From a bacterium (GTDB taxonomy: Bacteria; Lernaellota; Lernaellaia; JACKCT01), in assembly GCA_019912885.1 (NCBI GenBank), contig JAIOHV010000190.1:1-61291 (forward strand): a DNA stretch of 61,291 nucleotides, read 5' to 3'. Of the stretch, positions 1 through 61,291 are shown piece after piece. Positions within the stretch are counted from its first letter, which is position 1. Every line of letters begins with the position of its first letter. The notes under the pieces are model-generated. The model was not told the DNA's origin and did not search any database. It saw only the letters and a list, made by a program, of their open reading frames with translations. A program made the position numbers and the translations under genes.

Positions 1-312
1 GCCGCGGCGGTCCCCGCGATCGCCGAGTCGGCGTCAGCCCCCGCGGCCGAGGACGAGGTTTCCTTCGACGAGCCCTATATCGACTCGTTCCTGTGCACGA
101 GCTGCAACGAGTGCATCGGAATCAATCCGCAGATGTTCCAATACAACGGCAACAAGCAGGCGTTTCTGGCCGACGCGTCGAAAGGAACCTTCGACGAACT
201 CGTTCGCGCCGCCGAGAAATGCCCCGCGCGTTGCATTCACCCCGCGAAACCGCGCGCGGGCGATACGACGGTCAATGACGATCTTCTGAAGCGCGCGGCG
301 GTTTACAACTAG
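1..312 (+). CDS. 3' end of a ferredoxin-domain (4Fe-4S) protein, truncated by window start
   Basis: The reading frame is open from base 1 and ends at TAG 310-312, giving 103 visible residues. An Ala/Pro-rich linker leads into a single-cluster ferredoxin-like domain with Cys at about residues 32, 35, 38 and 74, in the order C-x2-C-x2-C and then C-P-x2-C. The spacing fits one [4Fe-4S] cluster. It lies 64 bases upstream of rnfB on the same strand, so it is probably the previous gene of the Rnf operon. The domain may be the tail of a larger 2-oxoacid oxidoreductase-like or redox protein, because the linker implies more domains upstream. The missing 5' part prevents a firmer name. Confidence 0.7.
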   Translation, partial: AAAVPAIAESASAPAAEDEVSFDEPYIDSFLCTSCNECIGINPQMFQYNGNKQAFLADASKGTFDELVRAAEKCPARCIHPAKPRAGDTTVNDDLLKRAAVYN

Positions 313-376
313 ACCGGCCGATGACCGAATTCGCCAACCTGCCAGGCCTCGCCGCGCCCCGGCGCCGAGGGCCGCG

Positions 377-1225
377 ATGAACGTCGTGGTCGTGCCCGCG
401 GCCATCCTCGGCGGGGTCGCGTTGTTTTTCGGCGTCGTGCTCGCGTTGGCCTATCGCTATCTGCGCGTCGAGGAGGATCCCCGCATCGACGACGTCGAGG
501 CGATGCTGCCCGGAAGCAACTGCGGCGCCTGCGGCCAACCGGGATGCCGCGCGTTCGCCGAGGCCGTGTGCGGCGGCACGAAGCAGCCGGGACAGTGCAC
601 CGTCAGCGCGCCCGAGGGCATCGCCGCCATCGCCGCCTATCTCGGCGTGGAAGCCACGATCGAGGAGCGCCGCGTCGCGCGCCTTCACTGCGCGGGCGGC
701 AAATCCAACGTGCGCCGCGTCGCCGAATACGCGGGCCTTTCGTCCTGCCGCGCGGCGGTCATCGTCAACGGCGGTGCGACCGCGTGCGCGTGGGGATGTC
801 TTGGCCTTGCCGATTGCGAGCGAGCCTGCACCTTCGGCGCGATCCGGATGAACGACGAGGATCTGCCGGTCGTCACGCCCCATTTGTGCACGGCATGCAA
901 TGACTGCGTCGAGGTATGCCCGCGCGATCTGTTTACGCTCGTACCCGTGTCGCAACATCTGATCGTCCAGTGCTCGTCGCCGCTCGCGGGAACGGCGGCG
1001 ACCGATGTGTGCGCGGTCGCGTGCGATGCGTGCGGGCGCTGCGCGCTCGACGCCCGAGCCGGGGCGATCGAGATGTCCGGCGGCCTGCCGCGCATCCGCA
1101 TCCCCGGCGAGACCACGATCCATGCCACGTTCCGCTGCCCGACCGGCGCGATCCGATGGGTGGACGGAACGCAGTTCCAGTCTGAAAGCCCGATGCTCGA
1201 CGTCGGTGGAGGAATTCGTGCGTGA
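377..1225 (+). CDS. rnfB: Rnf complex iron-sulfur subunit RnfB
   Basis: The 282-residue protein carries the electron-entry module of the Rnf ferredoxin:NAD+ oxidoreductase. An N-terminal membrane segment (about residues 5-27) is followed by the Fe-S motif G-S-N-C-G-A-C-G at 47-54 with further Cys at 57 and 74. Several ferredoxin-type clusters come next, including C-T-A-C-N-D-C-V-E-V-C-P near 171-182 and a Cys-rich C-terminal stretch. This is the long, multi-cluster RnfB form. The ATG at 377 follows GAGGG. The stop lies inside the next gene, whose GTG start is at 1218, so the two are translationally coupled. RnfB normally takes electrons from ferredoxin and passes them to the membrane subunits. 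Confidence 0.93.
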   Translation: MNVVVVPAAILGGVALFFGVVLALAYRYLRVEEDPRIDDVEAMLPGSNCGACGQPGCRAFAEAVCGGTKQPGQCTVSAPEGIAAIAAYLGVEATIEERRVARLHCAGGKSNVRRVAEYAGLSSCRAAVIVNGGATACAWGCLGLADCERACTFGAIRMNDEDLPVVTPHLCTACNDCVEVCPRDLFTLVPVSQHLIVQCSSPLAGTAATDVCAVACDACGRCALDARAGAIEMSGGLPRIRIPGETTIHATFRCPTGAIRWVDGTQFQSESPMLDVGGGIRA

Positions 1226-4200
1226 TTGGCCAACAGCCGCGATAAAACGCGTTCGGCAAATGCTCGGGCGGACGGATTCAGGCGACGCCGCAACCGTCGA
1301 AAAGGGACGACCCGTCCTGACCACCGGCGCGCTCGCCGTTGTATCGACCGAGTCGCTGATTTGCGACGTGCTCTGCCGGCATATTCCCGGCGCGGGCCTT
1401 GCCGACGGACGCCGCGGCGCGGACCGCAACGCCTTTAGCGCGGCCGTGTCCGACGTGATTTGCGGCGACGCGCGCGCCACGTTCGCCACCGCCGCGGGCC
1501 TTGCGGCGAGCGGCCAGCGGACCGTGGCGATGATGGCCGGCGACCGCCTGGCACAGATTCACGATCAACTTTTCGCGGCGGCGGGGCGGCGATGGCCCCT
1601 TGTCATCCAGGCGGCCAACCGCGCCATGCCGCGCCAGGGCATCGCGCCGGGAACGGGGCACGAGGGATTGTTCGGCGTCGCCGGCAGCGGCGCGTTCATC
1701 GCGGTGGCGCGTAACGCGCAGCACGCGGTGGACCTCACACTCGCCGCGCGCCGCCTCGCGGAGATCAGCCTGACGCCGGGCATCGTGGCCATGGACGGCG
1801 GCGAGACGGCATTTGCCGTGCAAGATCTCCTGCTGCCCGACGAGGCCATGCTGCGCGAGTTTCTCGGCGCGCCTTCCGCCGCGATCGAAAATCTCTCTGA
1901 CGCCCAGGACATGCTGTTCGGCGGACCACGGCGAGCCGTGCCGCGCTGGTTTTCCGCGGAGCGCCCGGTCGCGACCGGCCTTAACGAGCCGGCCCGCGAA
2001 TACGCCCTGGCGGCGGTCGGCCAGCGCGAACTTTTCGCTGTTGAAGTGCCGCAACAGGCAAGAAAAGTTCTGGAGGATCTTTCCTCGCGAACCGGCCGGC
2101 CGATGGGGTTTGTCCGCGCGCATCGCCTCGACAAGGCCCGGCACGCGGTCGTGTCGATGGGCGCTGTCGCGGAGATTGTGGATGGCGTGGTCGACCGGCT
2201 GCGAAACGAAAAGGCGCCTGTTGGTTCGCTGGCGATCGAATGGCTGCGGCCGTTTCCCTCGGACGAGATCGTCAAGGCGCTTGCGCGCGCGGAAGCCGTC
2301 ACGGTCGTCGAGCGAAGCGACGGCGGGCTTTCGGCCGACGGGCCGCTGACGCGCGAAGTTCGCGCGGCGCTTTCCGGCTTGCCGATACGCATCCTGTCGG
2401 CGACCGCCGGCCTTGGCGGCGCGCCGGTGACCGCCCAGGCGATCGCGTCGCTGTACGAAAACATGAAAAGCGAAAAGCCGCGCGAGCGCCTTCACCTGGG
2501 CCTTGCGCACGCGACGGCGGGCGCCTCGCGATTGCCGCACCGGGACGTTCTTCTTTCGGCGGTGCGGCGGCGGTTTCCGAATCTGGACGCCCGCGTCGCG
2601 CCGGATGCCGTGAATCCCGATCCGCGCCCCGATGGCGCGCGCACGATCGTCATCGTCGCACGCGAACCGGTGGACACCGCCGGCGTGCTGATCGCCGCCG
2701 CGACGGCGCTTGCGCCGATCGGCCGGCACGTCCGCAGCCGCTCGCAGGTGATCGAGGACGGGGTCTGGATCGGCCGCGTGACCGCCGCGCCCGAGCCGTT
2801 TGGCGATCCGGGCGACGACGTGCCGGCGGATGCCGTCGTCATCGCGCACAAGGCGCTGCCCGCGTATTTCGATGCGACGGCAGGGCTCGTCCCCGGCGCG
2901 CCGCTCGTGCTGGCCGAGGATGTGTCGATGGAGAGCGTCGCCGCGCGCGCGGGCGACGGCGCGAGAGAGCGCCTGTCCGGCCTGCGCATCTTGCGCGGCG
3001 GTCCGGCTCTTGCCGATCTCGCCGCCGCGGCGGGTGCACTGCTTTCCGGCGGCGAAACCGGATTGAAGCCCGTGGAAATTCCCGCAAGTGGCTTCGCGAA
3101 GGTCGCGGCGCGTCCGGCCCGCGACGCGCATACGCTCGCCCAGCGCACGGACGTGCGTTACGACTCCCCCGTGCGGTTCTGGAACGAGGTCGTGCAGCCG
3201 CGCGTTCTTGGTGCGACGCCCGAATCGGTGCCCGATCCCTACGCGGCGCTCGGCGCCGTCCCGGCGCGCACCGCGCCGTTGCGCGACCGCATGGCGTCCG
3301 GCGCGACGATCCCCGTTCTCGACGCGACACTCTGCACCGGTTGTGGCGATTGCTGGTCCGCCTGCCCGGATGCGTCGATCGGCCCGGTCGCGCTCGGTAT
3401 GGAAACCTTGCTGACGGCCGGCCTCACCGCGACCGGCCCGGCGGCCGAAAAGCTCAAACGCGCGTTCAAGCAGCTCGCCGCGCATCTGGATAAAAAACTC
3501 GCCGACGCGGGGGCGCGCGAGCTGACGCGCGCGGACCTCGACGACGGTTTCGGGTGGCTTGTCGAAAAGCTTGGCGCCGGCGGCGAGGAAAAGGAGCAGA
3601 TGGGCGCGGCCTTCGCGGCGGCGTCCGATCGCCTTTCGCACCTGCCGATCGCCGTGACGCCGCTTTTTTTCCACGAGCCGCACAAGGCGGCGAAAGGCAC
3701 GGGCCTTGTTCTCGGCATGGCGATTGACCCGACCGCGTGCCAGGCTTGCCGCATCTGCGCGACGGTTTGCCCCACCGACGCGTTAACGATCGTGCCGCGC
3801 ACGAAGGAGATCGCCGGGCAGGCGGCCGACGCGTGGAGCGTGTGGGAATCGCTGCCGGACACCGCGGGTGCGGATATCGAAAAGGCCGCCGCGAAAGCGG
3901 AAATCGGCCCGCTGGCGGCGCTGCTCCTTTCGCGCCACACGCTGCTTGCCATGCCCGGCGGCGATGTCGCCGAGCCCGGCTCCGGCGAACGGCTGGCGAT
4001 CCGCCTGACGGCGGCCGTGGTGGAGTATGAGGTGCAGCGCGCCATGCTCGAACTTGGCGGGCGGCTCGATGGGCTCGGCCGGGGCTTGCGCGACGCGATC
4101 ACCAGGGAAGTGACGGGCGCGGTGCCCATGAACGATCTGAAGGCGCTTGGCGACGCGGCGTCCGCCAACCACGGCGCCGTGACGACCGTCGCCGAACTCA

Positions 4201-5399
4201 TCGACTCGCTTGAGAAGGCCGGGCAGACCGCAACGGTGGACGCCGCGCGCCTTCGCGGGCTGGCGCGCCTGACGCAAGCGGTGTCCGAAGAGCGCGAGCG
4301 CCTTTTGCACGGCGCAGGCGACGCGGGCCGCGCCCGGTGGGGCGTCGTGCTCGGCGGAGAAACGACCGCAAGCTGGATGGCGCGTTTTCCGCATCATCCC
4401 CTGCACGCGCCGCTCACGGTGGAGCTTGGCGATGCGGGCGCGATGGCCGAAGGCCTCGTTGAGGGCCTCACCCGCGAATCGCTCGAAACCGTGCGCCTGG
4501 CGCGGCGCGCCGAGCTGTGGCGCGACGCCGCGCCCGACCGCGCGGCCGCCGAGACGGCGCTGGCCGACCTCGCGTGGAGCGATCTGACCGACGCGGAACG
4601 CGCCTCGATTCCGCCGCTGTTTCTTGTGGGCGACGCCGAGTCGCTGTGCGGCACCAACCTCGCGGGGATGTCGCGTCTTTTGACCGGTGACATGCCTGTG
4701 AAATTTCTCGTACTCGATGGTCACGGTCCGCGCGCGCGCGGCGGCGACCCCGCGTTCCTCGCAATCGCGCACAAGTCGGCGTTCGTCGCGTCGGTGTCAC
4801 TCGCGCATCCGGATCACTTCATGGCGCAAGTGCAAAAGGCGCTGGCCCATCCGGGCCCGGCGCTTATCCACGCTTACGCGCCAAGCCCGCGCCGCCACGG
4901 GTTCGAGACGAACGAGACCATCGCGCTCGCGGACCTGGCGGTGCGTACGCGCGTCCATCCGTTATTGTCTTACGACCCCGCCGCCAAGGGCATCTTCGGC
5001 GCGCGGCTTTCGATCGACGACAACCCGGCGCCGAGCGAGATGTGGGTCGAGGACGGCGGCGCGCCGCTGATGCCCGCCGCGTGGTGCGCCGCGCAGTCGC
5101 GATTTGACGCGAACGGCCACGCCGCGGCACTTGCCACCGAGCGCGCCGGCCACTGGCGCATGTTGCAGGAGATCGCCGGCGTACAGACGCCGTTTACGCA
5201 ATCCGTGCGCGAGCAGCTTCGGGCCGAGCTGGCCGGCGCGCACGCGGCCGAGCTTGCCGCCGTTCGCGCCGAAAACGAGAAGGCGCTCGCGAACGTCCGG
5301 GCCGAGCAGGCCGACAAGCTCCGCCGCAAGCTCGTGGAACTGGCGACGAACGCGCGCCGGCCCGATGGCGAGGCCGGAAAAACGGCGGGTGACGACTGA
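1218..5399 (+). CDS. large PFOR-like multidomain iron-sulfur protein inside the rnf operon
   Basis: The GTG at 1218 is chosen because GGAGG sits 5 bases upstream. It overlaps the rnfB stop by 8 bases and gives 1393 residues. Domain order matches pyruvate:ferredoxin oxidoreductase: pyrimidine-binding and domain II-like regions (about 1-430), a gamma-like region (about 480-600), a dicluster ferredoxin (C-T-G-C-G-D-C near 705 and C-Q-A-C-R-I-C near 840), then a TPP-domain-like region (about 1030-1310). The usual G-D-G-W-A signature reads V-G-D-A-E-S-L near 1133, and the Asn-bearing loop after it is not recognisable, so thiamine catalysis is doubtful. Residues about 1330-1385 form a charged coiled coil not usual in PFOR. 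It may be a degenerate oxidoreductase serving as a ferredoxin-handling partner of Rnf. A divergent active enzyme is the alternative. Confidence 0.75.
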   Translation: MRDWPTAAIKRVRQMLGRTDSGDAATVEKGRPVLTTGALAVVSTESLICDVLCRHIPGAGLADGRRGADRNAFSAAVSDVICGDARATFATAAGLAASGQRTVAMMAGDRLAQIHDQLFAAAGRRWPLVIQAANRAMPRQGIAPGTGHEGLFGVAGSGAFIAVARNAQHAVDLTLAARRLAEISLTPGIVAMDGGETAFAVQDLLLPDEAMLREFLGAPSAAIENLSDAQDMLFGGPRRAVPRWFSAERPVATGLNEPAREYALAAVGQRELFAVEVPQQARKVLEDLSSRTGRPMGFVRAHRLDKARHAVVSMGAVAEIVDGVVDRLRNEKAPVGSLAIEWLRPFPSDEIVKALARAEAVTVVERSDGGLSADGPLTREVRAALSGLPIRILSATAGLGGAPVTAQAIASLYENMKSEKPRERLHLGLAHATAGASRLPHRDVLLSAVRRRFPNLDARVAPDAVNPDPRPDGARTIVIVAREPVDTAGVLIAAATALAPIGRHVRSRSQVIEDGVWIGRVTAAPEPFGDPGDDVPADAVVIAHKALPAYFDATAGLVPGAPLVLAEDVSMESVAARAGDGARERLSGLRILRGGPALADLAAAAGALLSGGETGLKPVEIPASGFAKVAARPARDAHTLAQRTDVRYDSPVRFWNEVVQPRVLGATPESVPDPYAALGAVPARTAPLRDRMASGATIPVLDATLCTGCGDCWSACPDASIGPVALGMETLLTAGLTATGPAAEKLKRAFKQLAAHLDKKLADAGARELTRADLDDGFGWLVEKLGAGGEEKEQMGAAFAAASDRLSHLPIAVTPLFFHEPHKAAKGTGLVLGMAIDPTACQACRICATVCPTDALTIVPRTKEIAGQAADAWSVWESLPDTAGADIEKAAAKAEIGPLAALLLSRHTLLAMPGGDVAEPGSGERLAIRLTAAVVEYEVQRAMLELGGRLDGLGRGLRDAITREVTGAVPMNDLKALGDAASANHGAVTTVAELIDSLEKAGQTATVDAARLRGLARLTQAVSEERERLLHGAGDAGRARWGVVLGGETTASWMARFPHHPLHAPLTVELGDAGAMAEGLVEGLTRESLETVRLARRAELWRDAAPDRAAAETALADLAWSDLTDAERASIPPLFLVGDAESLCGTNLAGMSRLLTGDMPVKFLVLDGHGPRARGGDPAFLAIAHKSAFVASVSLAHPDHFMAQVQKALAHPGPALIHAYAPSPRRHGFETNETIALADLAVRTRVHPLLSYDPAAKGIFGARLSIDDNPAPSEMWVEDGGAPLMPAAWCAAQSRFDANGHAAALATERAGHWRMLQEIAGVQTPFTQSVREQLRAELAGAHAAELAAVRAENEKALANVRAEQADKLRRKLVELATNARRPDGEAGKTAGDD

Positions 5400-6736
5400 T
5401 GCAGCGCCTCGTCGAATCCGCCGCGAAATCCTTTCGCCACGGGGTCCATCCCGGGGAACACAAGGACGCGACGCACCATCTGCCGATCGAGCGGATGCCG
5501 TTCGTGGACGAGTTGGTCCTGCCGCTCGCGCAGAATATCGGCGCGCCGTCGGTGGCGGTCGTGGAGCCGGGGCAGCGCGTGGCGCGCGGGCAAAAGATCG
5601 CCCGCCCCGGCGGTTTTGTCTCCACGGCGCTGCATGCGCCGGTCTCCGGCACGATCCGCGCGATCGAGCTTCGCCCCACGGCCAACGGACGGCGCGAGCC
5701 GGCGATCGTCATCAAGACCGATCCCTGGGCGGCGGGCGAGCTGGCCTATGACCGCCCGCCCGACCCCGCCTCGCTCGCGCACGCGGAATTCATCCAGTGG
5801 GTGCAGGACGCGGGGTTCGTGGGCCTCGGCGGCGCGGCATTTCCGACGCACGTCAAACTCAGCGTGCCCGAGGGCAAGAAAGTCCGGTTCGTGGTCGCCA
5901 ACGGCTGCGAGTGCGAGCCGTACCTGACCTGCGATCACCGCATCATGGCCGAGCGCCCGGGGCAGGTGGTGCGCGGCCTGCGTCTTGTCATGGCGCGCCT
6001 TGGCGTTACGCGCGGCTACGTCGGCGTGGAGTCGAACAAACCCGATGCCATCGAAGCGCTCAAAACGGCGGCGGGCGTTGATGCGGGGATCGAGGTCATC
6101 GCGCTCGACGTGAAATACCCACAGGGCGCGGAGAAGATGCTGATCGACGCCATCTTCCGCCGCGAGGTGCCAAGCGGCCGCCTTCCGCTCGATCTGGAAA
6201 TGGTGGTGCAAAACGTCGGCACGCTCGCGGGCCTGGCCGATCTGTTCGATCGGGGCATTCCGCTCATCGAGCGCGTCGTCACCGTGACGGGCCCGGGCAT
6301 CCGGCGGCCGGCGAACGTGCTGGTGCCGCTTGGCACGCCGCTCGGCGCGGTGATCGAGCACTGCGGCGGGCTGCTTCCCGGGACGCGGCAGATCATCCTC
6401 GGCGGGCCGATGATGGGCATGGCGCAAAAAAGCCTCGACGTGCCGATCGTCAAGGGCGCCTCGGGCATCGTCGCGTTCACGAGCGTGTCGCCGCGCGCCG
6501 GGATGGAACAGCCGTGTATCCGCTGCGGGCGTTGCCTCGACGCGTGCCCGATGTTCCTGAATCCCTCGCGCCTGGCCGTTGCCGCGCGCAACGAGCGCGC
6601 CGACATGCTCGAAGCGATGCACATCGCCGACTGCTTCGAATGCGCGAGCTGTTCGTTTGTCTGCCCGTCCTCGATTCCCCTGGTCCAGCTCATGCGCGTC
6701 GGCAAGGGACTTGTCCGGCAGAAGAACGCCAAGTGA
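5399..6736 (+). CDS. rnfC: Rnf complex subunit RnfC
   Basis: The 445-residue protein is the soluble NADH/FMN-binding and Fe-S subunit of Rnf. It has an N-terminal biotinyl-like/RnfC domain, an NQO1-like Rossmann region with G-L-G-G-A-A-F-P near 141-148 and N-G-C-E-C-E-P near 168-174, and two ferredoxin motifs near the C terminus (C-I-R-C-G-R-C-L-D-A-C-P and C-F-E-C-A-S-C-S-F-V-C-P). The ATG overlaps the previous stop in a TGATG junction, and its own stop overlaps the rnfD start the same way. Length and motifs match the family. Confidence 0.94.
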   Translation: MQRLVESAAKSFRHGVHPGEHKDATHHLPIERMPFVDELVLPLAQNIGAPSVAVVEPGQRVARGQKIARPGGFVSTALHAPVSGTIRAIELRPTANGRREPAIVIKTDPWAAGELAYDRPPDPASLAHAEFIQWVQDAGFVGLGGAAFPTHVKLSVPEGKKVRFVVANGCECEPYLTCDHRIMAERPGQVVRGLRLVMARLGVTRGYVGVESNKPDAIEALKTAAGVDAGIEVIALDVKYPQGAEKMLIDAIFRREVPSGRLPLDLEMVVQNVGTLAGLADLFDRGIPLIERVVTVTGPGIRRPANVLVPLGTPLGAVIEHCGGLLPGTRQIILGGPMMGMAQKSLDVPIVKGASGIVAFTSVSPRAGMEQPCIRCGRCLDACPMFLNPSRLAVAARNERADMLEAMHIADCFECASCSFVCPSSIPLVQLMRVGKGLVRQKNAK

Positions 6737-7734
6737 TGCAACAACCCCGCCCGCTCGTCATCTCGACCGCGCCGTTCGACCGCCAGGGCGGCACGACAAA
6801 CCGCATGATGGCCGAGGTGCTGATCGCACTCGCGCCCGTGGCGCTGGCGGCGATCTGGTTCTTCGGCGTCGTCGCGATCCTCGTGCCGCTCGCCGCCGCG
6901 GCCGGCGCGTGCCTTGTCGAATGGCTCGCGGGCGATCGCAAGGGACTCGGCTCGCTGCGTGACGGCAGCGCGCTTTTGACGGGACTTCTGCTTGCCTACA
7001 CGCTACCGCCGGGCGTCGCGCTGTGGATCGCCTTTCTCGGCGGCGCGGTGGCGATCGGCCTTGGCAAGCTGATCTGGGGCGGGCTTGGGCAAAACATCTT
7101 CAACCCCGCGCTCGTGGGCCGCGCCTTTTTGCAGGCCGCGTTCCCGACGGTGATGACCACGTGGACGGCGCCCGGGCAGGACTTTTTCCATATCTCCGGG
7201 CAGACCTTCGCCGCGCCGCTCATGCACGGATCGGTTGACGGCGTCACCGCCGCGACGGCCCTTGGCCGCCTGAAGTTCCAGCACGATCCGACGGCCCTCG
7301 ATCTGTCGCCGTTGTTCTGGGGCAACACCGGCGGGTCGCTCGGCGAAACGAGCGCATTTCTGCTGATCGCGGCGGCCCTCTTCCTGATCGCGCGGCGCAC
7401 TTTCGATTGGCGGCTTTTCGTCTCCACGCTCGCCGGCGCCGCCGCGGTTTCCGGCGCGCTGTTTCTGGCGAACACGGACAAGTATCCGAATCCGCTTTTC
7501 ATGCTGTTTGCCGGCGGCCTGATGTTCGGCGCGGTGTTCATGGTGACCGATCCGGTCACCTCGCCCATCACGCCGAAGGGCGCGTGGATCTTCGGCGCCG
7601 GCGTGGGGCTGCTTGTCGTCATCATCCGCCTGTTCGGCGGCCTGCCCGAATCGGTGATGTATTCGATTCTGCTCATGAACGCGCTGACCCCGCATATCAA
7701 CCGCAAGACGCAGCCGCGTCGCTTCGGAGGCTGA
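6736..7734 (+). CDS. rnfD: Rnf complex membrane subunit RnfD
   Basis: The start ATG at 6736 overlaps the rnfC stop (TGATG) and gives 332 residues. The protein has many hydrophobic segments (about nine) and the NqrB/RnfD signature around residues 168-177, D-G-V-T-A-A-T-A-L-G. In this family a threonine, here probably T174, carries covalently bound FMN. The motif G-Q-N-I-F-N-P-A-L-V-G-R-A near 118-130 is also typical. RnfD forms part of the ion-translocating membrane core with RnfE and RnfA. An ApbE flavin transferase would be needed, but none lies in the window. Confidence 0.93.
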   Translation: MQQPRPLVISTAPFDRQGGTTNRMMAEVLIALAPVALAAIWFFGVVAILVPLAAAAGACLVEWLAGDRKGLGSLRDGSALLTGLLLAYTLPPGVALWIAFLGGAVAIGLGKLIWGGLGQNIFNPALVGRAFLQAAFPTVMTTWTAPGQDFFHISGQTFAAPLMHGSVDGVTAATALGRLKFQHDPTALDLSPLFWGNTGGSLGETSAFLLIAAALFLIARRTFDWRLFVSTLAGAAAVSGALFLANTDKYPNPLFMLFAGGLMFGAVFMVTDPVTSPITPKGAWIFGAGVGLLVVIIRLFGGLPESVMYSILLMNALTPHINRKTQPRRFGG

Positions 7735-7738
7735 CGGA

Positions 7739-8377
7739 ATGTCGGACGAAAAAACCTCCGAGCCCGGCTTTTTCCGTCTGGCCATGACGCTCGGCGTCGC
7801 GGGGCTATTGTCCGGCGCGATTCTGGCAAGCCTCTACACGGTGACGCTGCCGAGGATCAAGGCGAACCGCCGTGCGGTGCTCGAGGCCGCGATCCTGCGC
7901 GTTCTGCCGGGGACGACGACATTTACGCCGATGGTCGCGATGGAGACCGGCGTCTCCGAATACAGCGGCCCCGAGGGGGAAGAGCCGGCGGACAAATCTA
8001 TCTACGCGGGCTCTGACGCGGACGGCAAGATGACGGGATACGCCGTGCCGGCGGAAGGTCCGGGCTTTCAGGAGGCCATCTCCATCCTCTACGGTTACAA
8101 GGCCGACGAGCGCGTCGTCACGGGTCTTGCCGTGCTTGGCCAGCGCGAGACGCCGGGACTTGGCGACAAGATCGAATTCGATCCGAAATTCGTCGCGAGC
8201 TTTCAAAAGCTGGCCGTCGATCCGGATGTCGCGCTCGTTCGCGACGGACGCGACGCGCCCAACGAAGTGGACGCCATCAGCGGCGCGACGATCTCCTCGG
8301 AAGCCGTCGTGAAGATGATGAACGTGAGCCTCGATCGCTGGAAACCGCTGCTTTCGCCCGACGGAGAAACACCGTGA
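7739..8377 (+). CDS. rnfG: Rnf complex FMN-binding subunit RnfG
   Basis: The 212-residue protein has one N-terminal membrane helix (about 13-36) and an outward-facing FMN-binding domain. S-G-A-T-I-S-S at 181-187 is the flavinylation motif, with T184 the expected FMN-phosphothreonine site, and E-T-P-G-L-G near 137-142 is also conserved. It starts four bases after rnfD and its stop overlaps the GTG of rnfE. Its job is electron transfer from RnfD-side flavin across the outer face of the membrane. Confidence 0.93.
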   Translation: MSDEKTSEPGFFRLAMTLGVAGLLSGAILASLYTVTLPRIKANRRAVLEAAILRVLPGTTTFTPMVAMETGVSEYSGPEGEEPADKSIYAGSDADGKMTGYAVPAEGPGFQEAISILYGYKADERVVTGLAVLGQRETPGLGDKIEFDPKFVASFQKLAVDPDVALVRDGRDAPNEVDAISGATISSEAVVKMMNVSLDRWKPLLSPDGETP

Positions 8378-9033
8378 CCGCGACGCAAAACGAAAAAACC
8401 ACGTTTGAGGAATTCGCGAAGGGACTCTGGGATCAAAACCCGATTTTTATCGGGCTGCTCGGTTTGTGTCCGTCGCTCGCGGTGACAAACAATCTGATGA
8501 ACGGCCTCGTCATGGGGCTCGCCACCGTTTTCGTGCTCGTCGGATCAAGCTTTCTCATTTCGCTTCTACGGCATTTGATTCCGAAAGCGGTGCGCATCTC
8601 GACCTACATCATCGTCATCGCCACGTTCGTCACGACCGTGGACTTCCTGCTCGAGGCCACGATGCCCGCGGCGCACAAGGCGCTCGGCGCGTTCCTGTCG
8701 CTCATCGTCGTGAACTGCGTCATTCTCGGCCGCCAGGAGGCGTTCGCCTCGAAAAATCCCGTCGGCCGTTCCGTCGCGGACGCGGCGGGCATGGGCGCGG
8801 GATTCACGCTCACGCTCTGCCTCATCGGCGGCATCCGCGAGGTTCTTGGTTCCGGCACGCTCCTTGGTGCGAATCTTTTTGGAGACGGATTCGAGCCGTG
8901 GGTCATCATGAAGCTGCCCCCCGGCGGGTTCCTCACGCTCGGCGTGCTCCTGATCGTTTTGGCGCGCATGAAGGACGCCAAGGCGCGCCGCGCGGCGGCT
9001 GTGCCGGATACCGGCGCGACGGAGGCCGCGTGA
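8374..9033 (+). CDS. rnfE: Rnf complex membrane subunit RnfE
   Basis: Translation starts at GTG 8374 in a GTGA junction with the rnfG stop, giving 219 residues. It is an integral membrane protein with about six helices and belongs to the NqrD/RnfE family. N-P-I-F-I-G-L-L-G-L-C-P-S-L-A-V-T-N near residues 21-38 is characteristic. The Cys in the LCPSLAVTN motif is one of the conserved thiols near the intramembrane iron site shared with RnfA. The charged C-terminal tail is unremarkable. Confidence 0.93.
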   Translation: MTATQNEKTTFEEFAKGLWDQNPIFIGLLGLCPSLAVTNNLMNGLVMGLATVFVLVGSSFLISLLRHLIPKAVRISTYIIVIATFVTTVDFLLEATMPAAHKALGAFLSLIVVNCVILGRQEAFASKNPVGRSVADAAGMGAGFTLTLCLIGGIREVLGSGTLLGANLFGDGFEPWVIMKLPPGGFLTLGVLLIVLARMKDAKARRAAAVPDTGATEAA

Positions 9034-9617
9034 TGCAGCAATACATCTGGCTTTTCGCGTCCGCGTCGGTCATCAACAACTTCACCCTCGCCTATTTTTT
9101 GGGGCTATGCCCGTTTTTCGGCGTCAGCCAGCGGATCGATACGGCCTTGCGCCTTGGGCTCGCGAACATCTTCGTCCTTGTCATCACGTCGATCAGCGCG
9201 TGGCTGCTCAACACCTATGTGCTGCCGCACGCGCCGTATCTCAAGCTCATCGCATTCATCGTCGCGATCGCGAGCACCGTGCAGCTCGTCGAGATGATCA
9301 TCAAGAAGCTGTCGCCCACGCTTTTCCGCGCGCTCGGCATCTTCCTGCCTCTCATCACGACCAACTGCGCGATCCTCGGCCTCGCCCTTTTTCAGACCAA
9401 CCGCGGCTACGGTTTCCTCGAGGGCGTGGTGTATGCGGCGGGGGCCGGCGTCGGGCTGACGCTCGCGCTGGTGCTGATGGCGGCGATCCGCGAGGAAAAC
9501 GAACTCGCGCCGATCCCCAACTGGGCGCGCGGCGCGGCGCTGTCCTTCTTCATCGCGGGCATCCTGTCGATGGCGTTCATGGGCTTTGCCGGCCTTTTCC
9601 GCGAGCTTGGCGGATGA
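9033..9617 (+). CDS. rnfA: Rnf complex membrane subunit RnfA
   Basis: The start at ATG 9033 overlaps the rnfE stop (TGATG) and gives 194 residues. It is a six-helix membrane protein homologous to RnfE in inverted topology. N-N-F-T-L-A-Y-F-L-G-L-C-P-F-F-G-V near 15-31 and T-T-N-C-A-I-L-G-L-A near 108-117 carry the conserved Cys residues that bind the intramembrane iron cluster. Its stop overlaps the start of a small gene that follows. Confidence 0.94.
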   Translation: MQQYIWLFASASVINNFTLAYFLGLCPFFGVSQRIDTALRLGLANIFVLVITSISAWLLNTYVLPHAPYLKLIAFIVAIASTVQLVEMIIKKLSPTLFRALGIFLPLITTNCAILGLALFQTNRGYGFLEGVVYAAGAGVGLTLALVLMAAIREENELAPIPNWARGAALSFFIAGILSMAFMGFAGLFRELGG

Positions 9618-9802
9618 CATACGTCTTCTCCATCCTCGGCATTGCCGCGGCGTGCGTCTTGTGGGTGGCAATCCAGCGGATTTCGGGCAGCACGGACTCC
9701 GACGAGTCGTCCATCTCCGGCACGTGCGGATTTTGCGGACGCAAGGCGCTGGGGCTTCCGTGCGACAAGGGCGAGGAGTGCCAAAGCCGCGACCGGCACT
9801 GA
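9614..9802 (+). CDS. small Cys-rich membrane-anchored protein, possible NqrM-type assembly factor
   Basis: The gene starts at ATG 9614 in an ATGA overlap with the rnfA stop and encodes 62 residues: one N-terminal transmembrane helix (about 3-20), a short acidic/Ser linker, and a Cys-rich tail with C-G-F-C-G-R and then two more Cys. Known NqrM proteins, required for maturing the related Na+-NQR pump, are small single-helix proteins with a four-Cys cluster and sit at the end of nqr operons. Position and layout match that pattern, so an iron or Fe-S delivery role for the RnfA/RnfE site is plausible. This is inference from architecture, not recognised sequence identity. Confidence 0.6.
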   Translation: MTYVFSILGIAAACVLWVAIQRISGSTDSDESSISGTCGFCGRKALGLPCDKGEECQSRDRH

Positions 9803-10236
9803 TCGTCGCGTCCCACAAGCCGGCCGCTCCCCGAGCCGAATTCGGAGCCAATTCCAATAGGCTTACGAGACCTGTCACCGTGAGCGAAGCGCAGGGTCTC
9901 GCCCCGCACCGGTAGAAACGTAGATCCTTCGCTGCGCTCAGGATGACATCGCCGGGAGACGCGTGATTCGATGGCGCCGGCATGCGACCCGCTCCCTCAC
10001 AGTCGCGGTTCCAACCTGTTTTTCCCCGTGTCCTCCGTGTCTCCTCCGTGTTCAATGTGTACCGCCGAATTGCGATCCTGCGATTCCATCCGCGGGCGTG
10101 AAGGCGCCCGATTGCGCCACCGCGCGCAACGCATAAGCGAAATCGCGCCAGCGTAAGGTCGATCATATTTGGGCGCCGGCCTTGGGCGTATGTTGGCGAG
10201 CGGGCCGTCAACACATCATCGCAAGGGGGAGCCGCC
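9803..10236 (+). other. 434-base noncoding stretch with repeat-like text
   Basis: No gene is visible. The stretch around 9864-9903 has an imperfect inverted repeat (gagacctgtc ... gcagggtctc), followed near 9920-9950 by 'cttcgctgcgctcaggatga' and near 10025-10055 by 'cctccgtgtctcctccgtg'. Such phrases recur as dispersed intergenic repeats in many uncultivated-lineage genomes. There is no second copy in this window. The last 20 bases hold the ribosome-binding site (AAGGGGGAG) of the next gene. Confidence 0.45.
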
Positions 10237-10674
10237 ATGACTCGGAATGAGGTTTACGCGGAGATCGAACAAACGTTGGGGATCGTGCCGTCGTTTTTCA
10301 AGGTGATCCCGGACGCGTCGCTGGAGCTTGAGTGGAAGCTCTTCGTCGCGACGCAGCTTGCGGAAAGCCCCATCCCGGCGAAATACAAGGAGCTGATCGG
10401 CGTCGCGATTTCGGCGGCGACGAAGTGCCGCTACTGCACGCACTTCCACACGACCGCGGCCCGGCTCAACGGCGCGACGGACGCGGAGATCGAGGACGCG
10501 ATCCACTTTGCCAAGGCCACGGCGGGCTGGAGCACGTACGTCAACGGGCTTGCGCCGGAGTTCGAGGACTTCAAGGCCGAGGTCGCGCAGATCGCCTCGC
10601 ACCTGGAGACGCAGTTGGCGGCGCAGGGCCAGCCGCAGGCGGCGCAAACGTCGCGCGTCACCGGACGCGCCTGA
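10237..10674 (+). CDS. carboxymuconolactone decarboxylase / AhpD-family protein
   Basis: The 145-residue protein has the CMD/AhpD helical fold signature, with C-R-Y-C-T-H-F-H at 64-71 giving the redox CxxC and a nearby His. Family members act as alkylhydroperoxidase-type thiol peroxidase partners or as small decarboxylases. The CxxC-x3-H pattern favours the peroxidase-like group. The ATG at 10237 follows a strong AAGGGGGAG site. It is a single gene facing a convergent lipoprotein gene, with a GC-rich hairpin between them. The substrate cannot be told from sequence. Confidence 0.85.
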   Translation: MTRNEVYAEIEQTLGIVPSFFKVIPDASLELEWKLFVATQLAESPIPAKYKELIGVAISAATKCRYCTHFHTTAARLNGATDAEIEDAIHFAKATAGWSTYVNGLAPEFEDFKAEVAQIASHLETQLAAQGQPQAAQTSRVTGRA

Positions 10675-10706
10675 TCGACGCCGCGACAACGCCACGTTGC
10701 GTGGGC

Positions 10707-10735
10707 GCACCGCCCGGAGATCCGCCGGGCGGTGC
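10707..10735. terminator. GC-rich hairpin between convergent genes
   Basis: GCACCGCCCGG (10707-10717) and CCGGGCGGTGC (10725-10735) form a perfect 11-bp stem with a 7-base loop. The hairpin lies between the ends of two convergent genes, so a bidirectional transcription stop is likely. No T-run follows on either strand, so it is not a textbook intrinsic terminator. Confidence 0.5.
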
Positions 10736-10768
10736 AAGATCTCGCGCCGCGCGCAAGCCCGGGCTTCA

Positions 10769-12709
10769 TCAGCGATCGGCCCGCATCCGATGCGCTTCGA
10801 GCGCAAGGCGCGCGGCGGTTTCGGTGCTGACCAGGCGCACGTGCGCCGGCAGAAGCTTGACGAGTGCCATGAACGAGTTTGTCAGGTTCAGCCCGCCGTC
10901 GCTTGTCATGTAGATCGCGGTGACGGTGCCCGGCGGATAATGCGCCAGCTCATCGGCCATGTTCTCCGGGCTGAGGAAAAACGGCGCCGTCAGGCCGCTT
11001 CCGCTGTTGTCGACGCCACGCCATTCGCGCGGTCGAAACAGCACGACCTCGCCGCCGCCCGCGCCCGGGAGCACCTTGAAAAACTGATCGGGATTCGGCC
11101 ACGTGAACGTCGGGAACATGTACGGGACGTTGACGGGAAACACGCCCTCGATGACGCCGTGTTCGGCGTATTTCGGCAGAAACACCGTTTCCGCGTCGCG
11201 CCACGTGGTCGCCCAGTCCCAATGCACCGTGCCGGTGATGTCGAGAAGGCGCGCGTCGTTTTCCGTCGCGGCGACGAACGCCTCTTGCATATCGCCCGGC
11301 ATCGACGCGGGGTACGCATACAGGTGCCCGCTTGGCGGCAGCGTGAAGTAGTCCTTCCCCGTTTGCCGGCTCATCGCGTAGTACCACTCGAGGATATCCG
11401 GCGCGATGCGCGTCAGGTGCGGAGAGATCGACCACGTGATCGGCTCGCACGAATTGTCCGGCTTTTCGCAATCCGCCAGGCGCTCGGCAAGCCAGCGGCT
11501 GCGCGCGTCCATGATGTACGACACGTTGTCGCCGTCGCCGATGATGAACGCCACGTATGTTTTCGCGGGATCGTACGCGATATCCTCCGGCGGGTTCTGC
11601 TCCACCTCGCCCACGTTTTCGATCGGCGCGCGCCGCCGCGAGTAGAACGACAGGTTGTTCGTGAACGACGTGGGGATCGCGCCCATGTTGCCCGCGTCCG
11701 TGCATCGCGTGTGCGCCTCGAAGAGGTATCCGCCAAAGACGAGCCAGGAATCGTTGTAGCCAAAAACGCCGATGGGGCGCAGCCAGGGATTCTCCACGAC
11801 GATCTCGCTTAACAGCGCGCCTTCCTCGCCCGATTCGAAGCACCCGTTGACAAGGAAGATGACGAACAGCTTTTCGGAGAACACGAAATCGACGAGGGAC
11901 GCGTTGACGTCGCCGGTCAGCGCGGGATCCCAATAGCGCTTGTCGTTCTGGTCGTATCCGGGATTCATCATTGCAAGACCGGTCGTGTCGTCGACGAAAT
12001 TCTCGTAGACGTATTTCGTCGCGAGGTACGGCGTGTCGCGCGAGGCGAACTCGGCGATGGCGTCAAACACCGGATCGACGCACGTCACCGGCAGGCTGTC
12101 GTCGAGCGGCACCGCGCCAAGCGCCGCGCCGGCGGTGAGGATGTTCGGCACGATCTTTTGCTGCGTGTCATACGAATATCGAACGCACGCGCCAACTTTC
12201 GCGACGCAACTCGCGAGAAACTTTTCGGCGCCGATCGTCTCTTCGGGCACGAGGCCAAGGTCGACCAGCCACTCGTCGTCCTTGTCCTTCATCCTGACGA
12301 AGATCGAACCGCCGAGATTGCGATTCGACAAACCGCTGCACGCCTGCACCGCGATTTTCATCGCTGGCGAGGCGGCGTCGGGAAGCTCCACGAGCGTGAA
12401 CGCCTCGGCCACCGCGTCGTCGTCGACGGTGTCGTCATCGGCGTCATCATCGTTGGAATCGTCATCGTCGAACGCATCGTCGTCATTCGAGTCGTCGTCA
12501 TCGTTTGCATCGTCATCGATGTCGTCGTCGCCTATGTCGTCATCGGTGTCGTCGGACACGTCGTCGTCGATGCGCGGCAGCGCGCCGGTGTCGTCGACCG
12601 GCCCCGAATTGTCGGAAGGATCGTCCGCGCACGAACAACCGCCCACGCCGGACGCAACGGCCAGGCAAACGAAAACGACGAACATCACGCGGAAAATATG
12701 TGTCCTCAC
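10769..12709 (-). CDS. Asp-rich-linker lipoprotein, GxGYxYP-like putative glycoside hydrolase
   Basis: The GTG at 12709 is preferred because GAGGAGG lies just upstream, giving 646 residues. A signal peptide ends at a lipobox V-G-G-C with Cys about 25. Residues about 28-108 are a low-complexity linker of Asp runs separated by Ser, Asn, Ala, Ile and Thr. The globular part includes V-A-F-I-I-G-D-G-D-N near 385 and P-P-S-G-H-L-Y-A-Y-P near 456, which resemble the GxGYxYP family of putative glycoside hydrolases. It is probably exported and lipid-anchored with the domain held away from the membrane by the acidic linker. The enzymatic role is inferred from the short motif only. Confidence 0.65.
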   Translation of the reverse strand: MRTHIFRVMFVVFVCLAVASGVGGCSCADDPSDNSGPVDDTGALPRIDDDVSDDTDDDIGDDDIDDDANDDDDSNDDDAFDDDDSNDDDADDDTVDDDAVAEAFTLVELPDAASPAMKIAVQACSGLSNRNLGGSIFVRMKDKDDEWLVDLGLVPEETIGAEKFLASCVAKVGACVRYSYDTQQKIVPNILTAGAALGAVPLDDSLPVTCVDPVFDAIAEFASRDTPYLATKYVYENFVDDTTGLAMMNPGYDQNDKRYWDPALTGDVNASLVDFVFSEKLFVIFLVNGCFESGEEGALLSEIVVENPWLRPIGVFGYNDSWLVFGGYLFEAHTRCTDAGNMGAIPTSFTNNLSFYSRRRAPIENVGEVEQNPPEDIAYDPAKTYVAFIIGDGDNVSYIMDARSRWLAERLADCEKPDNSCEPITWSISPHLTRIAPDILEWYYAMSRQTGKDYFTLPPSGHLYAYPASMPGDMQEAFVAATENDARLLDITGTVHWDWATTWRDAETVFLPKYAEHGVIEGVFPVNVPYMFPTFTWPNPDQFFKVLPGAGGGEVVLFRPREWRGVDNSGSGLTAPFFLSPENMADELAHYPPGTVTAIYMTSDGGLNLTNSFMALVKLLPAHVRLVSTETAARLALEAHRMRADR

Positions 12710-12894
12710 CGCGCCTCCTCGTTTGCGAAAAACGTGAACGCCCATCTATAGCAGCGGATTGGCGAAAGGTCATGGCGCGTCGGGCGAGCCGGATCTCTCG
12801 TTGGAATCCAGCCTCACTTGTTTTCGTTGACGCAAAACATAAAAGGGCGTACTGCCACGGTGTCATCGAGTAACTCTTAGAAAAAGGTTTCCGT

Positions 12895-13545
12895 ATGAAT
12901 CGAATGCGACAATTGTGCGCGGTCGGCTTGGTATGCGGACTCGCATCGGCACTTTTCACAACGGGATGCCGCCACTATCGGATGACCGTTGACGAATTTG
13001 AGGACGCGCCGCGGGCGCCGCGAGCACGCGTCGCGATGGTGTTCAGCGATTTGCCATATTCGGTCAACGATCTCGAAGTTATTAACGAAGATCCGGAGAA
13101 ATTCGATCGTCAGGATTTGCCGGACCAGATCGAATTCAGGTTCTTCAAGCAAGACGCCCGTTCGGTCAATTTTGAACATATCGCCGGCGATTTTTCGGCA
13201 AACGAATACGATTACGTCGTTTACATGACGCAGACGCGAAACAAAGCCGGGATCGGATGGCCCGTTGTCACATACCCGCTCTGTTACGTCACGCTTTCGA
13301 TTCTGCCCGCCTATGTGCCGGACAAATACGTCTACAAGGCGCGTATCGTTCGCGCGGCGACGAACGCTGAAACCGAACAGAAGAACATCAACGTGAAATC
13401 GTCAATCATCATCTGGTTTTTCAACATGAGCGAAAAAATCAGGGTCGACATGAAATCGATCGTGGTGGCGATTGACGATCTTTCACGCACCGCATCTGTC
13501 CCGCCAGAAGCGTCGACGCCGAAAGTGACCGAGATTGGGGAGTGA
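12895..13545 (+). CDS. small lipoprotein of unknown function
   Basis: The 216-residue protein has an N-terminal signal peptide ending in L-F-T-T-G-C (Cys about 25), so it is a lipoprotein. The mature part is a single domain with alternating beta-type sequence and no motif I recognise. A hydrophobic stretch near 117-140 may be a core strand or a second membrane-contacting segment. 'AGAAAAAGG' precedes the start with a spacing compatible with translation. It is monocistronic and diverges from the Asp-linker lipoprotein gene. Confidence 0.75.
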   Translation: MNRMRQLCAVGLVCGLASALFTTGCRHYRMTVDEFEDAPRAPRARVAMVFSDLPYSVNDLEVINEDPEKFDRQDLPDQIEFRFFKQDARSVNFEHIAGDFSANEYDYVVYMTQTRNKAGIGWPVVTYPLCYVTLSILPAYVPDKYVYKARIVRAATNAETEQKNINVKSSIIIWFFNMSEKIRVDMKSIVVAIDDLSRTASVPPEASTPKVTEIGE

Positions 13546-13723
13546 ATCATGGGCACATGGAGGAAACGTTACCCGTATCGAAATGCCGGTGATTTTTGGC
13601 GGGAAGTCGCTTCTTCTAACCCATTGAATAATAAGCGATATTTGAAAACAGCAGACTTAAAATTCCCGCACTCTCGACTTTGGGATGACAGCCGGTGAGA
13701 ACTCGAAAATCATTCACAGCTGT

Positions 13724-14347
13724 CTAATTGTTGTATTTCCCGATCCCAGGGCAGAATCGTCCAGTGCGACGGGCATAGGCGCGGTAGCTTTCGCCGTGTT
13801 GGATCGTGAGGTGTTCTTCCTCCAAGCGAGCCTGATAGGCAAAAGAAAGCGAGGCGACGGACGCAAGGAGGAGATTTAACCAATGCGGTACGATCAAAAC
13901 CAGACCAAATTGAAACAGCATGATTCCAGCGAAAACAGGATTTCGGATATAGGCAAAGGGACCATCCTTCACGAGATCCGTCGTCTCACTCTCGTCGAAT
14001 CCGATTCGCCAGGATCGCCCCATACGACTTCTTGCTGAACGCGCCAGGTAAATACCTGATAAGGAAATTGCGAAACCCAAAACGGCAAACCACGAATGGT
14101 TCAAAATGCTCACTATTGGATTTCTAAGCAGAGTTGATGGACCGATGAGGAATCGCAGGAACAACAGGGCGTAACCTGCGGATACAATCTGAAAAACGCG
14201 CCATGAAAGTCTTTGCGCCTGGCTTGCAGTCCGGCGAAATGCCACGGGATCGATTCCCGTGAGACTCTTGAATCCGCGTTCTGAGGAGCGGGATTCCCAA
14301 AGGAAAACGACGGCGGCAATCACAAAGAAAAATACTCTCATGAGCAT
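13724..14347 (-). CDS. isoprenylcysteine carboxylmethyltransferase (ICMT)-family membrane methyltransferase
   Basis: The ATG at 14347 is chosen. It lies 16 bases after the stop of the DUF302 gene, with GAGAAAG upstream, and gives 207 residues. Several membrane helices are followed by the family's SAM-binding C-terminal signature: G-P-F-A-Y-I-R-N-P near residues 139-147 and the R-L-E-E-E-H ... G-E-S-Y-R-A-Y block near 181-198. Bacterial members are often found beside heavy-metal efflux genes, as here, where this is the last gene of the metal island. The substrate is unknown. Annotations also use PEMT/NnrU-like names for such proteins. Confidence 0.75.
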   Translation of the reverse strand: MLMRVFFFVIAAVVFLWESRSSERGFKSLTGIDPVAFRRTASQAQRLSWRVFQIVSAGYALLFLRFLIGPSTLLRNPIVSILNHSWFAVLGFAISLSGIYLARSARSRMGRSWRIGFDESETTDLVKDGPFAYIRNPVFAGIMLFQFGLVLIVPHWLNLLLASVASLSFAYQARLEEEHLTIQHGESYRAYARRTGRFCPGIGKYNN

Positions 14348-14363
14348 GGCTTGGCTTTCTCGA

Positions 14364-14768
14364 CTACGCCTCGATGCGCTCCAGGACTCGTCGAAGCTTG
14401 GCCTCCACCTCTTCGGCAATGGGCTTGACGGACGGATTGCCAACGAGGCCGAACATGAGGATCGGCTTTGGCGTCTGGACGTAGATCACACCATCTTCCC
14501 CTTCGAATACATCGACATTGCAGGGAAGGAATATTCCAATAGGCGGCTCGGCCTCAAGAGCCTTATGAGCCAGCGGCGGGTTGCAGGCTCCCAGGATGAG
14601 GTAGGGCCGTCTTTCAACGTTCAGCTTCTTCTTGAGCGTCGCTTGCACGTCAATTTCCGTCAGGACACCAAAACCTTCCGTGGCAAGAGCCTCTCGAACT
14701 CGATCGGTCACCGCCTCGAATGTCCGTCCCGGAAAACTCCTTGTAAACGCATAGTCCCTTTCGTACAT
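14364..14768 (-). CDS. DUF302 family protein
   Basis: The 134-residue cytosolic protein matches the DUF302 pattern: an N-terminal F-P-G-R-T-F-E-A-V segment, G-F-G-V-L-T-E-I-D-V in the middle, then Y-L-I-L-G-A-C-N-P-P-L-A-H-K-A-L and I-F-L-P-C-N-V-D-V. GGAGGTGATCT immediately precedes the ATG. The function is unknown. DUF302 genes are common in metal- and sulfur-stress clusters, and this one sits between the metal ATPase and the ICMT gene. The conserved Cys residues in the C-N-P and P-C-N segments could bind a thiophilic ligand, which is speculation. Confidence 0.8.
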   Translation of the reverse strand: MYERDYAFTRSFPGRTFEAVTDRVREALATEGFGVLTEIDVQATLKKKLNVERRPYLILGACNPPLAHKALEAEPPIGIFLPCNVDVFEGEDGVIYVQTPKPILMFGLVGNPSVKPIAEEVEAKLRRVLERIEA

Positions 14769-14825
14769 AGATCACCTCCGGTTTGTACTCAGTGGTATGT
14801 GGGGTACTTATGGTCATCATTGGCC

Positions 14826-16991
14826 TTAAGCCCTTAGCATTCTCAGACCGTTGCCGATGACCGCGAACTCGCTTAACTCGTGTGCCACGACTGCAACAGT
14901 GAGTGAAAAAGAACCCGTCAGCGCCCCGATGATGAGTCCGGCGACCACGAGGGCCGAAAGCACCAAATTCTGGTTCGCCACTGCCGTGCTCTTTCTTGCA
15001 AGAGAGATGGCGTAGACGAGCCGTTCAAGATCGGTACCCATCAAAGCAATGTCGGCTGTTTCGAGGGCGACGTCCGAACCGGCTGCGCCCATAGCGATCC
15101 CGACGCTTGCAGCGGCGAGCGCAGGGGCGTCATTCACTCCGTCACCCACCATTGCGACGCTGCCATAACGAGTCTCGATGTCTCGAATTGCATCGACTTT
15201 TTCCTGTGGTTTGAGCGCCGCACGAATCTCGCGTATTCCGACTTCGCCTGCAATAGCCATCGCCGTGCGTTCGTTGTCGCCGGTCAACATGATAGCACTT
15301 CCAAGCCCGAGGGCGAGAATGCCGGTTACGGCCTCCTTGGCTCCTGATCGCGGATTGTCGCGCAACGCCAGTATCCCCAGCACTTTTTCACGCTGGCCAA
15401 CGAGAACAACGGTTTTGCCTTCGTCTTGAAGTGACTCGATTCTCTGAGACAAATGCGAGATATCCACGCCGTGCTCATCGGCGAACAAGGAAGCGCTGCC
15501 AACAATCACCTCTTCGCCGTCGATGTGAGCCTTGGCTCCCGCACCGGTGAGCGCCGTGAAATCCACACTCTGCGTCGTCGTGATCTTGCGGGTATCCGCC
15601 TCCCGCACGATGGCTCTTGCAAGCGGATGCTCACTCCACATTTCAACGGCGGCGGCCAAACCGAGCAAGTCCGTTTCGGCGATTGCCGAATCGTCGTTCG
15701 AGGCCGGAATCACATCAGTCAACTCCGGCAGCCCCCGCGTGAGCGTGCCGGTTTTGTCGAAGGCCACGGCTCGGATTCGAGCGAGGGACTCGACATGGAT
15801 TCCGCCCTTGAACAAAACGCCATGACTCGCGGCGCGTCCGAGGGTCGCGACCATCGTGATCGGAATCGATATTACCGCGGCGCAAGGTGCTGCCGCGACG
15901 ATGAAGACCGTCGCGCGAGTCAGCCAAATCGTAAGTTCGCCCGAGCCGAGCAATGGCGGCAGAACTCCTATCAGGATGCCGATGGCAAGGACCGCGGGAC
16001 TGTAATATTTCGCGATTCGGTCGATCAAACGCTCTCGCTCTCCCTTGCGCTCCTGGGCTTCTTCAACCATTTGAATAATACGCGCGATGGTGTTGTCATT
16101 CGCCGTGTGCGTGGCGCGAACGCGCAATCCGCCTTCGCCGTTGATGCTGCCCGCGAACACCTCGTCGCCCGGTGCCTTCTCGACCGGAATGCTCTCTCCA
16201 GTAACCGGCGCTTGATTGAGAGCCGATCGTCCTTCGACGACAACGCCGTCCGTAGCGACCGACTGCCCGGCTCTCACGATGAAGACATCGCCAACCGACA
16301 GGTCTTCAACCGGCACCTCGAACGAGTCGCCATTGCGTTCGATGAGGGCGGTCTTGGGAGTCAATTTCATGAGCGCGCGGACGGATGCCCGCGTTTTTTC
16401 TTCGGTGAATCCTTCCAGGGCTTCGGAAATGGAGTATAGGAAAACAAGGACGGCTCCTTCCCCCGGCATGCCAAGAACGGCGGCGCTGATCGCCGCCGCC
16501 GCCATGAGGAACTCGATGCCGATGCGCCGTTCATCTATGAGGTCCTCCACCGCCTCACGGGCAAAGTAATACCCGCCGATGACCATCGCCGCCAAGTAAA
16601 GAACCGTTGGCAGGACTTCAACCCCAAGGGTGCCCGATAACCAACCGACCAGGGACAACAATCCGGCGGCAATGGAGGCCACGACCTTTGAGTGCTTCCA
16701 CCATACCGGGCCTTTTTGTTTTGTTTCGGCGATCGGTGGAAAGCCCAGTTCAGTAAGCCGCACGATGAGAAGCGATTCCGTTGTCGCCGCAGGGTCGAAT
16801 TTCATGTCCACGCGACCTGCCTTCGCAAGCACTCGCACTGAGGAGACGCCTGGCTGAGATTCCAGGCCGCGCATGATAATCCTCGCCTCATTCTCGCAGT
16901 CAACATTTGCGCAACGAAAGCTCAGTTCCTGAGCGTTGGCAGGCTGATCGCCATGCCCCTGACCGGCATGTTGGAATTTTTCACGACTCAT
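14826..16991 (-). CDS. heavy-metal-translocating P1B-type ATPase with an APC membrane motif
   Basis: The ATG at 16991 is chosen for GGAGGT upstream, giving 721 residues. A short His-containing N-terminus leads to an HMA-like metal domain with Cys at 27 and 32, then the ATPase core: T-G-E-S at 264-267, D-K-T-G-T at 412-416 (phosphorylated Asp) and G-D-G-V-N-D near 613. The transmembrane metal motif reads A-P-C at 368-370 instead of C-P-C or S-P-C, and the last helix reads H-E-L-S-E-F near the C terminus. These features put it with exporters of soft or transition divalent metals (Zn/Cd/Co group), but the exact metal cannot be assigned. It follows a Spy/ZraP-like gene on the same strand. Confidence 0.9.
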   Translation of the reverse strand: MSREKFQHAGQGHGDQPANAQELSFRCANVDCENEARIIMRGLESQPGVSSVRVLAKAGRVDMKFDPAATTESLLIVRLTELGFPPIAETKQKGPVWWKHSKVVASIAAGLLSLVGWLSGTLGVEVLPTVLYLAAMVIGGYYFAREAVEDLIDERRIGIEFLMAAAAISAAVLGMPGEGAVLVFLYSISEALEGFTEEKTRASVRALMKLTPKTALIERNGDSFEVPVEDLSVGDVFIVRAGQSVATDGVVVEGRSALNQAPVTGESIPVEKAPGDEVFAGSINGEGGLRVRATHTANDNTIARIIQMVEEAQERKGERERLIDRIAKYYSPAVLAIGILIGVLPPLLGSGELTIWLTRATVFIVAAAPCAAVISIPITMVATLGRAASHGVLFKGGIHVESLARIRAVAFDKTGTLTRGLPELTDVIPASNDDSAIAETDLLGLAAAVEMWSEHPLARAIVREADTRKITTTQSVDFTALTGAGAKAHIDGEEVIVGSASLFADEHGVDISHLSQRIESLQDEGKTVVLVGQREKVLGILALRDNPRSGAKEAVTGILALGLGSAIMLTGDNERTAMAIAGEVGIREIRAALKPQEKVDAIRDIETRYGSVAMVGDGVNDAPALAAASVGIAMGAAGSDVALETADIALMGTDLERLVYAISLARKSTAVANQNLVLSALVVAGLIIGALTGSFSLTVAVVAHELSEFAVIGNGLRMLRA

Positions 16992-17114
16992 GATCTGCAC
17001 CTCCACGCAAAATAGGTGCCGCGTTCCGACTCTGCTTCGCGCACAACTGCCGCGGAACCAGCAAACGAACGAGTCGTCGCTGGTTCCACGGCCCAAAGTG
17101 ATGCCGATGTCGCG

Positions 17115-17627
17115 TTACCAGCCCCAGCCGTCACAGTAGTAACCGCCGTGGGTTGGAGCGTTCGAGTTCCCAGAGTGCATCCCTTGCGAATGCCCCCGCA
17201 TTCCGCATGGGCAAAATGCATAGTCACCATAATAGCTTCTCTGGACTTCCGACAGCACCTTTTTGACCTCGACGTTCATTTGGACGCGCAGGCTTTCCAT
17301 CTCTGCAATCATGTCGGCGCGCTGTTTTCGCAAATCCTTGATTTTCGCCAGGTTGGGTTCCGACTTGGCGAGTTCGGTGTCCAAGGTGGTATTTGCGTCG
17401 TCAATCCGGCTGTTCAGCGAGTCAAATCGTCCCTTATAATTTTTCTGGATTTTATCAATGGTCGTTTGTTGATCGCCGCTCAGGCGAGCATCGTCCGGGA
17501 CTGCGGCATGGGAATTCCCCATTCCCTGACCATGTCCCCATCCGCACCCACCGCAGGCGTAGGCGCTGGCCGAAGCCATCAGAAGGCCGACAATCATCGC
17601 CGTAACTGTGAATACGATCTTGCGCAT
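17115..17627 (-). CDS. periplasmic Spy/CpxP/ZraP-like metal-stress protein
   Basis: Starting at ATG 17627 after AAAGGACC, the protein has 170 residues. A signal peptide ending A-S-A-Y-A precedes a Cys/Gly/His segment (C-G-G-C-G-W-G-H-G-Q-G). A long helical domain with L-S-G-D-Q-Q-T-T-I-D-K-I-Q resembles the LTxxQ-type Spy/ZraP hairpin. The C-terminal tail is rich in Cys, His, Met and Gly and ends near Y-C-D-G-W-G-W. Family members are periplasmic chaperones or zinc-binding sensors. Terminal metal-ligand clusters on both sides of the helical core suggest metal buffering. It lies directly upstream of the P1B ATPase. Confidence 0.75.
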   Translation of the reverse strand: MRKIVFTVTAMIVGLLMASASAYACGGCGWGHGQGMGNSHAAVPDDARLSGDQQTTIDKIQKNYKGRFDSLNSRIDDANTTLDTELAKSEPNLAKIKDLRKQRADMIAEMESLRVQMNVEVKKVLSEVQRSYYGDYAFCPCGMRGHSQGMHSGNSNAPTHGGYYCDGWGW

Positions 17628-17732
17628 CGTTTGGTCCTTTCTGCTCTCGTGCTCAGCACGAGCCTTCAATTCGGAGCCAAGTTGTGTCCCCGACCCCTGG
17701 TTGTGTTCAATCGGTCAAATTCTGTTGCCGCA

Positions 17733-18431
17733 TCAGTCGTCGTCCATCATGTCGTCGTCGTCCATCATGTCGTCGTCTTGCCAGTCGTCATCCATCATAT
17801 CGTCATCGTGGTGGTCGTCACTGCAATTTCCCCAGTGGTCGTGGTCGCCGTTCATCATGCCGCCATCGGACCACCAGTCGTTGCAGTCGTTCCACATCTG
17901 GCCGAGGAAGCCATCCATTTGCTGCGTGTGCTGGTCGGCCATCTGCCCGCAGGATTCACTCCACTGTTCCCCGCAGGTCGCCCAGAAGTCATCCAGGGAT
18001 GATCGGCATGAATCGATAAAGCCCTGAAGTTGGCCCATGCGTCCTTGGTCCATCATGTGGCCACCCGACATGCACTGATCCGACCAGTCGCCTGTCGCCC
18101 CGCCATTCATCGGGCAGTCGTCGGCAAACTGATCGCATTGCGAGCGCATCTGATCCCAGAGGTTCGACAGATCGCCGATTCCCTGGTCCAGGCGACCGTA
18201 GTAATCATCACGGGATCCTGACTGGTCCGAGGCGTCGGCGTACTGCGTCACCGCCAGGCGCATGTCATCGACAATTGAGAGGAAGTTCTGCTCCACCGAC
18301 GAGCTTTCGTCCGCTGATTGGCTGTCGTCGTCATCGTCACCGTTGCTGCTGTTCGTGTCACAGCTGACGGTAAGCGCGAGAGCGAGGGTCGTCATCGCAC
18401 CGATAAGAATGAAAGTCGCTTTCTTCATGGT
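17733..18431 (-). CDS. lipoprotein with acidic linker and Met/Asp-rich C-terminal tail
   Basis: The ATG at 18431 follows AAGGAGC and gives 232 residues. A signal peptide ends at L-T-V-S-C (Cys about 18). An Asp/Ser-rich linker follows, then a helical domain rich in Met, Gln, Trp and Asp with several Cys. The last 30 residues alternate M-M with D-D-D and start with H-H-D-D-D. Methionine pairs with carboxylates and histidines are typical ligands for copper, silver or other soft metals. The gene is in the metal island beside a Spy/ZraP-like gene, so an outer-membrane or periplasmic metal sponge is plausible. No family was recognised. Confidence 0.7.
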   Translation of the reverse strand, partial: TMKKATFILIGAMTTLALALTVSCDTNSSNGDDDDDSQSADESSSVEQNFLSIVDDMRLAVTQYADASDQSGSRDDYYGRLDQGIGDLSNLWDQMRSQCDQFADDCPMNGGATGDWSDQCMSGGHMMDQGRMGQLQGFIDSCRSSLDDFWATCGEQWSESCGQMADQHTQQMDGFLGQMWNDCNDWWSDGGMMNGDHDHWGNCSDDHHDDDMMDDDWQDDDMMDDDDMMDDD

Positions 18432-18540
18432 CTTTGCTCCTTCTGAATGACCATCATGTCGCGGGCGACGCCCTTCCACGCGAATAGCGGAAATGGCTCA
18501 CCCTGACGGAGATATTCGGTTCAGGATTGGTCGCTGGGAA

Positions 18541-18888
18541 CTACGCCAAGCGGGGAGGGTGAAAAATGGAGCCGATGAAATCTTGGAGGACTTGATTGTC
18601 CATCGCCACAACCTTCTGTACCGGTGTCGGCGGCTCCAGGGTGCGACCGAACGGGCTGAATACGAAGGTATGAAACGATGAACAGTTCAGACAATGATCG
18701 GAGGAACTGGGTTGGTGATCGGTCTTCGCGTGGCCCTCGGGCGCAATTTCACAGCAACAAATGCGCCCGAATGCTCCCAGACCGTCCTTCCCTTCTGATG
18801 CCACGTCCAAGTGAGGAAGAACGACCACCACGAACGCGCCAAGAACCAGCGCGGCCAGAAAACGTGTTTTGGCCGAATGTTTCACCAT
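18541..18888 (-). CDS. small exported Cys/His protein with C-terminal PPRLA (CzcI-like?)
   Basis: The 115-residue protein has an N-terminal hydrophobic segment (about 9-25), a central region with C-C-C and D-H-C-L-N-C, and a C-terminal end F-H-P-P-R-L-A. The gene upstream of the CzcC-type channel (25951-26316) ends in R-P-P-R-L-A and also carries a Cys-rich centre, so the two look like the same kind of protein. Small exported proteins of this build (CzcI/DUF2946-like) accompany RND metal pumps. The ribosome-binding site is weak. The role is inferred. Confidence 0.6.
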   Translation of the reverse strand: MVKHSAKTRFLAALVLGAFVVVVLPHLDVASEGKDGLGAFGRICCCEIAPEGHAKTDHQPSSSDHCLNCSSFHTFVFSPFGRTLEPPTPVQKVVAMDNQVLQDFIGSIFHPPRLA

Positions 18889-18981
18889 AGCATTCTCAAT
18901 ATATCGCTCGATTTGCAGATGTCAAATCGACTCTCGTAACGATGATTACGTGACAGGGGTATTTTGCTACATCCGCCTCGT

Positions 18982-19326
18982 TCATTCGCACACGCCAGGG
19001 TTTCTGGACACCTCCATGCTATCGGGATTGCAGGAGTCCTCGCCGTTTTCCAAACTGTAGGGCGTTTCCGTTCGCCCGAAGATTTCAGCCGGAATCTCAG
19101 CAGACGGTTTTTCGCCTCGCGCTTGGACACCCGTTGAAGGCATCTGACCTCGTATCGAGTTCGTCGCGATGCTTGACGCGTTTACGCAAATCAGAATGCC
19201 GGAAACAACGATGACGATGGCGATGCCGGCGAGCACAGCCGCCACGACTACTCGTCGTTTCACTTTGAAGTGGCCGAAGATAAAACAATCCAAGGCCAAA
19301 TTCTGCCGAAGAGCGACAGATCGCAT
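18982..19326 (-). CDS. small single-helix membrane or exported protein
   Basis: The 114-residue frame starts at ATG 19326, 13 bases after the stop of the preceding lipoprotein gene. It has a basic segment followed by a strong hydrophobic helix (about 26-47) and a soluble tail containing two Cys. No family was recognised. The start is uncertain because no clear Shine-Dalgarno site precedes it. Gene order and strand are consistent with membership in the metal-efflux operon. Confidence 0.45.
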   Translation of the reverse strand: MRSVALRQNLALDCFIFGHFKVKRRVVVAAVLAGIAIVIVVSGILICVNASSIATNSIRGQMPSTGVQARGEKPSAEIPAEIFGRTETPYSLENGEDSCNPDSMEVSRNPGVCE

Positions 19327-19339
19327 TAGTTAGCACCCA

Positions 19340-19828
19340 TCATTTCACCTCTGAGGCTGACACTTCGCGCCCGGCTGTATTGGCCCCGCAGTTGAAGGGC
19401 GCGCGCAGATCTTTGGCCTCGCTGTGAAAAGCGACTTTGACGATGGAGCCATCGGAGACTTCCACGGGCAACTTCACCTCGAATCGAGAACTCAGAGTCG
19501 GTTTCCCATGACGCGGACGTGAAATATGCACGTAGGAACTGCCTTCATAGACAACAGCGCCGTCTTGGGAGGTTACGGCGATATCGAGGTGACCGACAGG
19601 AGTGGGATTGGCCTGCGTCCGTATTGGACGTACCTGGCCGGTAACAACGGTCGTTCCCTCCACCCGACGAATCGCCAGGTTGCCGATCTGTAAGTCTTCG
19701 GACTTGGCACTGTTCAAGGCGATTCTCCCATCCGCCGCCAGATTCGGAGCGGTCGTCGCGCATCCCACTATGATGACGATCAGCGCAGAAAGTGTCGCCA
19801 AAAGAATGCCGTAGCTCTTGGAATTCAT
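19340..19828 (-). CDS. lipoprotein of unknown function in the metal-efflux operon
   Basis: The 162-residue protein starts after AAAGGAGATAAG and has a signal peptide ending in V-I-I-V-G-C (Cys about 23). The mature domain is beta-rich, with V-T-G-Q-V-R-P and G-H-L-D-I-A-V-T stretches that look like an Ig-like or FxLYD-type sandwich. It sits just after the PII-like gene. No metal-binding motif is evident, and the function is unknown. Confidence 0.75.
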   Translation of the reverse strand: MNSKSYGILLATLSALIVIIVGCATTAPNLAADGRIALNSAKSEDLQIGNLAIRRVEGTTVVTGQVRPIRTQANPTPVGHLDIAVTSQDGAVVYEGSSYVHISRPRHGKPTLSSRFEVKLPVEVSDGSIVKVAFHSEAKDLRAPFNCGANTAGREVSASEVK

Positions 19829-19891
19829 GTCTTATCTCCTTTATCAATTCCGCTTTCCCGTTTCCGAGAAAGTCCTTGTTCGCATTGAAAA

Positions 19892-20236
19892 TCACTCGTG
19901 CTTGATCGGCCATCTTTCTCCGGTCCCGATCCGCACCTTCGATTCGATATCGACGGTGAATATCTTCCCATCCCCTCGAAGACCCGTGTGCGCCGCTTTC
20001 TCCAGCGCGTTCACGATGGTGTCGGCCAGCTGGTCCTGGCAGATGATTTCGACTTTTACCATGTGGACAAAGTCACCGGCGTCATCCGCCGCGTGGTGGT
20101 GCATGGCCTTCAGCCACGTGCGACCGAAACCGCGACAGTCGAACACACTCATGCCGGTCAATCCCTCGACTTTCCGTAACGCGAGGGTCACCGGAGCCAA
20201 CCGTTCCGGCTTGATGTAGGCGTGGATGAATTTCAT
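19892..20236 (-). CDS. PII-like (GlnB-family) protein with a His-rich T-loop
   Basis: The 114-residue protein has the PII trimer signature: an N-terminal strand M-K-F-I-H-A-Y-I-K-P, G-F-G-R at 36-39, and the B-loop A-A-H-T-G-L-R-G-D-G-K-I-F at 81-93 followed by R-I-G-T-G-E. The T-loop region (about 37-55), which in classic GlnB carries the uridylylated Tyr, instead holds H-H-H at 46-48 and two Asp, with no Tyr. The start overlaps the stop of the RND pump (ATGA), so the two are co-translated. PII-like proteins linked to metal RND pumps are known. This one may sense metal or modulate the pump rather than control nitrogen. Confidence 0.85.
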   Translation of the reverse strand: MKFIHAYIKPERLAPVTLALRKVEGLTGMSVFDCRGFGRTWLKAMHHHAADDAGDFVHMVKVEIICQDQLADTIVNALEKAAHTGLRGDGKIFTVDIESKVRIGTGERWPIKHE

Positions 20237-23200
20237 GACAGCTCCTCCTCTGTTTCAGGAATCTCGATTTCGGGGACGTTGGCGAACCATCGATAGACAG
20301 CCGGGATGACGAGCAACGTCAAAAAGGTTGATGTGACCAGGCCGCCGATGACCACCGTAGCCAGCGGCCGTTGTACCTCGCTGCCAGTTCCGGAAGACAA
20401 GACCATCGGCACCAGACCCAGGCCCGCGGCGAGAGCCGTCATCAAGACTGGACGCAGGCGCATGCAAGCCCCTTGCACGCTCGCTTCCGCCAGAGACACT
20501 CCTTGGTTGACCAACTGATTCAAGTACGTCACCAGCACCATCCCGTTGGCGAGCGCAATTCCGAACAAGGCGATGAAGCCGACGGAAGCCGGAACGGACA
20601 GGTTCTGCCCCGACAGCCAGAGCGCGGCGACGCCGCCGACCAGCGCCAACGGAATGTTCAGGAGAATGAGGAATGAATTCTTCAGCGAGTTGAAGGATGA
20701 AAAGAGGAGCAGAAATACGATGAACAGCGTCACGGGGATGACGAGCATCAGACGCTTGTTGGCTTCCTGTTGAAGCTCGAACTGGCCGCCCCAACTTACC
20801 AAATAGCCTGGTGGAAGTTTTACCTCGGCCTCAATCGCTCGCTGGGCGTCATTCACGAAAGAGCCGATGTCCCGTCCTCGGACGTTGCATTGGACCGTGA
20901 TGAAGCGCTGGTTGTTCTCGCGGGTGATCTGACGTGGCCCGACGATTTCCTCGATGACCGCCAGTTGCGATAGCGGAACGCGCGTGGCGTCAGGACCGTG
21001 AATCAGGATGTCGCCGATGGCCTCCTTGCTTGCTCGGGCTTCCGGCGCGAATCGAAGTACGATGTCGAATCGGCGGATATCCTCGAAGATCTGTCCCGCT
21101 TCTTCGCCGCCGACAGCCATGCGGATGGTTTCCTGAACATCCGCGACGTTGATGCCGTATCGCGAGATGGCGGCTCGGTCCACTGTGATGCGAAGTTGCG
21201 GGGTGCCGGTGATCTGATCTTTTTGAACATCCGAGGCGCCTGGAACTTTGGCGATGACACGGGCGATCTCATCGGACTTTTCTTTCAGCACCGCCATTTC
21301 CGACCCGAAGAGCTTGATCGCCAGTTCCGCTTTGGTGCCCGTGAGCAATTCATCGACCGCAGCCGCGATCGGTTGCGTAAAGTTGAACTGCGCACCGGGG
21401 AAATCCTTAAAGGCTTCGCCCATCTTGGCATAAAGTTCGGATAACGAGTGAGCCGTTTCCCATTGGTCCATTGGTTTCAGGGCAACGAACGCTTCCGCCG
21501 AGTTGACAGGATCGGCGTGTGCGCCCACTTCGCCGCGCCCGACCCGTGTTACGACGCGCGTGACTTCGGGAAATCTTTCCATCAGCCGTCGCTCGAAACG
21601 AGTCATAGTGTCGCGGGATTCCTCAAGGGAAATCGAGGGCGCCATTGTCGCTCGAATCAGAAGGTCGCCTTCATTCAGACGCGGCACGAATTCCGAACCA
21701 AGGCGCGTAAAGATAAATCCGCCGATGACGAGCAGGATCAACGCAATGGCAACGGCGGCCGCTGGTTTCCGCACAAAAAACGATACCGCCGGGCGATAAC
21801 CGCGCAGCAAACCTCGCAGTACGATAAACTCTTTGTGCTCTGCTCCTCCGGCTTTCGGCCGTTTCATCAACAGACTGGCCAGCACCGGCACGAACAGCAC
21901 GGCGAATAGCAGGGAGCCCAACATGGCCGCCGCCATCGTCTGAGCCAGCGGTTTGAAGGTCTTACCCTCGACGCCTTGGAGCGTGAAGAGCGGCAGAAAA
22001 ACAATGACGATGATGAGAAGCGAAAAGAGAATCGGTCGGGCGACTTCGGAGCAAGCGCGTGCAACCACGTGAATTTTCGGTTCCGCCGGATCGCTCTCTC
22101 GCAGCATCCGATCCACGTTCTCGACCATGACCACCGCCCCGTCCACGAGTAGGCCCAAGGCGATAGCCAGGCCGCCCAGCGACATGAGGTTCGCCGAAAT
22201 ACCGATGAACCGCATGGCGAGAAATGAAAAGGCGAGAGAAAACGGGATGGCGGCAAGGACAACGATGCTCGGCCGCAGTCCACCCAGCAGAAGAAGCTGG
22301 ATGATGACAATCAGAACGACCGCTTCAAGCAGGGCTTCGGTAACCGTGTGGACGCACTTGGCCACAAGGGTCGCCTGGTCGTAATACGGAACAACCTTGA
22401 TGCCCGGTGGAAGGATGCGGTTGATTTCCTCCATTTTGATTTTCACGTCACGAATGACGTCCGAGGTGTTGGTCCCGATGAGCTTGAGAACCATTCCAAC
22501 GATGGCTTCGCCTTTGCCATTCATGGTTGCGAGACCGCGACGCACCTCGCCGCCCACAACCACGTCTGCGACCTGCGAAAGATAAACCGGCGTGCCATCC
22601 TTGACCTTGAGTACGATCCGCTCGATATCGGGCACCTTCTCGGCAAGCCCGATGGAACGAACCACGTACTCCTCGGCGTTCTTGACGATGAATTGCGCGC
22701 CCACGTTGGAGTTGTTCGCCTTTACGGATTCGAGAATGTCGTTCAAGGATAGGTCGTAGCGCAGGAGATCGACTGGACGAACCTGAACCTGGAATTGTTT
22801 AACGTCGCCTCCGAGCGATAGCACTTCCGTAACGCCAGGAACCGTCTGGATGTTGAATTTGATGAGCCAGTCCTGGATGGAACGCATCTCCTCCTTGCCG
22901 CGCTTACCCGTCTCGTCTTCGACGAAATAGAACAACACCTGTCCCATGCCCGTGGCGATGGGCCCCATTTCCGGTTCGCCGAAGCCCTCGGGTATCTCCT
23001 CGCGCGCAAGCTGCAGCCGCTCACCGACAAGCTGGCGCGCGAAGTAGATATCCGTGCCGTCTTCAAAATAGATATTCACGACGGACAAGCCGAAATTGGA
23101 AACGGATCGAATCTCGTGGAGATTCGGAAGACCGTTCATGGCCGTTTCGACGGGATAGGTGATGTACTTTTCCACTTCCTCGGGTGCGAGGCCTTCCGTT

Positions 23201-23352
23201 TCGGTGAACACTTGCACCAAGGCCGGGGTGACGTCCGGAAAAGCGTCAACGGGGAGTTGTCGGTAGGCCAGGTAACCCGCGCCCAGGAACAACACCCCGA
23301 TAACGGTAATCAGCAGACGGCTGCGAAGGGCAAATTCAATCAATCGCGTCAT
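20233..23352 (-). CDS. CzcA-type heavy-metal RND efflux pump
   Basis: The 1039-residue inner-membrane protein has the HME-RND architecture: N-terminal helix, large periplasmic loop starting with R-Q-L-P-V-D-A-F-P-D-V-T-P, a central helix bundle, a second periplasmic loop and a C-terminal bundle. The proton-relay helix reads A-L-G-L-L-V-D-G-A-V-V-M-V-E-N, keeping D-G-A and V-E-N but lacking the first Asp of the D-F-G form seen in Zn/Co/Cd and Ni/Co pumps. Metal specificity therefore cannot be read off. It works with the adaptor and TolC channel encoded just upstream and is coupled to the PII-like gene downstream. Confidence 0.93.
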   Translation of the reverse strand: MTRLIEFALRSRLLITVIGVLFLGAGYLAYRQLPVDAFPDVTPALVQVFTETEGLAPEEVEKYITYPVETAMNGLPNLHEIRSVSNFGLSVVNIYFEDGTDIYFARQLVGERLQLAREEIPEGFGEPEMGPIATGMGQVLFYFVEDETGKRGKEEMRSIQDWLIKFNIQTVPGVTEVLSLGGDVKQFQVQVRPVDLLRYDLSLNDILESVKANNSNVGAQFIVKNAEEYVVRSIGLAEKVPDIERIVLKVKDGTPVYLSQVADVVVGGEVRRGLATMNGKGEAIVGMVLKLIGTNTSDVIRDVKIKMEEINRILPPGIKVVPYYDQATLVAKCVHTVTEALLEAVVLIVIIQLLLLGGLRPSIVVLAAIPFSLAFSFLAMRFIGISANLMSLGGLAIALGLLVDGAVVMVENVDRMLRESDPAEPKIHVVARACSEVARPILFSLLIIVIVFLPLFTLQGVEGKTFKPLAQTMAAAMLGSLLFAVLFVPVLASLLMKRPKAGGAEHKEFIVLRGLLRGYRPAVSFFVRKPAAAVAIALILLVIGGFIFTRLGSEFVPRLNEGDLLIRATMAPSISLEESRDTMTRFERRLMERFPEVTRVVTRVGRGEVGAHADPVNSAEAFVALKPMDQWETAHSLSELYAKMGEAFKDFPGAQFNFTQPIAAAVDELLTGTKAELAIKLFGSEMAVLKEKSDEIARVIAKVPGASDVQKDQITGTPQLRITVDRAAISRYGINVADVQETIRMAVGGEEAGQIFEDIRRFDIVLRFAPEARASKEAIGDILIHGPDATRVPLSQLAVIEEIVGPRQITRENNQRFITVQCNVRGRDIGSFVNDAQRAIEAEVKLPPGYLVSWGGQFELQQEANKRLMLVIPVTLFIVFLLLFSSFNSLKNSFLILLNIPLALVGGVAALWLSGQNLSVPASVGFIALFGIALANGMVLVTYLNQLVNQGVSLAEASVQGACMRLRPVLMTALAAGLGLVPMVLSSGTGSEVQRPLATVVIGGLVTSTFLTLLVIPAVYRWFANVPEIEIPETEEELS

Positions 23353-23364
23353 GAAACGATCCTC

Positions 23365-24420
23365 TTAGTGGTTGTGGCCGTCTCCGAAGGAGGCTTTGGA
23401 CAATTGAGCCTTGAGTGTGAACGCGCCCTTGGCGGCGTATTGCTGCCCAGTCTGCAATCCGGTCAGGACTTCAGCCTGGTCGGGAGTCGTCCTTCCAGTC
23501 GTGATCGGAACCGGCCTGAATCCTTCCTCCGTTTGGACGAATACGGACGCCTTGTCCTCGATGGTTTGAATGGCGCTTTGCGGGATGACCAACGGAAGCT
23601 GCGTCTCGTCCACCGTGACGCGAGCGGTTACAAACGTTCCCGGACGAAGGCTGTTTTCCGCGTTCTTGACCACGACGCGCGCCAAGGCCGTTCGGGTATC
23701 CTCGCTGACGACCGGCCCAAGATAAGAAATCGTTCCCTCGTAATCCGGCTGATCCGTCCCAGTCGAAATGTTGACCGCCTGACCCTTCCGCACATGGGGC
23801 AGGTCCTTCTGGTAAATACGCAGGTCCACCCAGACGGTGCTCAAATCCGCGATGACGAAGAGCGGTTCCGCGTCCTGATGCAATTCTCCCACGTGCGCAT
23901 GGCGTTCGATGATCGTCCCGGAAATGGGCGCCTTTATTTCGTAGTTCGATAAGCTCTCGTTGCTCTCCATGACCGCGAGAATCTGTCCTGCGCCGACACG
24001 ATCTCCCAGGCTCCGACGAACCTCTCGGATGACGCCCGCAAAGCGAGGATTGACGTGGGCCAAACGGTCGGTGTTCAGACCGACTTCGCCGGGCAGAGTC
24101 AATTCGTGTCGTAGCGATCCCGACCCGGCTGTGGCGATTTCAATGCCGAACTCCTTCAGAACTGCGTCGCTCAGTCGGATCACCCCTTCCTCCCCGTGCT
24201 CTTCGTGAGCAGCGCCCTTCTCGTCGTGCGCCCCGGGTTTCTCTCCATGTTTGTCCTCACCGTGATCGTCGTGCGCTTCGTTTTTCGATGCACCCTCGGA
24301 CGCATAGGCTTGTGTCGGCGGCAGTTCCGCGCCGCCGGATCCCAAAACCCAACCGATGCCGAAAGCAGCGACGACAATCGCCGCGATGGCCATTCCCCAA
24401 AAAGTCTTCTTGTTGCTCAT
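23365..24420 (-). CDS. CzcB-type periplasmic adaptor of the RND pump
   Basis: The ATG at 24420 is chosen for GAGGAGT upstream and gives 351 residues. An N-terminal membrane anchor (about 7-28) is followed by a His/Asp/Glu-rich stretch at about 47-79. Then come the membrane-fusion-protein barrel-sandwich, hairpin and beta-barrel parts (P-R-F-A-G-V-I-R-E-V, A-P-I-S-G-T-I-I-E-R). The C terminus ends G-D-G-H-N-H. The His-rich N-terminal segment is typical of CzcB-like adaptors and can hand periplasmic metal to the pump. It lies between channel and pump genes, 12 bases from the pump start. Confidence 0.92.
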   Translation of the reverse strand: MSNKKTFWGMAIAAIVVAAFGIGWVLGSGGAELPPTQAYASEGASKNEAHDDHGEDKHGEKPGAHDEKGAAHEEHGEEGVIRLSDAVLKEFGIEIATAGSGSLRHELTLPGEVGLNTDRLAHVNPRFAGVIREVRRSLGDRVGAGQILAVMESNESLSNYEIKAPISGTIIERHAHVGELHQDAEPLFVIADLSTVWVDLRIYQKDLPHVRKGQAVNISTGTDQPDYEGTISYLGPVVSEDTRTALARVVVKNAENSLRPGTFVTARVTVDETQLPLVIPQSAIQTIEDKASVFVQTEEGFRPVPITTGRTTPDQAEVLTGLQTGQQYAAKGAFTLKAQLSKASFGDGHNH

Positions 24421-24455
24421 TGTCTGACTCCTCATTTTGAACGGATTTGTAACCG

Positions 24456-25811
24456 TCATGGATTCATGGATTGTCCCGTCAACCGTTCGATGTCGGCGAC
24501 GGATTGGTGATACTCGGAGAGGACTTCCACCAGGCGCGATCTCGCGTCATAGAGGGTCCGCTGCGCGTCCAGGACTTCCAGGAAGCTGAAGCGGCCCATT
24601 CGGTAGAATTCCTCGGCGCTTTGAAATGCGCTTTGCGCTTGAGGGATGACGTCCGCCCTTTGGGAATTGATTTCCGAAAAAGCGGCCGACAACCTTTGAT
24701 AGGTATCCGTCAGTTCGGTGCGAAGACGCAGCGTGGCCGCGCGGCCGTTTTCCACTGCTTTTCTTTCCTCGAAGCGCGCGGCCGCCACATTGCCCTTGTT
24801 GCTGTCGAAAATCGGCAATGGAATGCCGATGCCGAGTACGAAGGTGGTATCGTCCGCATCGCCGAACCGTTGCACGCCGCCTCTGACCGTCAGATCGGGA
24901 ACGCGGTTGGCTTTTTCCAAATCCACTGCCGCGCGGCGCAGGCGAAGTTCGTCTTCAAATCGGGCAAGGTCCGGATTCTGCGCGATACGGGATTCCAAGT
25001 CTGCCAGTTGGGGGATGGACGGGACGGCCTGGAAATCTCCCGTAACTTTGTCTAAGGAGGACGCGCCGCCGCCCCAAATCGCCGCCAATCGCTGCTTCGT
25101 GGCGGCGAGATTTCTCGCGGCGTTTTCGTGCTCGATTCGGCTTGAAGCAATGGAGACGCGCGCCTTGGCGATTTCCAATGCGGGCGCTTTCCCGATTTCA
25201 TGGAGTTTCTGGACGGTTTCCAGGAGACGTTCCGACAGTTGAACCGCCTCGCCGGTGAGCGCCAGCTTTTCCTGGGCAGTCAAGACATCGATGAACGCCT
25301 TGACGACGGAGGTTAACACCTCGATGCGTTTGGTCTCATAGTCCCATCCCGCCGCTTTGCCCTCCAGTTCGGCTACGGCGGAACGCTTCGACCTCTTGCC
25401 GCTCAATTCGAGTGCTTGGCTCAGCGAAAACGTCGCCGCCGCGCCGTCAAACCCGCTACGTTCTCCAGCGCCGCCGAATTCCTCGACCTCTGCTTCGAAC
25501 TCAGGGTTCGGCGATACGCCTGCTTGCAGGAACCGAGCTTCCGCCGCGCGCACGTCCCAACCGAATGCTTTCAACTCGGGGTTGTTCATCAGCGCGAGAG
25601 CGAGTGCTTGCGAAAGCGTCAACGGGCCTTCGATTTTGGAGGTTCCCTCTGAGTCGGGCTCATCTGAAATCGCGGTCGGCGGTCGGTATGACTCGACACT
25701 TCCGCCTAATGGACGCTGGGTCGGCCACGAGGCATCGATGCGGTGACTGGCGCAACCGATCACCAGGAAGGCGATGCACGAAATAAATAAGGCAATTCCG
25801 TAACGGAACAT
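24456..25811 (-). CDS. CzcC/TolC-type outer-membrane efflux lipoprotein
   Basis: The ATG at 25811 follows AAGGAGTAATCG and gives 451 residues. A signal peptide ends at F-L-V-I-G-C (Cys 20), so it is lipid-anchored. The rest shows the duplicated TolC/OEP pattern, with L-T-L-S-Q-A-L-A-L-A-L-M-N-N-P-E-L near 70-86 and F-S-L-S-Q-A-L-E-L-S-G-K-R near 132-144. Long helices and a C-terminal L-E-V-L-D-A-Q-R-T-L-Y-D-A-R segment follow. It supplies the outer-membrane conduit for the CzcB/CzcA pump. Confidence 0.92.
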   Translation of the reverse strand: MFRYGIALFISCIAFLVIGCASHRIDASWPTQRPLGGSVESYRPPTAISDEPDSEGTSKIEGPLTLSQALALALMNNPELKAFGWDVRAAEARFLQAGVSPNPEFEAEVEEFGGAGERSGFDGAAATFSLSQALELSGKRSKRSAVAELEGKAAGWDYETKRIEVLTSVVKAFIDVLTAQEKLALTGEAVQLSERLLETVQKLHEIGKAPALEIAKARVSIASSRIEHENAARNLAATKQRLAAIWGGGASSLDKVTGDFQAVPSIPQLADLESRIAQNPDLARFEDELRLRRAAVDLEKANRVPDLTVRGGVQRFGDADDTTFVLGIGIPLPIFDSNKGNVAAARFEERKAVENGRAATLRLRTELTDTYQRLSAAFSEINSQRADVIPQAQSAFQSAEEFYRMGRFSFLEVLDAQRTLYDARSRLVEVLSEYHQSVADIERLTGQSMNP

Positions 25812-25950
25812 GAATCGATTACTCCTTCTACGCGGCCCCCGGAATATTCCCGGAGGCGCGTAATTCATTGAAAACGCATGGTTGTCACCGGCGACTGGCC
25901 GTGTGGCTCAACCGGCCGGATCTAAATTGTCGTCGGGATTTGACTTGGGA

Positions 25951-26316
25951 CTAGGCGAGTCGTGGCGGACGTTCGAAGGTAACCACAAAGAGGGGATTTA
26001 GCGTGACATGAACTGATTCCAGAGCGCCCACCAGCACGAGAGGAAATTCGACGTTGGCACTCGTAACGATCATAGTATGTTGGGCCACGCAGCAGGCCAG
26101 ATGGTCGGAGTCCGATGAAGAGTCGGAACTTTCGGAGCCGCCACGATCGTCAGTGGAAGGAACTGCGCAGTCCATCATGGCGGGGCAGTAGGACTCGCAG
26201 GACGCCTCGTCGTTTTGGCAGGCGTCCGCGTGGGGCGCGTTCAGCAGCAAAACGCCGAACAGCGCGAGCAACGCCGCCAACCGATTTATTTTGAGGCACA
26301 TACGCAACATGGTCAT
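25951..26316 (-). CDS. small secreted Cys-rich protein heading the metal-efflux operon (CzcI-like?)
   Basis: The 121-residue protein has a signal peptide (about 10-33, ending A-D-A). A Cys/Met/Asp segment with C-x6-C-x3-C-x5-C and a Ser/Asp linker follow, with H-L-A-C-C-V-A-Q-H and a C-terminal end R-P-P-R-L-A. It is the first gene before the CzcC-type channel, the usual position of CzcI. The C-terminal end matches the protein at 18541-18888. The ligand-rich centre suggests periplasmic metal binding. Family membership is inferred from build and position. Confidence 0.6.
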   Translation of the reverse strand: MTMLRMCLKINRLAALLALFGVLLLNAPHADACQNDEASCESYCPAMMDCAVPSTDDRGGSESSDSSSDSDHLACCVAQHTMIVTSANVEFPLVLVGALESVHVTLNPLFVVTFERPPRLA

Positions 26317-26715
26317 GAAACCTATTACCGCATCGTCAAGGTGTCAATCGTTTTCTCTCGGGTTCCCATGGACTACGTAATCCAGCACACCGCTTCTCGG
26401 CCCGAGTTCTTTTTCAGACACACGCACGAGGAAAAAGGTTTCATTGAGCCGCATTTTTTTCCGCTCGGGCTAAGAACTTTTAGCAATGACGATTCCCCGA
26501 TATCGAACTGAGCAGGCGCGTCCATCCCGGCACGTAATCGCTCCTTATGCTCTTGAAGAGCTTATCGGGGTTAGGGAGGGTTGGAAGGGATTGGGCTCTT
26601 AGGAGGGCTTTGAAAAAAATCTAACCCTCACATGAAAACTTCTTGCTTTTCGACCTCAAATGAGGTAGAAAAACAGGAAGTGCATTGCTGGCATGGACCA
26701 GCAGAAAGGAATACG
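26317..26715. other. 399-base divergent intergenic region between metal operon and restriction cassette
   Basis: No credible gene is visible here. It separates two outward-facing operons and should hold promoters for both. On the right side lies a near-perfect inverted repeat (26647-26672) just upstream of the + strand operon. A + strand frame that enters the region from the left overlaps a well-supported - strand gene and has no start signal. Confidence 0.5.
26647..26672. promoter_or_regulatory. 12-bp inverted repeat, candidate operator of the XRE-ImmA / restriction operon
   Basis: TTTTCGACCTCA (26647-26658) and TGAGGTAGAAAA (26661-26672) are reverse complements with one mismatch and a 2-base spacer. 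The site ends 43 bases before the ATG of the first gene of the + strand operon. Its size suits a dimeric helix-turn-helix repressor, and the operon's second gene encodes an XRE domain. A hairpin in the leader RNA is the alternative. Confidence 0.55.
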
Positions 26716-27357
26716 ATGAACGCAATTGTCCGTCAGGAAACAGTGGAAGTCAACGAAAGACTTGCGGAAATTGGCCTCAACGCTGAAATTTTGCTGGCTG
26801 CTGTGAAAGCCGGTGAGATGGCTAGAAGTAGCTGCACTGCCAACGATCCCCCCTTTCTGGTTGCAGTGATGCCAGGGGGCAGAGCACTGCGTGCATTGCG
26901 CGAAAACCTTTTACCGTTGGGCTGGGTTAGGAGCGACGAGGGCCACCTTTCAACGGTTATCGATCCTGAAGGCCGTCTTGCCATCACCGTTGCGTCTGGA
27001 GATGAAGGGACTGGCCAAGCGGAGGCCTCACCGAAAACAAAAAGCCAAAAAGGACCGGCTACTGTGGCGGCGGTCGAACAGAATAGTCGGCAACTCTCGC
27101 TGTTTGTCCTTTCGCCCGCGCCGACACCGATCCATCAGTCTGACCCCGAACGAGTCACTTGGCTTCTATTGATTTCGCGGAGGCGCGAGGAAGTTCGTTG
27201 CGAACTGTCCCTTCCGGCTTTCATCGGAGAGGATGATCGAGTCGAGGATTGGGCGGAACGCATCATTTTGGAACCGGTTCGTCTTGATCCGGAGCTTCTG
27301 ACAATGGAACCCGAGGAACCGAGTCCGGAAATCGTCATCGAAGTCAACCGTCGCTGA
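26716..27357 (+). CDS. hypothetical protein, first gene of the XRE-ImmA/type III R-M operon
   Basis: The ATG at 26716 follows AAAGGA with five intervening bases, giving 213 residues. The protein is soluble, with an N-terminal alpha/beta domain and a Lys/Pro/Ala linker around 100-115. The C-terminal region (about 125-213) has W-L-L-L-I-S-R-R-R-E-E-V-R and an acidic tail ending I-V-I-E-V-N-R-R. No motif was recognised. Its stop is 20 bases before the XRE-ImmA gene, so it is likely a functional partner, perhaps the substrate or antagonist of the ImmA-type protease. That is inference from adjacency only. Confidence 0.7.
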   Translation: MNAIVRQETVEVNERLAEIGLNAEILLAAVKAGEMARSSCTANDPPFLVAVMPGGRALRALRENLLPLGWVRSDEGHLSTVIDPEGRLAITVASGDEGTGQAEASPKTKSQKGPATVAAVEQNSRQLSLFVLSPAPTPIHQSDPERVTWLLLISRRREEVRCELSLPAFIGEDDRVEDWAERIILEPVRLDPELLTMEPEEPSPEIVIEVNRR

Positions 27358-27377
27358 TTGAAACAAAGGGGGAAATC

Positions 27378-28463
27378 GTGTTCGTACCTTCACGGCTGAC
27401 CCTTGCGCGAAAACGGCGAGGGATGACAAAGATTCGTCTGGGTGAGACTACCTCGTTGACTGTGCGAAGCATCACCGCCTATGAAAGCGGCGACTATGAA
27501 CCCACGTCGGCTCACCTAACCACACTGTCCAACGCGCTACAGTTTCCTGAGGATTTTTTCTCCCAACCGGAGGTATCCGAACTGCCTCCCAACGGGGCAA
27601 GTTTCCGCGCCATGAGTTCGATGACCGCGTATCAACGTGACATGGCTCTTAGCGCCGGTTACTTGGCGGTTGAGTTGAACCAATGGCTTGAAGATAAATT
27701 CAATCTTCCGCAATCCGATGTACCATCGCTTCGCAATACCGAACCCGAAGCGGCTGCGGAATACGTCCGAAATAAATGGACCCTTGGTGAACTCACCATA
27801 AGGAACATGATCCATCTGCTTGAACTCCACGGGGTCCGTATCTATTCGCTCGCGGAAAGCTGCCGGGAAGTGGATGCGTTTTCTTTATGGAGGGGCAACA
27901 CCCCTTTCATTTTCCTTAACACGACAAAATCAGCAGAACGAAGCCGGTTCGACTGTGCGCACGAACTCGGCCATCTCGTTCTTCATCGCCACGGTGCCCC
28001 CAACGGCCGCGAAGCCGAGCAACAAGCGGATACCTTCGCTTCTGCGATGCTGATGCCTAAAGGAAGCGTGTTGGCAAAAGCGCCTCGAATGGCCACATTG
28101 GACTTACTCATCGCGCTCAAAAAGCACTGGACGGTTTCTGTTGGCGCTCTCGCGTATCGATTGAGAGCGCTTAATCTTCTAACCGAATGGCAGTACCGCA
28201 CCATTTGCGTGCAGATAGCCCAACTCGGTTATCGAACCCGTGAACCGCAAGGATCGTCGCACGAGACCTCGCAGATTTTGAATAAGGTTTTCTTGACGCT
28301 TCGTGAAGAGAACATCGCCAAAAAAGACGTCGCTCGCGACCTGCGAATCGATCCGACCGACCTCGACGCGCTTCTGTTCGGGTTGGTCATGGTTCCAGTT
28401 GCCGGAAATGGGCAAAGTGGCGCTTCTTCGAAGAAGCGAAGGCCGGATCTGAAAATAGTTTAA
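27378..28463 (+). CDS. XRE-family regulator fused to ImmA/IrrE-type metallopeptidase
   Basis: The GTG at 27378 follows AAAGGGGG and gives 361 residues. Residues about 5-65 form a helix-turn-helix of the XRE type. The ImmA/IrrE domain (about 125-250) carries F-D-C-A-H-E-L-G-H-L-V-L-H at 191-203, with the zinc site H-E-L-G-H at 195-199 intact. Such proteins are often single-polypeptide regulators of toxin-antitoxin systems, mobile elements and defence genes, with the protease domain relieving repression. It sits between a hypothetical gene and the R-M genes and downstream of the candidate operator. Confidence 0.88.
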   Translation: MFVPSRLTLARKRRGMTKIRLGETTSLTVRSITAYESGDYEPTSAHLTTLSNALQFPEDFFSQPEVSELPPNGASFRAMSSMTAYQRDMALSAGYLAVELNQWLEDKFNLPQSDVPSLRNTEPEAAAEYVRNKWTLGELTIRNMIHLLELHGVRIYSLAESCREVDAFSLWRGNTPFIFLNTTKSAERSRFDCAHELGHLVLHRHGAPNGREAEQQADTFASAMLMPKGSVLAKAPRMATLDLLIALKKHWTVSVGALAYRLRALNLLTEWQYRTICVQIAQLGYRTREPQGSSHETSQILNKVFLTLREENIAKKDVARDLRIDPTDLDALLFGLVMVPVAGNGQSGASSKKRRPDLKIV

Positions 28464-28646
28464 GGAGACGAAAGGATCGAGCGAGGCGAGGAAGTGCGCT
28501 CTGGTTGGTCTTCGCCTTCGAAGACGGTTCCTGCGGCGTATTCGTTTGACTCTGCAAGACCGCGCTCGTATTCTCTCGTAATTCTCTGTTTGTTGAATGC
28601 GTCTGACCGTGCGCTGCTGGGCGATGGCGGTGGAGGAAAAGGGGCT

Positions 28647-30233
28647 ATGCCAACTCTGGAATGGATCGGAAAAAAGGCCGTGCTGAACCACCACCGGGAG
28701 GTGCCGTTCCACCTCCTGAAGGCCGACCCGAAGCTGTCCGTGGGCGATCCCGGCAGCGGCAACCTACTCATGCAAGGCGACAACTTGCTCGCTCTCAAGG
28801 CGCTTCTCCCTTATTACGCTGGGCAAGTGAAGTGCATCTACATCGATCCCCCGTACAACACCGGTAACGAGAACTGGATTTACAACGACGCCGTGAACAG
28901 CCCGGAGATGCGCGATTGGCTCGGAAAAGTTGTCGGCCACGAGGCGGAAGATTTGTCGCGCCACGATAAATGGCTTTGTATGATGTATCCACGCCTGCAG
29001 CTTCTCAAGCAATTCCTGCGCGAGGACGGGGCTATTTTTGTCAGCATAGACGACAACGCGGTGGGCTATCTTAGGCTCTTGATGGACGAGGTTTTTGGTC
29101 CTCAGCGTTTCGTGGCGACCGTCGTTTGGCAAAAACGTTATTCGCGGGAAAATAGGGCAGGCATTGGCGATGTCCATGAATACCTAATGGTTTACGCAAT
29201 GAACCCCGACCTGTTCAAAGTGGCCAGAAATCGGGTGCCTTTGGATGAAAAAAGTAGATCAGTTTACCAAAACCCAAATAATGACCCGAAAGGTCCTTGG
29301 CAATCTATTTCGATGACTGCTCAAGGCTGGCGTCCAAATCAGATGTACACAATTGTGGCACCAAACGGGAAGGAACACACTCCTCCCAAAGGTCGCTGCT
29401 GGGCTTTCATTGAAAGTGAATATTTGAAGCTCCGTGCGGATGGGCGAATGTGGTTCGGGAAAGATGGAAATGGGGTCCCCAGAGTAATTAGGTATCTCTC
29501 AGAAGTAGAGGGGTTGGTGCCGTGGACGTGGTGGCCTCATGACGAAGTCGGACACACCGACGAGGCAAAAAAGGAAATGCTCGCGCTGGCTTTGGAGGAA
29601 GAGGCGTTTGATACACCCAAACCCGAACGCCTGTTGCAGCGGATTGTCGGCATAGCATCCAACAAAGGTGATTTGGTAATGGATTGCTTTGCTGGAAGTG
29701 GTACGACCGGTGCGGTCGCCCATAAAATGGGGCGCCGTTGGATTATGGTCGAGCGCGAAGACTTCGTGCGAAATTTGACAGCCAGACGCTTGACGATGGT
29801 GGTTGAAGGTGGCGATCCGGGTGGGATTACGCATACGTTGGATTGGAAAGGCGGCGGCGGTTTCCGGTACGTAACCCTGGGCGTCTCGCTGTTCGACGAG
29901 ACGGGCAACATCCGCAAGGATGTGTCCTTCGCTGACCTCGCGGCTCATGTGTTTTTCACGGAGACAGGCGAACCTCTTCCGAAACCAGCCGCTTCGAAAT
30001 CGCCGCTCCTGGGTATTCAAAACGGAGTGGCAGTTTACCTGCTGTACAACGGTGTCCTGGGTGACAAGCGGGTAAACGGCGGTAACATTTTAATTGGCCC
30101 CGTCCTGGATTCGTTGCCCCAGCATAATGGACCGCGTGTGATCTACGGCGAAGGGTGCCGTCTAAGCCTTGCGCGTCTAAAACGCGAAGGTGTCACGTTC
30201 CGGCAGATCCCCTATCAGATCAAGGTGGGTTGA
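28647..30233 (+). CDS. mod: type III restriction-modification DNA methyltransferase (Mod)
   Basis: The ATG at 28647 is chosen for GGAGGAAAAGG upstream and gives 528 residues. The catalytic motif IV D-P-P-Y (67-70, in Y-I-D-P-P-Y-N-T-G-N) precedes motif I D-C-F-A-G-S-G-T-T-G near 343-352, the beta-class order for N6-adenine methyltransferases. The middle (about 150-330) is the likely target-recognition domain. A C-terminal domain of about 150 residues follows. It is immediately followed by the Res gene (2-base gap), as in type III systems. Confidence 0.9.
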   Translation: MPTLEWIGKKAVLNHHREVPFHLLKADPKLSVGDPGSGNLLMQGDNLLALKALLPYYAGQVKCIYIDPPYNTGNENWIYNDAVNSPEMRDWLGKVVGHEAEDLSRHDKWLCMMYPRLQLLKQFLREDGAIFVSIDDNAVGYLRLLMDEVFGPQRFVATVVWQKRYSRENRAGIGDVHEYLMVYAMNPDLFKVARNRVPLDEKSRSVYQNPNNDPKGPWQSISMTAQGWRPNQMYTIVAPNGKEHTPPKGRCWAFIESEYLKLRADGRMWFGKDGNGVPRVIRYLSEVEGLVPWTWWPHDEVGHTDEAKKEMLALALEEEAFDTPKPERLLQRIVGIASNKGDLVMDCFAGSGTTGAVAHKMGRRWIMVEREDFVRNLTARRLTMVVEGGDPGGITHTLDWKGGGGFRYVTLGVSLFDETGNIRKDVSFADLAAHVFFTETGEPLPKPAASKSPLLGIQNGVAVYLLYNGVLGDKRVNGGNILIGPVLDSLPQHNGPRVIYGEGCRLSLARLKREGVTFRQIPYQIKVG

Positions 30234-30235
30234 CC

Positions 30236-32833
30236 ATGTTGCAGTTGCGCGAATACCAGCAGCGGAGCCTCGAAGCCCTGGAAACATTTTTAAAGGATGC
30301 GACGAAAATCGGGCCTACCAGGGCTTTCGTTATGCAGACTGGTCGGCCTTATCGAACGGTGCATCAACTTGGAGAGCCGCCCTATGTTTGCCTTCGCGTT
30401 CCGACCGGCGGCGGCAAGACGTTCATGGCCTGCCATGCCTTGGGAATCGCCGCGCGGGATTTTATCCACAAGGGACACGTCGTCTGCCTGTGGCTCGTAC
30501 CTTCCAACACGATCCGCGAGCAGACCCTGGCCGCATTGAGAAACCGAAGTCACCCTTATCGGCAGGCAGTGGAGACGTTTTTTCCAGGCACGGTGACCGT
30601 GCTCGATCTGGCCGAATCCCTTTACGTACAGCAATCCACTCTGCTGGGCGAGACGACGATCATCGTGTCCACGCTGGCCGCGCTTCGCGTGGAGGATACC
30701 GACGGCCGGAAGATTTACGAATCGTCGGGGAACCTACAACATCACTTCAGCGCGTTGACGAAAGATCAAGAAGAGCGCCTGGAAAGGGACGCGCACGGCG
30801 TGCTCGCTTATTCCCTTGCCAATGTTCTTCGCCTTCACCGCCCCGTTGTCATCATGGACGAAGCGCACAATGCGCGGACCAAACTGTCCTTCGAAACGCT
30901 GGCGCGTCTGTCGCCCTCATGCATCATCGAGTTCACTGCGACTCCTCAGACCGTGCATAAGCCGGACTTGGGGTTGTGCGCCAGCAACGTGCTCCATCAA
31001 GTTTCCGCGGCTGAACTCAAAGCAGAACAGATGGTCAAACTGCCGATCCGACTGCGCACACGGCCCGAATGGAAGGAGGTCGTTGCCCAGGCGGTCCATC
31101 AACGGGATCGGTTGGAGGCCGTGGCCGCCGAGGAGGAAAAACAGACCGGCGAGTACATCCGTCCCATTGTGCTGCTGCAGGCCCAGCCCCAGAGCAAGGA
31201 AAGGGAAACCCTGACGGTTGAGGCGCTGAAGAAGTGCTTGCTGGAGGACTTCCCCATAACGGAAGATCAGATCGCCATCGCCACGGGCCAGACGCGGGAA
31301 ATCGACGATGTTGACCTGTTTGCCCGCGATTGCCCACTTCGGTACATCATCACCGTTCAGGCACTGAAGGAAGGTTGGGACTGCTCTTTTGCATACGTCC
31401 TGTGTTCGGTTCAGGACACGCATTCAGGCCGCGCGGTGGAGCAGGTTCTTGGACGAATTCTAAGACTCCCCGGAGCGAAGTTAAAAAAGCATGACGATCT
31501 GAATTGCTCCTATGCATTTACCGCGTCGCAACACTTTATCGACGCCGCCAACTCCCTGAAGGACGCGCTACTGGAGAACGGTTTCGAGCGCATTGAAGCC
31601 GATCAATTGGTAACCTCCGACGAGCCGCAAGCCGATTTGCCGTTATGGACGCATCACACCGAAAAGGTGGAGGAGGAAAAGCCCGATCTCAAGCAGCTGC
31701 CGCAAGAGTTGGGTCAGCGCGTGACCTATGACGAGAGCACGAAATCAGTTCGCGTGACCGGTGTCATCAGCGAAACAGACAGGGAGGCTTTGAAGACTTG
31801 CTTCAAGACCGACCAGGGCAAGGAAGCCGTGGAACGTCTCTATCATAAATCCCATGGGCGAGCAGTCAGCGATGGAAAAGCTCCGGAAGTTGAACTTTTT
31901 CGTGTTCCAGCCCTCGCCATTCGGGTGGGCGACCAACTTGAACTGTTCGAGGAAAGCCATTATCTCGACTTTGAATGGAAGCTTGGCGAGTGCGATGAGG
32001 GTCTTGCGGAAACGGACTTTCCGACGGATGCAAGCGCCAGCAAGATGATCGAGGTTGACGTAAGCGATATCGGGAAGGTCGAAGTCCATTTCGTCGAAGA
32101 GTTGCATCAGCAGATGAGCCTTCTCTCCTTCGAGAAAGGCTGGACCCATCCGGCGCTGATCAATTGGCTGGACCGCAATATTCCGCACCCTGACATCGTT
32201 CGCACCGAATCGACGTTGTTTGTCGACCGCGTGCTGGAAGCGCTGGTCAACAATCGCGGCATAAATCTTGAGCAGCTGGCCGGGCGAAAATTCCGTTTGC
32301 GTGACGCTATCGCGGCGCGGATTGAGAACTATCGAAAAAAGAAATCGGCCGAGGCCTTTCAGCGAGTACTGTTTCAGATGCCCGCCAAGGAGATCGAAGT
32401 TGGGCCTGAGATCGTCTTGGAGATATCCAAAGCCAGTTACGCTCCCAGCAACTACTACCAAGGCCAGTACCGTTTCAAAAGACATATATTTCCTCTAATT
32501 GGCGACATGAATGATGAAGAAGCCGAGTGCGCTTTCTTTCTCGATCAGATGGACGAGGTCAAGCTATGGGTCCGTAACCTCGAACGTCGCCCGGAGTCCG
32601 CGTTCTGGCTACCGACCTCCACCGACAGGTTCTATCCGGATTTTGTGGTGCTACTAAATGATGGGCGCTGGTTCGTGGTCGAGTACAAGGGGGCAGACCG
32701 TTGGACCACTGACGACTCCAAAGAGAAACGGAAAATCGGCGCGTTATGGGCAGATCGAAGCGACGGTCAATGTTTGTTCGTCATGGTGACCGATAAGAAG
32801 TGGGATGGGTTGAAGAAGGCAGTAGCTAAATAG
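30236..32833 (+). CDS. res: type III restriction enzyme Res subunit (helicase-nuclease)
   Basis: Starting at ATG 30236, just after the mod stop, it encodes 865 residues. A superfamily 2 helicase core shows Walker A V-P-T-G-G-G-K-T at 55-62, D-E-A-H near 206 and motif VI E-Q-V-L-G-R-I-L-R near 400. The C-terminal part carries a PD-(D/E)xK nuclease: Y-P-D-F-V-V-L and then V-V-E-Y-K-G near 802-820. All key residues appear intact, so an active restriction subunit is expected. With Mod it would translocate and cut DNA bearing unmodified sites. Confidence 0.92.
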   Translation: MLQLREYQQRSLEALETFLKDATKIGPTRAFVMQTGRPYRTVHQLGEPPYVCLRVPTGGGKTFMACHALGIAARDFIHKGHVVCLWLVPSNTIREQTLAALRNRSHPYRQAVETFFPGTVTVLDLAESLYVQQSTLLGETTIIVSTLAALRVEDTDGRKIYESSGNLQHHFSALTKDQEERLERDAHGVLAYSLANVLRLHRPVVIMDEAHNARTKLSFETLARLSPSCIIEFTATPQTVHKPDLGLCASNVLHQVSAAELKAEQMVKLPIRLRTRPEWKEVVAQAVHQRDRLEAVAAEEEKQTGEYIRPIVLLQAQPQSKERETLTVEALKKCLLEDFPITEDQIAIATGQTREIDDVDLFARDCPLRYIITVQALKEGWDCSFAYVLCSVQDTHSGRAVEQVLGRILRLPGAKLKKHDDLNCSYAFTASQHFIDAANSLKDALLENGFERIEADQLVTSDEPQADLPLWTHHTEKVEEEKPDLKQLPQELGQRVTYDESTKSVRVTGVISETDREALKTCFKTDQGKEAVERLYHKSHGRAVSDGKAPEVELFRVPALAIRVGDQLELFEESHYLDFEWKLGECDEGLAETDFPTDASASKMIEVDVSDIGKVEVHFVEELHQQMSLLSFEKGWTHPALINWLDRNIPHPDIVRTESTLFVDRVLEALVNNRGINLEQLAGRKFRLRDAIAARIENYRKKKSAEAFQRVLFQMPAKEIEVGPEIVLEISKASYAPSNYYQGQYRFKRHIFPLIGDMNDEEAECAFFLDQMDEVKLWVRNLERRPESAFWLPTSTDRFYPDFVVLLNDGRWFVVEYKGADRWTTDDSKEKRKIGALWADRSDGQCLFVMVTDKKWDGLKKAVAK

Positions 32834-32850
32834 CTGTCTTGATAAATCGA

Positions 32851-33234
32851 TCATGACCAGCATGTCAGAATAATGACTCCGTCCTTAATTCGTTCCCGAT
32901 GAACCAAGATATAGCTTTCGGCAGAATTACCCTCGCAAAGTAAAATTGGAACGCGCACATAGAACCTCGGCACACCCTCGTGCCGGTCGAGCCGCGCCAT
33001 CAGTTCCGGCCCGACCTCGTAGAGTTCGCCGTGGACGGCGGTGTTGCCGCTAGGGATCATACCCGGAAAAGAACCTAGGTCGAGCAACGTGTACTGCGGT
33101 GCGGTGACGGCTTCACCGAGGAACCGCGCCTCGCGCATCAGATGGTGATTTCGCTGGCCGCGCTTCAGAGTGCCGTAAACGAAAAGGATCGTGGAGCCAC
33201 CGCCCCTCTTACTGCGCTTCTTGATCGAGGCCAT
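32851..33234 (-). CDS. gamma-glutamylcyclotransferase (AIG2-like) family protein
   Basis: The 127-residue protein has the GGCT fold signature V-Y-G-T-L-K-R-G-Q-R-N-H-H near 19-31, G-E-L-Y-E-V near 69-74 and L-D-R-H-E-G near 81-86 (probable catalytic Glu). Its start overlaps the 3' end of the amidoligase gene by 26 bases, so the two are co-translated. GGCT-like proteins are known operon partners of amidoligases and are thought to cleave the gamma-glutamyl-type linkages the ligase makes. Res on the other strand ends 17 bases away. Confidence 0.88.
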   Translation of the reverse strand: MASIKKRSKRGGGSTILFVYGTLKRGQRNHHLMREARFLGEAVTAPQYTLLDLGSFPGMIPSGNTAVHGELYEVGPELMARLDRHEGVPRFYVRVPILLCEGNSAESYILVHRERIKDGVIILTCWS

Positions 33235-34162
33235 CGCCTTTGCTTTTCTTTATCGGCCGCCCGTGCCGCCATGCCGCACTACCAGTCAGGTGCGCCATCA
33301 GGTGCTTACGGACGTTCTTGAACTCGTCGCCGATCAACTCGAGGTGGATCAGAAAGACGCGGAAACAGTACTTGGTATTGTTGGGGTCGTAATCACGGCG
33401 ATTGCCGCTCGCGGCCCTTGCATTCAGCGCCTTGGCTGCCAGCGCGAGCGAGAACACGATGTAGGCGCGGATCACCCCTGCGTGGTTGGAGCCGTTGAAC
33501 CAGCGGAGTTCGAACGATTGGTCGTACCATAGCGGGTGAAGATTTAGGCCTCTATACCTCGACGGATCGTAATGCTGCGGATTGCCGTTGTGCTTGCCGT
33601 ACCACAGCCGATTCAGCGTGCGCATCGACCGGACGCGCTGCGTCGATACCTTCTGGACGAACTCCTGGCTGTTCGCCTTCGCGTACCTGCGGAGACGATC
33701 TTCGTTGACTGCCAGCGCGTCGATGATGAGTCGCTCCTGCTTGTTGACGATCTTGACCAGGCGCGTCAGTGCGGCCGCGTCAAACGGCGCGCCGTCGACA
33801 TGGACGTGGACGCCACACTGTTCGTTTACTCGGCCGCCCGCCTGCCGAAGCGCCCTCACGACCTCCTGGAGTTTCTCGATATCGGTCCATTCGAGGATCG
33901 GCGTGACGACCTCGGCGCGCAGATGCGCAGGCGCGTGCGTGAGCGACGCATCCGATACGATCTTCCAGGTGCGGCCGCGAGCGTCGGTAACCGTCCAGGT
34001 GTCGAGGTTGTCGACGTACCCGCGATACTCCACCGCGCCGCCGACCACAGCCTGCACGGCCTTGGCCGCGCGCTCGCGTGAGATCGAGACGAGTTCAATC
34101 TCGACGCCGAAGCGCAGGGTGCGCAGTGTGTGCATGGCTCTGTTGGCATCGGTTTGTTCCAT
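33209..34162 (-). CDS. amidoligase family enzyme
   Basis: The ATG at 34162 follows AAGGGGGAATTGG and gives 317 residues. R-F-G-V-E-I-E-L-V near 17-25 is the N-terminal glutamate-rich metal/ATP motif of the amidoligase (glutamine-synthetase-like) family. C-G-V-H-V-H-V-D-G near 113-121 is the second hallmark. R-W-F-N-G-S-N-H near 235-242 fits the third active-site segment. Such enzymes form amide bonds to peptide or cell-wall substrates. With GGCT it makes the recurrent ligase/hydrolase pair described for phage and mobile-element neighbourhoods. Confidence 0.88.
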   Translation of the reverse strand: MEQTDANRAMHTLRTLRFGVEIELVSISRERAAKAVQAVVGGAVEYRGYVDNLDTWTVTDARGRTWKIVSDASLTHAPAHLRAEVVTPILEWTDIEKLQEVVRALRQAGGRVNEQCGVHVHVDGAPFDAAALTRLVKIVNKQERLIIDALAVNEDRLRRYAKANSQEFVQKVSTQRVRSMRTLNRLWYGKHNGNPQHYDPSRYRGLNLHPLWYDQSFELRWFNGSNHAGVIRAYIVFSLALAAKALNARAASGNRRDYDPNNTKYCFRVFLIHLELIGDEFKNVRKHLMAHLTGSAAWRHGRPIKKSKGDGLDQEAQ

Positions 34163-34408
34163 CGCCAATTCCCCCTTTTTAGCGGTCAAACACATCGCTT
34201 CGGGGGGCGGGGAAGTCAAGGAAGATCCGAATAAATCCGAGTGGCATCCATGTCGGGCGCATTTTCGCCATATTTTACGGGCGCGCGAACGACTTTCATT
34301 TCCGAGTGAAATCCGAATAGACATCGCCGCGTTCCAAATGCATATTGCGGAAAAGCCGCGACAGTTTCTGGGCAGAATATTTTCGAAACCTGCAAACGGA
34401 GATTGGCG

Positions 34409-34885
34409 ATGAAAACCTGGGACAAATTCTTGAACGGATATTTCACCGGAACCCGCGCCCCCTATGGTTTCAAATTGGTCCTTGATTTGCCGACCGAATC
34501 GCGAGAAGGCCACTATCGGCTTGATGTGGGCGACGAAAACGAAGTGGACACCATTGAGTTCATCTTTACGCAGTTTGCGTTTTCAGGCGTTTCACGCCGG
34601 AAGATTTGCAGCACCCTCAACGCGAACGGAGTCCAACCACCAGTCGGAAATCGGAATTGGGAGCCACGGCTGATCAGCGCGATACTGACCGACGAGAGAT
34701 ACATCGGCGTGAGCCGACATGGAAACTTTCGGCGTGTGGATTCCTTCCCACCGGTGATTGCTGAATGGATTTTCCGAGCCGCGCAAATGCGACTCGGTGA
34801 GGAATGGGAAAAACGCGGTCGGATTGCCTTGCGATGGAAAGCAGAAGCCTTTGCGAGATTGCAAGAGGGCCTGCCCGCCAATTAG
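34409..34885 (+). CDS. orphan 'Recombinase' domain protein (serine-recombinase C-terminal part only)
   Basis: The ATG at 34409 follows ACGGAG and gives 158 residues. The sequence P-Y-G-F-K-L ... I-E-F-I-F-T-Q-F-A-F-S-G-V-S-R-R-K-I-C ... L-N-A-N-G-V ... I-S-A-I-L-T-D-E-R-Y-I-G matches the DNA-binding Recombinase domain of large serine recombinases. The N-terminal catalytic domain with its nucleophilic Ser is absent, and no remnant is seen upstream. It is either a decayed integrase or a free DNA-binding protein. It lies between the amidoligase pair and the prophage lysis genes, at a likely element boundary. Confidence 0.65.
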   Translation: MKTWDKFLNGYFTGTRAPYGFKLVLDLPTESREGHYRLDVGDENEVDTIEFIFTQFAFSGVSRRKICSTLNANGVQPPVGNRNWEPRLISAILTDERYIGVSRHGNFRRVDSFPPVIAEWIFRAAQMRLGEEWEKRGRIALRWKAEAFARLQEGLPAN

Positions 34886-34909
34886 CCGTCCGTTTTCAAA
34901 CATCTGAAA

Positions 34910-35437
34910 TCACTCGCGCAACTTCTCGATCCACCCGTAGGCCGTCGTCCCTGGACACGCAGGTTTTCCAAAATCGCAGTGCCCGAAAAACGCCGAGGAA
35001 GGAAGCCCCAGCGTATTCACCAGGTGCTCGGCCAGCGCGAAAAATGCCTGCTCCTGCGCTGTCGTGGGTTCGCCGCCAGCGTGTCCCGGCCCCGCGAAAT
35101 CGCCGACGAGCATAATGCCGATTGAGCGGCTGTTCTGACCCGCGCAGTGCCAGACCACATCGGTCAGTTCGTTGCATAGATAGATCGAGCCATCGTCGTC
35201 AATGCACGCGTGATAGCAAATATGCGGGCAGCCCGCGGCCGAGATGTGGTTGCCGGGACTGATATGGTAATTGTTGATCCCGAAAACGTCCCGGTTGCCG
35301 GACGTGTCCGCATGGCCGAGGCTCTGGTGCAGGATCACGCGGTCGATCTTGTCCAGGCCGCGCTTCTGCGTCCAGCGCGGGCGGTTCGGATTCCACGGCA
35401 GCTTCTCGACCAGGCGGATGATGTTCGCTTCGGCCAT
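34910..35437 (-). CDS. prophage endolysin, N-acetylmuramoyl-L-alanine amidase (amidase_2/PGRP)
   Basis: The ATG at 35437 overlaps the stop of the upstream membrane gene and follows GGGAGGGCGCG. It gives 175 residues. Zinc ligands of the amidase_2 fold are visible: H37 in V-I-L-H-Q-S, H153 in F-F-G-H-C-D-F and C161 in P-A-C-P-G. There is no signal peptide, so release probably depends on a holin. It is the last gene of the prophage late operon, after tail-fibre genes. Confidence 0.88.
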   Translation of the reverse strand: MAEANIIRLVEKLPWNPNRPRWTQKRGLDKIDRVILHQSLGHADTSGNRDVFGINNYHISPGNHISAAGCPHICYHACIDDDGSIYLCNELTDVVWHCAGQNSRSIGIMLVGDFAGPGHAGGEPTTAQEQAFFALAEHLVNTLGLPSSAFFGHCDFGKPACPGTTAYGWIEKLRE

Positions 35438-35733
35438 CACGCGCCCTCCCGGCCCACGACCGCCGTGCGGATCTCGGTGAGCCGCTCGTGGACGTTTTCC
35501 TTGTCGGCCTTGTACGCGCAGCATTCGCCGTGATCGACGCACTCGCGGATGTCAGCCAGCGACTCGCTGGTCTGCGCCTTCCACGCCCGGTCGTTGCCGA
35601 GCATGATCTTGAGGAGTTCGTCGTTCTTGCGGGTGATCCACTTGATCAAAAATCCGAACATCGCGCCGTAGCCAGCCATCGCGCCGCCAATCAAGGCGAG
35701 TAGCTCGTAGACGAATTTCGATTCCATTGTCAT
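35437..35733 (-). CDS. small membrane protein, holin candidate
   Basis: The 98-residue protein has one clear transmembrane helix (about 8-32), a charged cytoplasmic-type segment and a helical tail with C-V-D-H-G-E-C-C. Its stop codon overlaps the start of the endolysin gene, the usual place of a holin or lysis regulator. Sequence alone does not prove holin activity. The single helix would make it a class III holin or an accessory spanin-like protein. Confidence 0.6.
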   Translation of the reverse strand: MTMESKFVYELLALIGGAMAGYGAMFGFLIKWITRKNDELLKIMLGNDRAWKAQTSESLADIRECVDHGECCAYKADKENVHERLTEIRTAVVGREGA

Positions 35734-35739
35734 ATCCCC

Positions 35740-36138
35740 CTATGCGATCCGCAGGATCGCCTTTTCGAAGTACTCGATGACGAGATTGGTTTTCTGTTCA
35801 GATGTAAGCGCGCCCCACGCGGCGGCGGCAGTGCCGCCGATTTCCTTGACGCGAGCGTCCCGCGCGAGTTCGGCAGAAGAGACGACATTCGGCGTGGCCT
35901 GGACGACCGCGATCTGCCCGGTCTGGACATCGCGGGTGATGGAAACGGCTCGCGTGTACTGAGCGCGATACGATTCATCGTCTACCTGGATCACGTGCCA
36001 TCCTTCGGTGGACTCGACACCGGCCCGCGCTTTCGCACGATCCAGCATCTCTTCGTCGGCAGGCATTTCCGCCGATGGCCGCAGGCGCGTCCGGATCACC
36101 AGGTTGCCCGCGTCATCGAAAACGAATTTCACCGGCAT
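35740..36138 (-). CDS. prophage protein of unknown function (between fibre and lysis genes)
   Basis: The 132-residue soluble protein starts after GAGGAGGAACGC. It has an N-terminal beta-type segment, V-K-F-V-F-D-D-A-G-N-L-V-I-R, and a helical C terminus. No family was recognised. Its place directly after the long tail fibre is where fibre-assembly chaperones are often encoded, which is only a positional hint. Confidence 0.65.
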   Translation of the reverse strand: MPVKFVFDDAGNLVIRTRLRPSAEMPADEEMLDRAKARAGVESTEGWHVIQVDDESYRAQYTRAVSITRDVQTGQIAVVQATPNVVSSAELARDARVKEIGGTAAAAWGALTSEQKTNLVIEYFEKAILRIA

Positions 36139-36151
36139 GGTGCGTTCCTCC

Positions 36152-38323
36152 TCACACGTAGCCGCCGAGGTCGGGGCTCGCGAGAATCATCACGTAGAAA
36201 TTGGCGCGGCCGCCCTTGTAGGTGGACGCGTCGAAAATGCCGTCCCAGGACGAGTGGGCGTAGGCGATCCACAAGTCACCGTCATAGTCGTCGGCGAGAA
36301 TCCTCCATCCTTGGGAGCCGCTGTCCTGGCTTCCGCCCGGCACGTACACCATCGCCGCGCTCCAGTTGGTCTCCTGATCGGACCAACCACTTTCCGAAAA
36401 ATCGATCCCGGCTTCGGTGTAGACCTGGCTCAGATTCATCCGGAAGTTGCCGTAGGCGTCGCCGCCCGCCGTCGCGCCCCAGGTGCCCTTGTCGGTGCCG
36501 TTCGGCATGAAATTGGCGACGTCGTAGAGCGAGTAGCGCGACGTGGTGAGCACCGTCAGGATGCGGTCGCGGAAGTCGATGCTCGAATCGATCTTGCGGT
36601 ACTCGGCCAGGGTTCCGGCGCTGTTCTGTCCGACGGATGCACTCGACGTGAAGTAGACGTGATCCGCGTTCACGGCGTGGACAATCCGCTTGTGTGTTTC
36701 CATGTCCTCGGTATTCCAGAAGGTGACGGTCATGCCGGTTTCAAAGACCGAGGCATAAGTCGCGTCGTCCATCCGGCAGTAACCGCGCGTCTGGCCGTCG
36801 TAGGTTGCCGTGCCGCATCCGGCGACCTTGCCGATAGCCAGCACGCCTTCCCACGCGAGGCTGACGCCGCCCATCGTGGTGTAACCCGGATCGTAATGAT
36901 CTTCGGTGTGGCGGAAGATGTTGCGCCGGTCGGGATAGCTGATCATGTTGCGCTTGTCGGCAACGACCTCTACGTCGATGCCCGATACCAAGCACTTGTA
37001 CAGAGGCACGCCGCTCCATCCGGATTGGGACATGACCGAACCGCCAAGGGAGTTAATCGAGCAGTACCAGGTGCCGTCCGATTCCATGCTGTCAGACCAT
37101 TGGTCCCCGACGGTCACGAGCTTGCCGTTGTAGAGGACGGTTCCGCCGCTAATGTGCAGGGACATGCCGTTCACGCTCAAGACGTCGCAACCGGAAAGTA
37201 CGCCGTCGCCGTGGATGCGATCCAAGCGGTCGTTGATCTCTGTCTGGCGGTAGTACCGCTCATCATGGTCGCTGTTGGTTCCGCTCGTATCGGGCATTCC
37301 AACGAGATCGGCGTGGCTGATCTTCTCCTGGAGCGCGGCCGTCTTGATGGTGCCGTCGTTGTTCAGCGACACGTCGAGCCGCTCGTCGAGCGACGCCTTG
37401 CTGCCGCGCGCCGCGTCGACCTCGTCCATGATGTCGTCCAGAATCCCGACGCGGCGATACGTGCCGTCATTGTTCAGCGACACATCGAGCCGCGCATCGA
37501 GACTGGCCATCGATCCGCGCGCCGCCTCCACTTCGTCCATGACCTGGTCGAGAAAGCCGGTGCGCTTATAGGTGCCGTCTTCGGCCAGAGAAATATCGAG
37601 CCGCGCATCTAGCGAGGTCTTGCTGCCCCGCGCGGCGATGATCTCCTGCGCCAGGGCGACGAGTTCCGTAAAGCCCTGCGGCGTCAGTTCCATGACGCGG
37701 ATCCAGGTGATGATCGAGCCGTCCGGCATGTTGCCCGCGTGGACGAACACCCGTAGCCCGGGCGCAATGGAAAGCGCCGGGGCAGCGTTCGGCGTGATGG
37801 AGACGAGCAGGGCCATCTTCGCGCCGAGGACGATCCGCCAGGCGGCCGCCGCGTCGTCCCACACGCAGTTGTATTTGAACTGGGTGACGAAATTTAGGAT
37901 GTCGGTGTAGCGCACGCTGCCTGCCGGAATGAGGCAATAAGCCAACGGGACGCAGTTGGGCGGCAAAGCGGGGAGCGTCGGCGTGTTGCCCGCCTCGCCC
38001 TGAATAATCGCGTACATCGCCACGGGGGGCGGCACGGAGCGCAAATAGCGGTGCTCGCATACCACCAGGTCCCAGCGCGGATGCGCCTCTTCATTCGGCG
38101 GGATCGGGAGCGCGTCGATAATCGGCTCGGTCTCCTCGATCCGGCAGAAATCGCTCGTCACCAGCACGCCGCGCCGAATGGTGATGGTCGTCTGCGGCGG
38201 ATCGGTGCCGAGCGTGACCTCGAAGCCCTGTTTCACGCCCGGCTCGATGATCCCTTCCCACCGATGATTTAGAAGCTCGGTGTCCTCGGGGTCGCGGTAT
38301 TGGAAGCTGATCTTCTGCGTCAT
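36152..38323 (-). CDS. phage tail fibre / host-contact protein
   Basis: The ATG at 38323 is chosen for GGAG upstream and overlaps the stop of the tail protein I gene. It encodes 723 residues. The N-terminal third (about 1-200) is a globular baseplate-attachment domain. Residues about 225-330 hold three 37-residue repeats with the pattern A-A-R-G-S-x-x-S-L-D-x-R-L-D, which suits a trimeric coiled shaft. The C-terminal half is Gly/Ser/Trp/Tyr-rich and beta-like, as in receptor-binding tips. Gene order (gpJ, gpI, fibre) supports the call. Confidence 0.82.
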   Translation of the reverse strand: MTQKISFQYRDPEDTELLNHRWEGIIEPGVKQGFEVTLGTDPPQTTITIRRGVLVTSDFCRIEETEPIIDALPIPPNEEAHPRWDLVVCEHRYLRSVPPPVAMYAIIQGEAGNTPTLPALPPNCVPLAYCLIPAGSVRYTDILNFVTQFKYNCVWDDAAAAWRIVLGAKMALLVSITPNAAPALSIAPGLRVFVHAGNMPDGSIITWIRVMELTPQGFTELVALAQEIIAARGSKTSLDARLDISLAEDGTYKRTGFLDQVMDEVEAARGSMASLDARLDVSLNNDGTYRRVGILDDIMDEVDAARGSKASLDERLDVSLNNDGTIKTAALQEKISHADLVGMPDTSGTNSDHDERYYRQTEINDRLDRIHGDGVLSGCDVLSVNGMSLHISGGTVLYNGKLVTVGDQWSDSMESDGTWYCSINSLGGSVMSQSGWSGVPLYKCLVSGIDVEVVADKRNMISYPDRRNIFRHTEDHYDPGYTTMGGVSLAWEGVLAIGKVAGCGTATYDGQTRGYCRMDDATYASVFETGMTVTFWNTEDMETHKRIVHAVNADHVYFTSSASVGQNSAGTLAEYRKIDSSIDFRDRILTVLTTSRYSLYDVANFMPNGTDKGTWGATAGGDAYGNFRMNLSQVYTEAGIDFSESGWSDQETNWSAAMVYVPGGSQDSGSQGWRILADDYDGDLWIAYAHSSWDGIFDASTYKGGRANFYVMILASPDLGGYV
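37350..37640 (-). repeat. three tandem 111-bp coding repeats in the tail-fibre shaft
   Basis: Units begin at 37350, 37461 and 37572 on the + strand, each starting with 'gtgccgtc', so the period is 111 bases (37 residues). The third unit is incomplete. The repeats lie in frame inside the tail-fibre gene and encode the shaft pattern with conserved S-L-D-x-R-L-D. The repeat number could vary by slippage or recombination. Confidence 0.8.
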
Positions 38324-38898
38324 GGCAGTCTCCACGAATCAAAGGCCTTGGCCTGATCGAAGGATTCGTTGTCGTCGTAGGTGTCGAGCGGCAGTTCAAT
38401 CACGTAGACGGCCCTGGCATGCGCCGGGCGATTGAGGTCAACCTCGCGGTAGAGTTCGTCCTGCGTGACGGTGATCGGGCGGCCCGCGTCCCAGAGGCGC
38501 ACGATGAATTCCGCCCAGTAGCGCCGCGTGATGGTCCACACCTCGACCACCTGCGCGCCGAAGCCCAGGTCGACGAGCATCTGCAGCATGTGCGGCTTCG
38601 TGCCGACCTTCTGCTTGCGCGCGGCTGCTTGGAAAATGCGTTGCCGGTAGGCAGCGTCGGCCTCGCTCTCGAACCGCCGCGTTTCGCGCTCCTCGCCAAG
38701 CAGGTCCAACTGCTCGCCTTCGGCGGTCTCCACGGCGTGCTGGGCGCGCATGGAGATGATTTCGCCCTTGGAGGCGTCCAGCGTTTCGCCCTGGATGGTG
38801 ACGAGATTCCAGGTCGTCGAGGACGCGGGATCGACGGCGCCCTTTTTCTTGAGGAAGCCGGGCAGCAACCACCACAGGTATTCGCCGATCGCGCTCAT
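38320..38898 (-). CDS. phage tail protein I-like baseplate component
   Basis: The 192-residue protein follows baseplate J and precedes the fibre gene, both with ATGA-type overlaps. It has an N-terminal W-W-L-L-P-G-F segment, a helical middle and an acidic C terminus. This resembles the gpI/YmfQ-type baseplate wedge proteins that link the baseplate to fibres. Identity rests mainly on gene order and size. Confidence 0.7.
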   Translation of the reverse strand: MSAIGEYLWWLLPGFLKKKGAVDPASSTTWNLVTIQGETLDASKGEIISMRAQHAVETAEGEQLDLLGEERETRRFESEADAAYRQRIFQAAARKQKVGTKPHMLQMLVDLGFGAQVVEVWTITRRYWAEFIVRLWDAGRPITVTQDELYREVDLNRPAHARAVYVIELPLDTYDDNESFDQAKAFDSWRLP

Positions 38899-40025
38899 GC
38901 CACGGCTCCTTCAAAGCTGATCGTAAGCGACCGGATGGTCGGCAATTCATCGGTATCGACGTCGATATCCGCAACCGGCGCGACGAACCGGACGTCGTAC
39001 ACGCCGTCCACGCTCATGACGATCTCGACCAATTGGTTGAAGACGACCTTGCGGCCCACGCCGAGCGGCTCGATCCACGGGTAAGCCGGATCGCCCTGCG
39101 GATTGAAATACGCCGCGAGCCGACGGCGCACCTCGGCCTCGATGGTCGCGGTGGAGACGTAGCGCTTGGGCACGATGGCCAGCGTGAGGTCCACCTCGAT
39201 CTCGTCGGGCGCGAGCACGAACGCATCCACGCACAGAGGACGGTTGGCGTCGATGATGGCCTGGACTGCGGTAATCAGGCCCGGCGACGGCATTCCACCC
39301 GCGCCGAGGATGTAAACATTGACCGTGCCCTGACCGCGCGGGTGCTGCGAGTTGACGAAGGCGCTCGTGACGCGCGGATCAGACAGCGCCCAGGAGATGT
39401 AGGCTCGCTCGGTGCTACCTTGGGTCAGTTCTTCCCAGGCGAGAAAGCACCGCGCCCGAAGCGACGCATCGGTTTCCGCATCGGTGCCCTCGCTCGTCAT
39501 CCAGTCGTCGCGGTTCTCGACCGAGTCCACGCCTCGGCTGTGGACGGCGGTCTTCTGAATGGAGCCGGGCCCGACGTTGTGCGCTGCGCCGGTCTGCTCG
39601 GCGATGACCGCGACGGAAATCTCCGATGTGCCCGCCGCCAGAATCGCCTCGGCCTGCGTGAAGTACCGATAGGCCTTGCCTTCCTGGTCCTTGAGTGTCG
39701 AGACGATGGTGCCCGCCGGAATGACGATGTTCTCGTTTCGGGGGACCGACCTGGCGAAGAACACCGTGCCCTCGGTCGCTTTGGCCGGGTGCCGCGTGAC
39801 GCCGAACTCCTTGGCCTTGAGGTCGAGCCAGTAGCCTTCCGCCGTGGCGATGAAGCCCGCCTTGAGGCAGGCGAGCGTCAGGTCGCCCAGGTCGGCGAGC
39901 CCTGAGCCGAGGATTTCCACGAGTGTGCGGACGACGGACCCGACGTTGAAGTTGGTGAGCTTCGTACGGGCCGCGATCTTGGCCAGCATGTCGGCGACGA
40001 TCTGATCGTAGGTGCGGATGATCAT
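38895..40025 (-). CDS. baseplate J (gp47)-family wedge protein
   Basis: The 376-residue protein has the typical baseplate J opening (Y-D-Q-I-V-A-D-M-L near 6-14, G-S-V-V-R-T-L-V-E near 29-37). The mid-domain reads P-A-G-T-I-V-S-T near 122-129, and Q-G-S-T-E-R-A-Y near 202-209 comes before a proline-containing core. It forms the baseplate wedge in contractile tails. It overlaps the gene before and after by 4 bases, indicating translational coupling. Confidence 0.92.
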   Translation of the reverse strand: MIIRTYDQIVADMLAKIAARTKLTNFNVGSVVRTLVEILGSGLADLGDLTLACLKAGFIATAEGYWLDLKAKEFGVTRHPAKATEGTVFFARSVPRNENIVIPAGTIVSTLKDQEGKAYRYFTQAEAILAAGTSEISVAVIAEQTGAAHNVGPGSIQKTAVHSRGVDSVENRDDWMTSEGTDAETDASLRARCFLAWEELTQGSTERAYISWALSDPRVTSAFVNSQHPRGQGTVNVYILGAGGMPSPGLITAVQAIIDANRPLCVDAFVLAPDEIEVDLTLAIVPKRYVSTATIEAEVRRRLAAYFNPQGDPAYPWIEPLGVGRKVVFNQLVEIVMSVDGVYDVRFVAPVADIDVDTDELPTIRSLTISFEGAVA

Positions 40026-41089
40026 CGCGCCGCCTCCCGCGTGAAGATCCGCGATACGTCGTCCAGGCCGTATTGCCAGACGAAGTTGAGCGGCACGATT
40101 TGGCCGTCGCTGATCGCCGAGACGTTGATGGCAACCGAAAGCTCGCGTTCGGAATATCGCTCCATGTCGACCTGAACGGTTTCCGGCAACAGGCGCGGCG
40201 CGACGGACGGATCGTTGACCAGGGCGTCGCGCATGGCGCGCTCGACGTGGCGCACAAAGCCCGCTTTGTAGTTCTCGCCGAAGAGCCGCCCGATCCCCGC
40301 GCCGTATTCGGGATGGCCGAACAGATCACCGGGCAGCGTCTCCAGCAGGTCCGCGATGTCCTGGAGCAGGCAGACCGAACCGCGCGGTGTGAGCGCCAGG
40401 TCGCCGGTGACGGAAACCGCAAGATCGCCGTCCGCGTCGAGCAGCAGGTCGCATCCGAGGTTCGGATAGAGATAGCTGGTCACTACCGATGGCTGATCCA
40501 CCGGCATGGCGTTCTCCAGATAGTTATCGAAGAAGGCTTCGACCGGATTGCCGCAGCACAGGGCGAGCAACATCGATTGGGCATTGGCGGTGGAGCCGTC
40601 GACCTGCGACATGGGCCGATAGCCAGAACCGTCGAGCAGATCGGCTTCGGTTCTCCAGGTGCTGCCGCCGCGTGTGATGCGAAGCCGCGCCGCCTGGCGC
40701 GTGATGCCCGGCGGAAGCTGAATCGCGCCGACGCCGCCGATCCCGCCCTGGACGCGCACATGCGCGAGGACGAGGTCGAGCGCGCCGAATTTGAACAGCC
40801 CGATGATTTCCGGGGACTCGTGCAACGGGCCGAGCACGATCACAGCCCAACCGAAGGGAAGCGCCGGGCCGAGGGTGATCGTCGCATCGAGGTCCACGAC
40901 AAGGCTGAAGTCACCGGTAAGGGCCGCGCGCCGCAGCACGCCCGCCATGCCGGGTTGAACCATCGAGCCGCTCGTCGCGTGAAGGTTCAGGCGGCCATCT
41001 ACGATAGAAATCGCATTGGCGCCCTCGACGTGGGATTCCCAGGCCGCTGAATCGAGAATCGCATTGCTGAAGGTGTCGATGAAACCCAT
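40022..41089 (-). CDS. fusion: jelly-roll-like N-terminal domain plus gp25/W-like baseplate domain
   Basis: The ATG at 41089 is chosen for GGGGGTGTGAG upstream and gives 355 residues. The first 200 or so form a beta-rich unit starting F-I-D-T-F-S-N-A-I-L-D-S-A-A-W, like concanavalin/DUF1349-type domains. The last 130 residues (D-L-L-E-T-L-P-G-D-L-F-G-H-P-E-Y-G-A-G and on) match gp25/GPW baseplate proteins, which normally stand alone at about 110-140 residues. The gp25 part belongs next to baseplate J, as found. The N-terminal domain is the odd addition, possibly carbohydrate-contacting. Confidence 0.75.
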   Translation of the reverse strand: MGFIDTFSNAILDSAAWESHVEGANAISIVDGRLNLHATSGSMVQPGMAGVLRRAALTGDFSLVVDLDATITLGPALPFGWAVIVLGPLHESPEIIGLFKFGALDLVLAHVRVQGGIGGVGAIQLPPGITRQAARLRITRGGSTWRTEADLLDGSGYRPMSQVDGSTANAQSMLLALCCGNPVEAFFDNYLENAMPVDQPSVVTSYLYPNLGCDLLLDADGDLAVSVTGDLALTPRGSVCLLQDIADLLETLPGDLFGHPEYGAGIGRLFGENYKAGFVRHVERAMRDALVNDPSVAPRLLPETVQVDMERYSERELSVAINVSAISDGQIVPLNFVWQYGLDDVSRIFTREAAR

Positions 41090-41090
41090 C

Positions 41091-42350
41091 TCACACCCCC
41101 AGGAAGCTGGCCAACGGCCCGAAGTCCGCGCCGCCCGCGAGCAGGCACGCGCCGAACACAAACGAGTCGGAAGGCAGCGGGAAGGAATCGTCGGCCTCGG
41201 TGATGGCATCGTAGAGACCGGGGAAGCCGGTGGACGATTCGACCTTGAGGACGAAAAGGCCGGTTAGCGTGAGGATCGCCATGATGCGCTCGATGATGTC
41301 GGTGATCATCTGGGCGATCTGGCGCAGTTTCTGGGCGCGCTTCTTGAGAATTTCCGCGAGTTCCTGGAGTAAGGCGAGGAAGCCGTCGGCCATGCGCAGC
41401 AGGCCGCAGATTTTCTTTACGAGCGCGTCGACCTCTTCGAGGAACGGGATGATCTCGACGAGCGTCAGGCTCGACCAGTCCGGCGCGGTCGGCAGGCGAT
41501 TGTTCGCGGCGGCCGCGCTGCCCGTCATGGCGACCGGCGAACCCTTGGCAAAATCCTGCGGCAGCGGATCGGTCAGCACGAAAGTCCGCGTCGCCTTGTC
41601 GATGGACTTGATGTAGGTGAACGACGGCAGCGCAACGGTCAGCGGGCCGACGACGATCCAGTCGTCCTCGGCGAAGCCGGTGATGTCTTTGACCACAATG
41701 CTGCGGTCGCCCTTCTTCGCGTCCGCGTCGAGGATGGTGACGACGAAACGATCCCAGGCGTCCTCGAACGCCTTGATGCCCAGCAGTTCCCCGATGGCCC
41801 GGATCAGCATGAGGAAGCCGTCGAGCGACGGCGTGCCCGCGACGAGGAAGATCGCGCCGACCTCGGCGTTGTCGGAAAACACGGGCCGTGCGATGTCGCC
41901 CAGATCGTCGAGCGATTTCTTCCACCGAGCCTGCCAACCGGGCCATCCATACGCGACGGCGGTCGTGCCGAGCGGCAGGTCCTCGGGCTTCACATCGCCC
42001 TCGCGGATGTCCGCGCCGTGGGCTTCGCCCTCGGCCATCGCCTGTTTGATCTTGTCCCAATCGAAGGAACGCACCTGGTAAAAAGGCCAACCCGCGCAGT
42101 CGTAATAGAAGTAGAGACCAGTGTGCAGGACGTCGGACATCGTCTCTTCGAGGAGCGTAATGAGTTCCTGGATCACGGCGCGCAGCGGGTCGGTCACGTC
42201 CACCAGGAGGTTTGCCAGCGTTTCGATGGCCGAGGCGATGGTCTCGGCGGTCGCGCCGATCTGCTCGCAGACATTCCCCACCTGCTCGGTCGCCTCGGCG
42301 ACCGGCCCCGGAAAGAGCGTCTGCAGATTGAATTCAGCCCACTGACTCAT
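41091..42350 (-). CDS. prophage baseplate-region protein of unknown function
   Basis: The ATG at 42350 lies within the 3' end of a small upstream gene. The protein has 419 residues. The N-terminal 70 residues and a region near 300-350 are helical, the latter with many Leu/Ile heptads. The middle looks beta-rich. No family was recognised. It sits between the spike-protein gene and gp25, so it is probably a baseplate or tail-tip component. The product is not typical of any standard myovirus part I know. Confidence 0.65.
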   Translation of the reverse strand: MSQWAEFNLQTLFPGPVAEATEQVGNVCEQIGATAETIASAIETLANLLVDVTDPLRAVIQELITLLEETMSDVLHTGLYFYYDCAGWPFYQVRSFDWDKIKQAMAEGEAHGADIREGDVKPEDLPLGTTAVAYGWPGWQARWKKSLDDLGDIARPVFSDNAEVGAIFLVAGTPSLDGFLMLIRAIGELLGIKAFEDAWDRFVVTILDADAKKGDRSIVVKDITGFAEDDWIVVGPLTVALPSFTYIKSIDKATRTFVLTDPLPQDFAKGSPVAMTGSAAAANNRLPTAPDWSSLTLVEIIPFLEEVDALVKKICGLLRMADGFLALLQELAEILKKRAQKLRQIAQMITDIIERIMAILTLTGLFVLKVESSTGFPGLYDAITEADDSFPLPSDSFVFGACLLAGGADFGPLASFLGV

Positions 42351-42510
42351 CGCCTGATTTCGCTCCCTTGAAGTAACGCAGCGTTTCAGCCATGCCCTCG
42401 ATCCGCCGCGCTTCCTGTTCGAGCAGTTCCTTGCGAAGCCGCTCCACAAGCTGCGCGATCCGTTTCAGCCGCTTCACCACGCCCGGTTCCTTTGCCTTTT
42501 CCCAACCCAT
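42334..42510 (-). CDS. small charged helical protein coupled to the spike gene
   Basis: The 58-residue gene starts at ATG 42510 in a TGATG junction with the spike gene's stop and overlaps the next gene by 17 bases. The product is mostly one Lys/Arg/Glu-rich helix (W-E-K-A-K-E-P-G-V-V-K-R-L-K). Such overlaps on both sides make a real gene likely despite its size. No function was recognised. Confidence 0.6.
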   Translation of the reverse strand: MGWEKAKEPGVVKRLKRIAQLVERLRKELLEQEARRIEGMAETLRYFKGAKSGDESVG

Positions 42511-43670
42511 CACGGCACCGCGAAGAATTGCCGCACCGACAGCGAGGCGGTGATGGCCGAGAGCAGCGCGGTGACAGCAAACCCGACGGCGGTTGCAAAC
42601 GTGCCGAGCGCCCCGGCGATCTGCGAACCGATGACGGGATTGGGTCCGGAGAACGCCGCCGCAAGCGTGGCCAGCGCCGTGGTGATGGCCGTCGTGTACG
42701 TGGTGAACGCCGTGGCCAACAGCGTCCCGTTGACCATCGGCGCGGACGCGCCGGGAATGAACACGCCGCCCCAGCAGTTGATCATCGGCGGCGGGCTGCC
42801 GATCTGGATCGCGGCGGGCATGGGCACGCCCATCGCGTTGGCGACCATGATGTCGAGATTCCCGCCGACCAGGACCTGCTTCGACTTGGCGATGGCCTCG
42901 AAGTCCGCGCCGAGCACCTTCGTTTTGCGATCCGAACCGACCGTCACGCTCTGCAGGCCGTCGATATCGACCGTCTGCCCGCCCTCGACGCGCTGAACGT
43001 GGTTGCCCATGACCTGGGCGAGCGTCGCGGCTGACTTCAATTTCAGGTAGTTCTCGTCTTCCGGATCGTCGAACGTGGCCGCGTCGTCGAGCACGCCGTG
43101 GACGACGGTTTCGCCTTTCTCAAGGACGCGCACCGACTTGCCTTTGACGGTCGTTGTCGCCTTACGTCCGACGATGACGTTCCGGTTCTCGCCGATGGTT
43201 TCGTTCACCGAGCCATCAACCGTTTTTGCATCGGAACCGGTGACGGCCATTTTCAGGTTGTAACCGTTGACGAGGATCTCGCCGGTCTGCGGCTTGAGCT
43301 TGATGCACTGGCCGACGCGGTCGGTGATGACGATCATCCCGACCTTGGCCCCGACCGGCGTGCGGCTCTGGATCAAAACCGATCCGTCGACAAACGGGTT
43401 CGTCGGATCGCCGCCCCAGAAGGCGACCGAGACCTCGCTGTCCACTTCCGGCAACGCGAAGATGCCCCAACCGTCCATCGCCATCGGCGACTTCACGGGA
43501 ATGAAGGGCAGCGCCAGGACCTCGTCGTTATCGCCGGGAATCTCCACGTCGACGCGGTAGTCGTCCTCGTAGACCTTGGTCACCACGCCCGAAAGCGACA
43601 GGCGCATGTGCGACCGCAAGTCCGGCGCGAGTTTCTCGACGAGGCTTTTGAGTTCCTGCTCAAGACTCAT
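42510..43670 (-). CDS. phage baseplate assembly protein V / tail spike
   Basis: The ATG at 43670 overlaps the stop of the hub gene (ATGA) and gives 386 residues. The N-terminal part (about 20-110) is an OB-fold domain typical of gpV/gp45/VgrG spikes, with P-F-I-P-V-K-S-P near 54-61 and W-G-I-F-A-L-P-E-V-D-S-E-V. A region of repeated beta strands (about 130-260) follows, then a hydrophobic Ala/Thr-rich C-terminal segment (about 300-385). The C-terminal hydrophobic stretch is unusual for a spike and may be membrane-active or a multimerisation zone. Confidence 0.8.
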   Translation of the reverse strand: MSLEQELKSLVEKLAPDLRSHMRLSLSGVVTKVYEDDYRVDVEIPGDNDEVLALPFIPVKSPMAMDGWGIFALPEVDSEVSVAFWGGDPTNPFVDGSVLIQSRTPVGAKVGMIVITDRVGQCIKLKPQTGEILVNGYNLKMAVTGSDAKTVDGSVNETIGENRNVIVGRKATTTVKGKSVRVLEKGETVVHGVLDDAATFDDPEDENYLKLKSAATLAQVMGNHVQRVEGGQTVDIDGLQSVTVGSDRKTKVLGADFEAIAKSKQVLVGGNLDIMVANAMGVPMPAAIQIGSPPPMINCWGGVFIPGASAPMVNGTLLATAFTTYTTAITTALATLAAAFSGPNPVIGSQIAGALGTFATAVGFAVTALLSAITASLSVRQFFAVP

Positions 43671-44464
43671 GGTTCGGCTCCGCTCACCACTCGCTCCATC
43701 TTGAGAAAGGTCCGGCTGCCGCCCTTCGGCGCGAGAAAATGCCGCGCCGCCATGACGTAGAAATTGGCGGTCTCGCCCAGGCGGTCGGCCACTGAGACGA
43801 CCGTGGAATGACGCACCGGCATGCCGACGGTGAGCAGGGTGGACGTGCCGGAAACCTTCAAATCGCAATCGAGGATGTTCTGGCCGTAGGCGAACTCGAA
43901 CAACGGCTCCTGCTCCAGGTCGCGCGGCTCCCAGCGGAACGCACCGGTCTCGTCCACAAAGAAATCGTGCGGCAATCCGGTGCGGTCGTTGATCATCTTG
44001 ACCGCCTGCCAAACCATGTTGCGGTAAAGGGGAAGCCGGTCGAGCACGTCCTCGATCTCGGTCACCTGGGAAACATCGATGCCCAGATCGCCGACCATCT
44101 TCCGGATAATCGAAGTGGGCGTTTCGTCCTGGAATGTGATCGTCAGTTTCGTTTCGAAGAGCAGGCGCATCGCGTCCGCGCCGAAGACCGTTAGACATTT
44201 CTTGGGCAATACGTCGACGACCGTTCCGGTGAAGATGGTCTCCAGGTCATAGCCCTTGTAGCCATGACGCACGACGAGCGGCGCGTCTTTTGCGATCTGC
44301 TTGGCCAGGTCGCCTGGCAGATCGGGCAGCACGATCTCGCAGGTGTCGGCGGTCGGCTCACGGGAGGACCAGACCGACATCCCCGCGACGGCGGTGAGCG
44401 TCAGATCGCCGAGTGCGACTTCCGTCTTGGGGCCGAGGTAGTTGATCGACTGCGGCTGCATCAT
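43667..44464 (-). CDS. phage late control protein D / baseplate hub-like
   Basis: The 265-residue protein is in the gpD/gp27 hub position, just before the spike gene. It has W-S-S-R-E-P-T-A-D-T-C-E-I-V near 32-45, G-T-V-V-D-V near 79-84 and a domain with R-K-M-V-G-D-L-G-I near 121-129. These fit the barrel and insertion domains of hub proteins. It is coupled to both neighbours by ATGA overlaps. Confidence 0.8.
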   Translation of the reverse strand: MMQPQSINYLGPKTEVALGDLTLTAVAGMSVWSSREPTADTCEIVLPDLPGDLAKQIAKDAPLVVRHGYKGYDLETIFTGTVVDVLPKKCLTVFGADAMRLLFETKLTITFQDETPTSIIRKMVGDLGIDVSQVTEIEDVLDRLPLYRNMVWQAVKMINDRTGLPHDFFVDETGAFRWEPRDLEQEPLFEFAYGQNILDCDLKVSGTSTLLTVGMPVRHSTVVSVADRLGETANFYVMAARHFLAPKGGSRTFLKMERVVSGAEP

Positions 44465-45174
44465 TCGCTCCCCGGCCTGCCGGGCCCGCCGCCGCCCATC
44501 GCGTCGCGCTTGCCCGCGTTGAAGGCATCGCGCAGAGCGGAGTCTTCCGAGCTATGCCCTGCGGCCTCGTCCGCGCCGCTCGCATCGGGATTGCCGCCGG
44601 AACCGGAGCCGCTTCCCGATCCGCTTCCACTTCCGGAGCCGCCGCTTCCTCCACCTCCACCGGACCCGCCGCCCGATCCGCCGCCGCTTCCGCCGCGATC
44701 ATCGACAGCCGCTTCGATGGGTTCGAACTCAGTGAGCGAAACCGTCACCTCCAGTTGATCTGTTCCCTCGGCGTCGGCGATCTCCAAACCCTTGAAGAGC
44801 ACGGTCTGGATGCGGCAGGCGTCGGTGAGCGGACTTTGAATCGAAAAAACGCGGGGCAACGAATCGGCGTTGTCGCGCTTGCGGAAGGCGTCCTGGAGGA
44901 CGGCGTATTTCTCCAGCGCGGTATCGCCGTCGTCATCGGAAAACAATCGCAAACCGATGCTGATCTCGCTGTCCTGGTAACCGACCGCTTGCTTGATTTT
45001 CCCCGAACGGCCGGGCGCCTCGACCTCGTCGATGCGAACTTCCTGGCGCACGCGCATCTGGCCGTGCGGCACCGGGAACTCGAACAGGACATTGGCGATA
45101 TCCGGCGTGCCGTCGGACTTCACGTCCCCAAGCTTCACGTAGGTCGGCCCGTCGTTGGTGTAATCATCCGGCAT
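44461..45174 (-). CDS. tail/baseplate protein with Gly-Ser linker
   Basis: The 237-residue protein has an N-terminal structural domain (about 1-155) resembling the tail-tip protein that follows the tape measure in myovirus-like modules. A Gly/Ser-only linker (about 159-195) and a charged tail follow. Its 5' end overlaps the tape measure gene by 11 bases. The linker may tether the protein flexibly. No exact family was recognised. Confidence 0.7.
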   Translation of the reverse strand: MPDDYTNDGPTYVKLGDVKSDGTPDIANVLFEFPVPHGQMRVRQEVRIDEVEAPGRSGKIKQAVGYQDSEISIGLRLFSDDDGDTALEKYAVLQDAFRKRDNADSLPRVFSIQSPLTDACRIQTVLFKGLEIADAEGTDQLEVTVSLTEFEPIEAAVDDRGGSGGGSGGGSGGGGGSGGSGSGSGSGSGSGSGGNPDASGADEAAGHSSEDSALRDAFNAGKRDAMGGGGPGRPGSE

Positions 45175-47584
45175 AGGCCGCCCCCCATCGCCGGTTGAGC
45201 CGGGCGAACAATTCCTCGAGGCGCGTCTCCAGATCGTCGACCGCTTCGTTCGTGCCGGTCACGTTGATGACGATGGCCCCGCGTTCGACCACCAGGGAAT
45301 TGCCGGAACTCGCGGGCGCGGATTCGTACCTCTGGCGCGGCGCGGGCATCTCGATGGAGCCGGGCGCGAGCGTCACGTCCTTGAGCGCGGTTTCCACACC
45401 GCGCATCGGCGCATCGGATTCCTGCACGAGGCCCTTGGTGAAGGTCGGGAAGAACGCTTTGCCGGAAGCGGTCAGATCGGACAGCGGCCCGCGCCGGGCA
45501 TCGGAGCCGGGCAGCAGGTCCCGAATCCACCCCAGCACCTTGGTGACGCCGCCCTTGAGCGACTCCCAAGTGGCCATGATGCCGTCCTTGAAAGCGGTCA
45601 TGAGGCCGACGCCCGCATCGTAGAAGATCGTGCCCAAGCCGGAGAACCATCCGAAGACCGCGCCGAAATACCCTTTGATTCCTTCCCAGACGTTCACGAA
45701 CATCTGCTTGATGGTTTCCCACGCACCCGCCCAATCGCCGGTGAGGATCTGCAGGCTCGCCTTGAATATCCCGCTGACGACAGACCACCCGATGAACACG
45801 ATGTTCTTGATCATGTTGAAGACCGTGGCGATGGTGAGTTTCACGAACTGCCACGAGGCCACGGTGACGGTCTTGATCACGCCCCAGGCGAAGACGAGAT
45901 ATCCTTTTAGGAAGGCGATGGCCGGAACGAGATAGGCGTAAACGACCTTGCCGAAGCCGACGAGGTAAGTGCTGACGAGCGGCCAGACCTCGGCGGTGTA
46001 TTGGCTCACCATCTGCCAAGCGTTGGTCAGCGTCCCGACGAGATAACCGACGCCATAGGCGACCGAGATCAGCGCCGGCATGAATGTGGTTTTGAGCGCC
46101 GCGCCCACGCGGGCCACGATGTTCCGGAAGGTTTCGCTCTTCTTATAAAGGAGGTAGATGCCCGCGCCGAGCGCGACGACGCCCAGGATCACCAGCCCCA
46201 CAGGATTGAGGAAGAGCGACAACAGCGCCCGGCCCACGGCCATGATGCCCGTTTTCAATACGGTCATGAGTCCGCCCGCCTTGGCGATGGATGCGCTCAA
46301 ACTCAAAACCGAACTGATCGTCCCGGCGAAGCTGCCCGCCAGATACAGCGCGCCGCCGCCGAGCACGAGGATGGCGGTGGAGGCGAGCGCCAGCGTGCCG
46401 ACAATTTTCACGAGCGTCGGATGCTCCTTGGCAAACACCTTGAAGCCCTGCGCCGCGCGGCCAAGCCATTCGGCGGCCGAACGCAGATTCGGCAGCATGG
46501 CGTCGCCGAGAATTCCCGCTGCGCCCTTGATGTTGTTCCAGGCGATCTTGGCCTGCGCGCCGAGCGAATCCTCCTGCAGCGCGACCATCCCCATCGCCGT
46601 GCCGGACGTCTTGGCGGCGGCGGTGAGGTCCTTGAGCGCTCCCTCCTGGCCGATCATCAGCTGCACAGCGCGGCCTGCCTCGTCCCCGAACACCTCAGAA
46701 ATCTCAGCCATCTCCTTGACCGAGATTCCGTTCGCCGCGTACCGCTGCGTGAGTTGCGAGACGATGTCGCTCAGGGGCAGGAGCCGTCCGCTCGCATCCG
46801 ATACTGCGAGGCCCATTTTCTCGGCGGCTTTCGGAAGCTGACGCAGCACTGCCGAGAGCGCCGTGCCCGCCATTTCCGCCGGAAGACCGCGCGTCGAGAG
46901 CAAGCCCACCGCCGCCGAGGTTTCTTGAATCGTGAGACCGGCGTTGGCGGCGGTGCCCATGACGGATTTGAGCGCCGCGCCCAGTTCCGGCAGCGTGATC
47001 TTCGCGCCCTTCACGACGGCGGCGAAGCTGTCCATGATGGCATTCGCCCGTTCGCCGATCGGCAGATTCGCCAGCTGTGCCTCGCCGAAGGTCTTGAGCG
47101 CCTTGGCCATCATCGCCGACGACTCGGCAGCCTCGGCCCGCGTCGCGGTCGAGAGCGCCATCGTCTGCGTGGCGACCTCGTTGACCTGGTTCACGTCCAG
47201 GCCCGCCGAAGCCAGGTCGTACATGGCGTCGGTCACTTCCTTGGCCGACTGGACATGCTTCGAAGACCATTCCTGCGCGGTCTGCTTTGCCGCGAGCATC
47301 CCGGTCTTCATATCCTTGAACGAGCCGTCCATCGGCAGCGTGGAAACGGAAGACAGGTTTGCCAACGACTCTTCGAGACGCATGGCGGGCGCGACCGCAC
47401 CGGCAAGAGCGGAACCCAGGGCCACGCCCACGCCGAGCATCTTCGCGCCCGCCGACTTCATCTGCTCGCCTGCCTTCTTGAAATTCTCCACCGAGCCGGT
47501 CGCCTTTTTCAGGACGGACGAAAGCTCGTCCGAGCCGACGAGTCGGACCTTGATCTGGTGAAGAATTCCTTGACCGGCGGGCAT
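45164..47584 (-). CDS. phage tail tape measure protein
   Basis: The 806-residue protein has the TP901-type tape measure domain in its N-terminal half (E-S-L-A-N-L-S-S-V-S, M-A-K-A-L-K-T-F-G-E, A-G-L-T-I-Q-E-T-S-A-A-V-G-L-L-S) and several hydrophobic segments between about 390 and 560. The C-terminal part is helical and Gly-rich. It spans the tail lumen and sets tail length. At about 800 residues a tail of roughly 120 nm would be expected by the usual 0.15 nm per residue rule. Confidence 0.9.
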   Translation of the reverse strand: MPAGQGILHQIKVRLVGSDELSSVLKKATGSVENFKKAGEQMKSAGAKMLGVGVALGSALAGAVAPAMRLEESLANLSSVSTLPMDGSFKDMKTGMLAAKQTAQEWSSKHVQSAKEVTDAMYDLASAGLDVNQVNEVATQTMALSTATRAEAAESSAMMAKALKTFGEAQLANLPIGERANAIMDSFAAVVKGAKITLPELGAALKSVMGTAANAGLTIQETSAAVGLLSTRGLPAEMAGTALSAVLRQLPKAAEKMGLAVSDASGRLLPLSDIVSQLTQRYAANGISVKEMAEISEVFGDEAGRAVQLMIGQEGALKDLTAAAKTSGTAMGMVALQEDSLGAQAKIAWNNIKGAAGILGDAMLPNLRSAAEWLGRAAQGFKVFAKEHPTLVKIVGTLALASTAILVLGGGALYLAGSFAGTISSVLSLSASIAKAGGLMTVLKTGIMAVGRALLSLFLNPVGLVILGVVALGAGIYLLYKKSETFRNIVARVGAALKTTFMPALISVAYGVGYLVGTLTNAWQMVSQYTAEVWPLVSTYLVGFGKVVYAYLVPAIAFLKGYLVFAWGVIKTVTVASWQFVKLTIATVFNMIKNIVFIGWSVVSGIFKASLQILTGDWAGAWETIKQMFVNVWEGIKGYFGAVFGWFSGLGTIFYDAGVGLMTAFKDGIMATWESLKGGVTKVLGWIRDLLPGSDARRGPLSDLTASGKAFFPTFTKGLVQESDAPMRGVETALKDVTLAPGSIEMPAPRQRYESAPASSGNSLVVERGAIVINVTGTNEAVDDLETRLEELFARLNRRWGAAYAG

Positions 47585-47588
47585 GGGG

Positions 47589-47759
47589 TCAGACCTTCGG
47601 CGCGTACTTCAGAATGAGGGGAATCAGCATGGCGAGTTCCTTCAGCACCTCGGCCACGTCTGCCGCGATCTTCGCGGCCTCGTTTTTGTCGACCTTGCCG
47701 TCGGCAAGCGACTGCTTGAGGTCCTTCACCAGGTTCATGATGTCCGTGACGATGCCCAT
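47589..47759 (-). CDS. small helical protein between tail chaperone and tape measure
   Basis: The 56-residue gene starts at ATG 47759 after AGGAGG with a normal spacing. The product has an amphipathic N-terminal helix (T-D-I-M-N-L-V-K-D-L-K-Q-S-L) and an acidic middle followed by a hydrophobic stretch (E-L-A-M-L-I-P-L-I-L). Phage tail modules often carry one such extra small gene here. The function is unknown. Confidence 0.7.
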   Translation of the reverse strand: MGIVTDIMNLVKDLKQSLADGKVDKNEAAKIAADVAEVLKELAMLIPLILKYAPKV

Positions 47760-47762
47760 GCG

Positions 47763-48292
47763 TTACCTCCTCTTGCTCGGTGTTTTGGGGCGATTCTTCC
47801 GGACGGCCTTCTCCTCCAGGTCCGCGAGGTACTGGACCGAGGCCAGCGCCTCGATCACGTCCTCGGGCGGCATCGCGTCCACGTCCTTGAAACGCCATCC
47901 GAACCGGTCACAGATATGGGCGCGTGCCTGCCGGTACCAGGAGGTCTCGACCTCCCGCCGCGCCCGGTTCAGACGTTTTTTAGGGTCACCCCGTCAGTCA
48001 CGAAGCCGAGGCCCTTCTGAATCTGCTGGGCCAGGATCACGACCTTGCCGGGGTCCATCTGCAGATCGATCTGCTCGTAGGAGAGCTTGGGATGGACCAG
48101 GAATTTCTGGACGAGGATTTCATTCGCGGTGACCTCGTCTTTCACCGCGCCGATCAGCCGCTTGTACTCATTCCAGGCACACTTGCGGGCGAGATAGATT
48201 TCCTCGTCGCCGGGAATGCCGATCTGGAAGAGCCGGGCCTCGGGATATTCCGCGCGAACAATGGCGATGGCCGCCTGCAGTCTGTCGTCCAT
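47763..48292 (-). CDS. tail-assembly chaperone GT product made by -1 frameshift
   Basis: Translation begins at ATG 48292. At the heptamer A-AAA-AAC (47981-47975) ribosomes can slip -1 and read a second frame that stays open for 70 codons to TAA 47765-47763, giving a 176-residue product. The extension is basic and contains R-F-G-W-R-F-K-D-V-D-A and ends in K-R-R. Slippery placement two codons before the normal stop, and position between tube and tape-measure genes, are the hallmarks of the lambda G/GT-type system. The extension has no early start of its own. Confidence 0.85.
47969..48292 (-). CDS. tail-assembly chaperone G product (non-shifted)
   Basis: The 107-residue protein is the normal-frame product of the same gene, ending at TGA 47971-47969. 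It has an acidic N-terminal helix-rich domain (R-L-Q-A-A-I-A-I-V) and a C-terminal half with P-K-L-S-Y-E-Q-I-D-L. In tailed phages the G-like and frameshifted GT-like proteins coat the tape measure and recruit tail-tube subunits. The name rests on position, size and the frameshift signal rather than sequence identity. Confidence 0.8.
   Translation of the reverse strand: MDDRLQAAIAIVRAEYPEARLFQIGIPGDEEIYLARKCAWNEYKRLIGAVKDEVTANEILVQKFLVHPKLSYEQIDLQMDPGKVVILAQQIQKGLGFVTDGVTLKNV
47975..47981 (-). other. slippery heptamer for programmed -1 frameshift
   Basis: In the sense strand the sequence is C-CTA-AAA-AAC-GTC-TGA. The heptamer A-AAA-AAC is in the correct phase for simultaneous slippage, with codons AAA and AAC re-pairing as AAA and AAA. 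A stop codon follows after one further codon. Confidence 0.85.
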
Positions 48293-48307
48293 TTCGTCCT
48301 CCGTAAT

Positions 48308-48347
48308 GAAAAAGCCCCGGCCGCCCGTGAGGGCGAAAACCGGGGCT
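48308..48347 (-). terminator. hairpin terminator between tail tube and chaperone genes
   Basis: On the - strand AGCCCCGG and CCGGGGCT (8 bp, perfect) enclose an inner CGCCC/GGGCG stem and are followed by TTTTC. It lies just after the tail tube stop. The sequence on its upstream side (48341-48365 on the + strand) matches a second element at 59405-59429 with two differences. Confidence 0.8.
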
Positions 48348-48384
48348 CGATGTTCTCGACGACCCTTATGGTCAGGTTTTCAGG

Positions 48385-48861
48385 TCACACCATGCCTTCG
48401 CCCCAAATGGCGAGGCCGCTGCACTTCTTGCCCACCGCCGAGTCGTCGAAGGCGAAGCCCTCTTCGACATCGGTGAACTCGAAGCCGGTGAACTTCTTGA
48501 TCTTCTGAATGCCGTTTTTCGCCGGGTAGACGATCAGGACCGTGGCGTTCTTGATGTCCAGGAGTGAGGCGTATTCGGTCCCGTTGATCTTGACCACCTT
48601 GAGTTGCGTGGTCTTGCTGCGCGGCGCGCTCGTCGGCTCCTCGACAACGGACTGGTTCAGTTCCTTGACCTCGAAGTCCAGTTCGAACTTCCGTTTGCCG
48701 CGTCCCATTGCGTGCGCCTTCACGAAGCCCGCGCCGTAGATCGGCTCCTTATCCTGCGACTCCTTGTACGAGCAGTTCTGCATGGCCATGATCTTGATGC
48801 CCTCGACGAGCAGCGAGATTTCCTCCCCCGCGTAACCACTGATGTATTCCTCGTTGGCCAT
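48385..48861 (-). CDS. phage tail tube protein
   Basis: The 158-residue protein follows the sheath gene, as tube genes do. It is beta-rich, with Y-K-E-S-Q-D-K-E-P-I-Y-G-A-G near 33-46 and R-G-K-R-K-F-E-L-D-F-E-V near 54-65. This resembles the XkdM/gpM class of myovirus tail tubes. The size is in the normal range. An intrinsic terminator follows, which should raise the tube transcript relative to downstream genes. Confidence 0.82.
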   Translation of the reverse strand: MANEEYISGYAGEEISLLVEGIKIMAMQNCSYKESQDKEPIYGAGFVKAHAMGRGKRKFELDFEVKELNQSVVEEPTSAPRSKTTQLKVVKINGTEYASLLDIKNATVLIVYPAKNGIQKIKKFTGFEFTDVEEGFAFDDSAVGKKCSGLAIWGEGMV

Positions 48862-48873
48862 CGGACGCCTCCC

Positions 48874-51114
48874 TTATTTCAGGAACACCTTGGTGTAGAT
48901 TTTCTCCATCGCCCGCAGCGGCTGGATGCCCAGGCTCACGTACACGTCGCCGAGCAGACGGTCGTTCTCCGAACTGACCGCCTCGATCTCGTAATCGTCG
49001 ATCTGGCCGTGGTCCTCCATGACGTCGAGCGGGCGCGACATGAAGGATTCGAGCAACCGCAGGCCGTTGCCTTCCTCGTCGTTCTCTTCGCCCACCAGGG
49101 GCTGCGCCGCCTCGCGGGCCGCTTTGCCGCCGTAATACACGGCGCGCAGATCGTTGACGCGGGAGTAATCCGACGCGGGCGGGGCCGCCGTGAGCGAATG
49201 GGCGATGATGTAACCGCGACCCGGCTTGAGGCGCACGCAGTTCACGCGGGCTTGAATCAGTTGCTGCACGTGCCCCGGCGAGAACTCCGGAACGAGAGCG
49301 AGCACATTCGGAACCTGCTTGTTGATCAGCGACTGCTGGACTTCGAGCGAGGCCATGACGCCCGCGCAGGCCGAGGTGAGCGAACCCGCCGTGTAGCGCA
49401 CGCCGTCGCTGCCCAGGAAATCCGCGCCGCCCGCGAAGACGACGCCGTTTTTGTTGGCGACGGTCGCCATGCGCGCCACGATGGAATCGACGTAGGCTTG
49501 GAGGTCGCCCACGTATCCGGTGGAGCCGATCTCGTTGTTGGACGTAAACGTTGGGCATTCGAGAACCGCGAACCTCTCAGACAAAAAGACGTCCAGCATG
49601 CGGTCGCAATGCACAAGGATCGAATTCCAGATGTCCGCGCCGGTCGCGCCGACGCACTGGACCCACGAAATTTCCGTCCGCGCCTCGGACAGTTCCAGTG
49701 CGTGGAGGTAGTCGCCATTGGTGGGATTCAAGCCATCGCTGCCGCCGCCGAGCGTCTGCGGATCATCGAAGTTGTCGAGGCCGCCTTCGGCCACGAACGT
49801 CGCGTCGACGAGGCTTTGGCCGCCGTTGATAAGGCCGACGAGCGCCTGATTCGTCTGCGCCCGGAAAACATACTGCTGCGGATCGTCCTCGTTGCCGTCC
49901 CAGAGGGTCACCACCGTATTGAAGAAGAAATTCTCGATGGTGAAGCTGATGTCCTGGATCGGATGACCCAGGTTGAATGTTTCGGTGATGCTCTGATCGG
50001 TCGGCGCGTTCGGGAATGACGGGAAGCGAATGATCCGCCAGGCGTCATCCGCGTCGCGTAGGCACATCTGGAAGTCGCCGGTCAGGATGTTGAGCGTCAG
50101 GCCGGTCGCCTGATCCGAATTCGTAATGCCCGCAATGTCGATGGTGCGCGTGATCGACATCGGGCCGCCGCCTTGTCCGAAAGGTCCCACCTTGTAAATC
50201 TTCCGCGCGCCGGGATCGAGCAGGTACAGGCCGTCCGGTTGTGCGGGCTGCCCGCCCTGCATCAAGAAGCTGATGCTGCCGCCCGAAATAGCGGGGTTCG
50301 TCATGCCAAGCGGTGCGTAATCGATGGTCTGCGACGCTTCGGTGGGCTGCGCCGCGATCTGATCGAAGACGTAGAGCTTCGTCGGCGTCGAAACGAAGAT
50401 CATCGAACCGTGATCCTCGCTCGTCATAAGGAACGGCAACGCCGTGATCTGCTCGGCGGTGATGACGAGGGAGAGGTCCATGTTGTGCTCGGCGACCAAC
50501 GTGCCGTCCGTGTCGAAGTGGCGCAGGATTTCATGGCCGTCGGCGTCCGTGCCGCCGACCCAAACCGACAGAAAATGGTCCTCTTCGGGATCGTCGCCGA
50601 ATTGAATCGCGCACCCTCGCGCCGCCGCAAAATGCGCCGTGAGGTCGATGCTCCTCTCCTGCTGTCCGTTCTCATCAAGCAGGACGAGCGTGTTGGCCGC
50701 CGCGTTGAGATACCAGGTGTTCGGCGTAACGTCGCCGAGTTCCTGGCCCACGGTAACGTTCACGCGGTTCCAGTAGTCGCCCGCTTCCCGTGCGACCAGA
50801 CGAATGCCCGTTCCGCCGCTGTCACGTTGAAGGTCTAGAGATGCCTTGGCGGTTTGCCCGACGCGCCATGCGTAAATCGTGGAACTGCCCGCGTCGAATG
50901 CCTCTTCAATGGATTTCAGAAGCGGGCCGCCGCGAAACACCTGCTTCGCCTGCGCCTTCGCGTCCGGCCCGGAGAACACGTACAGGCGGTTCGCCAGGCC
51001 GCCCATCGCCGCGCCGATCTTGGCTTCGACGTTGGCGAGCGACGGGGCAACCGCGCCGATATGCCCATCCTCGTATTCGGTATAGGCGTCCGGGATGATC
51101 CTCGTGGTCGTCAT
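48874..51114 (-). CDS. phage tail sheath protein with a large inserted domain
   Basis: The 746-residue protein has a sheath N-terminal domain (about 1-120) and the conserved C-terminal part (about 430-746) with A-A-P-P-A-S-D-Y-S-R-V-N-D-L-R and L-G-I-Q-P-L-R-A-M-E-K-I-Y. Typical myovirus sheaths are about 380-500 residues. The extra 250 residues (about 130-390) hold repeated Trp/Tyr/Phe-strand units such as L-S-V-W-V-G-G and L-Y-V-F-D-Q-I-A, suggesting a beta-propeller-like insertion on the tail surface. It establishes the contractile nature of the phage. Confidence 0.9.
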   Translation of the reverse strand: MTTTRIIPDAYTEYEDGHIGAVAPSLANVEAKIGAAMGGLANRLYVFSGPDAKAQAKQVFRGGPLLKSIEEAFDAGSSTIYAWRVGQTAKASLDLQRDSGGTGIRLVAREAGDYWNRVNVTVGQELGDVTPNTWYLNAAANTLVLLDENGQQERSIDLTAHFAAARGCAIQFGDDPEEDHFLSVWVGGTDADGHEILRHFDTDGTLVAEHNMDLSLVITAEQITALPFLMTSEDHGSMIFVSTPTKLYVFDQIAAQPTEASQTIDYAPLGMTNPAISGGSISFLMQGGQPAQPDGLYLLDPGARKIYKVGPFGQGGGPMSITRTIDIAGITNSDQATGLTLNILTGDFQMCLRDADDAWRIIRFPSFPNAPTDQSITETFNLGHPIQDISFTIENFFFNTVVTLWDGNEDDPQQYVFRAQTNQALVGLINGGQSLVDATFVAEGGLDNFDDPQTLGGGSDGLNPTNGDYLHALELSEARTEISWVQCVGATGADIWNSILVHCDRMLDVFLSERFAVLECPTFTSNNEIGSTGYVGDLQAYVDSIVARMATVANKNGVVFAGGADFLGSDGVRYTAGSLTSACAGVMASLEVQQSLINKQVPNVLALVPEFSPGHVQQLIQARVNCVRLKPGRGYIIAHSLTAAPPASDYSRVNDLRAVYYGGKAAREAAQPLVGEENDEEGNGLRLLESFMSRPLDVMEDHGQIDDYEIEAVSSENDRLLGDVYVSLGIQPLRAMEKIYTKVFLK

Positions 51115-51117
51115 GGT

Positions 51118-51372
51118 TTACCTCCCGCCCGCGGATGCGCCGAGCCAGGTTTTCACCTTCCCGGCGAACTCGCTGCGCGTAATCCGCGTGCTTGGCGTCC
51201 AACCGTAGGCCGTCTTTAGGCCCGCCAGGACCGGCGGCGAGATACCGAGATCGGCCGCGAGCGAATCGACCGGCACTGCTGTCTCGGCCTTGCCGGTGAT
51301 GGAGATGGAAAGCTTCGACAGGTCCGGCAGGACCGGAAGCGGTTTTTCGGGAACGTCCTTTTTCTTGGCCAT
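51118..51372 (-). CDS. small prophage protein upstream of the sheath gene
   Basis: The ATG at 51372 is preferred because GGAG has a 7-base spacing to it. The protein has 84 residues. A Lys/Pro-rich N terminus is followed by a compact domain with D-L-G-I-S-P-P-V-L-A-G-L and a basic end. It lies between the tail-terminator candidate and the sheath. The residues around T-R-I-T-R-S-E-F resemble a helix-turn-helix or rho-type SAP/HeH fold. No function was assigned. Confidence 0.65.
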   Translation of the reverse strand: MAKKKDVPEKPLPVLPDLSKLSISITGKAETAVPVDSLAADLGISPPVLAGLKTAYGWTPSTRITRSEFAGKVKTWLGASAGGR

Positions 51373-51374
51373 GT

Positions 51375-51920
51375 TCATGCTCCATACGCGAGGTGGACGC
51401 GCTCGATCCGGCTCGTCACGTCGCGTTCACGGTAGCGGCGATGCGTCACCGCATAGGTCAGACTTTTTCTCGCCAGAAACGGCTCGCCGGTTTTGTCGAG
51501 AGGTAAATCGACCGTGGTCACTTGCCGGATCGCCGTCACGCGCAAATCGTCGTGCGATACCGGATCGACGATGCGCGGCGGGGTCGGATCGAAGCGCCAT
51601 GCTTCGAAGGCCGCCTCCACTAAAGTCCCCAATTCCTCCACCCGTTCTTCCGCGCTCTTTTCAGCGGCGCCCGGAACCCACAGGTCGATGCGCAGCGAAG
51701 TCTCTTGCGGCAGCACACGGCCCTTTTTGACCACCATGCCGTCGTCGTCTTTGCGCCGGTAATCGTTCGCGCCGCACCCCAACACCTGCGTGCTGCGGTC
51801 CAGCACCGTGAAAGTCGCCAGCGGATAGCGGACGTCCTTGCCATCGGGCCGAGCGGCCAGGGCGGAAAGTCCGTTGATCCGATCTTGCAGATATTTGGCG
51901 ATGGCACGGCGCAGTTTCAT
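51375..51920 (-). CDS. tail terminator / completion candidate
   Basis: The ATG at 51920 follows AAGGAAACG and overlaps the gp10-like gene by 4 bases. It gives 181 residues. Position (between the HK97 gp10-like gene and the sheath), length and an alpha-beta pattern with W-R-F-D-P-T-P-P-R-I-V-D near 114-125 fit gpU-like tail terminators. Sequence recognition is weak. Confidence 0.6.
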   Translation of the reverse strand: MKLRRAIAKYLQDRINGLSALAARPDGKDVRYPLATFTVLDRSTQVLGCGANDYRRKDDDGMVVKKGRVLPQETSLRIDLWVPGAAEKSAEERVEELGTLVEAAFEAWRFDPTPPRIVDPVSHDDLRVTAIRQVTTVDLPLDKTGEPFLARKSLTYAVTHRRYRERDVTSRIERVHLAYGA

Positions 51921-52462
51921 GTCGTTTCCTTCATCTGCGACTTGGCCTTGGCGAGCGCCGCCGCGACCGCCGCGTCCACGTTCTTCTGGGCTACCTTGCC
52001 GCCGACGAGAAACGCCGGTTCCATGAAGGGCTGCGCCTTTGTGCCCGGATGCTTCACGCGGCCCACGACCACCGGCTCGCCGGGCTTGCCTTTCCGGTAG
52101 CGCCGCTTGCCGCTCTTGGTCGTCACGTACCGGCCTTTGGTCCCGCCGACTTTGAAAGCCAGCGCCTCTTTCTCGCGAGGCTTGATGTCGTGGGGCCGCG
52201 AGCCGTACTCGACCGGCATGGCGTACTCGCTGTTCGTGCCGACCGAGCCTTCCTTGAAACCGTCGATTTCCGGCGTGATCGAAGAACGAAGATTCCCAGT
52301 GTCCACCGGGCACCGGTGCTTCGCGTACTTCTCGATAGTCGTGACCGTGTCGATCATGGCCGTTTTCAGTTCCTTCTCTAATGCGACGGAGAAGTCGCCC
52401 AGCGCCGCGCCGAGCGACTCCACCGCCGGAAGGTCAATCTGAATCACGCCGTCTTTCTTCAT
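51917..52462 (-). CDS. HK97 gp10-family tail-completion protein
   Basis: The 181-residue protein starts after AAAGGGAACC. It shows the family hallmark C-P-V-D-T-G-N-L-R-S-S-I near 51-62. Y-A-M-P-V-E-Y-G-S near 80-88 and the P-F-M-E-P-A-F motif near 145-151 complete the pattern. Gp10-type proteins sit at the neck and help join head to tail. A Lys/Arg/Gly-rich stretch (about 108-135) is a mild oddity. Confidence 0.88.
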   Translation of the reverse strand: MKKDGVIQIDLPAVESLGAALGDFSVALEKELKTAMIDTVTTIEKYAKHRCPVDTGNLRSSITPEIDGFKEGSVGTNSEYAMPVEYGSRPHDIKPREKEALAFKVGGTKGRYVTTKSGKRRYRKGKPGEPVVVGRVKHPGTKAQPFMEPAFLVGGKVAQKNVDAAVAAALAKAKSQMKETT

Positions 52463-52477
52463 GGTTCCCTTTGGCGA

Positions 52478-52900
52478 TTACACGCCCGCGAAGGTCAGAT
52501 CGATGCTCTCGCCGCAGTTCACGAAACCGGAGCCTTGCGTCACGCCGCCGACCACGGTCACGGTGCCCGCATCGGCAAAAGTCACTTCCAGGTCGAACTC
52601 ACCCGTAGCCTCGTCGGTCTCGATGATGATGTCGTCCGAGTCCGCGCCGGACAGCACGGTCCCGTCGCCCGCCGCCGCAAGATTCATGGTCGCGCCTTCG
52701 GTGCAGGTCAGACGGATGCGCTCCTTGGCCGCCAGGTCGTCACCCAGCGCGTTCTGGAGTTTGAGCGTCACGGCGATCTTGTTGTCGGCTTCCGCGCCCG
52801 GCGTATCCCAGGTCACGACGGCCAGGTGATCGGCGAAGTCCTTCGCCAACTCCGAGGTGGTCACTTTCTGAACGGGTTTCACAGCGTCTTGAATGGGCAT
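52478..52900 (-). CDS. Ig-like prophage surface/neck protein, copy 2 of a duplicated pair
   Basis: The 140-residue protein has a short helical N terminus and a beta-sandwich-like domain (about 27-138) with two conserved Cys. Its domain matches the C-terminal part of the preceding gene's product: A-V-V-T-W, R-(I/V)-x-L/V-T-C, G-D-G-T-x-L-S-G and D-x-A-T-G near identical positions. The pair looks like a tandem duplication. A decoration or adhesion role is inferred from the fold type only. Confidence 0.7.
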   Translation of the reverse strand: MPIQDAVKPVQKVTTSELAKDFADHLAVVTWDTPGAEADNKIAVTLKLQNALGDDLAAKERIRLTCTEGATMNLAAAGDGTVLSGADSDDIIIETDEATGEFDLEVTFADAGTVTVVGGVTQGSGFVNCGESIDLTFAGV

Positions 52901-52918
52901 GGTCTTTCTCCTTGGTCG

Positions 52919-53482
52919 TTACGGTTGATACGAGACATCGCAGCCGGTGCGGGCATCGATCATCGGACTCGACTGCGTCGGCCCGGCGGCGAGCGAAACG
53001 GTGATGGATTCCTCACAGACAACGGTCAGATCGAGACGCCCCGTGGCGTCCGTGCGGGCAATGAGATCGTCGGTGCCGTCGCCGGAAAGCGCCGTACCCG
53101 CCTGGCCGACGGACAGAGCCGCGCGTTCGTCACAGGTCACACGGACCACGTGCGCCGCGCCGATGTTCTGGCCGAGCAGGTTCTTCAATTGCAGCGGGAC
53201 CGATCGCGTCGTCGGATTCACGGTGGATACCGTTCCCCAGGTAACGACAGCGAACTTCTCCAGCAATCCGGCGGCGAGTTTCACGGCGGTCACCGCGCCG
53301 TCCGGCAGATCGGACCCCGGCCCGCCGACCTGGTCGATCACTTCCAGGTATCCGCCCTCGATGGCCGCCTGCAGATCGGCGGTGAGATTATCCGCCCACA
53401 TCGCTGCGCCTGGCCGCAGCACCATCCCTTGGCCGGGCACGTCGATGGTGGTCGTCGAAATATTTCGCAGCTTGATCAGCAT
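52919..53482 (-). CDS. Ig-like prophage surface/neck protein, copy 1 with extra N-terminal domain
   Basis: The 187-residue protein has an N-terminal segment (about 1-70) with L-R-N-I-S-T-T-T-I-D-V-P-G-Q-G and then a domain (about 75-187) homologous to the one in the next gene. The extra segment resembles the fibre-like or head-decoration attachment pieces of other phage proteins. It carries Cys near the same positions as copy 2. The product is probably displayed on the virion. Confidence 0.7.
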   Translation of the reverse strand: MLIKLRNISTTTIDVPGQGMVLRPGAAMWADNLTADLQAAIEGGYLEVIDQVGGPGSDLPDGAVTAVKLAAGLLEKFAVVTWGTVSTVNPTTRSVPLQLKNLLGQNIGAAHVVRVTCDERAALSVGQAGTALSGDGTDDLIARTDATGRLDLTVVCEESITVSLAAGPTQSSPMIDARTGCDVSYQP

Positions 53483-53486
53483 GGAT

Positions 53487-53858
53487 TCATTCCTTGTATT
53501 CGCGCTCCAGGACGAGCGTCTTGTAAGCCCGCGCCCCGTACAGCGGGTGCGGTTCCACGTCGGTCACCCGGTAACGCGTCCCTTCGAATTCCAGAAAATC
53601 GCCTTCTTTCACGTCTGCTCCGAACTCCACGTCCGCTGTCGCATCCGCGCCCTCCTGCTCCAGGTTGTCCGGTCGCCCGTAATGGAATTCGACCGGCAGC
53701 GCCTCGGCGATCACGGCTTCCGCGCCCTCGCGCGGGCCGTAGAATTCGCCGGTCCCGGCGACGGCAGGCCGCGTAACCTTGCAGGTCGTGCCCTCGGCTT
53801 TTACGAGGTCGCCTATATCGCGTTCGATCACGCGCTTCTCGCGGTCAGTGACGAGCAT
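53487..53858 (-). CDS. head-tail connector / stopper candidate
   Basis: The ATG at 53858 gives 123 residues after GAGGTGGGG. Near the C terminus, E-G-D-F-L-E-F-E-G-T-R-Y-R-V-T-D-V followed by Y-K-T-L-V-L-E-R-E fits the head-closure (SPP1 gp16-like) barrel. It overlaps the adaptor gene by 14 bases. Its position between capsid and sheath genes agrees with this role. Confidence 0.7.
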   Translation of the reverse strand: MLVTDREKRVIERDIGDLVKAEGTTCKVTRPAVAGTGEFYGPREGAEAVIAEALPVEFHYGRPDNLEQEGADATADVEFGADVKEGDFLEFEGTRYRVTDVEPHPLYGARAYKTLVLEREYKE

Positions 53859-54297
53859 GGCGACGCCCCACCTCGAAGATCTGCGGTCGCACATTGCCCA
53901 CATCGAGCAGTCCGTCCGCGAGCGCCGGGTTGATCCGCGAGACCGCCTCGCGGTACCGCGCCAGCAGATCTTTTTCCAAGTCGCCCCAGGCCTGCGCCTG
54001 CATGGTCTTGTCCACGCGCTTGTCGCCGGACCCGAACGAGAAGTTCGCGCTCGCGGCCGACCTCAGCATCGAGCAGCAGAAGGCGTGGGCGCGCAGCACC
54101 ACCAGGTCGGTATCGTCGCCGGTCAAATCCGGCGCGATCTCGTCCCCGGCGATTTGATACAGCCGCCCGATGTCCCTGTTGACGGCCAGGATCGAGCGCG
54201 TCAGCGCCCGCAGGACGTCGTTGTCCCCGAGCAGTTCACCCGCCGCGTCGCCGAGGTCGGTGCGCAGCAAAGCGAGGATGTCACTGACCGGCGTCAT
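53845..54297 (-). CDS. head-tail adaptor candidate
   Basis: The 150-residue protein is almost all helical and carries F-S-F-G-S-G-D-K-R-V-D-K near 86-97. It follows the gene next to the major capsid gene, where adaptors that dock on the portal are encoded. No exact family was recognised. It overlaps both neighbours. Confidence 0.6.
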   Translation of the reverse strand: MTPVSDILALLRTDLGDAAGELLGDNDVLRALTRSILAVNRDIGRLYQIAGDEIAPDLTGDDTDLVVLRAHAFCCSMLRSAASANFSFGSGDKRVDKTMQAQAWGDLEKDLLARYREAVSRINPALADGLLDVGNVRPQIFEVGRRHARH

Positions 54298-54622
54298 CGC
54301 CGCCCTCCAGCACCTTCAGCCGACGACGGATGGCTTCCTGCACCTTTTTGTTCTTGGCCTCTTCGAGCAGGGACCGCAGCAGATCGATATCCTGCAGGGA
54401 GTCCACCGCCGCGACCGCCTCGTGCGGCAAGAGATCGTTGATGGGGAAGGCGAGCTTCGCCCGCACGGCCCCCAACACCTCGACGAGGCCGTTCTCCACG
54501 GCCTTCAGCACCGCGCCCGTTACGCGGGTCACATGGACCTTGCCGCCGGGAAGGATCACCACCGTGCCGTCCTCGTGCGGCAGCGACAGGCGCGTCTTCG
54601 ATAGATTCTTGATATCCGGCAT
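54281..54622 (-). CDS. small prophage head-region protein
   Basis: The ATG at 54622 follows TAAGGAGGGCG and gives 113 residues. The first half is beta-like with V-V-I-L-P-G-G-K-V-H-V-T near 21-32, and the second is a helix with many charges ending in an acidic tail. It directly follows the capsid gene and overlaps the adaptor gene by 17 bases. The function is unknown. Confidence 0.7.
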   Translation of the reverse strand: MPDIKNLSKTRLSLPHEDGTVVILPGGKVHVTRVTGAVLKAVENGLVEVLGAVRAKLAFPINDLLPHEAVAAVDSLQDIDLLRSLLEEAKNKKVQEAIRRRLKVLEGGDDAGQ

Positions 54623-54635
54623 GGCCGCGCCCTCC

Positions 54636-55511
54636 TTACGGTCGGATAACGACCTTTGCCAGGATTTCCGGACGAGTGACGCCCTGCGCGCACTCCATCC
54701 ACACAAGCCAACCCGTCTTGAACTTGAGCGCCTTGTAAACGCTCTCGGTCGTCAGCGCCTGACGGATCGCCCACTTTCCGATCTCCTCGTCCGGGACGAT
54801 GATGACCTCGGCCAAATCCGCGGCCGCCGTGGTGAGGATGTTCGCGCCGCCGAACACCTTGTAGATGCCCTTCTGACGCAGTTCGAGTTTGGTCTGCGGA
54901 TCGATCCCCTGCCACGAACGCATGTCGTTGAAGCGCCCGCCGCGCATGATGATCGTGCCCGGCGCAAGCTCCAGGTCCTCGAGGATGGACAGCGCCTCGT
55001 TGAGCGCTTCCTCGGTCAGCTTCCCGCCGCTCGTCACCGTGACGGTGTTCTCCGGGGGTACGGCGGCGCTGATGACGGTGATCGTCCGCTTGTCGATCTC
55101 CTTGCGGATCTCGTTGGCGGCCGCCTTTTGGATGTCGGTGAGCGTGCCGATGTTGCCGTGCTTCAAAACCGAGATATCGACCATCGGAGTCGAGTGAATC
55201 CGGTTGATCGGGAATTCCACCTCGTCTTCGCCCAGCACCGACTCCTGCGCTTCGCCGTTCCGGGAAATCCAGTACGCCTTCACTTTCGGCTTCTTCTGGT
55301 ATTTCGCGGGTTCGCCCTTCGGCAGGTTCTGCTTCGTGAGCAGGAGCGAGGTGATCTCTTTGCGCTTGATCTCCATGTCGATGGGAGCGGCGATGGCGGT
55401 CGCGAGCGCCTTCAGGCCTTCCTCGGAAGAAACCGCCTCGGAGAGCAGCGCGGCCATCGCCTCCATGTATTCCTGGGAATGAACGTCGATTGCGGTCAGG
55501 TCCATTTTCAT
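54636..55511 (-). CDS. major capsid protein
   Basis: The 291-residue protein is of the HK97-fold type: an N-terminal helical arm, an E-loop-like stretch with K-Q-N-L-P-K-G-E-P-A-K-Y near 60-71, and a P/A-domain with P-G-T-I-I-M-R-G-G-R-F-N near 183-194. The C-terminal segment reads W-A-I-R-Q-A-L-T-T-E-S-V-Y-K. It lies after the decoration gene and the protease-scaffold gene, the usual order of head genes. A predicted propeptide cleavage site is not obvious. If the protease acts, it may trim only the scaffold. Confidence 0.8.
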   Translation of the reverse strand: MKMDLTAIDVHSQEYMEAMAALLSEAVSSEEGLKALATAIAAPIDMEIKRKEITSLLLTKQNLPKGEPAKYQKKPKVKAYWISRNGEAQESVLGEDEVEFPINRIHSTPMVDISVLKHGNIGTLTDIQKAAANEIRKEIDKRTITVISAAVPPENTVTVTSGGKLTEEALNEALSILEDLELAPGTIIMRGGRFNDMRSWQGIDPQTKLELRQKGIYKVFGGANILTTAAADLAEVIIVPDEEIGKWAIRQALTTESVYKALKFKTGWLVWMECAQGVTRPEILAKVVIRP

Positions 55512-55518
55512 GCCCTCC

Positions 55519-55890
55519 TTAGACCAGCAGCTTGAACTTGAGCACGCCGCCGGACATCGAGATGGCCTGCGCCACGATGACGTCCCCGGCCTGCGCGCCG
55601 TTCGTGAGGTTGTGGTTCGTGGCGTGGACCTTCAGCCGCTCGCCCGCCTGGATCGTGCCGGTGAAGTTGTCCGTTTCGTACACGCCGCCGCCGGTGTAGA
55701 TCGTCGGCATCTCGCCCGACTTCACGTCCCGGAACAGAATCCCGAACGCCGGTTCCGTCGCGTCATCGGCGACCGCGAACAGGTCGTCGCCCACCAGCTT
55801 CATCACCGATCCGCACACCGCGTCGCCCTGGACGAATCCGTCGCCGTAGGCGATCCCGGTGTCGTGCTTCACATCCAGATAATGGGACAT
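55519..55890 (-). CDS. capsid decoration (cement) protein
   Basis: The 123-residue beta-rich protein, ending in S-G-G-V-L-K-F-K-L-L-V, starts 2 bases from the stop of the fusion gene. It resembles decoration/stabilising proteins (gpD-like) found between scaffold and major capsid genes in many phages. A run G-D-D-L-F-A-V-A-D-D-A-T-E near 34-46 is a surface-type loop. Identity comes from order, size and beta-sandwich pattern. Confidence 0.7.
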   Translation of the reverse strand: MSHYLDVKHDTGIAYGDGFVQGDAVCGSVMKLVGDDLFAVADDATEPAFGILFRDVKSGEMPTIYTGGGVYETDNFTGTIQAGERLKVHATNHNLTNGAQAGDVIVAQAISMSGGVLKFKLLV

Positions 55891-55891
55891 G

Positions 55892-56461
55892 TCACGCTAC
55901 CTCCTGGCTCACGTTGGCCTTGTAAGCCGCCATGAATCCGGTTCGCAGTTTCTCCTCGAGGTTCGCGGGCTTCTTGTCGTCCACGACGAGCGGATCGATC
56001 CCCGCGTCGGCCTTCATCCGGGGCTTCAGCGACGCCTCGGCTTTCTTCGTCAGATCGCCGGGCAGCGGCGGCTTGGCCGGATCGTCCTTCTTGGGCGTGG
56101 TGAGCGAGTCGATGACCTGCTCCGTCGCCAGAATCGCCTCCTCGGTCAGTCCGGCCAGGCGATTGAGTTCCGCCGTGCGCGCCTCGTCGCTCTCGAAGCT
56201 GCGGCCTTTGCCTTCCCACTTCTTGAGCACCGTCTCGGCCTTGGCCCGCCGCGCGGCCGCCGCCTGTTCGGTTTCCAATTCCGAGATGCGCGTTTGCGCC
56301 TCCTCGAGTTGCTTCTTGAGTTTCTTGTTCTCCAGGCGCAGCTTTTTCAGTTCCGCGTCCGGACCGTCCGTCGACGGCTCCTCGGCGGGAGCCTCCCCGC
56401 CCGGATCTTCCTGGTCCAGGAACTCGTCCTGGCCCTTGCTCTGCTTGCTCTTGTCGGCCAT
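55892..56461 (-). CDS. scaffold protein from an internal start within the fusion gene
   Basis: An in-frame ATG at 56461 follows AAAGGAG with 6 bases between, the strongest ribosome-binding site in the gene. It would yield 189 residues: an acidic N-terminal segment (E-F-L-D-Q-E-D-P-G-G), a coiled coil with E-L-K-K-L-R-L-E-N-K-K-L-K-K-Q and a C-terminal basic/helical piece for capsid binding. The layout is the same as lambda C/Nu3, where scaffold is made from inside the protease gene. It is not seen as a separate frame. Confidence 0.75.
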   Translation of the reverse strand: MADKSKQSKGQDEFLDQEDPGGEAPAEEPSTDGPDAELKKLRLENKKLKKQLEEAQTRISELETEQAAAARRAKAETVLKKWEGKGRSFESDEARTAELNRLAGLTEEAILATEQVIDSLTTPKKDDPAKPPLPGDLTKKAEASLKPRMKADAGIDPLVVDDKKPANLEEKLRTGFMAAYKANVSQEVA

Positions 56462-59347
56462 GCGTTTCTCCTTTCCTGCGGTGAGCGCAGTCGAACCGTG
56501 GTAGCTGGCAACCTTCTTGATCCGCGCGTTTTCGTCCGCGCCCTTCTTGTCGAGCAGGCCCACGCCGGTGAACACAACGCCGTGCAAAATCTCGAAGCAC
56601 GGCTTGCCCTGGTACGCGCCGCCCTTGTAGTTCTTGAGGTGGACGCAATACTCGGCCTTGCTCTTGACCTTTTTTCCGCAGATCGAGCACTCGCCCTCGG
56701 CGTAATCGCACTCCATCGAGACCTGCCGGATGATCCCCTTGCGGACGAGCGCGTAGGCCTGGCGCGCCGCTTCGGTCACGCCGGTGTAAATCTCTCCCAC
56801 GCACTCGATGCGGCTCTGCTCGCCGTCCTCGACGTATTCCGAAGACACGACGCCGCCGACGATGTCGCGGAAGTCCTGGCTGTGGGCGACGTCGATCTTC
56901 GTGCCGACCACGGTCTGATAGGCCTTCCGGCATTCCTCTTCGGTGAAATAATCGCCGTTCTTGTTCGCGCCGACGTGCGTCAGGACGAATGAGAACCGCT
57001 TGTCGCCCTCGTCGGTCTGCGCCTGCGCGATCAGCGACTTGGTGATGACCTGCCCGGTGATCCGGGTGTGGAAGTTGGCGTGCGCGTTCGCCTGCGCCGC
57101 GAGCGGGCCGCTCGCCACGAAGAGCAGTTCCTGGGCGTCGGCCCCGCCGCCCGGCGCGCCGTAACGGGCGATGTTGTAGCGCACGTCCATGCGCTTCACT
57201 GCGACCTGGCCGAAGCGCTTTTTGAGCATCTCGACGACTTCCGGCTCGCGCGGGAACGCCTTGTCCCGATAGGACATGAGGATCGACTTGGCGCGGGATT
57301 TCTCCACCACGTCACCGATCAGCGCCGCGATGGTGTCCTTGTTGTACTTGGTGCCGGATTCGTAATCGCGGCGGGCATTGTCGCGGATTTGCTTGCCCGC
57401 CCACATCGTCATGAGGCCCTCGACGAAGTGCATCTTGCCTTCGTAATCGTTGGCCCCGAACTCGGTGATGTAGGGCGGATCGGCGTAAACCAGGTCCACG
57501 TCGAGCTTCGGCAGGATTTCCCGGACCTCTCCGCAGAACGCCTTGCACGGCGTCCCCGAATCGAACACGAGATTGTTGATCTTGCGGACGTTCTTCACGA
57601 ACAGGTCTCGGAAATCCTCAATCGGGATCTCGCCGAGGCTCGTATCGCGTTTCGACTCGTCCTCGGGCTTGCCGGTCATGCCTTTCTTGCTGCGTCCGAA
57701 TTCACCGAACCGCGCCTTCGTCATGCAGGCGTAGCCCATCGCAAAGAGCGCGATGTCCTTTTTGTAGCCGGGCAGCTTCTGCGCGTTGGCCCAGGTGTTG
57801 TCCAGGAAATGTAGGATTTCCGGCGTGAAGTAGTAGTCGGTGAACGTCTTCTCGCAGAACTTCCCGGCGTCGGGATTCTCGGCGAGGAGCGCCTCGATCT
57901 CAGCATCGGAAACCGTCTCGGTGTGATTCTCCACTACGGCCCGGGCGATGTGCCACGGGTAGCGCATCAGATCGCTGGCGTAGACCGTCAGCCCTTTGTG
58001 CTTGAAGAAATACGCGACGTTCCCGCCGCCGGAAAACGCGTCCAGCATGGACTTCGCATCCTGCGGGCTGTTCTTCCAAATCCATTCCAGCGCGAAATAC
58101 TTGCTGCCCATGTACGGCGAGACGCGGACCTTGTCGTCGGCCGCGAACGCCGAAAGCAGGTCGAGATCGCAGTCGCCGAGCGCGCACAGACCCAGGTCAT
58201 GGAAGTCGGCGGCTTCGTCCATTTCCTGCGCCGCCTCTTTCGCCGAGCACAGGAACAGGTGTTCCTTCGCGTTGCTGGCATCGCCGTGCTTCGCGCTAAT
58301 CTGGTAGTGGTGGTCCTTGCTCTTGAGGGAAACATCCCGGCCCAAATCCGCGATGATCCGCTTCACCTCGTTCTCGGTCGGGTACGCCTGGTCGCGGTAG
58401 CTGATGATCCAGTTGCGGATGTGCGTGCAGGCCCCGAGGAAATCCCTGAAGAAGTTGGCCGCGTTGGTCTTCGTCATCCCGGATTTCTCGATCCGGTAAA
58501 TCTTGGTTTTGGTGCCCTCCTTGATCTCCTTGCCATCCCAATACGTCATCAGCCCTTCCACGAAGTGGTAGGACCGCTCGTAATTGGTCTGCGAGAAGTG
58601 CGTCGCATACGGCGGGTCGAAGTATGCGAGGTCGGCCTTCACCTGCGGGCCGACGTCCATGATGTCGGCGCACGCCGCCCGGCACGGTTGGCCGTTGTCG
58701 AAGGCGAGCGAGTTGATCGTATGGACGTTGTCGGCGAAGCGCTGCTTGAACCGTTCCGGGCTGTCCTGGCGGCCGCCGTGCGGGATCGTGGTACCGAAAT
58801 GCCCGAAGCCGCCCTTGCCGGTGATGCAGGACTTCCCCAGCGCGAAAAGGGCGATGTCCCTCTTGAAGCCGTCCGCGGGGAGCTTGTCGATGTTGGCTCG
58901 GATGGAATCGATGATCCCGTGGACGCCGTCGGAGAAATAGATGCCCGCGAAGTGCTTGCGGACGAAGTCGCCCGCCGCCGGGTTATCACTCAAAAGCGCC
59001 GCGATCTCGTCGTCGGTGATCGTCTCGCCGGGGTTTTCGATGATCGCGCGGGCGATGTGGTAGCAGTAACGGAGCTTGTCGTTGGCGGTAACCGCCTTGC
59101 CCTTCTGCTTGAACATGAACCCGACGACCGACGAGCCGGAGAAAAGGTCGGCCACGACGCGGGCGTCGTCCGGCGTGTTCTCCCAGATGAAGTCGATCAG
59201 CTTCTGCTTGCTGCCGATGTAGTTGGTGACGTAGCGGCGCTGCTCGTCGGCGGCCTGGGCGCAAAGCTGCTCGTCGCCGAAGAGCGCAATCTCCGCTTCC
59301 GCTTCGAGCAGGAAAGTCAGCCGGTCCATGTCGGTTTGCAGCGCCAC
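55892..59347 (-). CDS. double D12-class adenine methyltransferase fused to prohead protease and scaffold
   Basis: One uninterrupted frame of 1151 residues (numbered from the GTG at 59347, chosen for GGAG 5 bases before) holds four units. Methyltransferase 1: Y-I-G-S-K near 43-47, motif I D-L-F-S-G-S near 67-72, motif IV D-P-P-Y near 244-247. Methyltransferase 2: Y-M-G-S-K near 412-416, D-A-F-S-G-G-G near 436-442, D-P-P-Y near 623-626. Protease-like: about 760-950, candidate catalytic His near 822 (A-H-S-Q) and Ser near 877 (R-Q-V-S-M-E), with a C-S-I-C ... C-V-H zinc-type insert. Scaffold: charged coiled coil about 994-1040. The methyltransferases would make N6-methyladenine. The protease and scaffold shape the prohead. 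A separate start at 56461 can yield scaffold alone. Confidence 0.85.
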   Translation of the reverse strand: MALQTDMDRLTFLLEAEAEIALFGDEQLCAQAADEQRRYVTNYIGSKQKLIDFIWENTPDDARVVADLFSGSSVVGFMFKQKGKAVTANDKLRYCYHIARAIIENPGETITDDEIAALLSDNPAAGDFVRKHFAGIYFSDGVHGIIDSIRANIDKLPADGFKRDIALFALGKSCITGKGGFGHFGTTIPHGGRQDSPERFKQRFADNVHTINSLAFDNGQPCRAACADIMDVGPQVKADLAYFDPPYATHFSQTNYERSYHFVEGLMTYWDGKEIKEGTKTKIYRIEKSGMTKTNAANFFRDFLGACTHIRNWIISYRDQAYPTENEVKRIIADLGRDVSLKSKDHHYQISAKHGDASNAKEHLFLCSAKEAAQEMDEAADFHDLGLCALGDCDLDLLSAFAADDKVRVSPYMGSKYFALEWIWKNSPQDAKSMLDAFSGGGNVAYFFKHKGLTVYASDLMRYPWHIARAVVENHTETVSDAEIEALLAENPDAGKFCEKTFTDYYFTPEILHFLDNTWANAQKLPGYKKDIALFAMGYACMTKARFGEFGRSKKGMTGKPEDESKRDTSLGEIPIEDFRDLFVKNVRKINNLVFDSGTPCKAFCGEVREILPKLDVDLVYADPPYITEFGANDYEGKMHFVEGLMTMWAGKQIRDNARRDYESGTKYNKDTIAALIGDVVEKSRAKSILMSYRDKAFPREPEVVEMLKKRFGQVAVKRMDVRYNIARYGAPGGGADAQELLFVASGPLAAQANAHANFHTRITGQVITKSLIAQAQTDEGDKRFSFVLTHVGANKNGDYFTEEECRKAYQTVVGTKIDVAHSQDFRDIVGGVVSSEYVEDGEQSRIECVGEIYTGVTEAARQAYALVRKGIIRQVSMECDYAEGECSICGKKVKSKAEYCVHLKNYKGGAYQGKPCFEILHGVVFTGVGLLDKKGADENARIKKVASYHGSTALTAGKEKRMADKSKQSKGQDEFLDQEDPGGEAPAEEPSTDGPDAELKKLRLENKKLKKQLEEAQTRISELETEQAAAARRAKAETVLKKWEGKGRSFESDEARTAELNRLAGLTEEAILATEQVIDSLTTPKKDDPAKPPLPGDLTKKAEASLKPRMKADAGIDPLVVDDKKPANLEEKLRTGFMAAYKANVSQEVA

Positions 59348-59358
59348 GCTCGCTCCAC

Positions 59359-59411
59359 AAAACAAAAGCCCCGGCGAAGCGGGAATTTTTCATCCCAACT
59401 TCACCGGGGCT
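59359..59411 (-). terminator. hairpin terminator before the methyltransferase-protease gene
   Basis: On the - strand AGCCCCGGTGAAG and CTTCGCCGGGGCT form a 13-bp stem with one G-U wobble, enclosing a GGGA/TCCC inner stem and followed by TTTGTTTTG. It ends a transcript from the head-region genes upstream, about 40 bases after the small gene's stop. The flank 59405-59429 is a near copy of 48341-48365. Confidence 0.85.
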
Positions 59412-59447
59412 CGATGGTTTCGACGACCCCGAAGGTCTATGCGGTTG

Positions 59448-59579
59448 TCACAGGTCGGTCGGCTTCAGGCTCCGTTCGACCTTCACGTTCGAGAGCTTGC
59501 CGCTCTGGAAACTCAGCGTGAGGGTGCCGAAGAACCCTTCCGCCACGAGCTTCTCGATGAACGCGAACAGCTTACTCAT
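59448..59579 (-). CDS. very small prophage protein (43 residues)
   Basis: The frame ATG 59579 to TGA 59450-59448 encodes 43 residues: an amphipathic helix (S-K-L-F-A-F-I-E-K-L-V) and a beta hairpin G-T-L-T-L-S-F-Q-S-G-K-L. The pattern recalls the very small YezD/DUF2292-type phage proteins with a G-x-(L/V)-T-(L/I)-x-(F/V)-Q-x-G-(K/R) strand. It is placed just before the terminator that precedes the methyltransferase gene. Support is moderate: good coding pattern, weak ribosome site. Confidence 0.55.
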   Translation of the reverse strand: MSKLFAFIEKLVAEGFFGTLTLSFQSGKLSNVKVERSLKPTDL

Positions 59580-59661
59580 ACAGGCAGAATATGGGGCCGT
59601 TTCCGAAATGGCAAGATCATAAGGTGTGCGAATTTATCGGAAAAATACGCGACAACGGGGA

Positions 59662-60000
59662 TCACTTCTTGGCGAGAGAAGCAATTACCGCGTCAATGCA
59701 CTTGCCGGAGCTTTCGTACTCGTCGGTCTCGACGGTTTCGCCGAACGACCCACGATAGGGCGACCGGCTCTCGCGCCAGTATTCCAGGAAGCCGGGATTC
59801 AAACACGGCTTGATGTCCTGCTCAACCCAGCCGTTGACGAGCCAGTTGACCTCGTCCTCGCGTTCCTCGAAGCCCGGCAGATATCCGGCGTCGAAGCCGG
59901 TCGGCGTCACGACCCACAGCCCGCAGGCGACGTAGGGATCGAGGCCCTTTTCAAACCGCTTCTCGTCATAAACGTAGTCGATCATGTACCGCAGCTTCAT
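59662..60000 (-). CDS. prophage protein of unknown function
   Basis: The ATG at 60000 overlaps the stop of the upstream gene (ATGA) and follows GAGGGGCGG, giving 112 residues. It has many Tyr, Trp and Gly residues (Y-M-I-D-Y-V-Y, W-L-V-N-G-W-V). No motif was recognised. It is co-translated with the 165-residue protein before it. Confidence 0.7.
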   Translation of the reverse strand: MKLRYMIDYVYDEKRFEKGLDPYVACGLWVVTPTGFDAGYLPGFEEREDEVNWLVNGWVEQDIKPCLNPGFLEYWRESRSPYRGSFGETVETDEYESSGKCIDAVIASLAKK

Positions 60001-60494
60001 CGGAACCGCCCCTCCACCATCTCCATGAATTCCCGGATCACACACTTTCGGCACTCCTCCACGCGCTTGGGCATGGCGTCGAGTCGCACGACGTAGGCTT
60101 TCCATTCGTCGGCAACCTCCGGGTCTTCGCTCCAGTCGAGTTCATTTATGACGATCTTGTTGCCGTCGTCGTCGAACAGGCGACCCGCATAAATCCGGCC
60201 ATCGGGCGCCCGAAGCCATTCGATCTTCGTCACGAAGTGCAGGTGGTTGCCGTGCGTGCTCGCGCCGAAATCGACGAAGCCACGGTCGATCATGAGGACC
60301 GAGTAATTCCACGCCTTCACCGAACCGTCCGGCGCGAGATCGGGATGCGCGCCCAGGACCTCCAAGCGATAGGGATGGAACGTCAGGTTGTCGCCTTCCG
60401 GGAAATACACACCGAACCAGAAGCCGTTCTTGGTGATCCCGTCGAGCGTCTCCTGCAATTTAGCCGCTTCCGTTTTTACGTCGATCTTGCCCAT
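59997..60494 (-). CDS. prophage protein of unknown function
   Basis: The ATG at 60494 starts one base after the preceding stop and gives 165 residues. A TTG 15 bases earlier is a possible alternative. It contains G-F-W-F-G-V-Y-F-P-E-G-D near 24-35 and H-G-N-H-L-H-F-V near 81-88, which could be a metal- or substrate-binding His cluster. No family was recognised. It is coupled with the genes on both sides. Confidence 0.65.
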   Translation of the reverse strand: MGKIDVKTEAAKLQETLDGITKNGFWFGVYFPEGDNLTFHPYRLEVLGAHPDLAPDGSVKAWNYSVLMIDRGFVDFGASTHGNHLHFVTKIEWLRAPDGRIYAGRLFDDDGNKIVINELDWSEDPEVADEWKAYVVRLDAMPKRVEECRKCVIREFMEMVEGRFR

Positions 60495-60495
60495 T

Positions 60496-61291
60496 TCAGT
60501 AACTCGCAAACACGATGTCCTCGATCTTCCGGCCGTCCGGCAGGGTCGAGATACCGCGCTTTTTGAAAGACATGAGAATTTCCATCCGCGCCTTCTGGGT
60601 CGGCGCGACGATGGCGTCCAGGTTGTCGACCAGAGTCACGGAGTATTTGAAAATCGTCTCGTCGCTCGCGTCGCGCTGGACAATCTTTTTCCATTGGTCG
60701 ACCTGTGACTTGCGGAGCCGCCGAACCGTGTCGCCGGTGCAGCGCCCGTATTTGTCGTTATCATACGTGATGGAGTCCATCCGGCGCAGCAGGTTCTTCT
60801 TGAAGTACAATCCGGCACTGCCGGGATTCGCCTTCGTCGGCGTCGTGCGGATGCGCGTAAAGAAATACGTCCCGCCGCCGGACTCCATGTCGGCGACCGG
60901 CGACATGCCGCCGGGCGTGATCCCGATTCGCATCTTCTCCACCGTGGACACCATAGCGCCGTTGTTCTCCAAGGCCGTTTCCACGAACTTCGCCATGTCG
61001 TTGTTGTGGGTCAGCGTGTGGCGAAGCGAGTAGCCGCTCATCTGCCGCTCCAGGTCGTTGTCGGTCAGGTCAAAACGCATCTGGACCCGGCGGCCCGCGC
61101 CTTCGAGCTTGCCGTGCGTCGCCTGCTGAAACTGCCCGAACGGATCGTAGTGCGGTAGCGCGGTCACGTCCGGCACGCCCAGTTCCGTGCTCCAGAAATC
61201 GCGCATGGCCCGCACCTGCTCCTGCTTCGTTTTGTTTTTCATCGAGGTCAGCACCTTCTTGAAGCGCGGCGAGTTGTCGATGCTCTGGATG
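60496..61291 (-). CDS. prophage head-region protein, 5' part beyond the window
   Basis: The frame is open up to the right edge, so the start lies outside. At least 264 residues are visible. It is rich in Lys/Arg and contains Y-F-K-K-N-L-L-R-R-M-D near 158-168 of the visible part and R-R-L-R-K-S-Q-V-D-Q-W-K-K. No family was recognised. It may be a minor head protein or an enzyme (an ADP-ribosyltransferase-like reading is conceivable but unsupported). It is the first gene of the visible part of the late operon. Confidence 0.6.
   Translation of the reverse strand, partial: IQSIDNSPRFKKVLTSMKNKTKQEQVRAMRDFWSTELGVPDVTALPHYDPFGQFQQATHGKLEGAGRRVQMRFDLTDNDLERQMSGYSLRHTLTHNNDMAKFVETALENNGAMVSTVEKMRIGITPGGMSPVADMESGGGTYFFTRIRTTPTKANPGSAGLYFKKNLLRRMDSITYDNDKYGRCTGDTVRRLRKSQVDQWKKIVQRDASDETIFKYSVTLVDNLDAIVAPTQKARMEILMSFKKRGISTLPDGRKIEDIVFASY

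Follow-up and report, generated by a model that had tools for sequence, protein, structure and literature searches.

The window, by which we mean the whole 61,291-nucleotide stretch of DNA analyzed here, carries a single long gene for two DNA methyltransferase units (MT1 and MT2), a prohead protease and a scaffold, set among phage head genes. The features at this locus are as follows.

54636–55511, minus strand: major capsid protein (phrog_2522 major head protein, E 3e-69)
55519–55890, minus strand: head cement/decoration protein (Pfam Phage_cement_2, E 2e-5)
55892–59365, minus strand: fused gene MT1–MT2–prohead protease–scaffold (open frame, family matches, joined in about 100 relatives)
55892–56461, minus strand: nested gene for a 189-aa scaffold, starting at the internal ATG at 56461 (conserved start codon and Shine-Dalgarno sequence, SD)
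56462–56478, minus strand: internal ribosome-binding site CAGGAAAGGAGAAACGC ahead of the nested scaffold start (Shine-Dalgarno match)
56492–57013, minus strand: prohead protease domain, residues ~785–958 (tblastn to E3 gp77, model match to herpesvirus maturation proteases, invariant His828/Ser883)
56639–56689, minus strand: Cys3His insert of the protease, C893, C896, C907 and H909 (invariant in 52 relatives)
57131–58132, minus strand: MT2, second D12 unit, residues ~412–745 (PF02086, DAFSG and DPPY, dN/dS 0.05–0.09)
58232–59233, minus strand: MT1, first D12 N6-adenine methyltransferase unit, residues ~45–378 (PF02086, DLFSG and DPPY, dN/dS 0.07–0.09)
59662–60105, minus strand: small conserved gene just upstream of the fusion (homologs at the same place in most relatives)
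60496–61290, minus strand: 3′ part of an upstream gene truncated by the contig end, where relatives have a MuF minor head protein (assigned by position only)

The fused frame encodes 1157 amino acids from a TTG start and has no internal stops; alternative in-frame starts are a GTG at 59347 and the first ATG at 59329 (residue 13). The initial annotation had placed the gene at 55892–59347: the single unbroken frame stands, but 59347 is only an in-frame GTG and the frame reaches the TTG at 59365. Long plus-strand frames overlap the gene (e.g. 57923–59521, 532 aa), and these are presumed to be shadow ORFs, given the high-GC coding DNA. The four-part arrangement described in the initial annotation (two methyltransferases, a protease with a Cys/His insert, and a scaffold) is reproduced by matches from Pfam, PHROGs and tblastn. 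In a profile search of the residues, Pfam MethyltransfD12 (PF02086) was found twice, in two stretches with an E value of 3.5e-38 and 132 bits against a curated cut-off of 22, while PHROGs returned methyltransferase families and, weakly, head-protease families. The PHROGs search also matched residues 416–1155 to phrog_27806 (798 positions) with an E value of 3e-295. A phmmer search of PDB sequences found no relative. The C-terminal part is coiled-coil-like. All four domains are under purifying selection, with dN/dS values, calculated for the window copy against four close relatives, of 0.05–0.16 overall (MT1 0.07–0.09, MT2 0.05–0.09, protease 0.06–0.11 and scaffold 0.14–0.16). We consider it virtually certain that these domains are truly joined in one gene.

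Downstream of the fusion, the window continues with the cement, capsid, contractile sheath, tape measure and baseplate genes. On the upstream side the contig stops short of the portal gene, and the truncated gene at its end has no family match in Pfam or PHROGs. In relatives with long enough flanks, the terminase, portal and MuF minor head protein genes are followed, usually after two small genes, by the fusion and then by cement and major capsid protein, so that the protease gene has the portal and minor head genes on one side and the major capsid gene on the other. We read the fused gene as the prohead protease–scaffold gene of a contractile-tailed phage, probably a prophage.

The genome assembly is fragmented (230 contigs) and the window contig extends just 1.9 kb past the gene on its upstream side, as might be expected if an assembly or sequencing error had joined separate genes. 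This explanation is refuted, and we give it next to no weight, because another contig of the same genome carries a second full-length copy with 96% identity, and because the fusion is present in isolates, among them Desulfosarcina cetonica, Desulfatitalea alkaliphila and, as complete chromosomes, Desulfosarcina widdelii and D. alkanivorans. Neither a split in the frame nor a lack of joined relatives was found, as the second copy, the isolates and about 100 viral or MAG contigs all have the parts joined. With an alignment as query, 94 relatives were recovered from IMG/VR and 80 of them retained (searching viral contigs with a single sequence gave no match), and 31 loci came from 84,980 species genomes that were scanned. 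The 106 distinct frames include 82 that are complete and joined, 50 with two methyltransferases and 32 with one; most of the remainder are cut by contig ends. The initial annotation had regarded the parts as separate genes in known phages, a view that no longer holds, since in a large group of phages the parts are joined as a rule.

The fusion is also present in related genomes at 92–96% identity, some copies being truncated at contig ends. One further relative at 53% identity is a 1313-aa frame, and another related genome has two single-methyltransferase copies of 871 and 874 aa. The gene is split in three loci (L125, L131 and L157), which look more like sequencing or assembly breaks than natural splits; L157 has N bases at the break, and for L125 and L131 a break is probable. 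The nearest named record with the gene is a “Deltaproteobacteria” MAG. Very similar loci, among them L144, L145, L147 and L148, are filed under different phyla. The host range is uncertain, as many MAG hosts may be misbinned.

The window genome also encodes a more distant protease without a methyltransferase (466 aa, on a third contig). Within the close group, the sole complete, uninterrupted unfused member comes from a prophage of Sulfidibacter corallicola and is 425 aa long. The 90-kb virus record of this prophage contained no methyltransferase relative, and a second scan, ranked by likeness to an unfused protease, yielded no additional unfused member. In a protease tree with more distant phages as outgroup, the Sulfidibacter protein is basal in the group with weak support for the fork (94/49). 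Because the only unfused member sits at the base, a single gain of the fusion is the simplest reading of this tree, although it is not proven.

MT1 has motif I as DLFSG (residue 73) and motif IV as DPPY (residue 250), and MT2 has DAFSG (residue 442) and DPPY (residue 629), in agreement with the initial description of two units that each possess both motifs. Across 32 dual-methyltransferase representatives neither the motif I residues nor DPPY vary, and DPPY is present in 151/151 methyltransferase units, 11 of which are missed by a stricter text pattern for motif I. The methyltransferases are conserved at least as strictly as the protease. With invariant motifs and dN/dS values of 0.05–0.09, as low as for the protease, catalysis is under selection and both units are apparently active enzymes. 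For an AlphaFold model of MT1–MT2 (mean pLDDT 82.8), the best solved-structure match is E. coli Dam, with DpnM close behind. As the domains belong to a morphogenetic protein, one could suppose that they mainly bind DNA, tethering DNA or the portal in head assembly, with catalysis incidental. We hold this to be improbable, because pure binding would not need motif IV in every unit or such low dN/dS values, and because the sister phage assembles without methyltransferases.

The two METHYLTRANSFERASES, MT1 and MT2, share about 40% identity with each other and are thus paralogous yet divergent, as had been proposed. The fused units, 82 of the 95 domains in a tree, all group in a single clade (100/99) that excludes the 13 free enzymes. 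Inside it the MT1 and MT2 clades are separate, so that the duplication must be old, and most single-unit members are placed in the MT1 clade. Neighbors of free methyltransferase relatives were listed for restriction enzymes that might hint at a recognition site; these enzymes are only about 30% identical. Why there should be two units can be explained by two enzymes for two sites, or by a FokI-like pair in which each unit methylates one strand of a single asymmetric site. The paired arrangement would suit an old duplication in which both units are still intact. It would also suit PADLOC, where type II methyltransferase models were matched and the best was a 643-position two-domain model, and the double enzyme of Erysipelothrix phage phi1605, which adjoins a type IIS restriction enzyme. 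Nevertheless, it is the C-terminal half of the phi1605 enzyme to which MT1 and MT2 alike align, and in the tree the two fall in a clade of their own, so they are not orthologs of the two phi1605 halves; many members have just one unit. We rejected a derivation of MT1 and MT2 from one half each of a type IIS double enzyme (the phi1605 enzyme standing for the FokI type) and view a FokI-like division of labor as rather unlikely.

The protease assignment begins with tblastn, by which residues ~767–987 match Mycobacterium phage proteins and Rhodococcus phage E3 gp77, the latter annotated as a prohead protease and clustered with the portal and major capsid protein; phrog_18299 (head maturation protease) matches the region weakly. 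His828, Ser883 and the insert C893-x2-C896…C907-x-H909 are invariant in 52 relatives, which bears out the initial reading of a His/Ser protease-like region, and the insert likely binds a metal. The protease model has a mean pLDDT of 84.5 with a core mostly above 90. Its top solved matches are herpesvirus maturation proteases, at a probability of about 1 with E 2e-3 at best and TM 0.3–0.37, which supports, though it does not prove, a herpesvirus-assemblin-like fold.

Directly after the protease domain lies the in-frame ATG at 56461, preceded by CAGGAAAGGAGAAACGC, a feature that the initial annotation did not mention. Clustering at 88% left 53 representatives, and in 44 of them the 68 codons after the protease contain a start codon with an SD (at least 6 complementary bases); of 631 control windows taken elsewhere in the same frames, 18 do. 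In this genome's second copy of the gene the SD before the scaffold Met is kept despite different amino acids and bases. We infer from this pattern that two products are made, a free scaffold and a full-length protein that shares the scaffold part. No independent protease start is found at the methyltransferase–protease border in most relatives, and the methyltransferases would therefore not normally be made apart from the protease. Exceptions are two distant loci (L160/L161) with GAAGGAGG then ATG, and possibly two others (L039/L040) with AAGGAGG then GTG.

The lambda protease gpC co-assembles with Nu3 via a shared scaffold region. With the scaffold as a nested gene, the full-length protein described here could likewise enter the prohead core through the part it has in common with the free scaffold, and tethering to the prohead is better grounded because the internal start would also yield that part alone. 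The methyltransferases would thereby be carried inside the prohead. The protease would then remove the scaffold and probably also free the methyltransferases, and the freed pair of about 80 kDa, too large to leave, would be retained in the shell with the packaged DNA. Ejected with this DNA, the enzymes could methylate it on entry and so shield it from restriction in the next host, in the way P1 DarB does. We put the chances of the methyltransferases being head cargo that is freed by the protease and probably ejected against restriction at about even, and those of the complete chain of steps at even or slightly lower. In favor of this cargo role are the 82 complete distinct joined frames and the isolate genomes, the invariant methyltransferase motifs with low dN/dS, the invariant protease residues with a predicted fold that matches capsid maturation proteases, the nested start with its strong SD as a shared-scaffold way into the prohead, the place in a head operon (terL–portal–MuF–fusion–cement–capsid), and the lack of a comparable start at the methyltransferase–protease border in most members. 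Against it, a methyltransferase in the head would be without AdoMet until inside a cell, a late-expressed enzyme could act on progeny DNA before packaging, and the Sulfidibacter prophage manages without a methyltransferase.

Ordinary phage methyltransferases act in the producing cell, and the main rival to cargo and ejection is that MT1 and MT2 do only this: fusion to a late head protein would set the time and place at which progeny DNA is methylated, at the assembly site just before packaging, and the enzymes would be discarded or degraded at maturation with no ejection. Active-site conservation and purifying selection fit this equally well, and progeny DNA methylated in this way would be safe from a matching restriction enzyme even with no ejection. 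What it leaves unexplained is the fusion to a protease–scaffold in so many lineages where a separate gene would suffice, and we judge action confined to the producing cell to be rather unlikely. Extended beyond this locus, the cargo role suggests a scaffold-delivery route in which phages load enzymes into their heads as N-terminal fusions to the maturation protease–scaffold, here methyltransferases that would be freed at maturation, ejected with the genome and able to modify incoming DNA before restriction; for this general route we consider the odds somewhat short of even.

The literature searched, which covered few subscription journals, contained no description of a fusion between a methyltransferase and a prohead or maturation protease. 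The parts and the theme are already known, namely a virion-carried methylase and a protease with a nested scaffold, and PHROG 27806 already covers the one-methyltransferase form of the fusion, labeled only “DNA methyltransferase.” This family is really a head protease–scaffold with a methyltransferase, and its name hides the protease. The fusion is a feature of a widespread, barely noticed group of bacterial viruses and, if the enzymes ride in the head, would represent a second, structurally simple way of delivering anti-restriction methylation, built into capsid assembly. This reading is testable because relatives are prophages or provirus-like loci in cultured Desulfosarcina, Desulfatitalea and Sulfidibacter.

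Among known systems, PHROG 27806 has the methyltransferase, protease and scaffold of the fused gene but a single methyltransferase unit in its profile, and the unfused Sulfidibacter protease matches this family as well, over the C-terminal part. E. coli Dam and DpnM are D12-class enzymes like MT1 and MT2, which their solved structures resemble best by model comparison. The FokI-type double methyltransferases are also D12-class with two units per chain, whereas MT1 and MT2 arose by a separate duplication and are part of a head protein and not of a restriction system. Phage P1 offers a functional likeness: its Dar proteins, including the DarB methylase, are head proteins co-ejected with DNA that protect it against restriction, and the N-terminus of DarA is cut off by the prohead protease (PMC12810830; PMC5512222). 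With DarB and the polyvalent proteins, the fused protein shares the association of an N6-adenine methylase with the head of a phage and with the theme of effectors carried in virions (PMC5512222; PMC12810830). DarB is, however, a methylase–SNF2 helicase protein with an LPD36 domain and is unfused to a protease, whereas here D12 methylases, putatively virion-borne, are joined to protease and scaffold; no SNF2-type helicase was matched in the fused protein by Pfam, PHROGs or NCBIfam. The proteases of E3 (gp77) and of the I3/ET08 kind of Mycobacterium phages are homologous, with the same residues around the Ser and the same Cys/His insert, but only about 28–36% identical, and no methyltransferase was matched in E3 gp77. 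As in lambda gpC/Nu3 and herpesvirus UL26/UL26.5, a capsid maturation protease carries a C-terminal scaffold that would also be made alone from an internal start; to our knowledge, the lambda and herpesvirus protease–scaffold proteins carry no methyltransferase. The C–Nu3 interaction is listed for lambda (PMC3224144). The fused protein differs from both systems in the one or two DNA methyltransferases added at its N-terminus.

Many relatives of the fusion protein (L138, L143, L149 and others) carry a module of about 135 residues between MT1 and MT2, the two methyltransferase units, with the pattern R-x-x-DP-x-x-F...FR-x-K and no match in Pfam; in the window protein MT1 and MT2 are joined by just a short linker. 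Locus L129 retains the N-terminal lead ahead of MT1 (first ~190 residues) and lacks the MT1 core, which leaves MT2 as its sole methyltransferase. In two distant members with a single methyltransferase, a strong Shine-Dalgarno sequence and an ATG lie at the methyltransferase/protease junction, and judging from this sequence arrangement the protease could be made separately:

L160:4284-7358, single-methyltransferase member
L161, single-methyltransferase member

The genome of the window (G000) holds a second prophage with a fusion 96% identical to that of the window, and a third element encoding an unfused protease-scaffold of 466 aa. The 133-kb viral contig IMGVR_UViG_3300001567_000262 carries the dual fusion gene twice, with ~88 kb between the copies:

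G000:C140, second prophage, and G000:C197, third element (loci L032, L037)
L057 and L068, dual fusions of the viral contig

Elsewhere in the window, G+C drops from ~70% to 55% over a stretch flanked by host genes and phage tail genes, which looks like a separately acquired island:

12000-36000, genes for a P-type ATPase, an AcrB-type efflux pump, an outer-membrane efflux protein and an amidoligase

Two further genes were noted in the Desulfosarcina widdelii prophage (L138), the first containing an intein with a LAGLIDADG domain:

L138:4-2757, terminase large subunit with intein
L138:4482-9056, MuF minor head protein (homologues in L038, L057 and L092)

The MuF gene lies upstream of the fusion, and its product ranges among relatives from ~290 aa to more than 1500 aa. 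The long form (phrog_6577) holds ~1200 residues without assigned function and may be a second cargo borne in the head, beside the fused methyltransferases proposed as the first.
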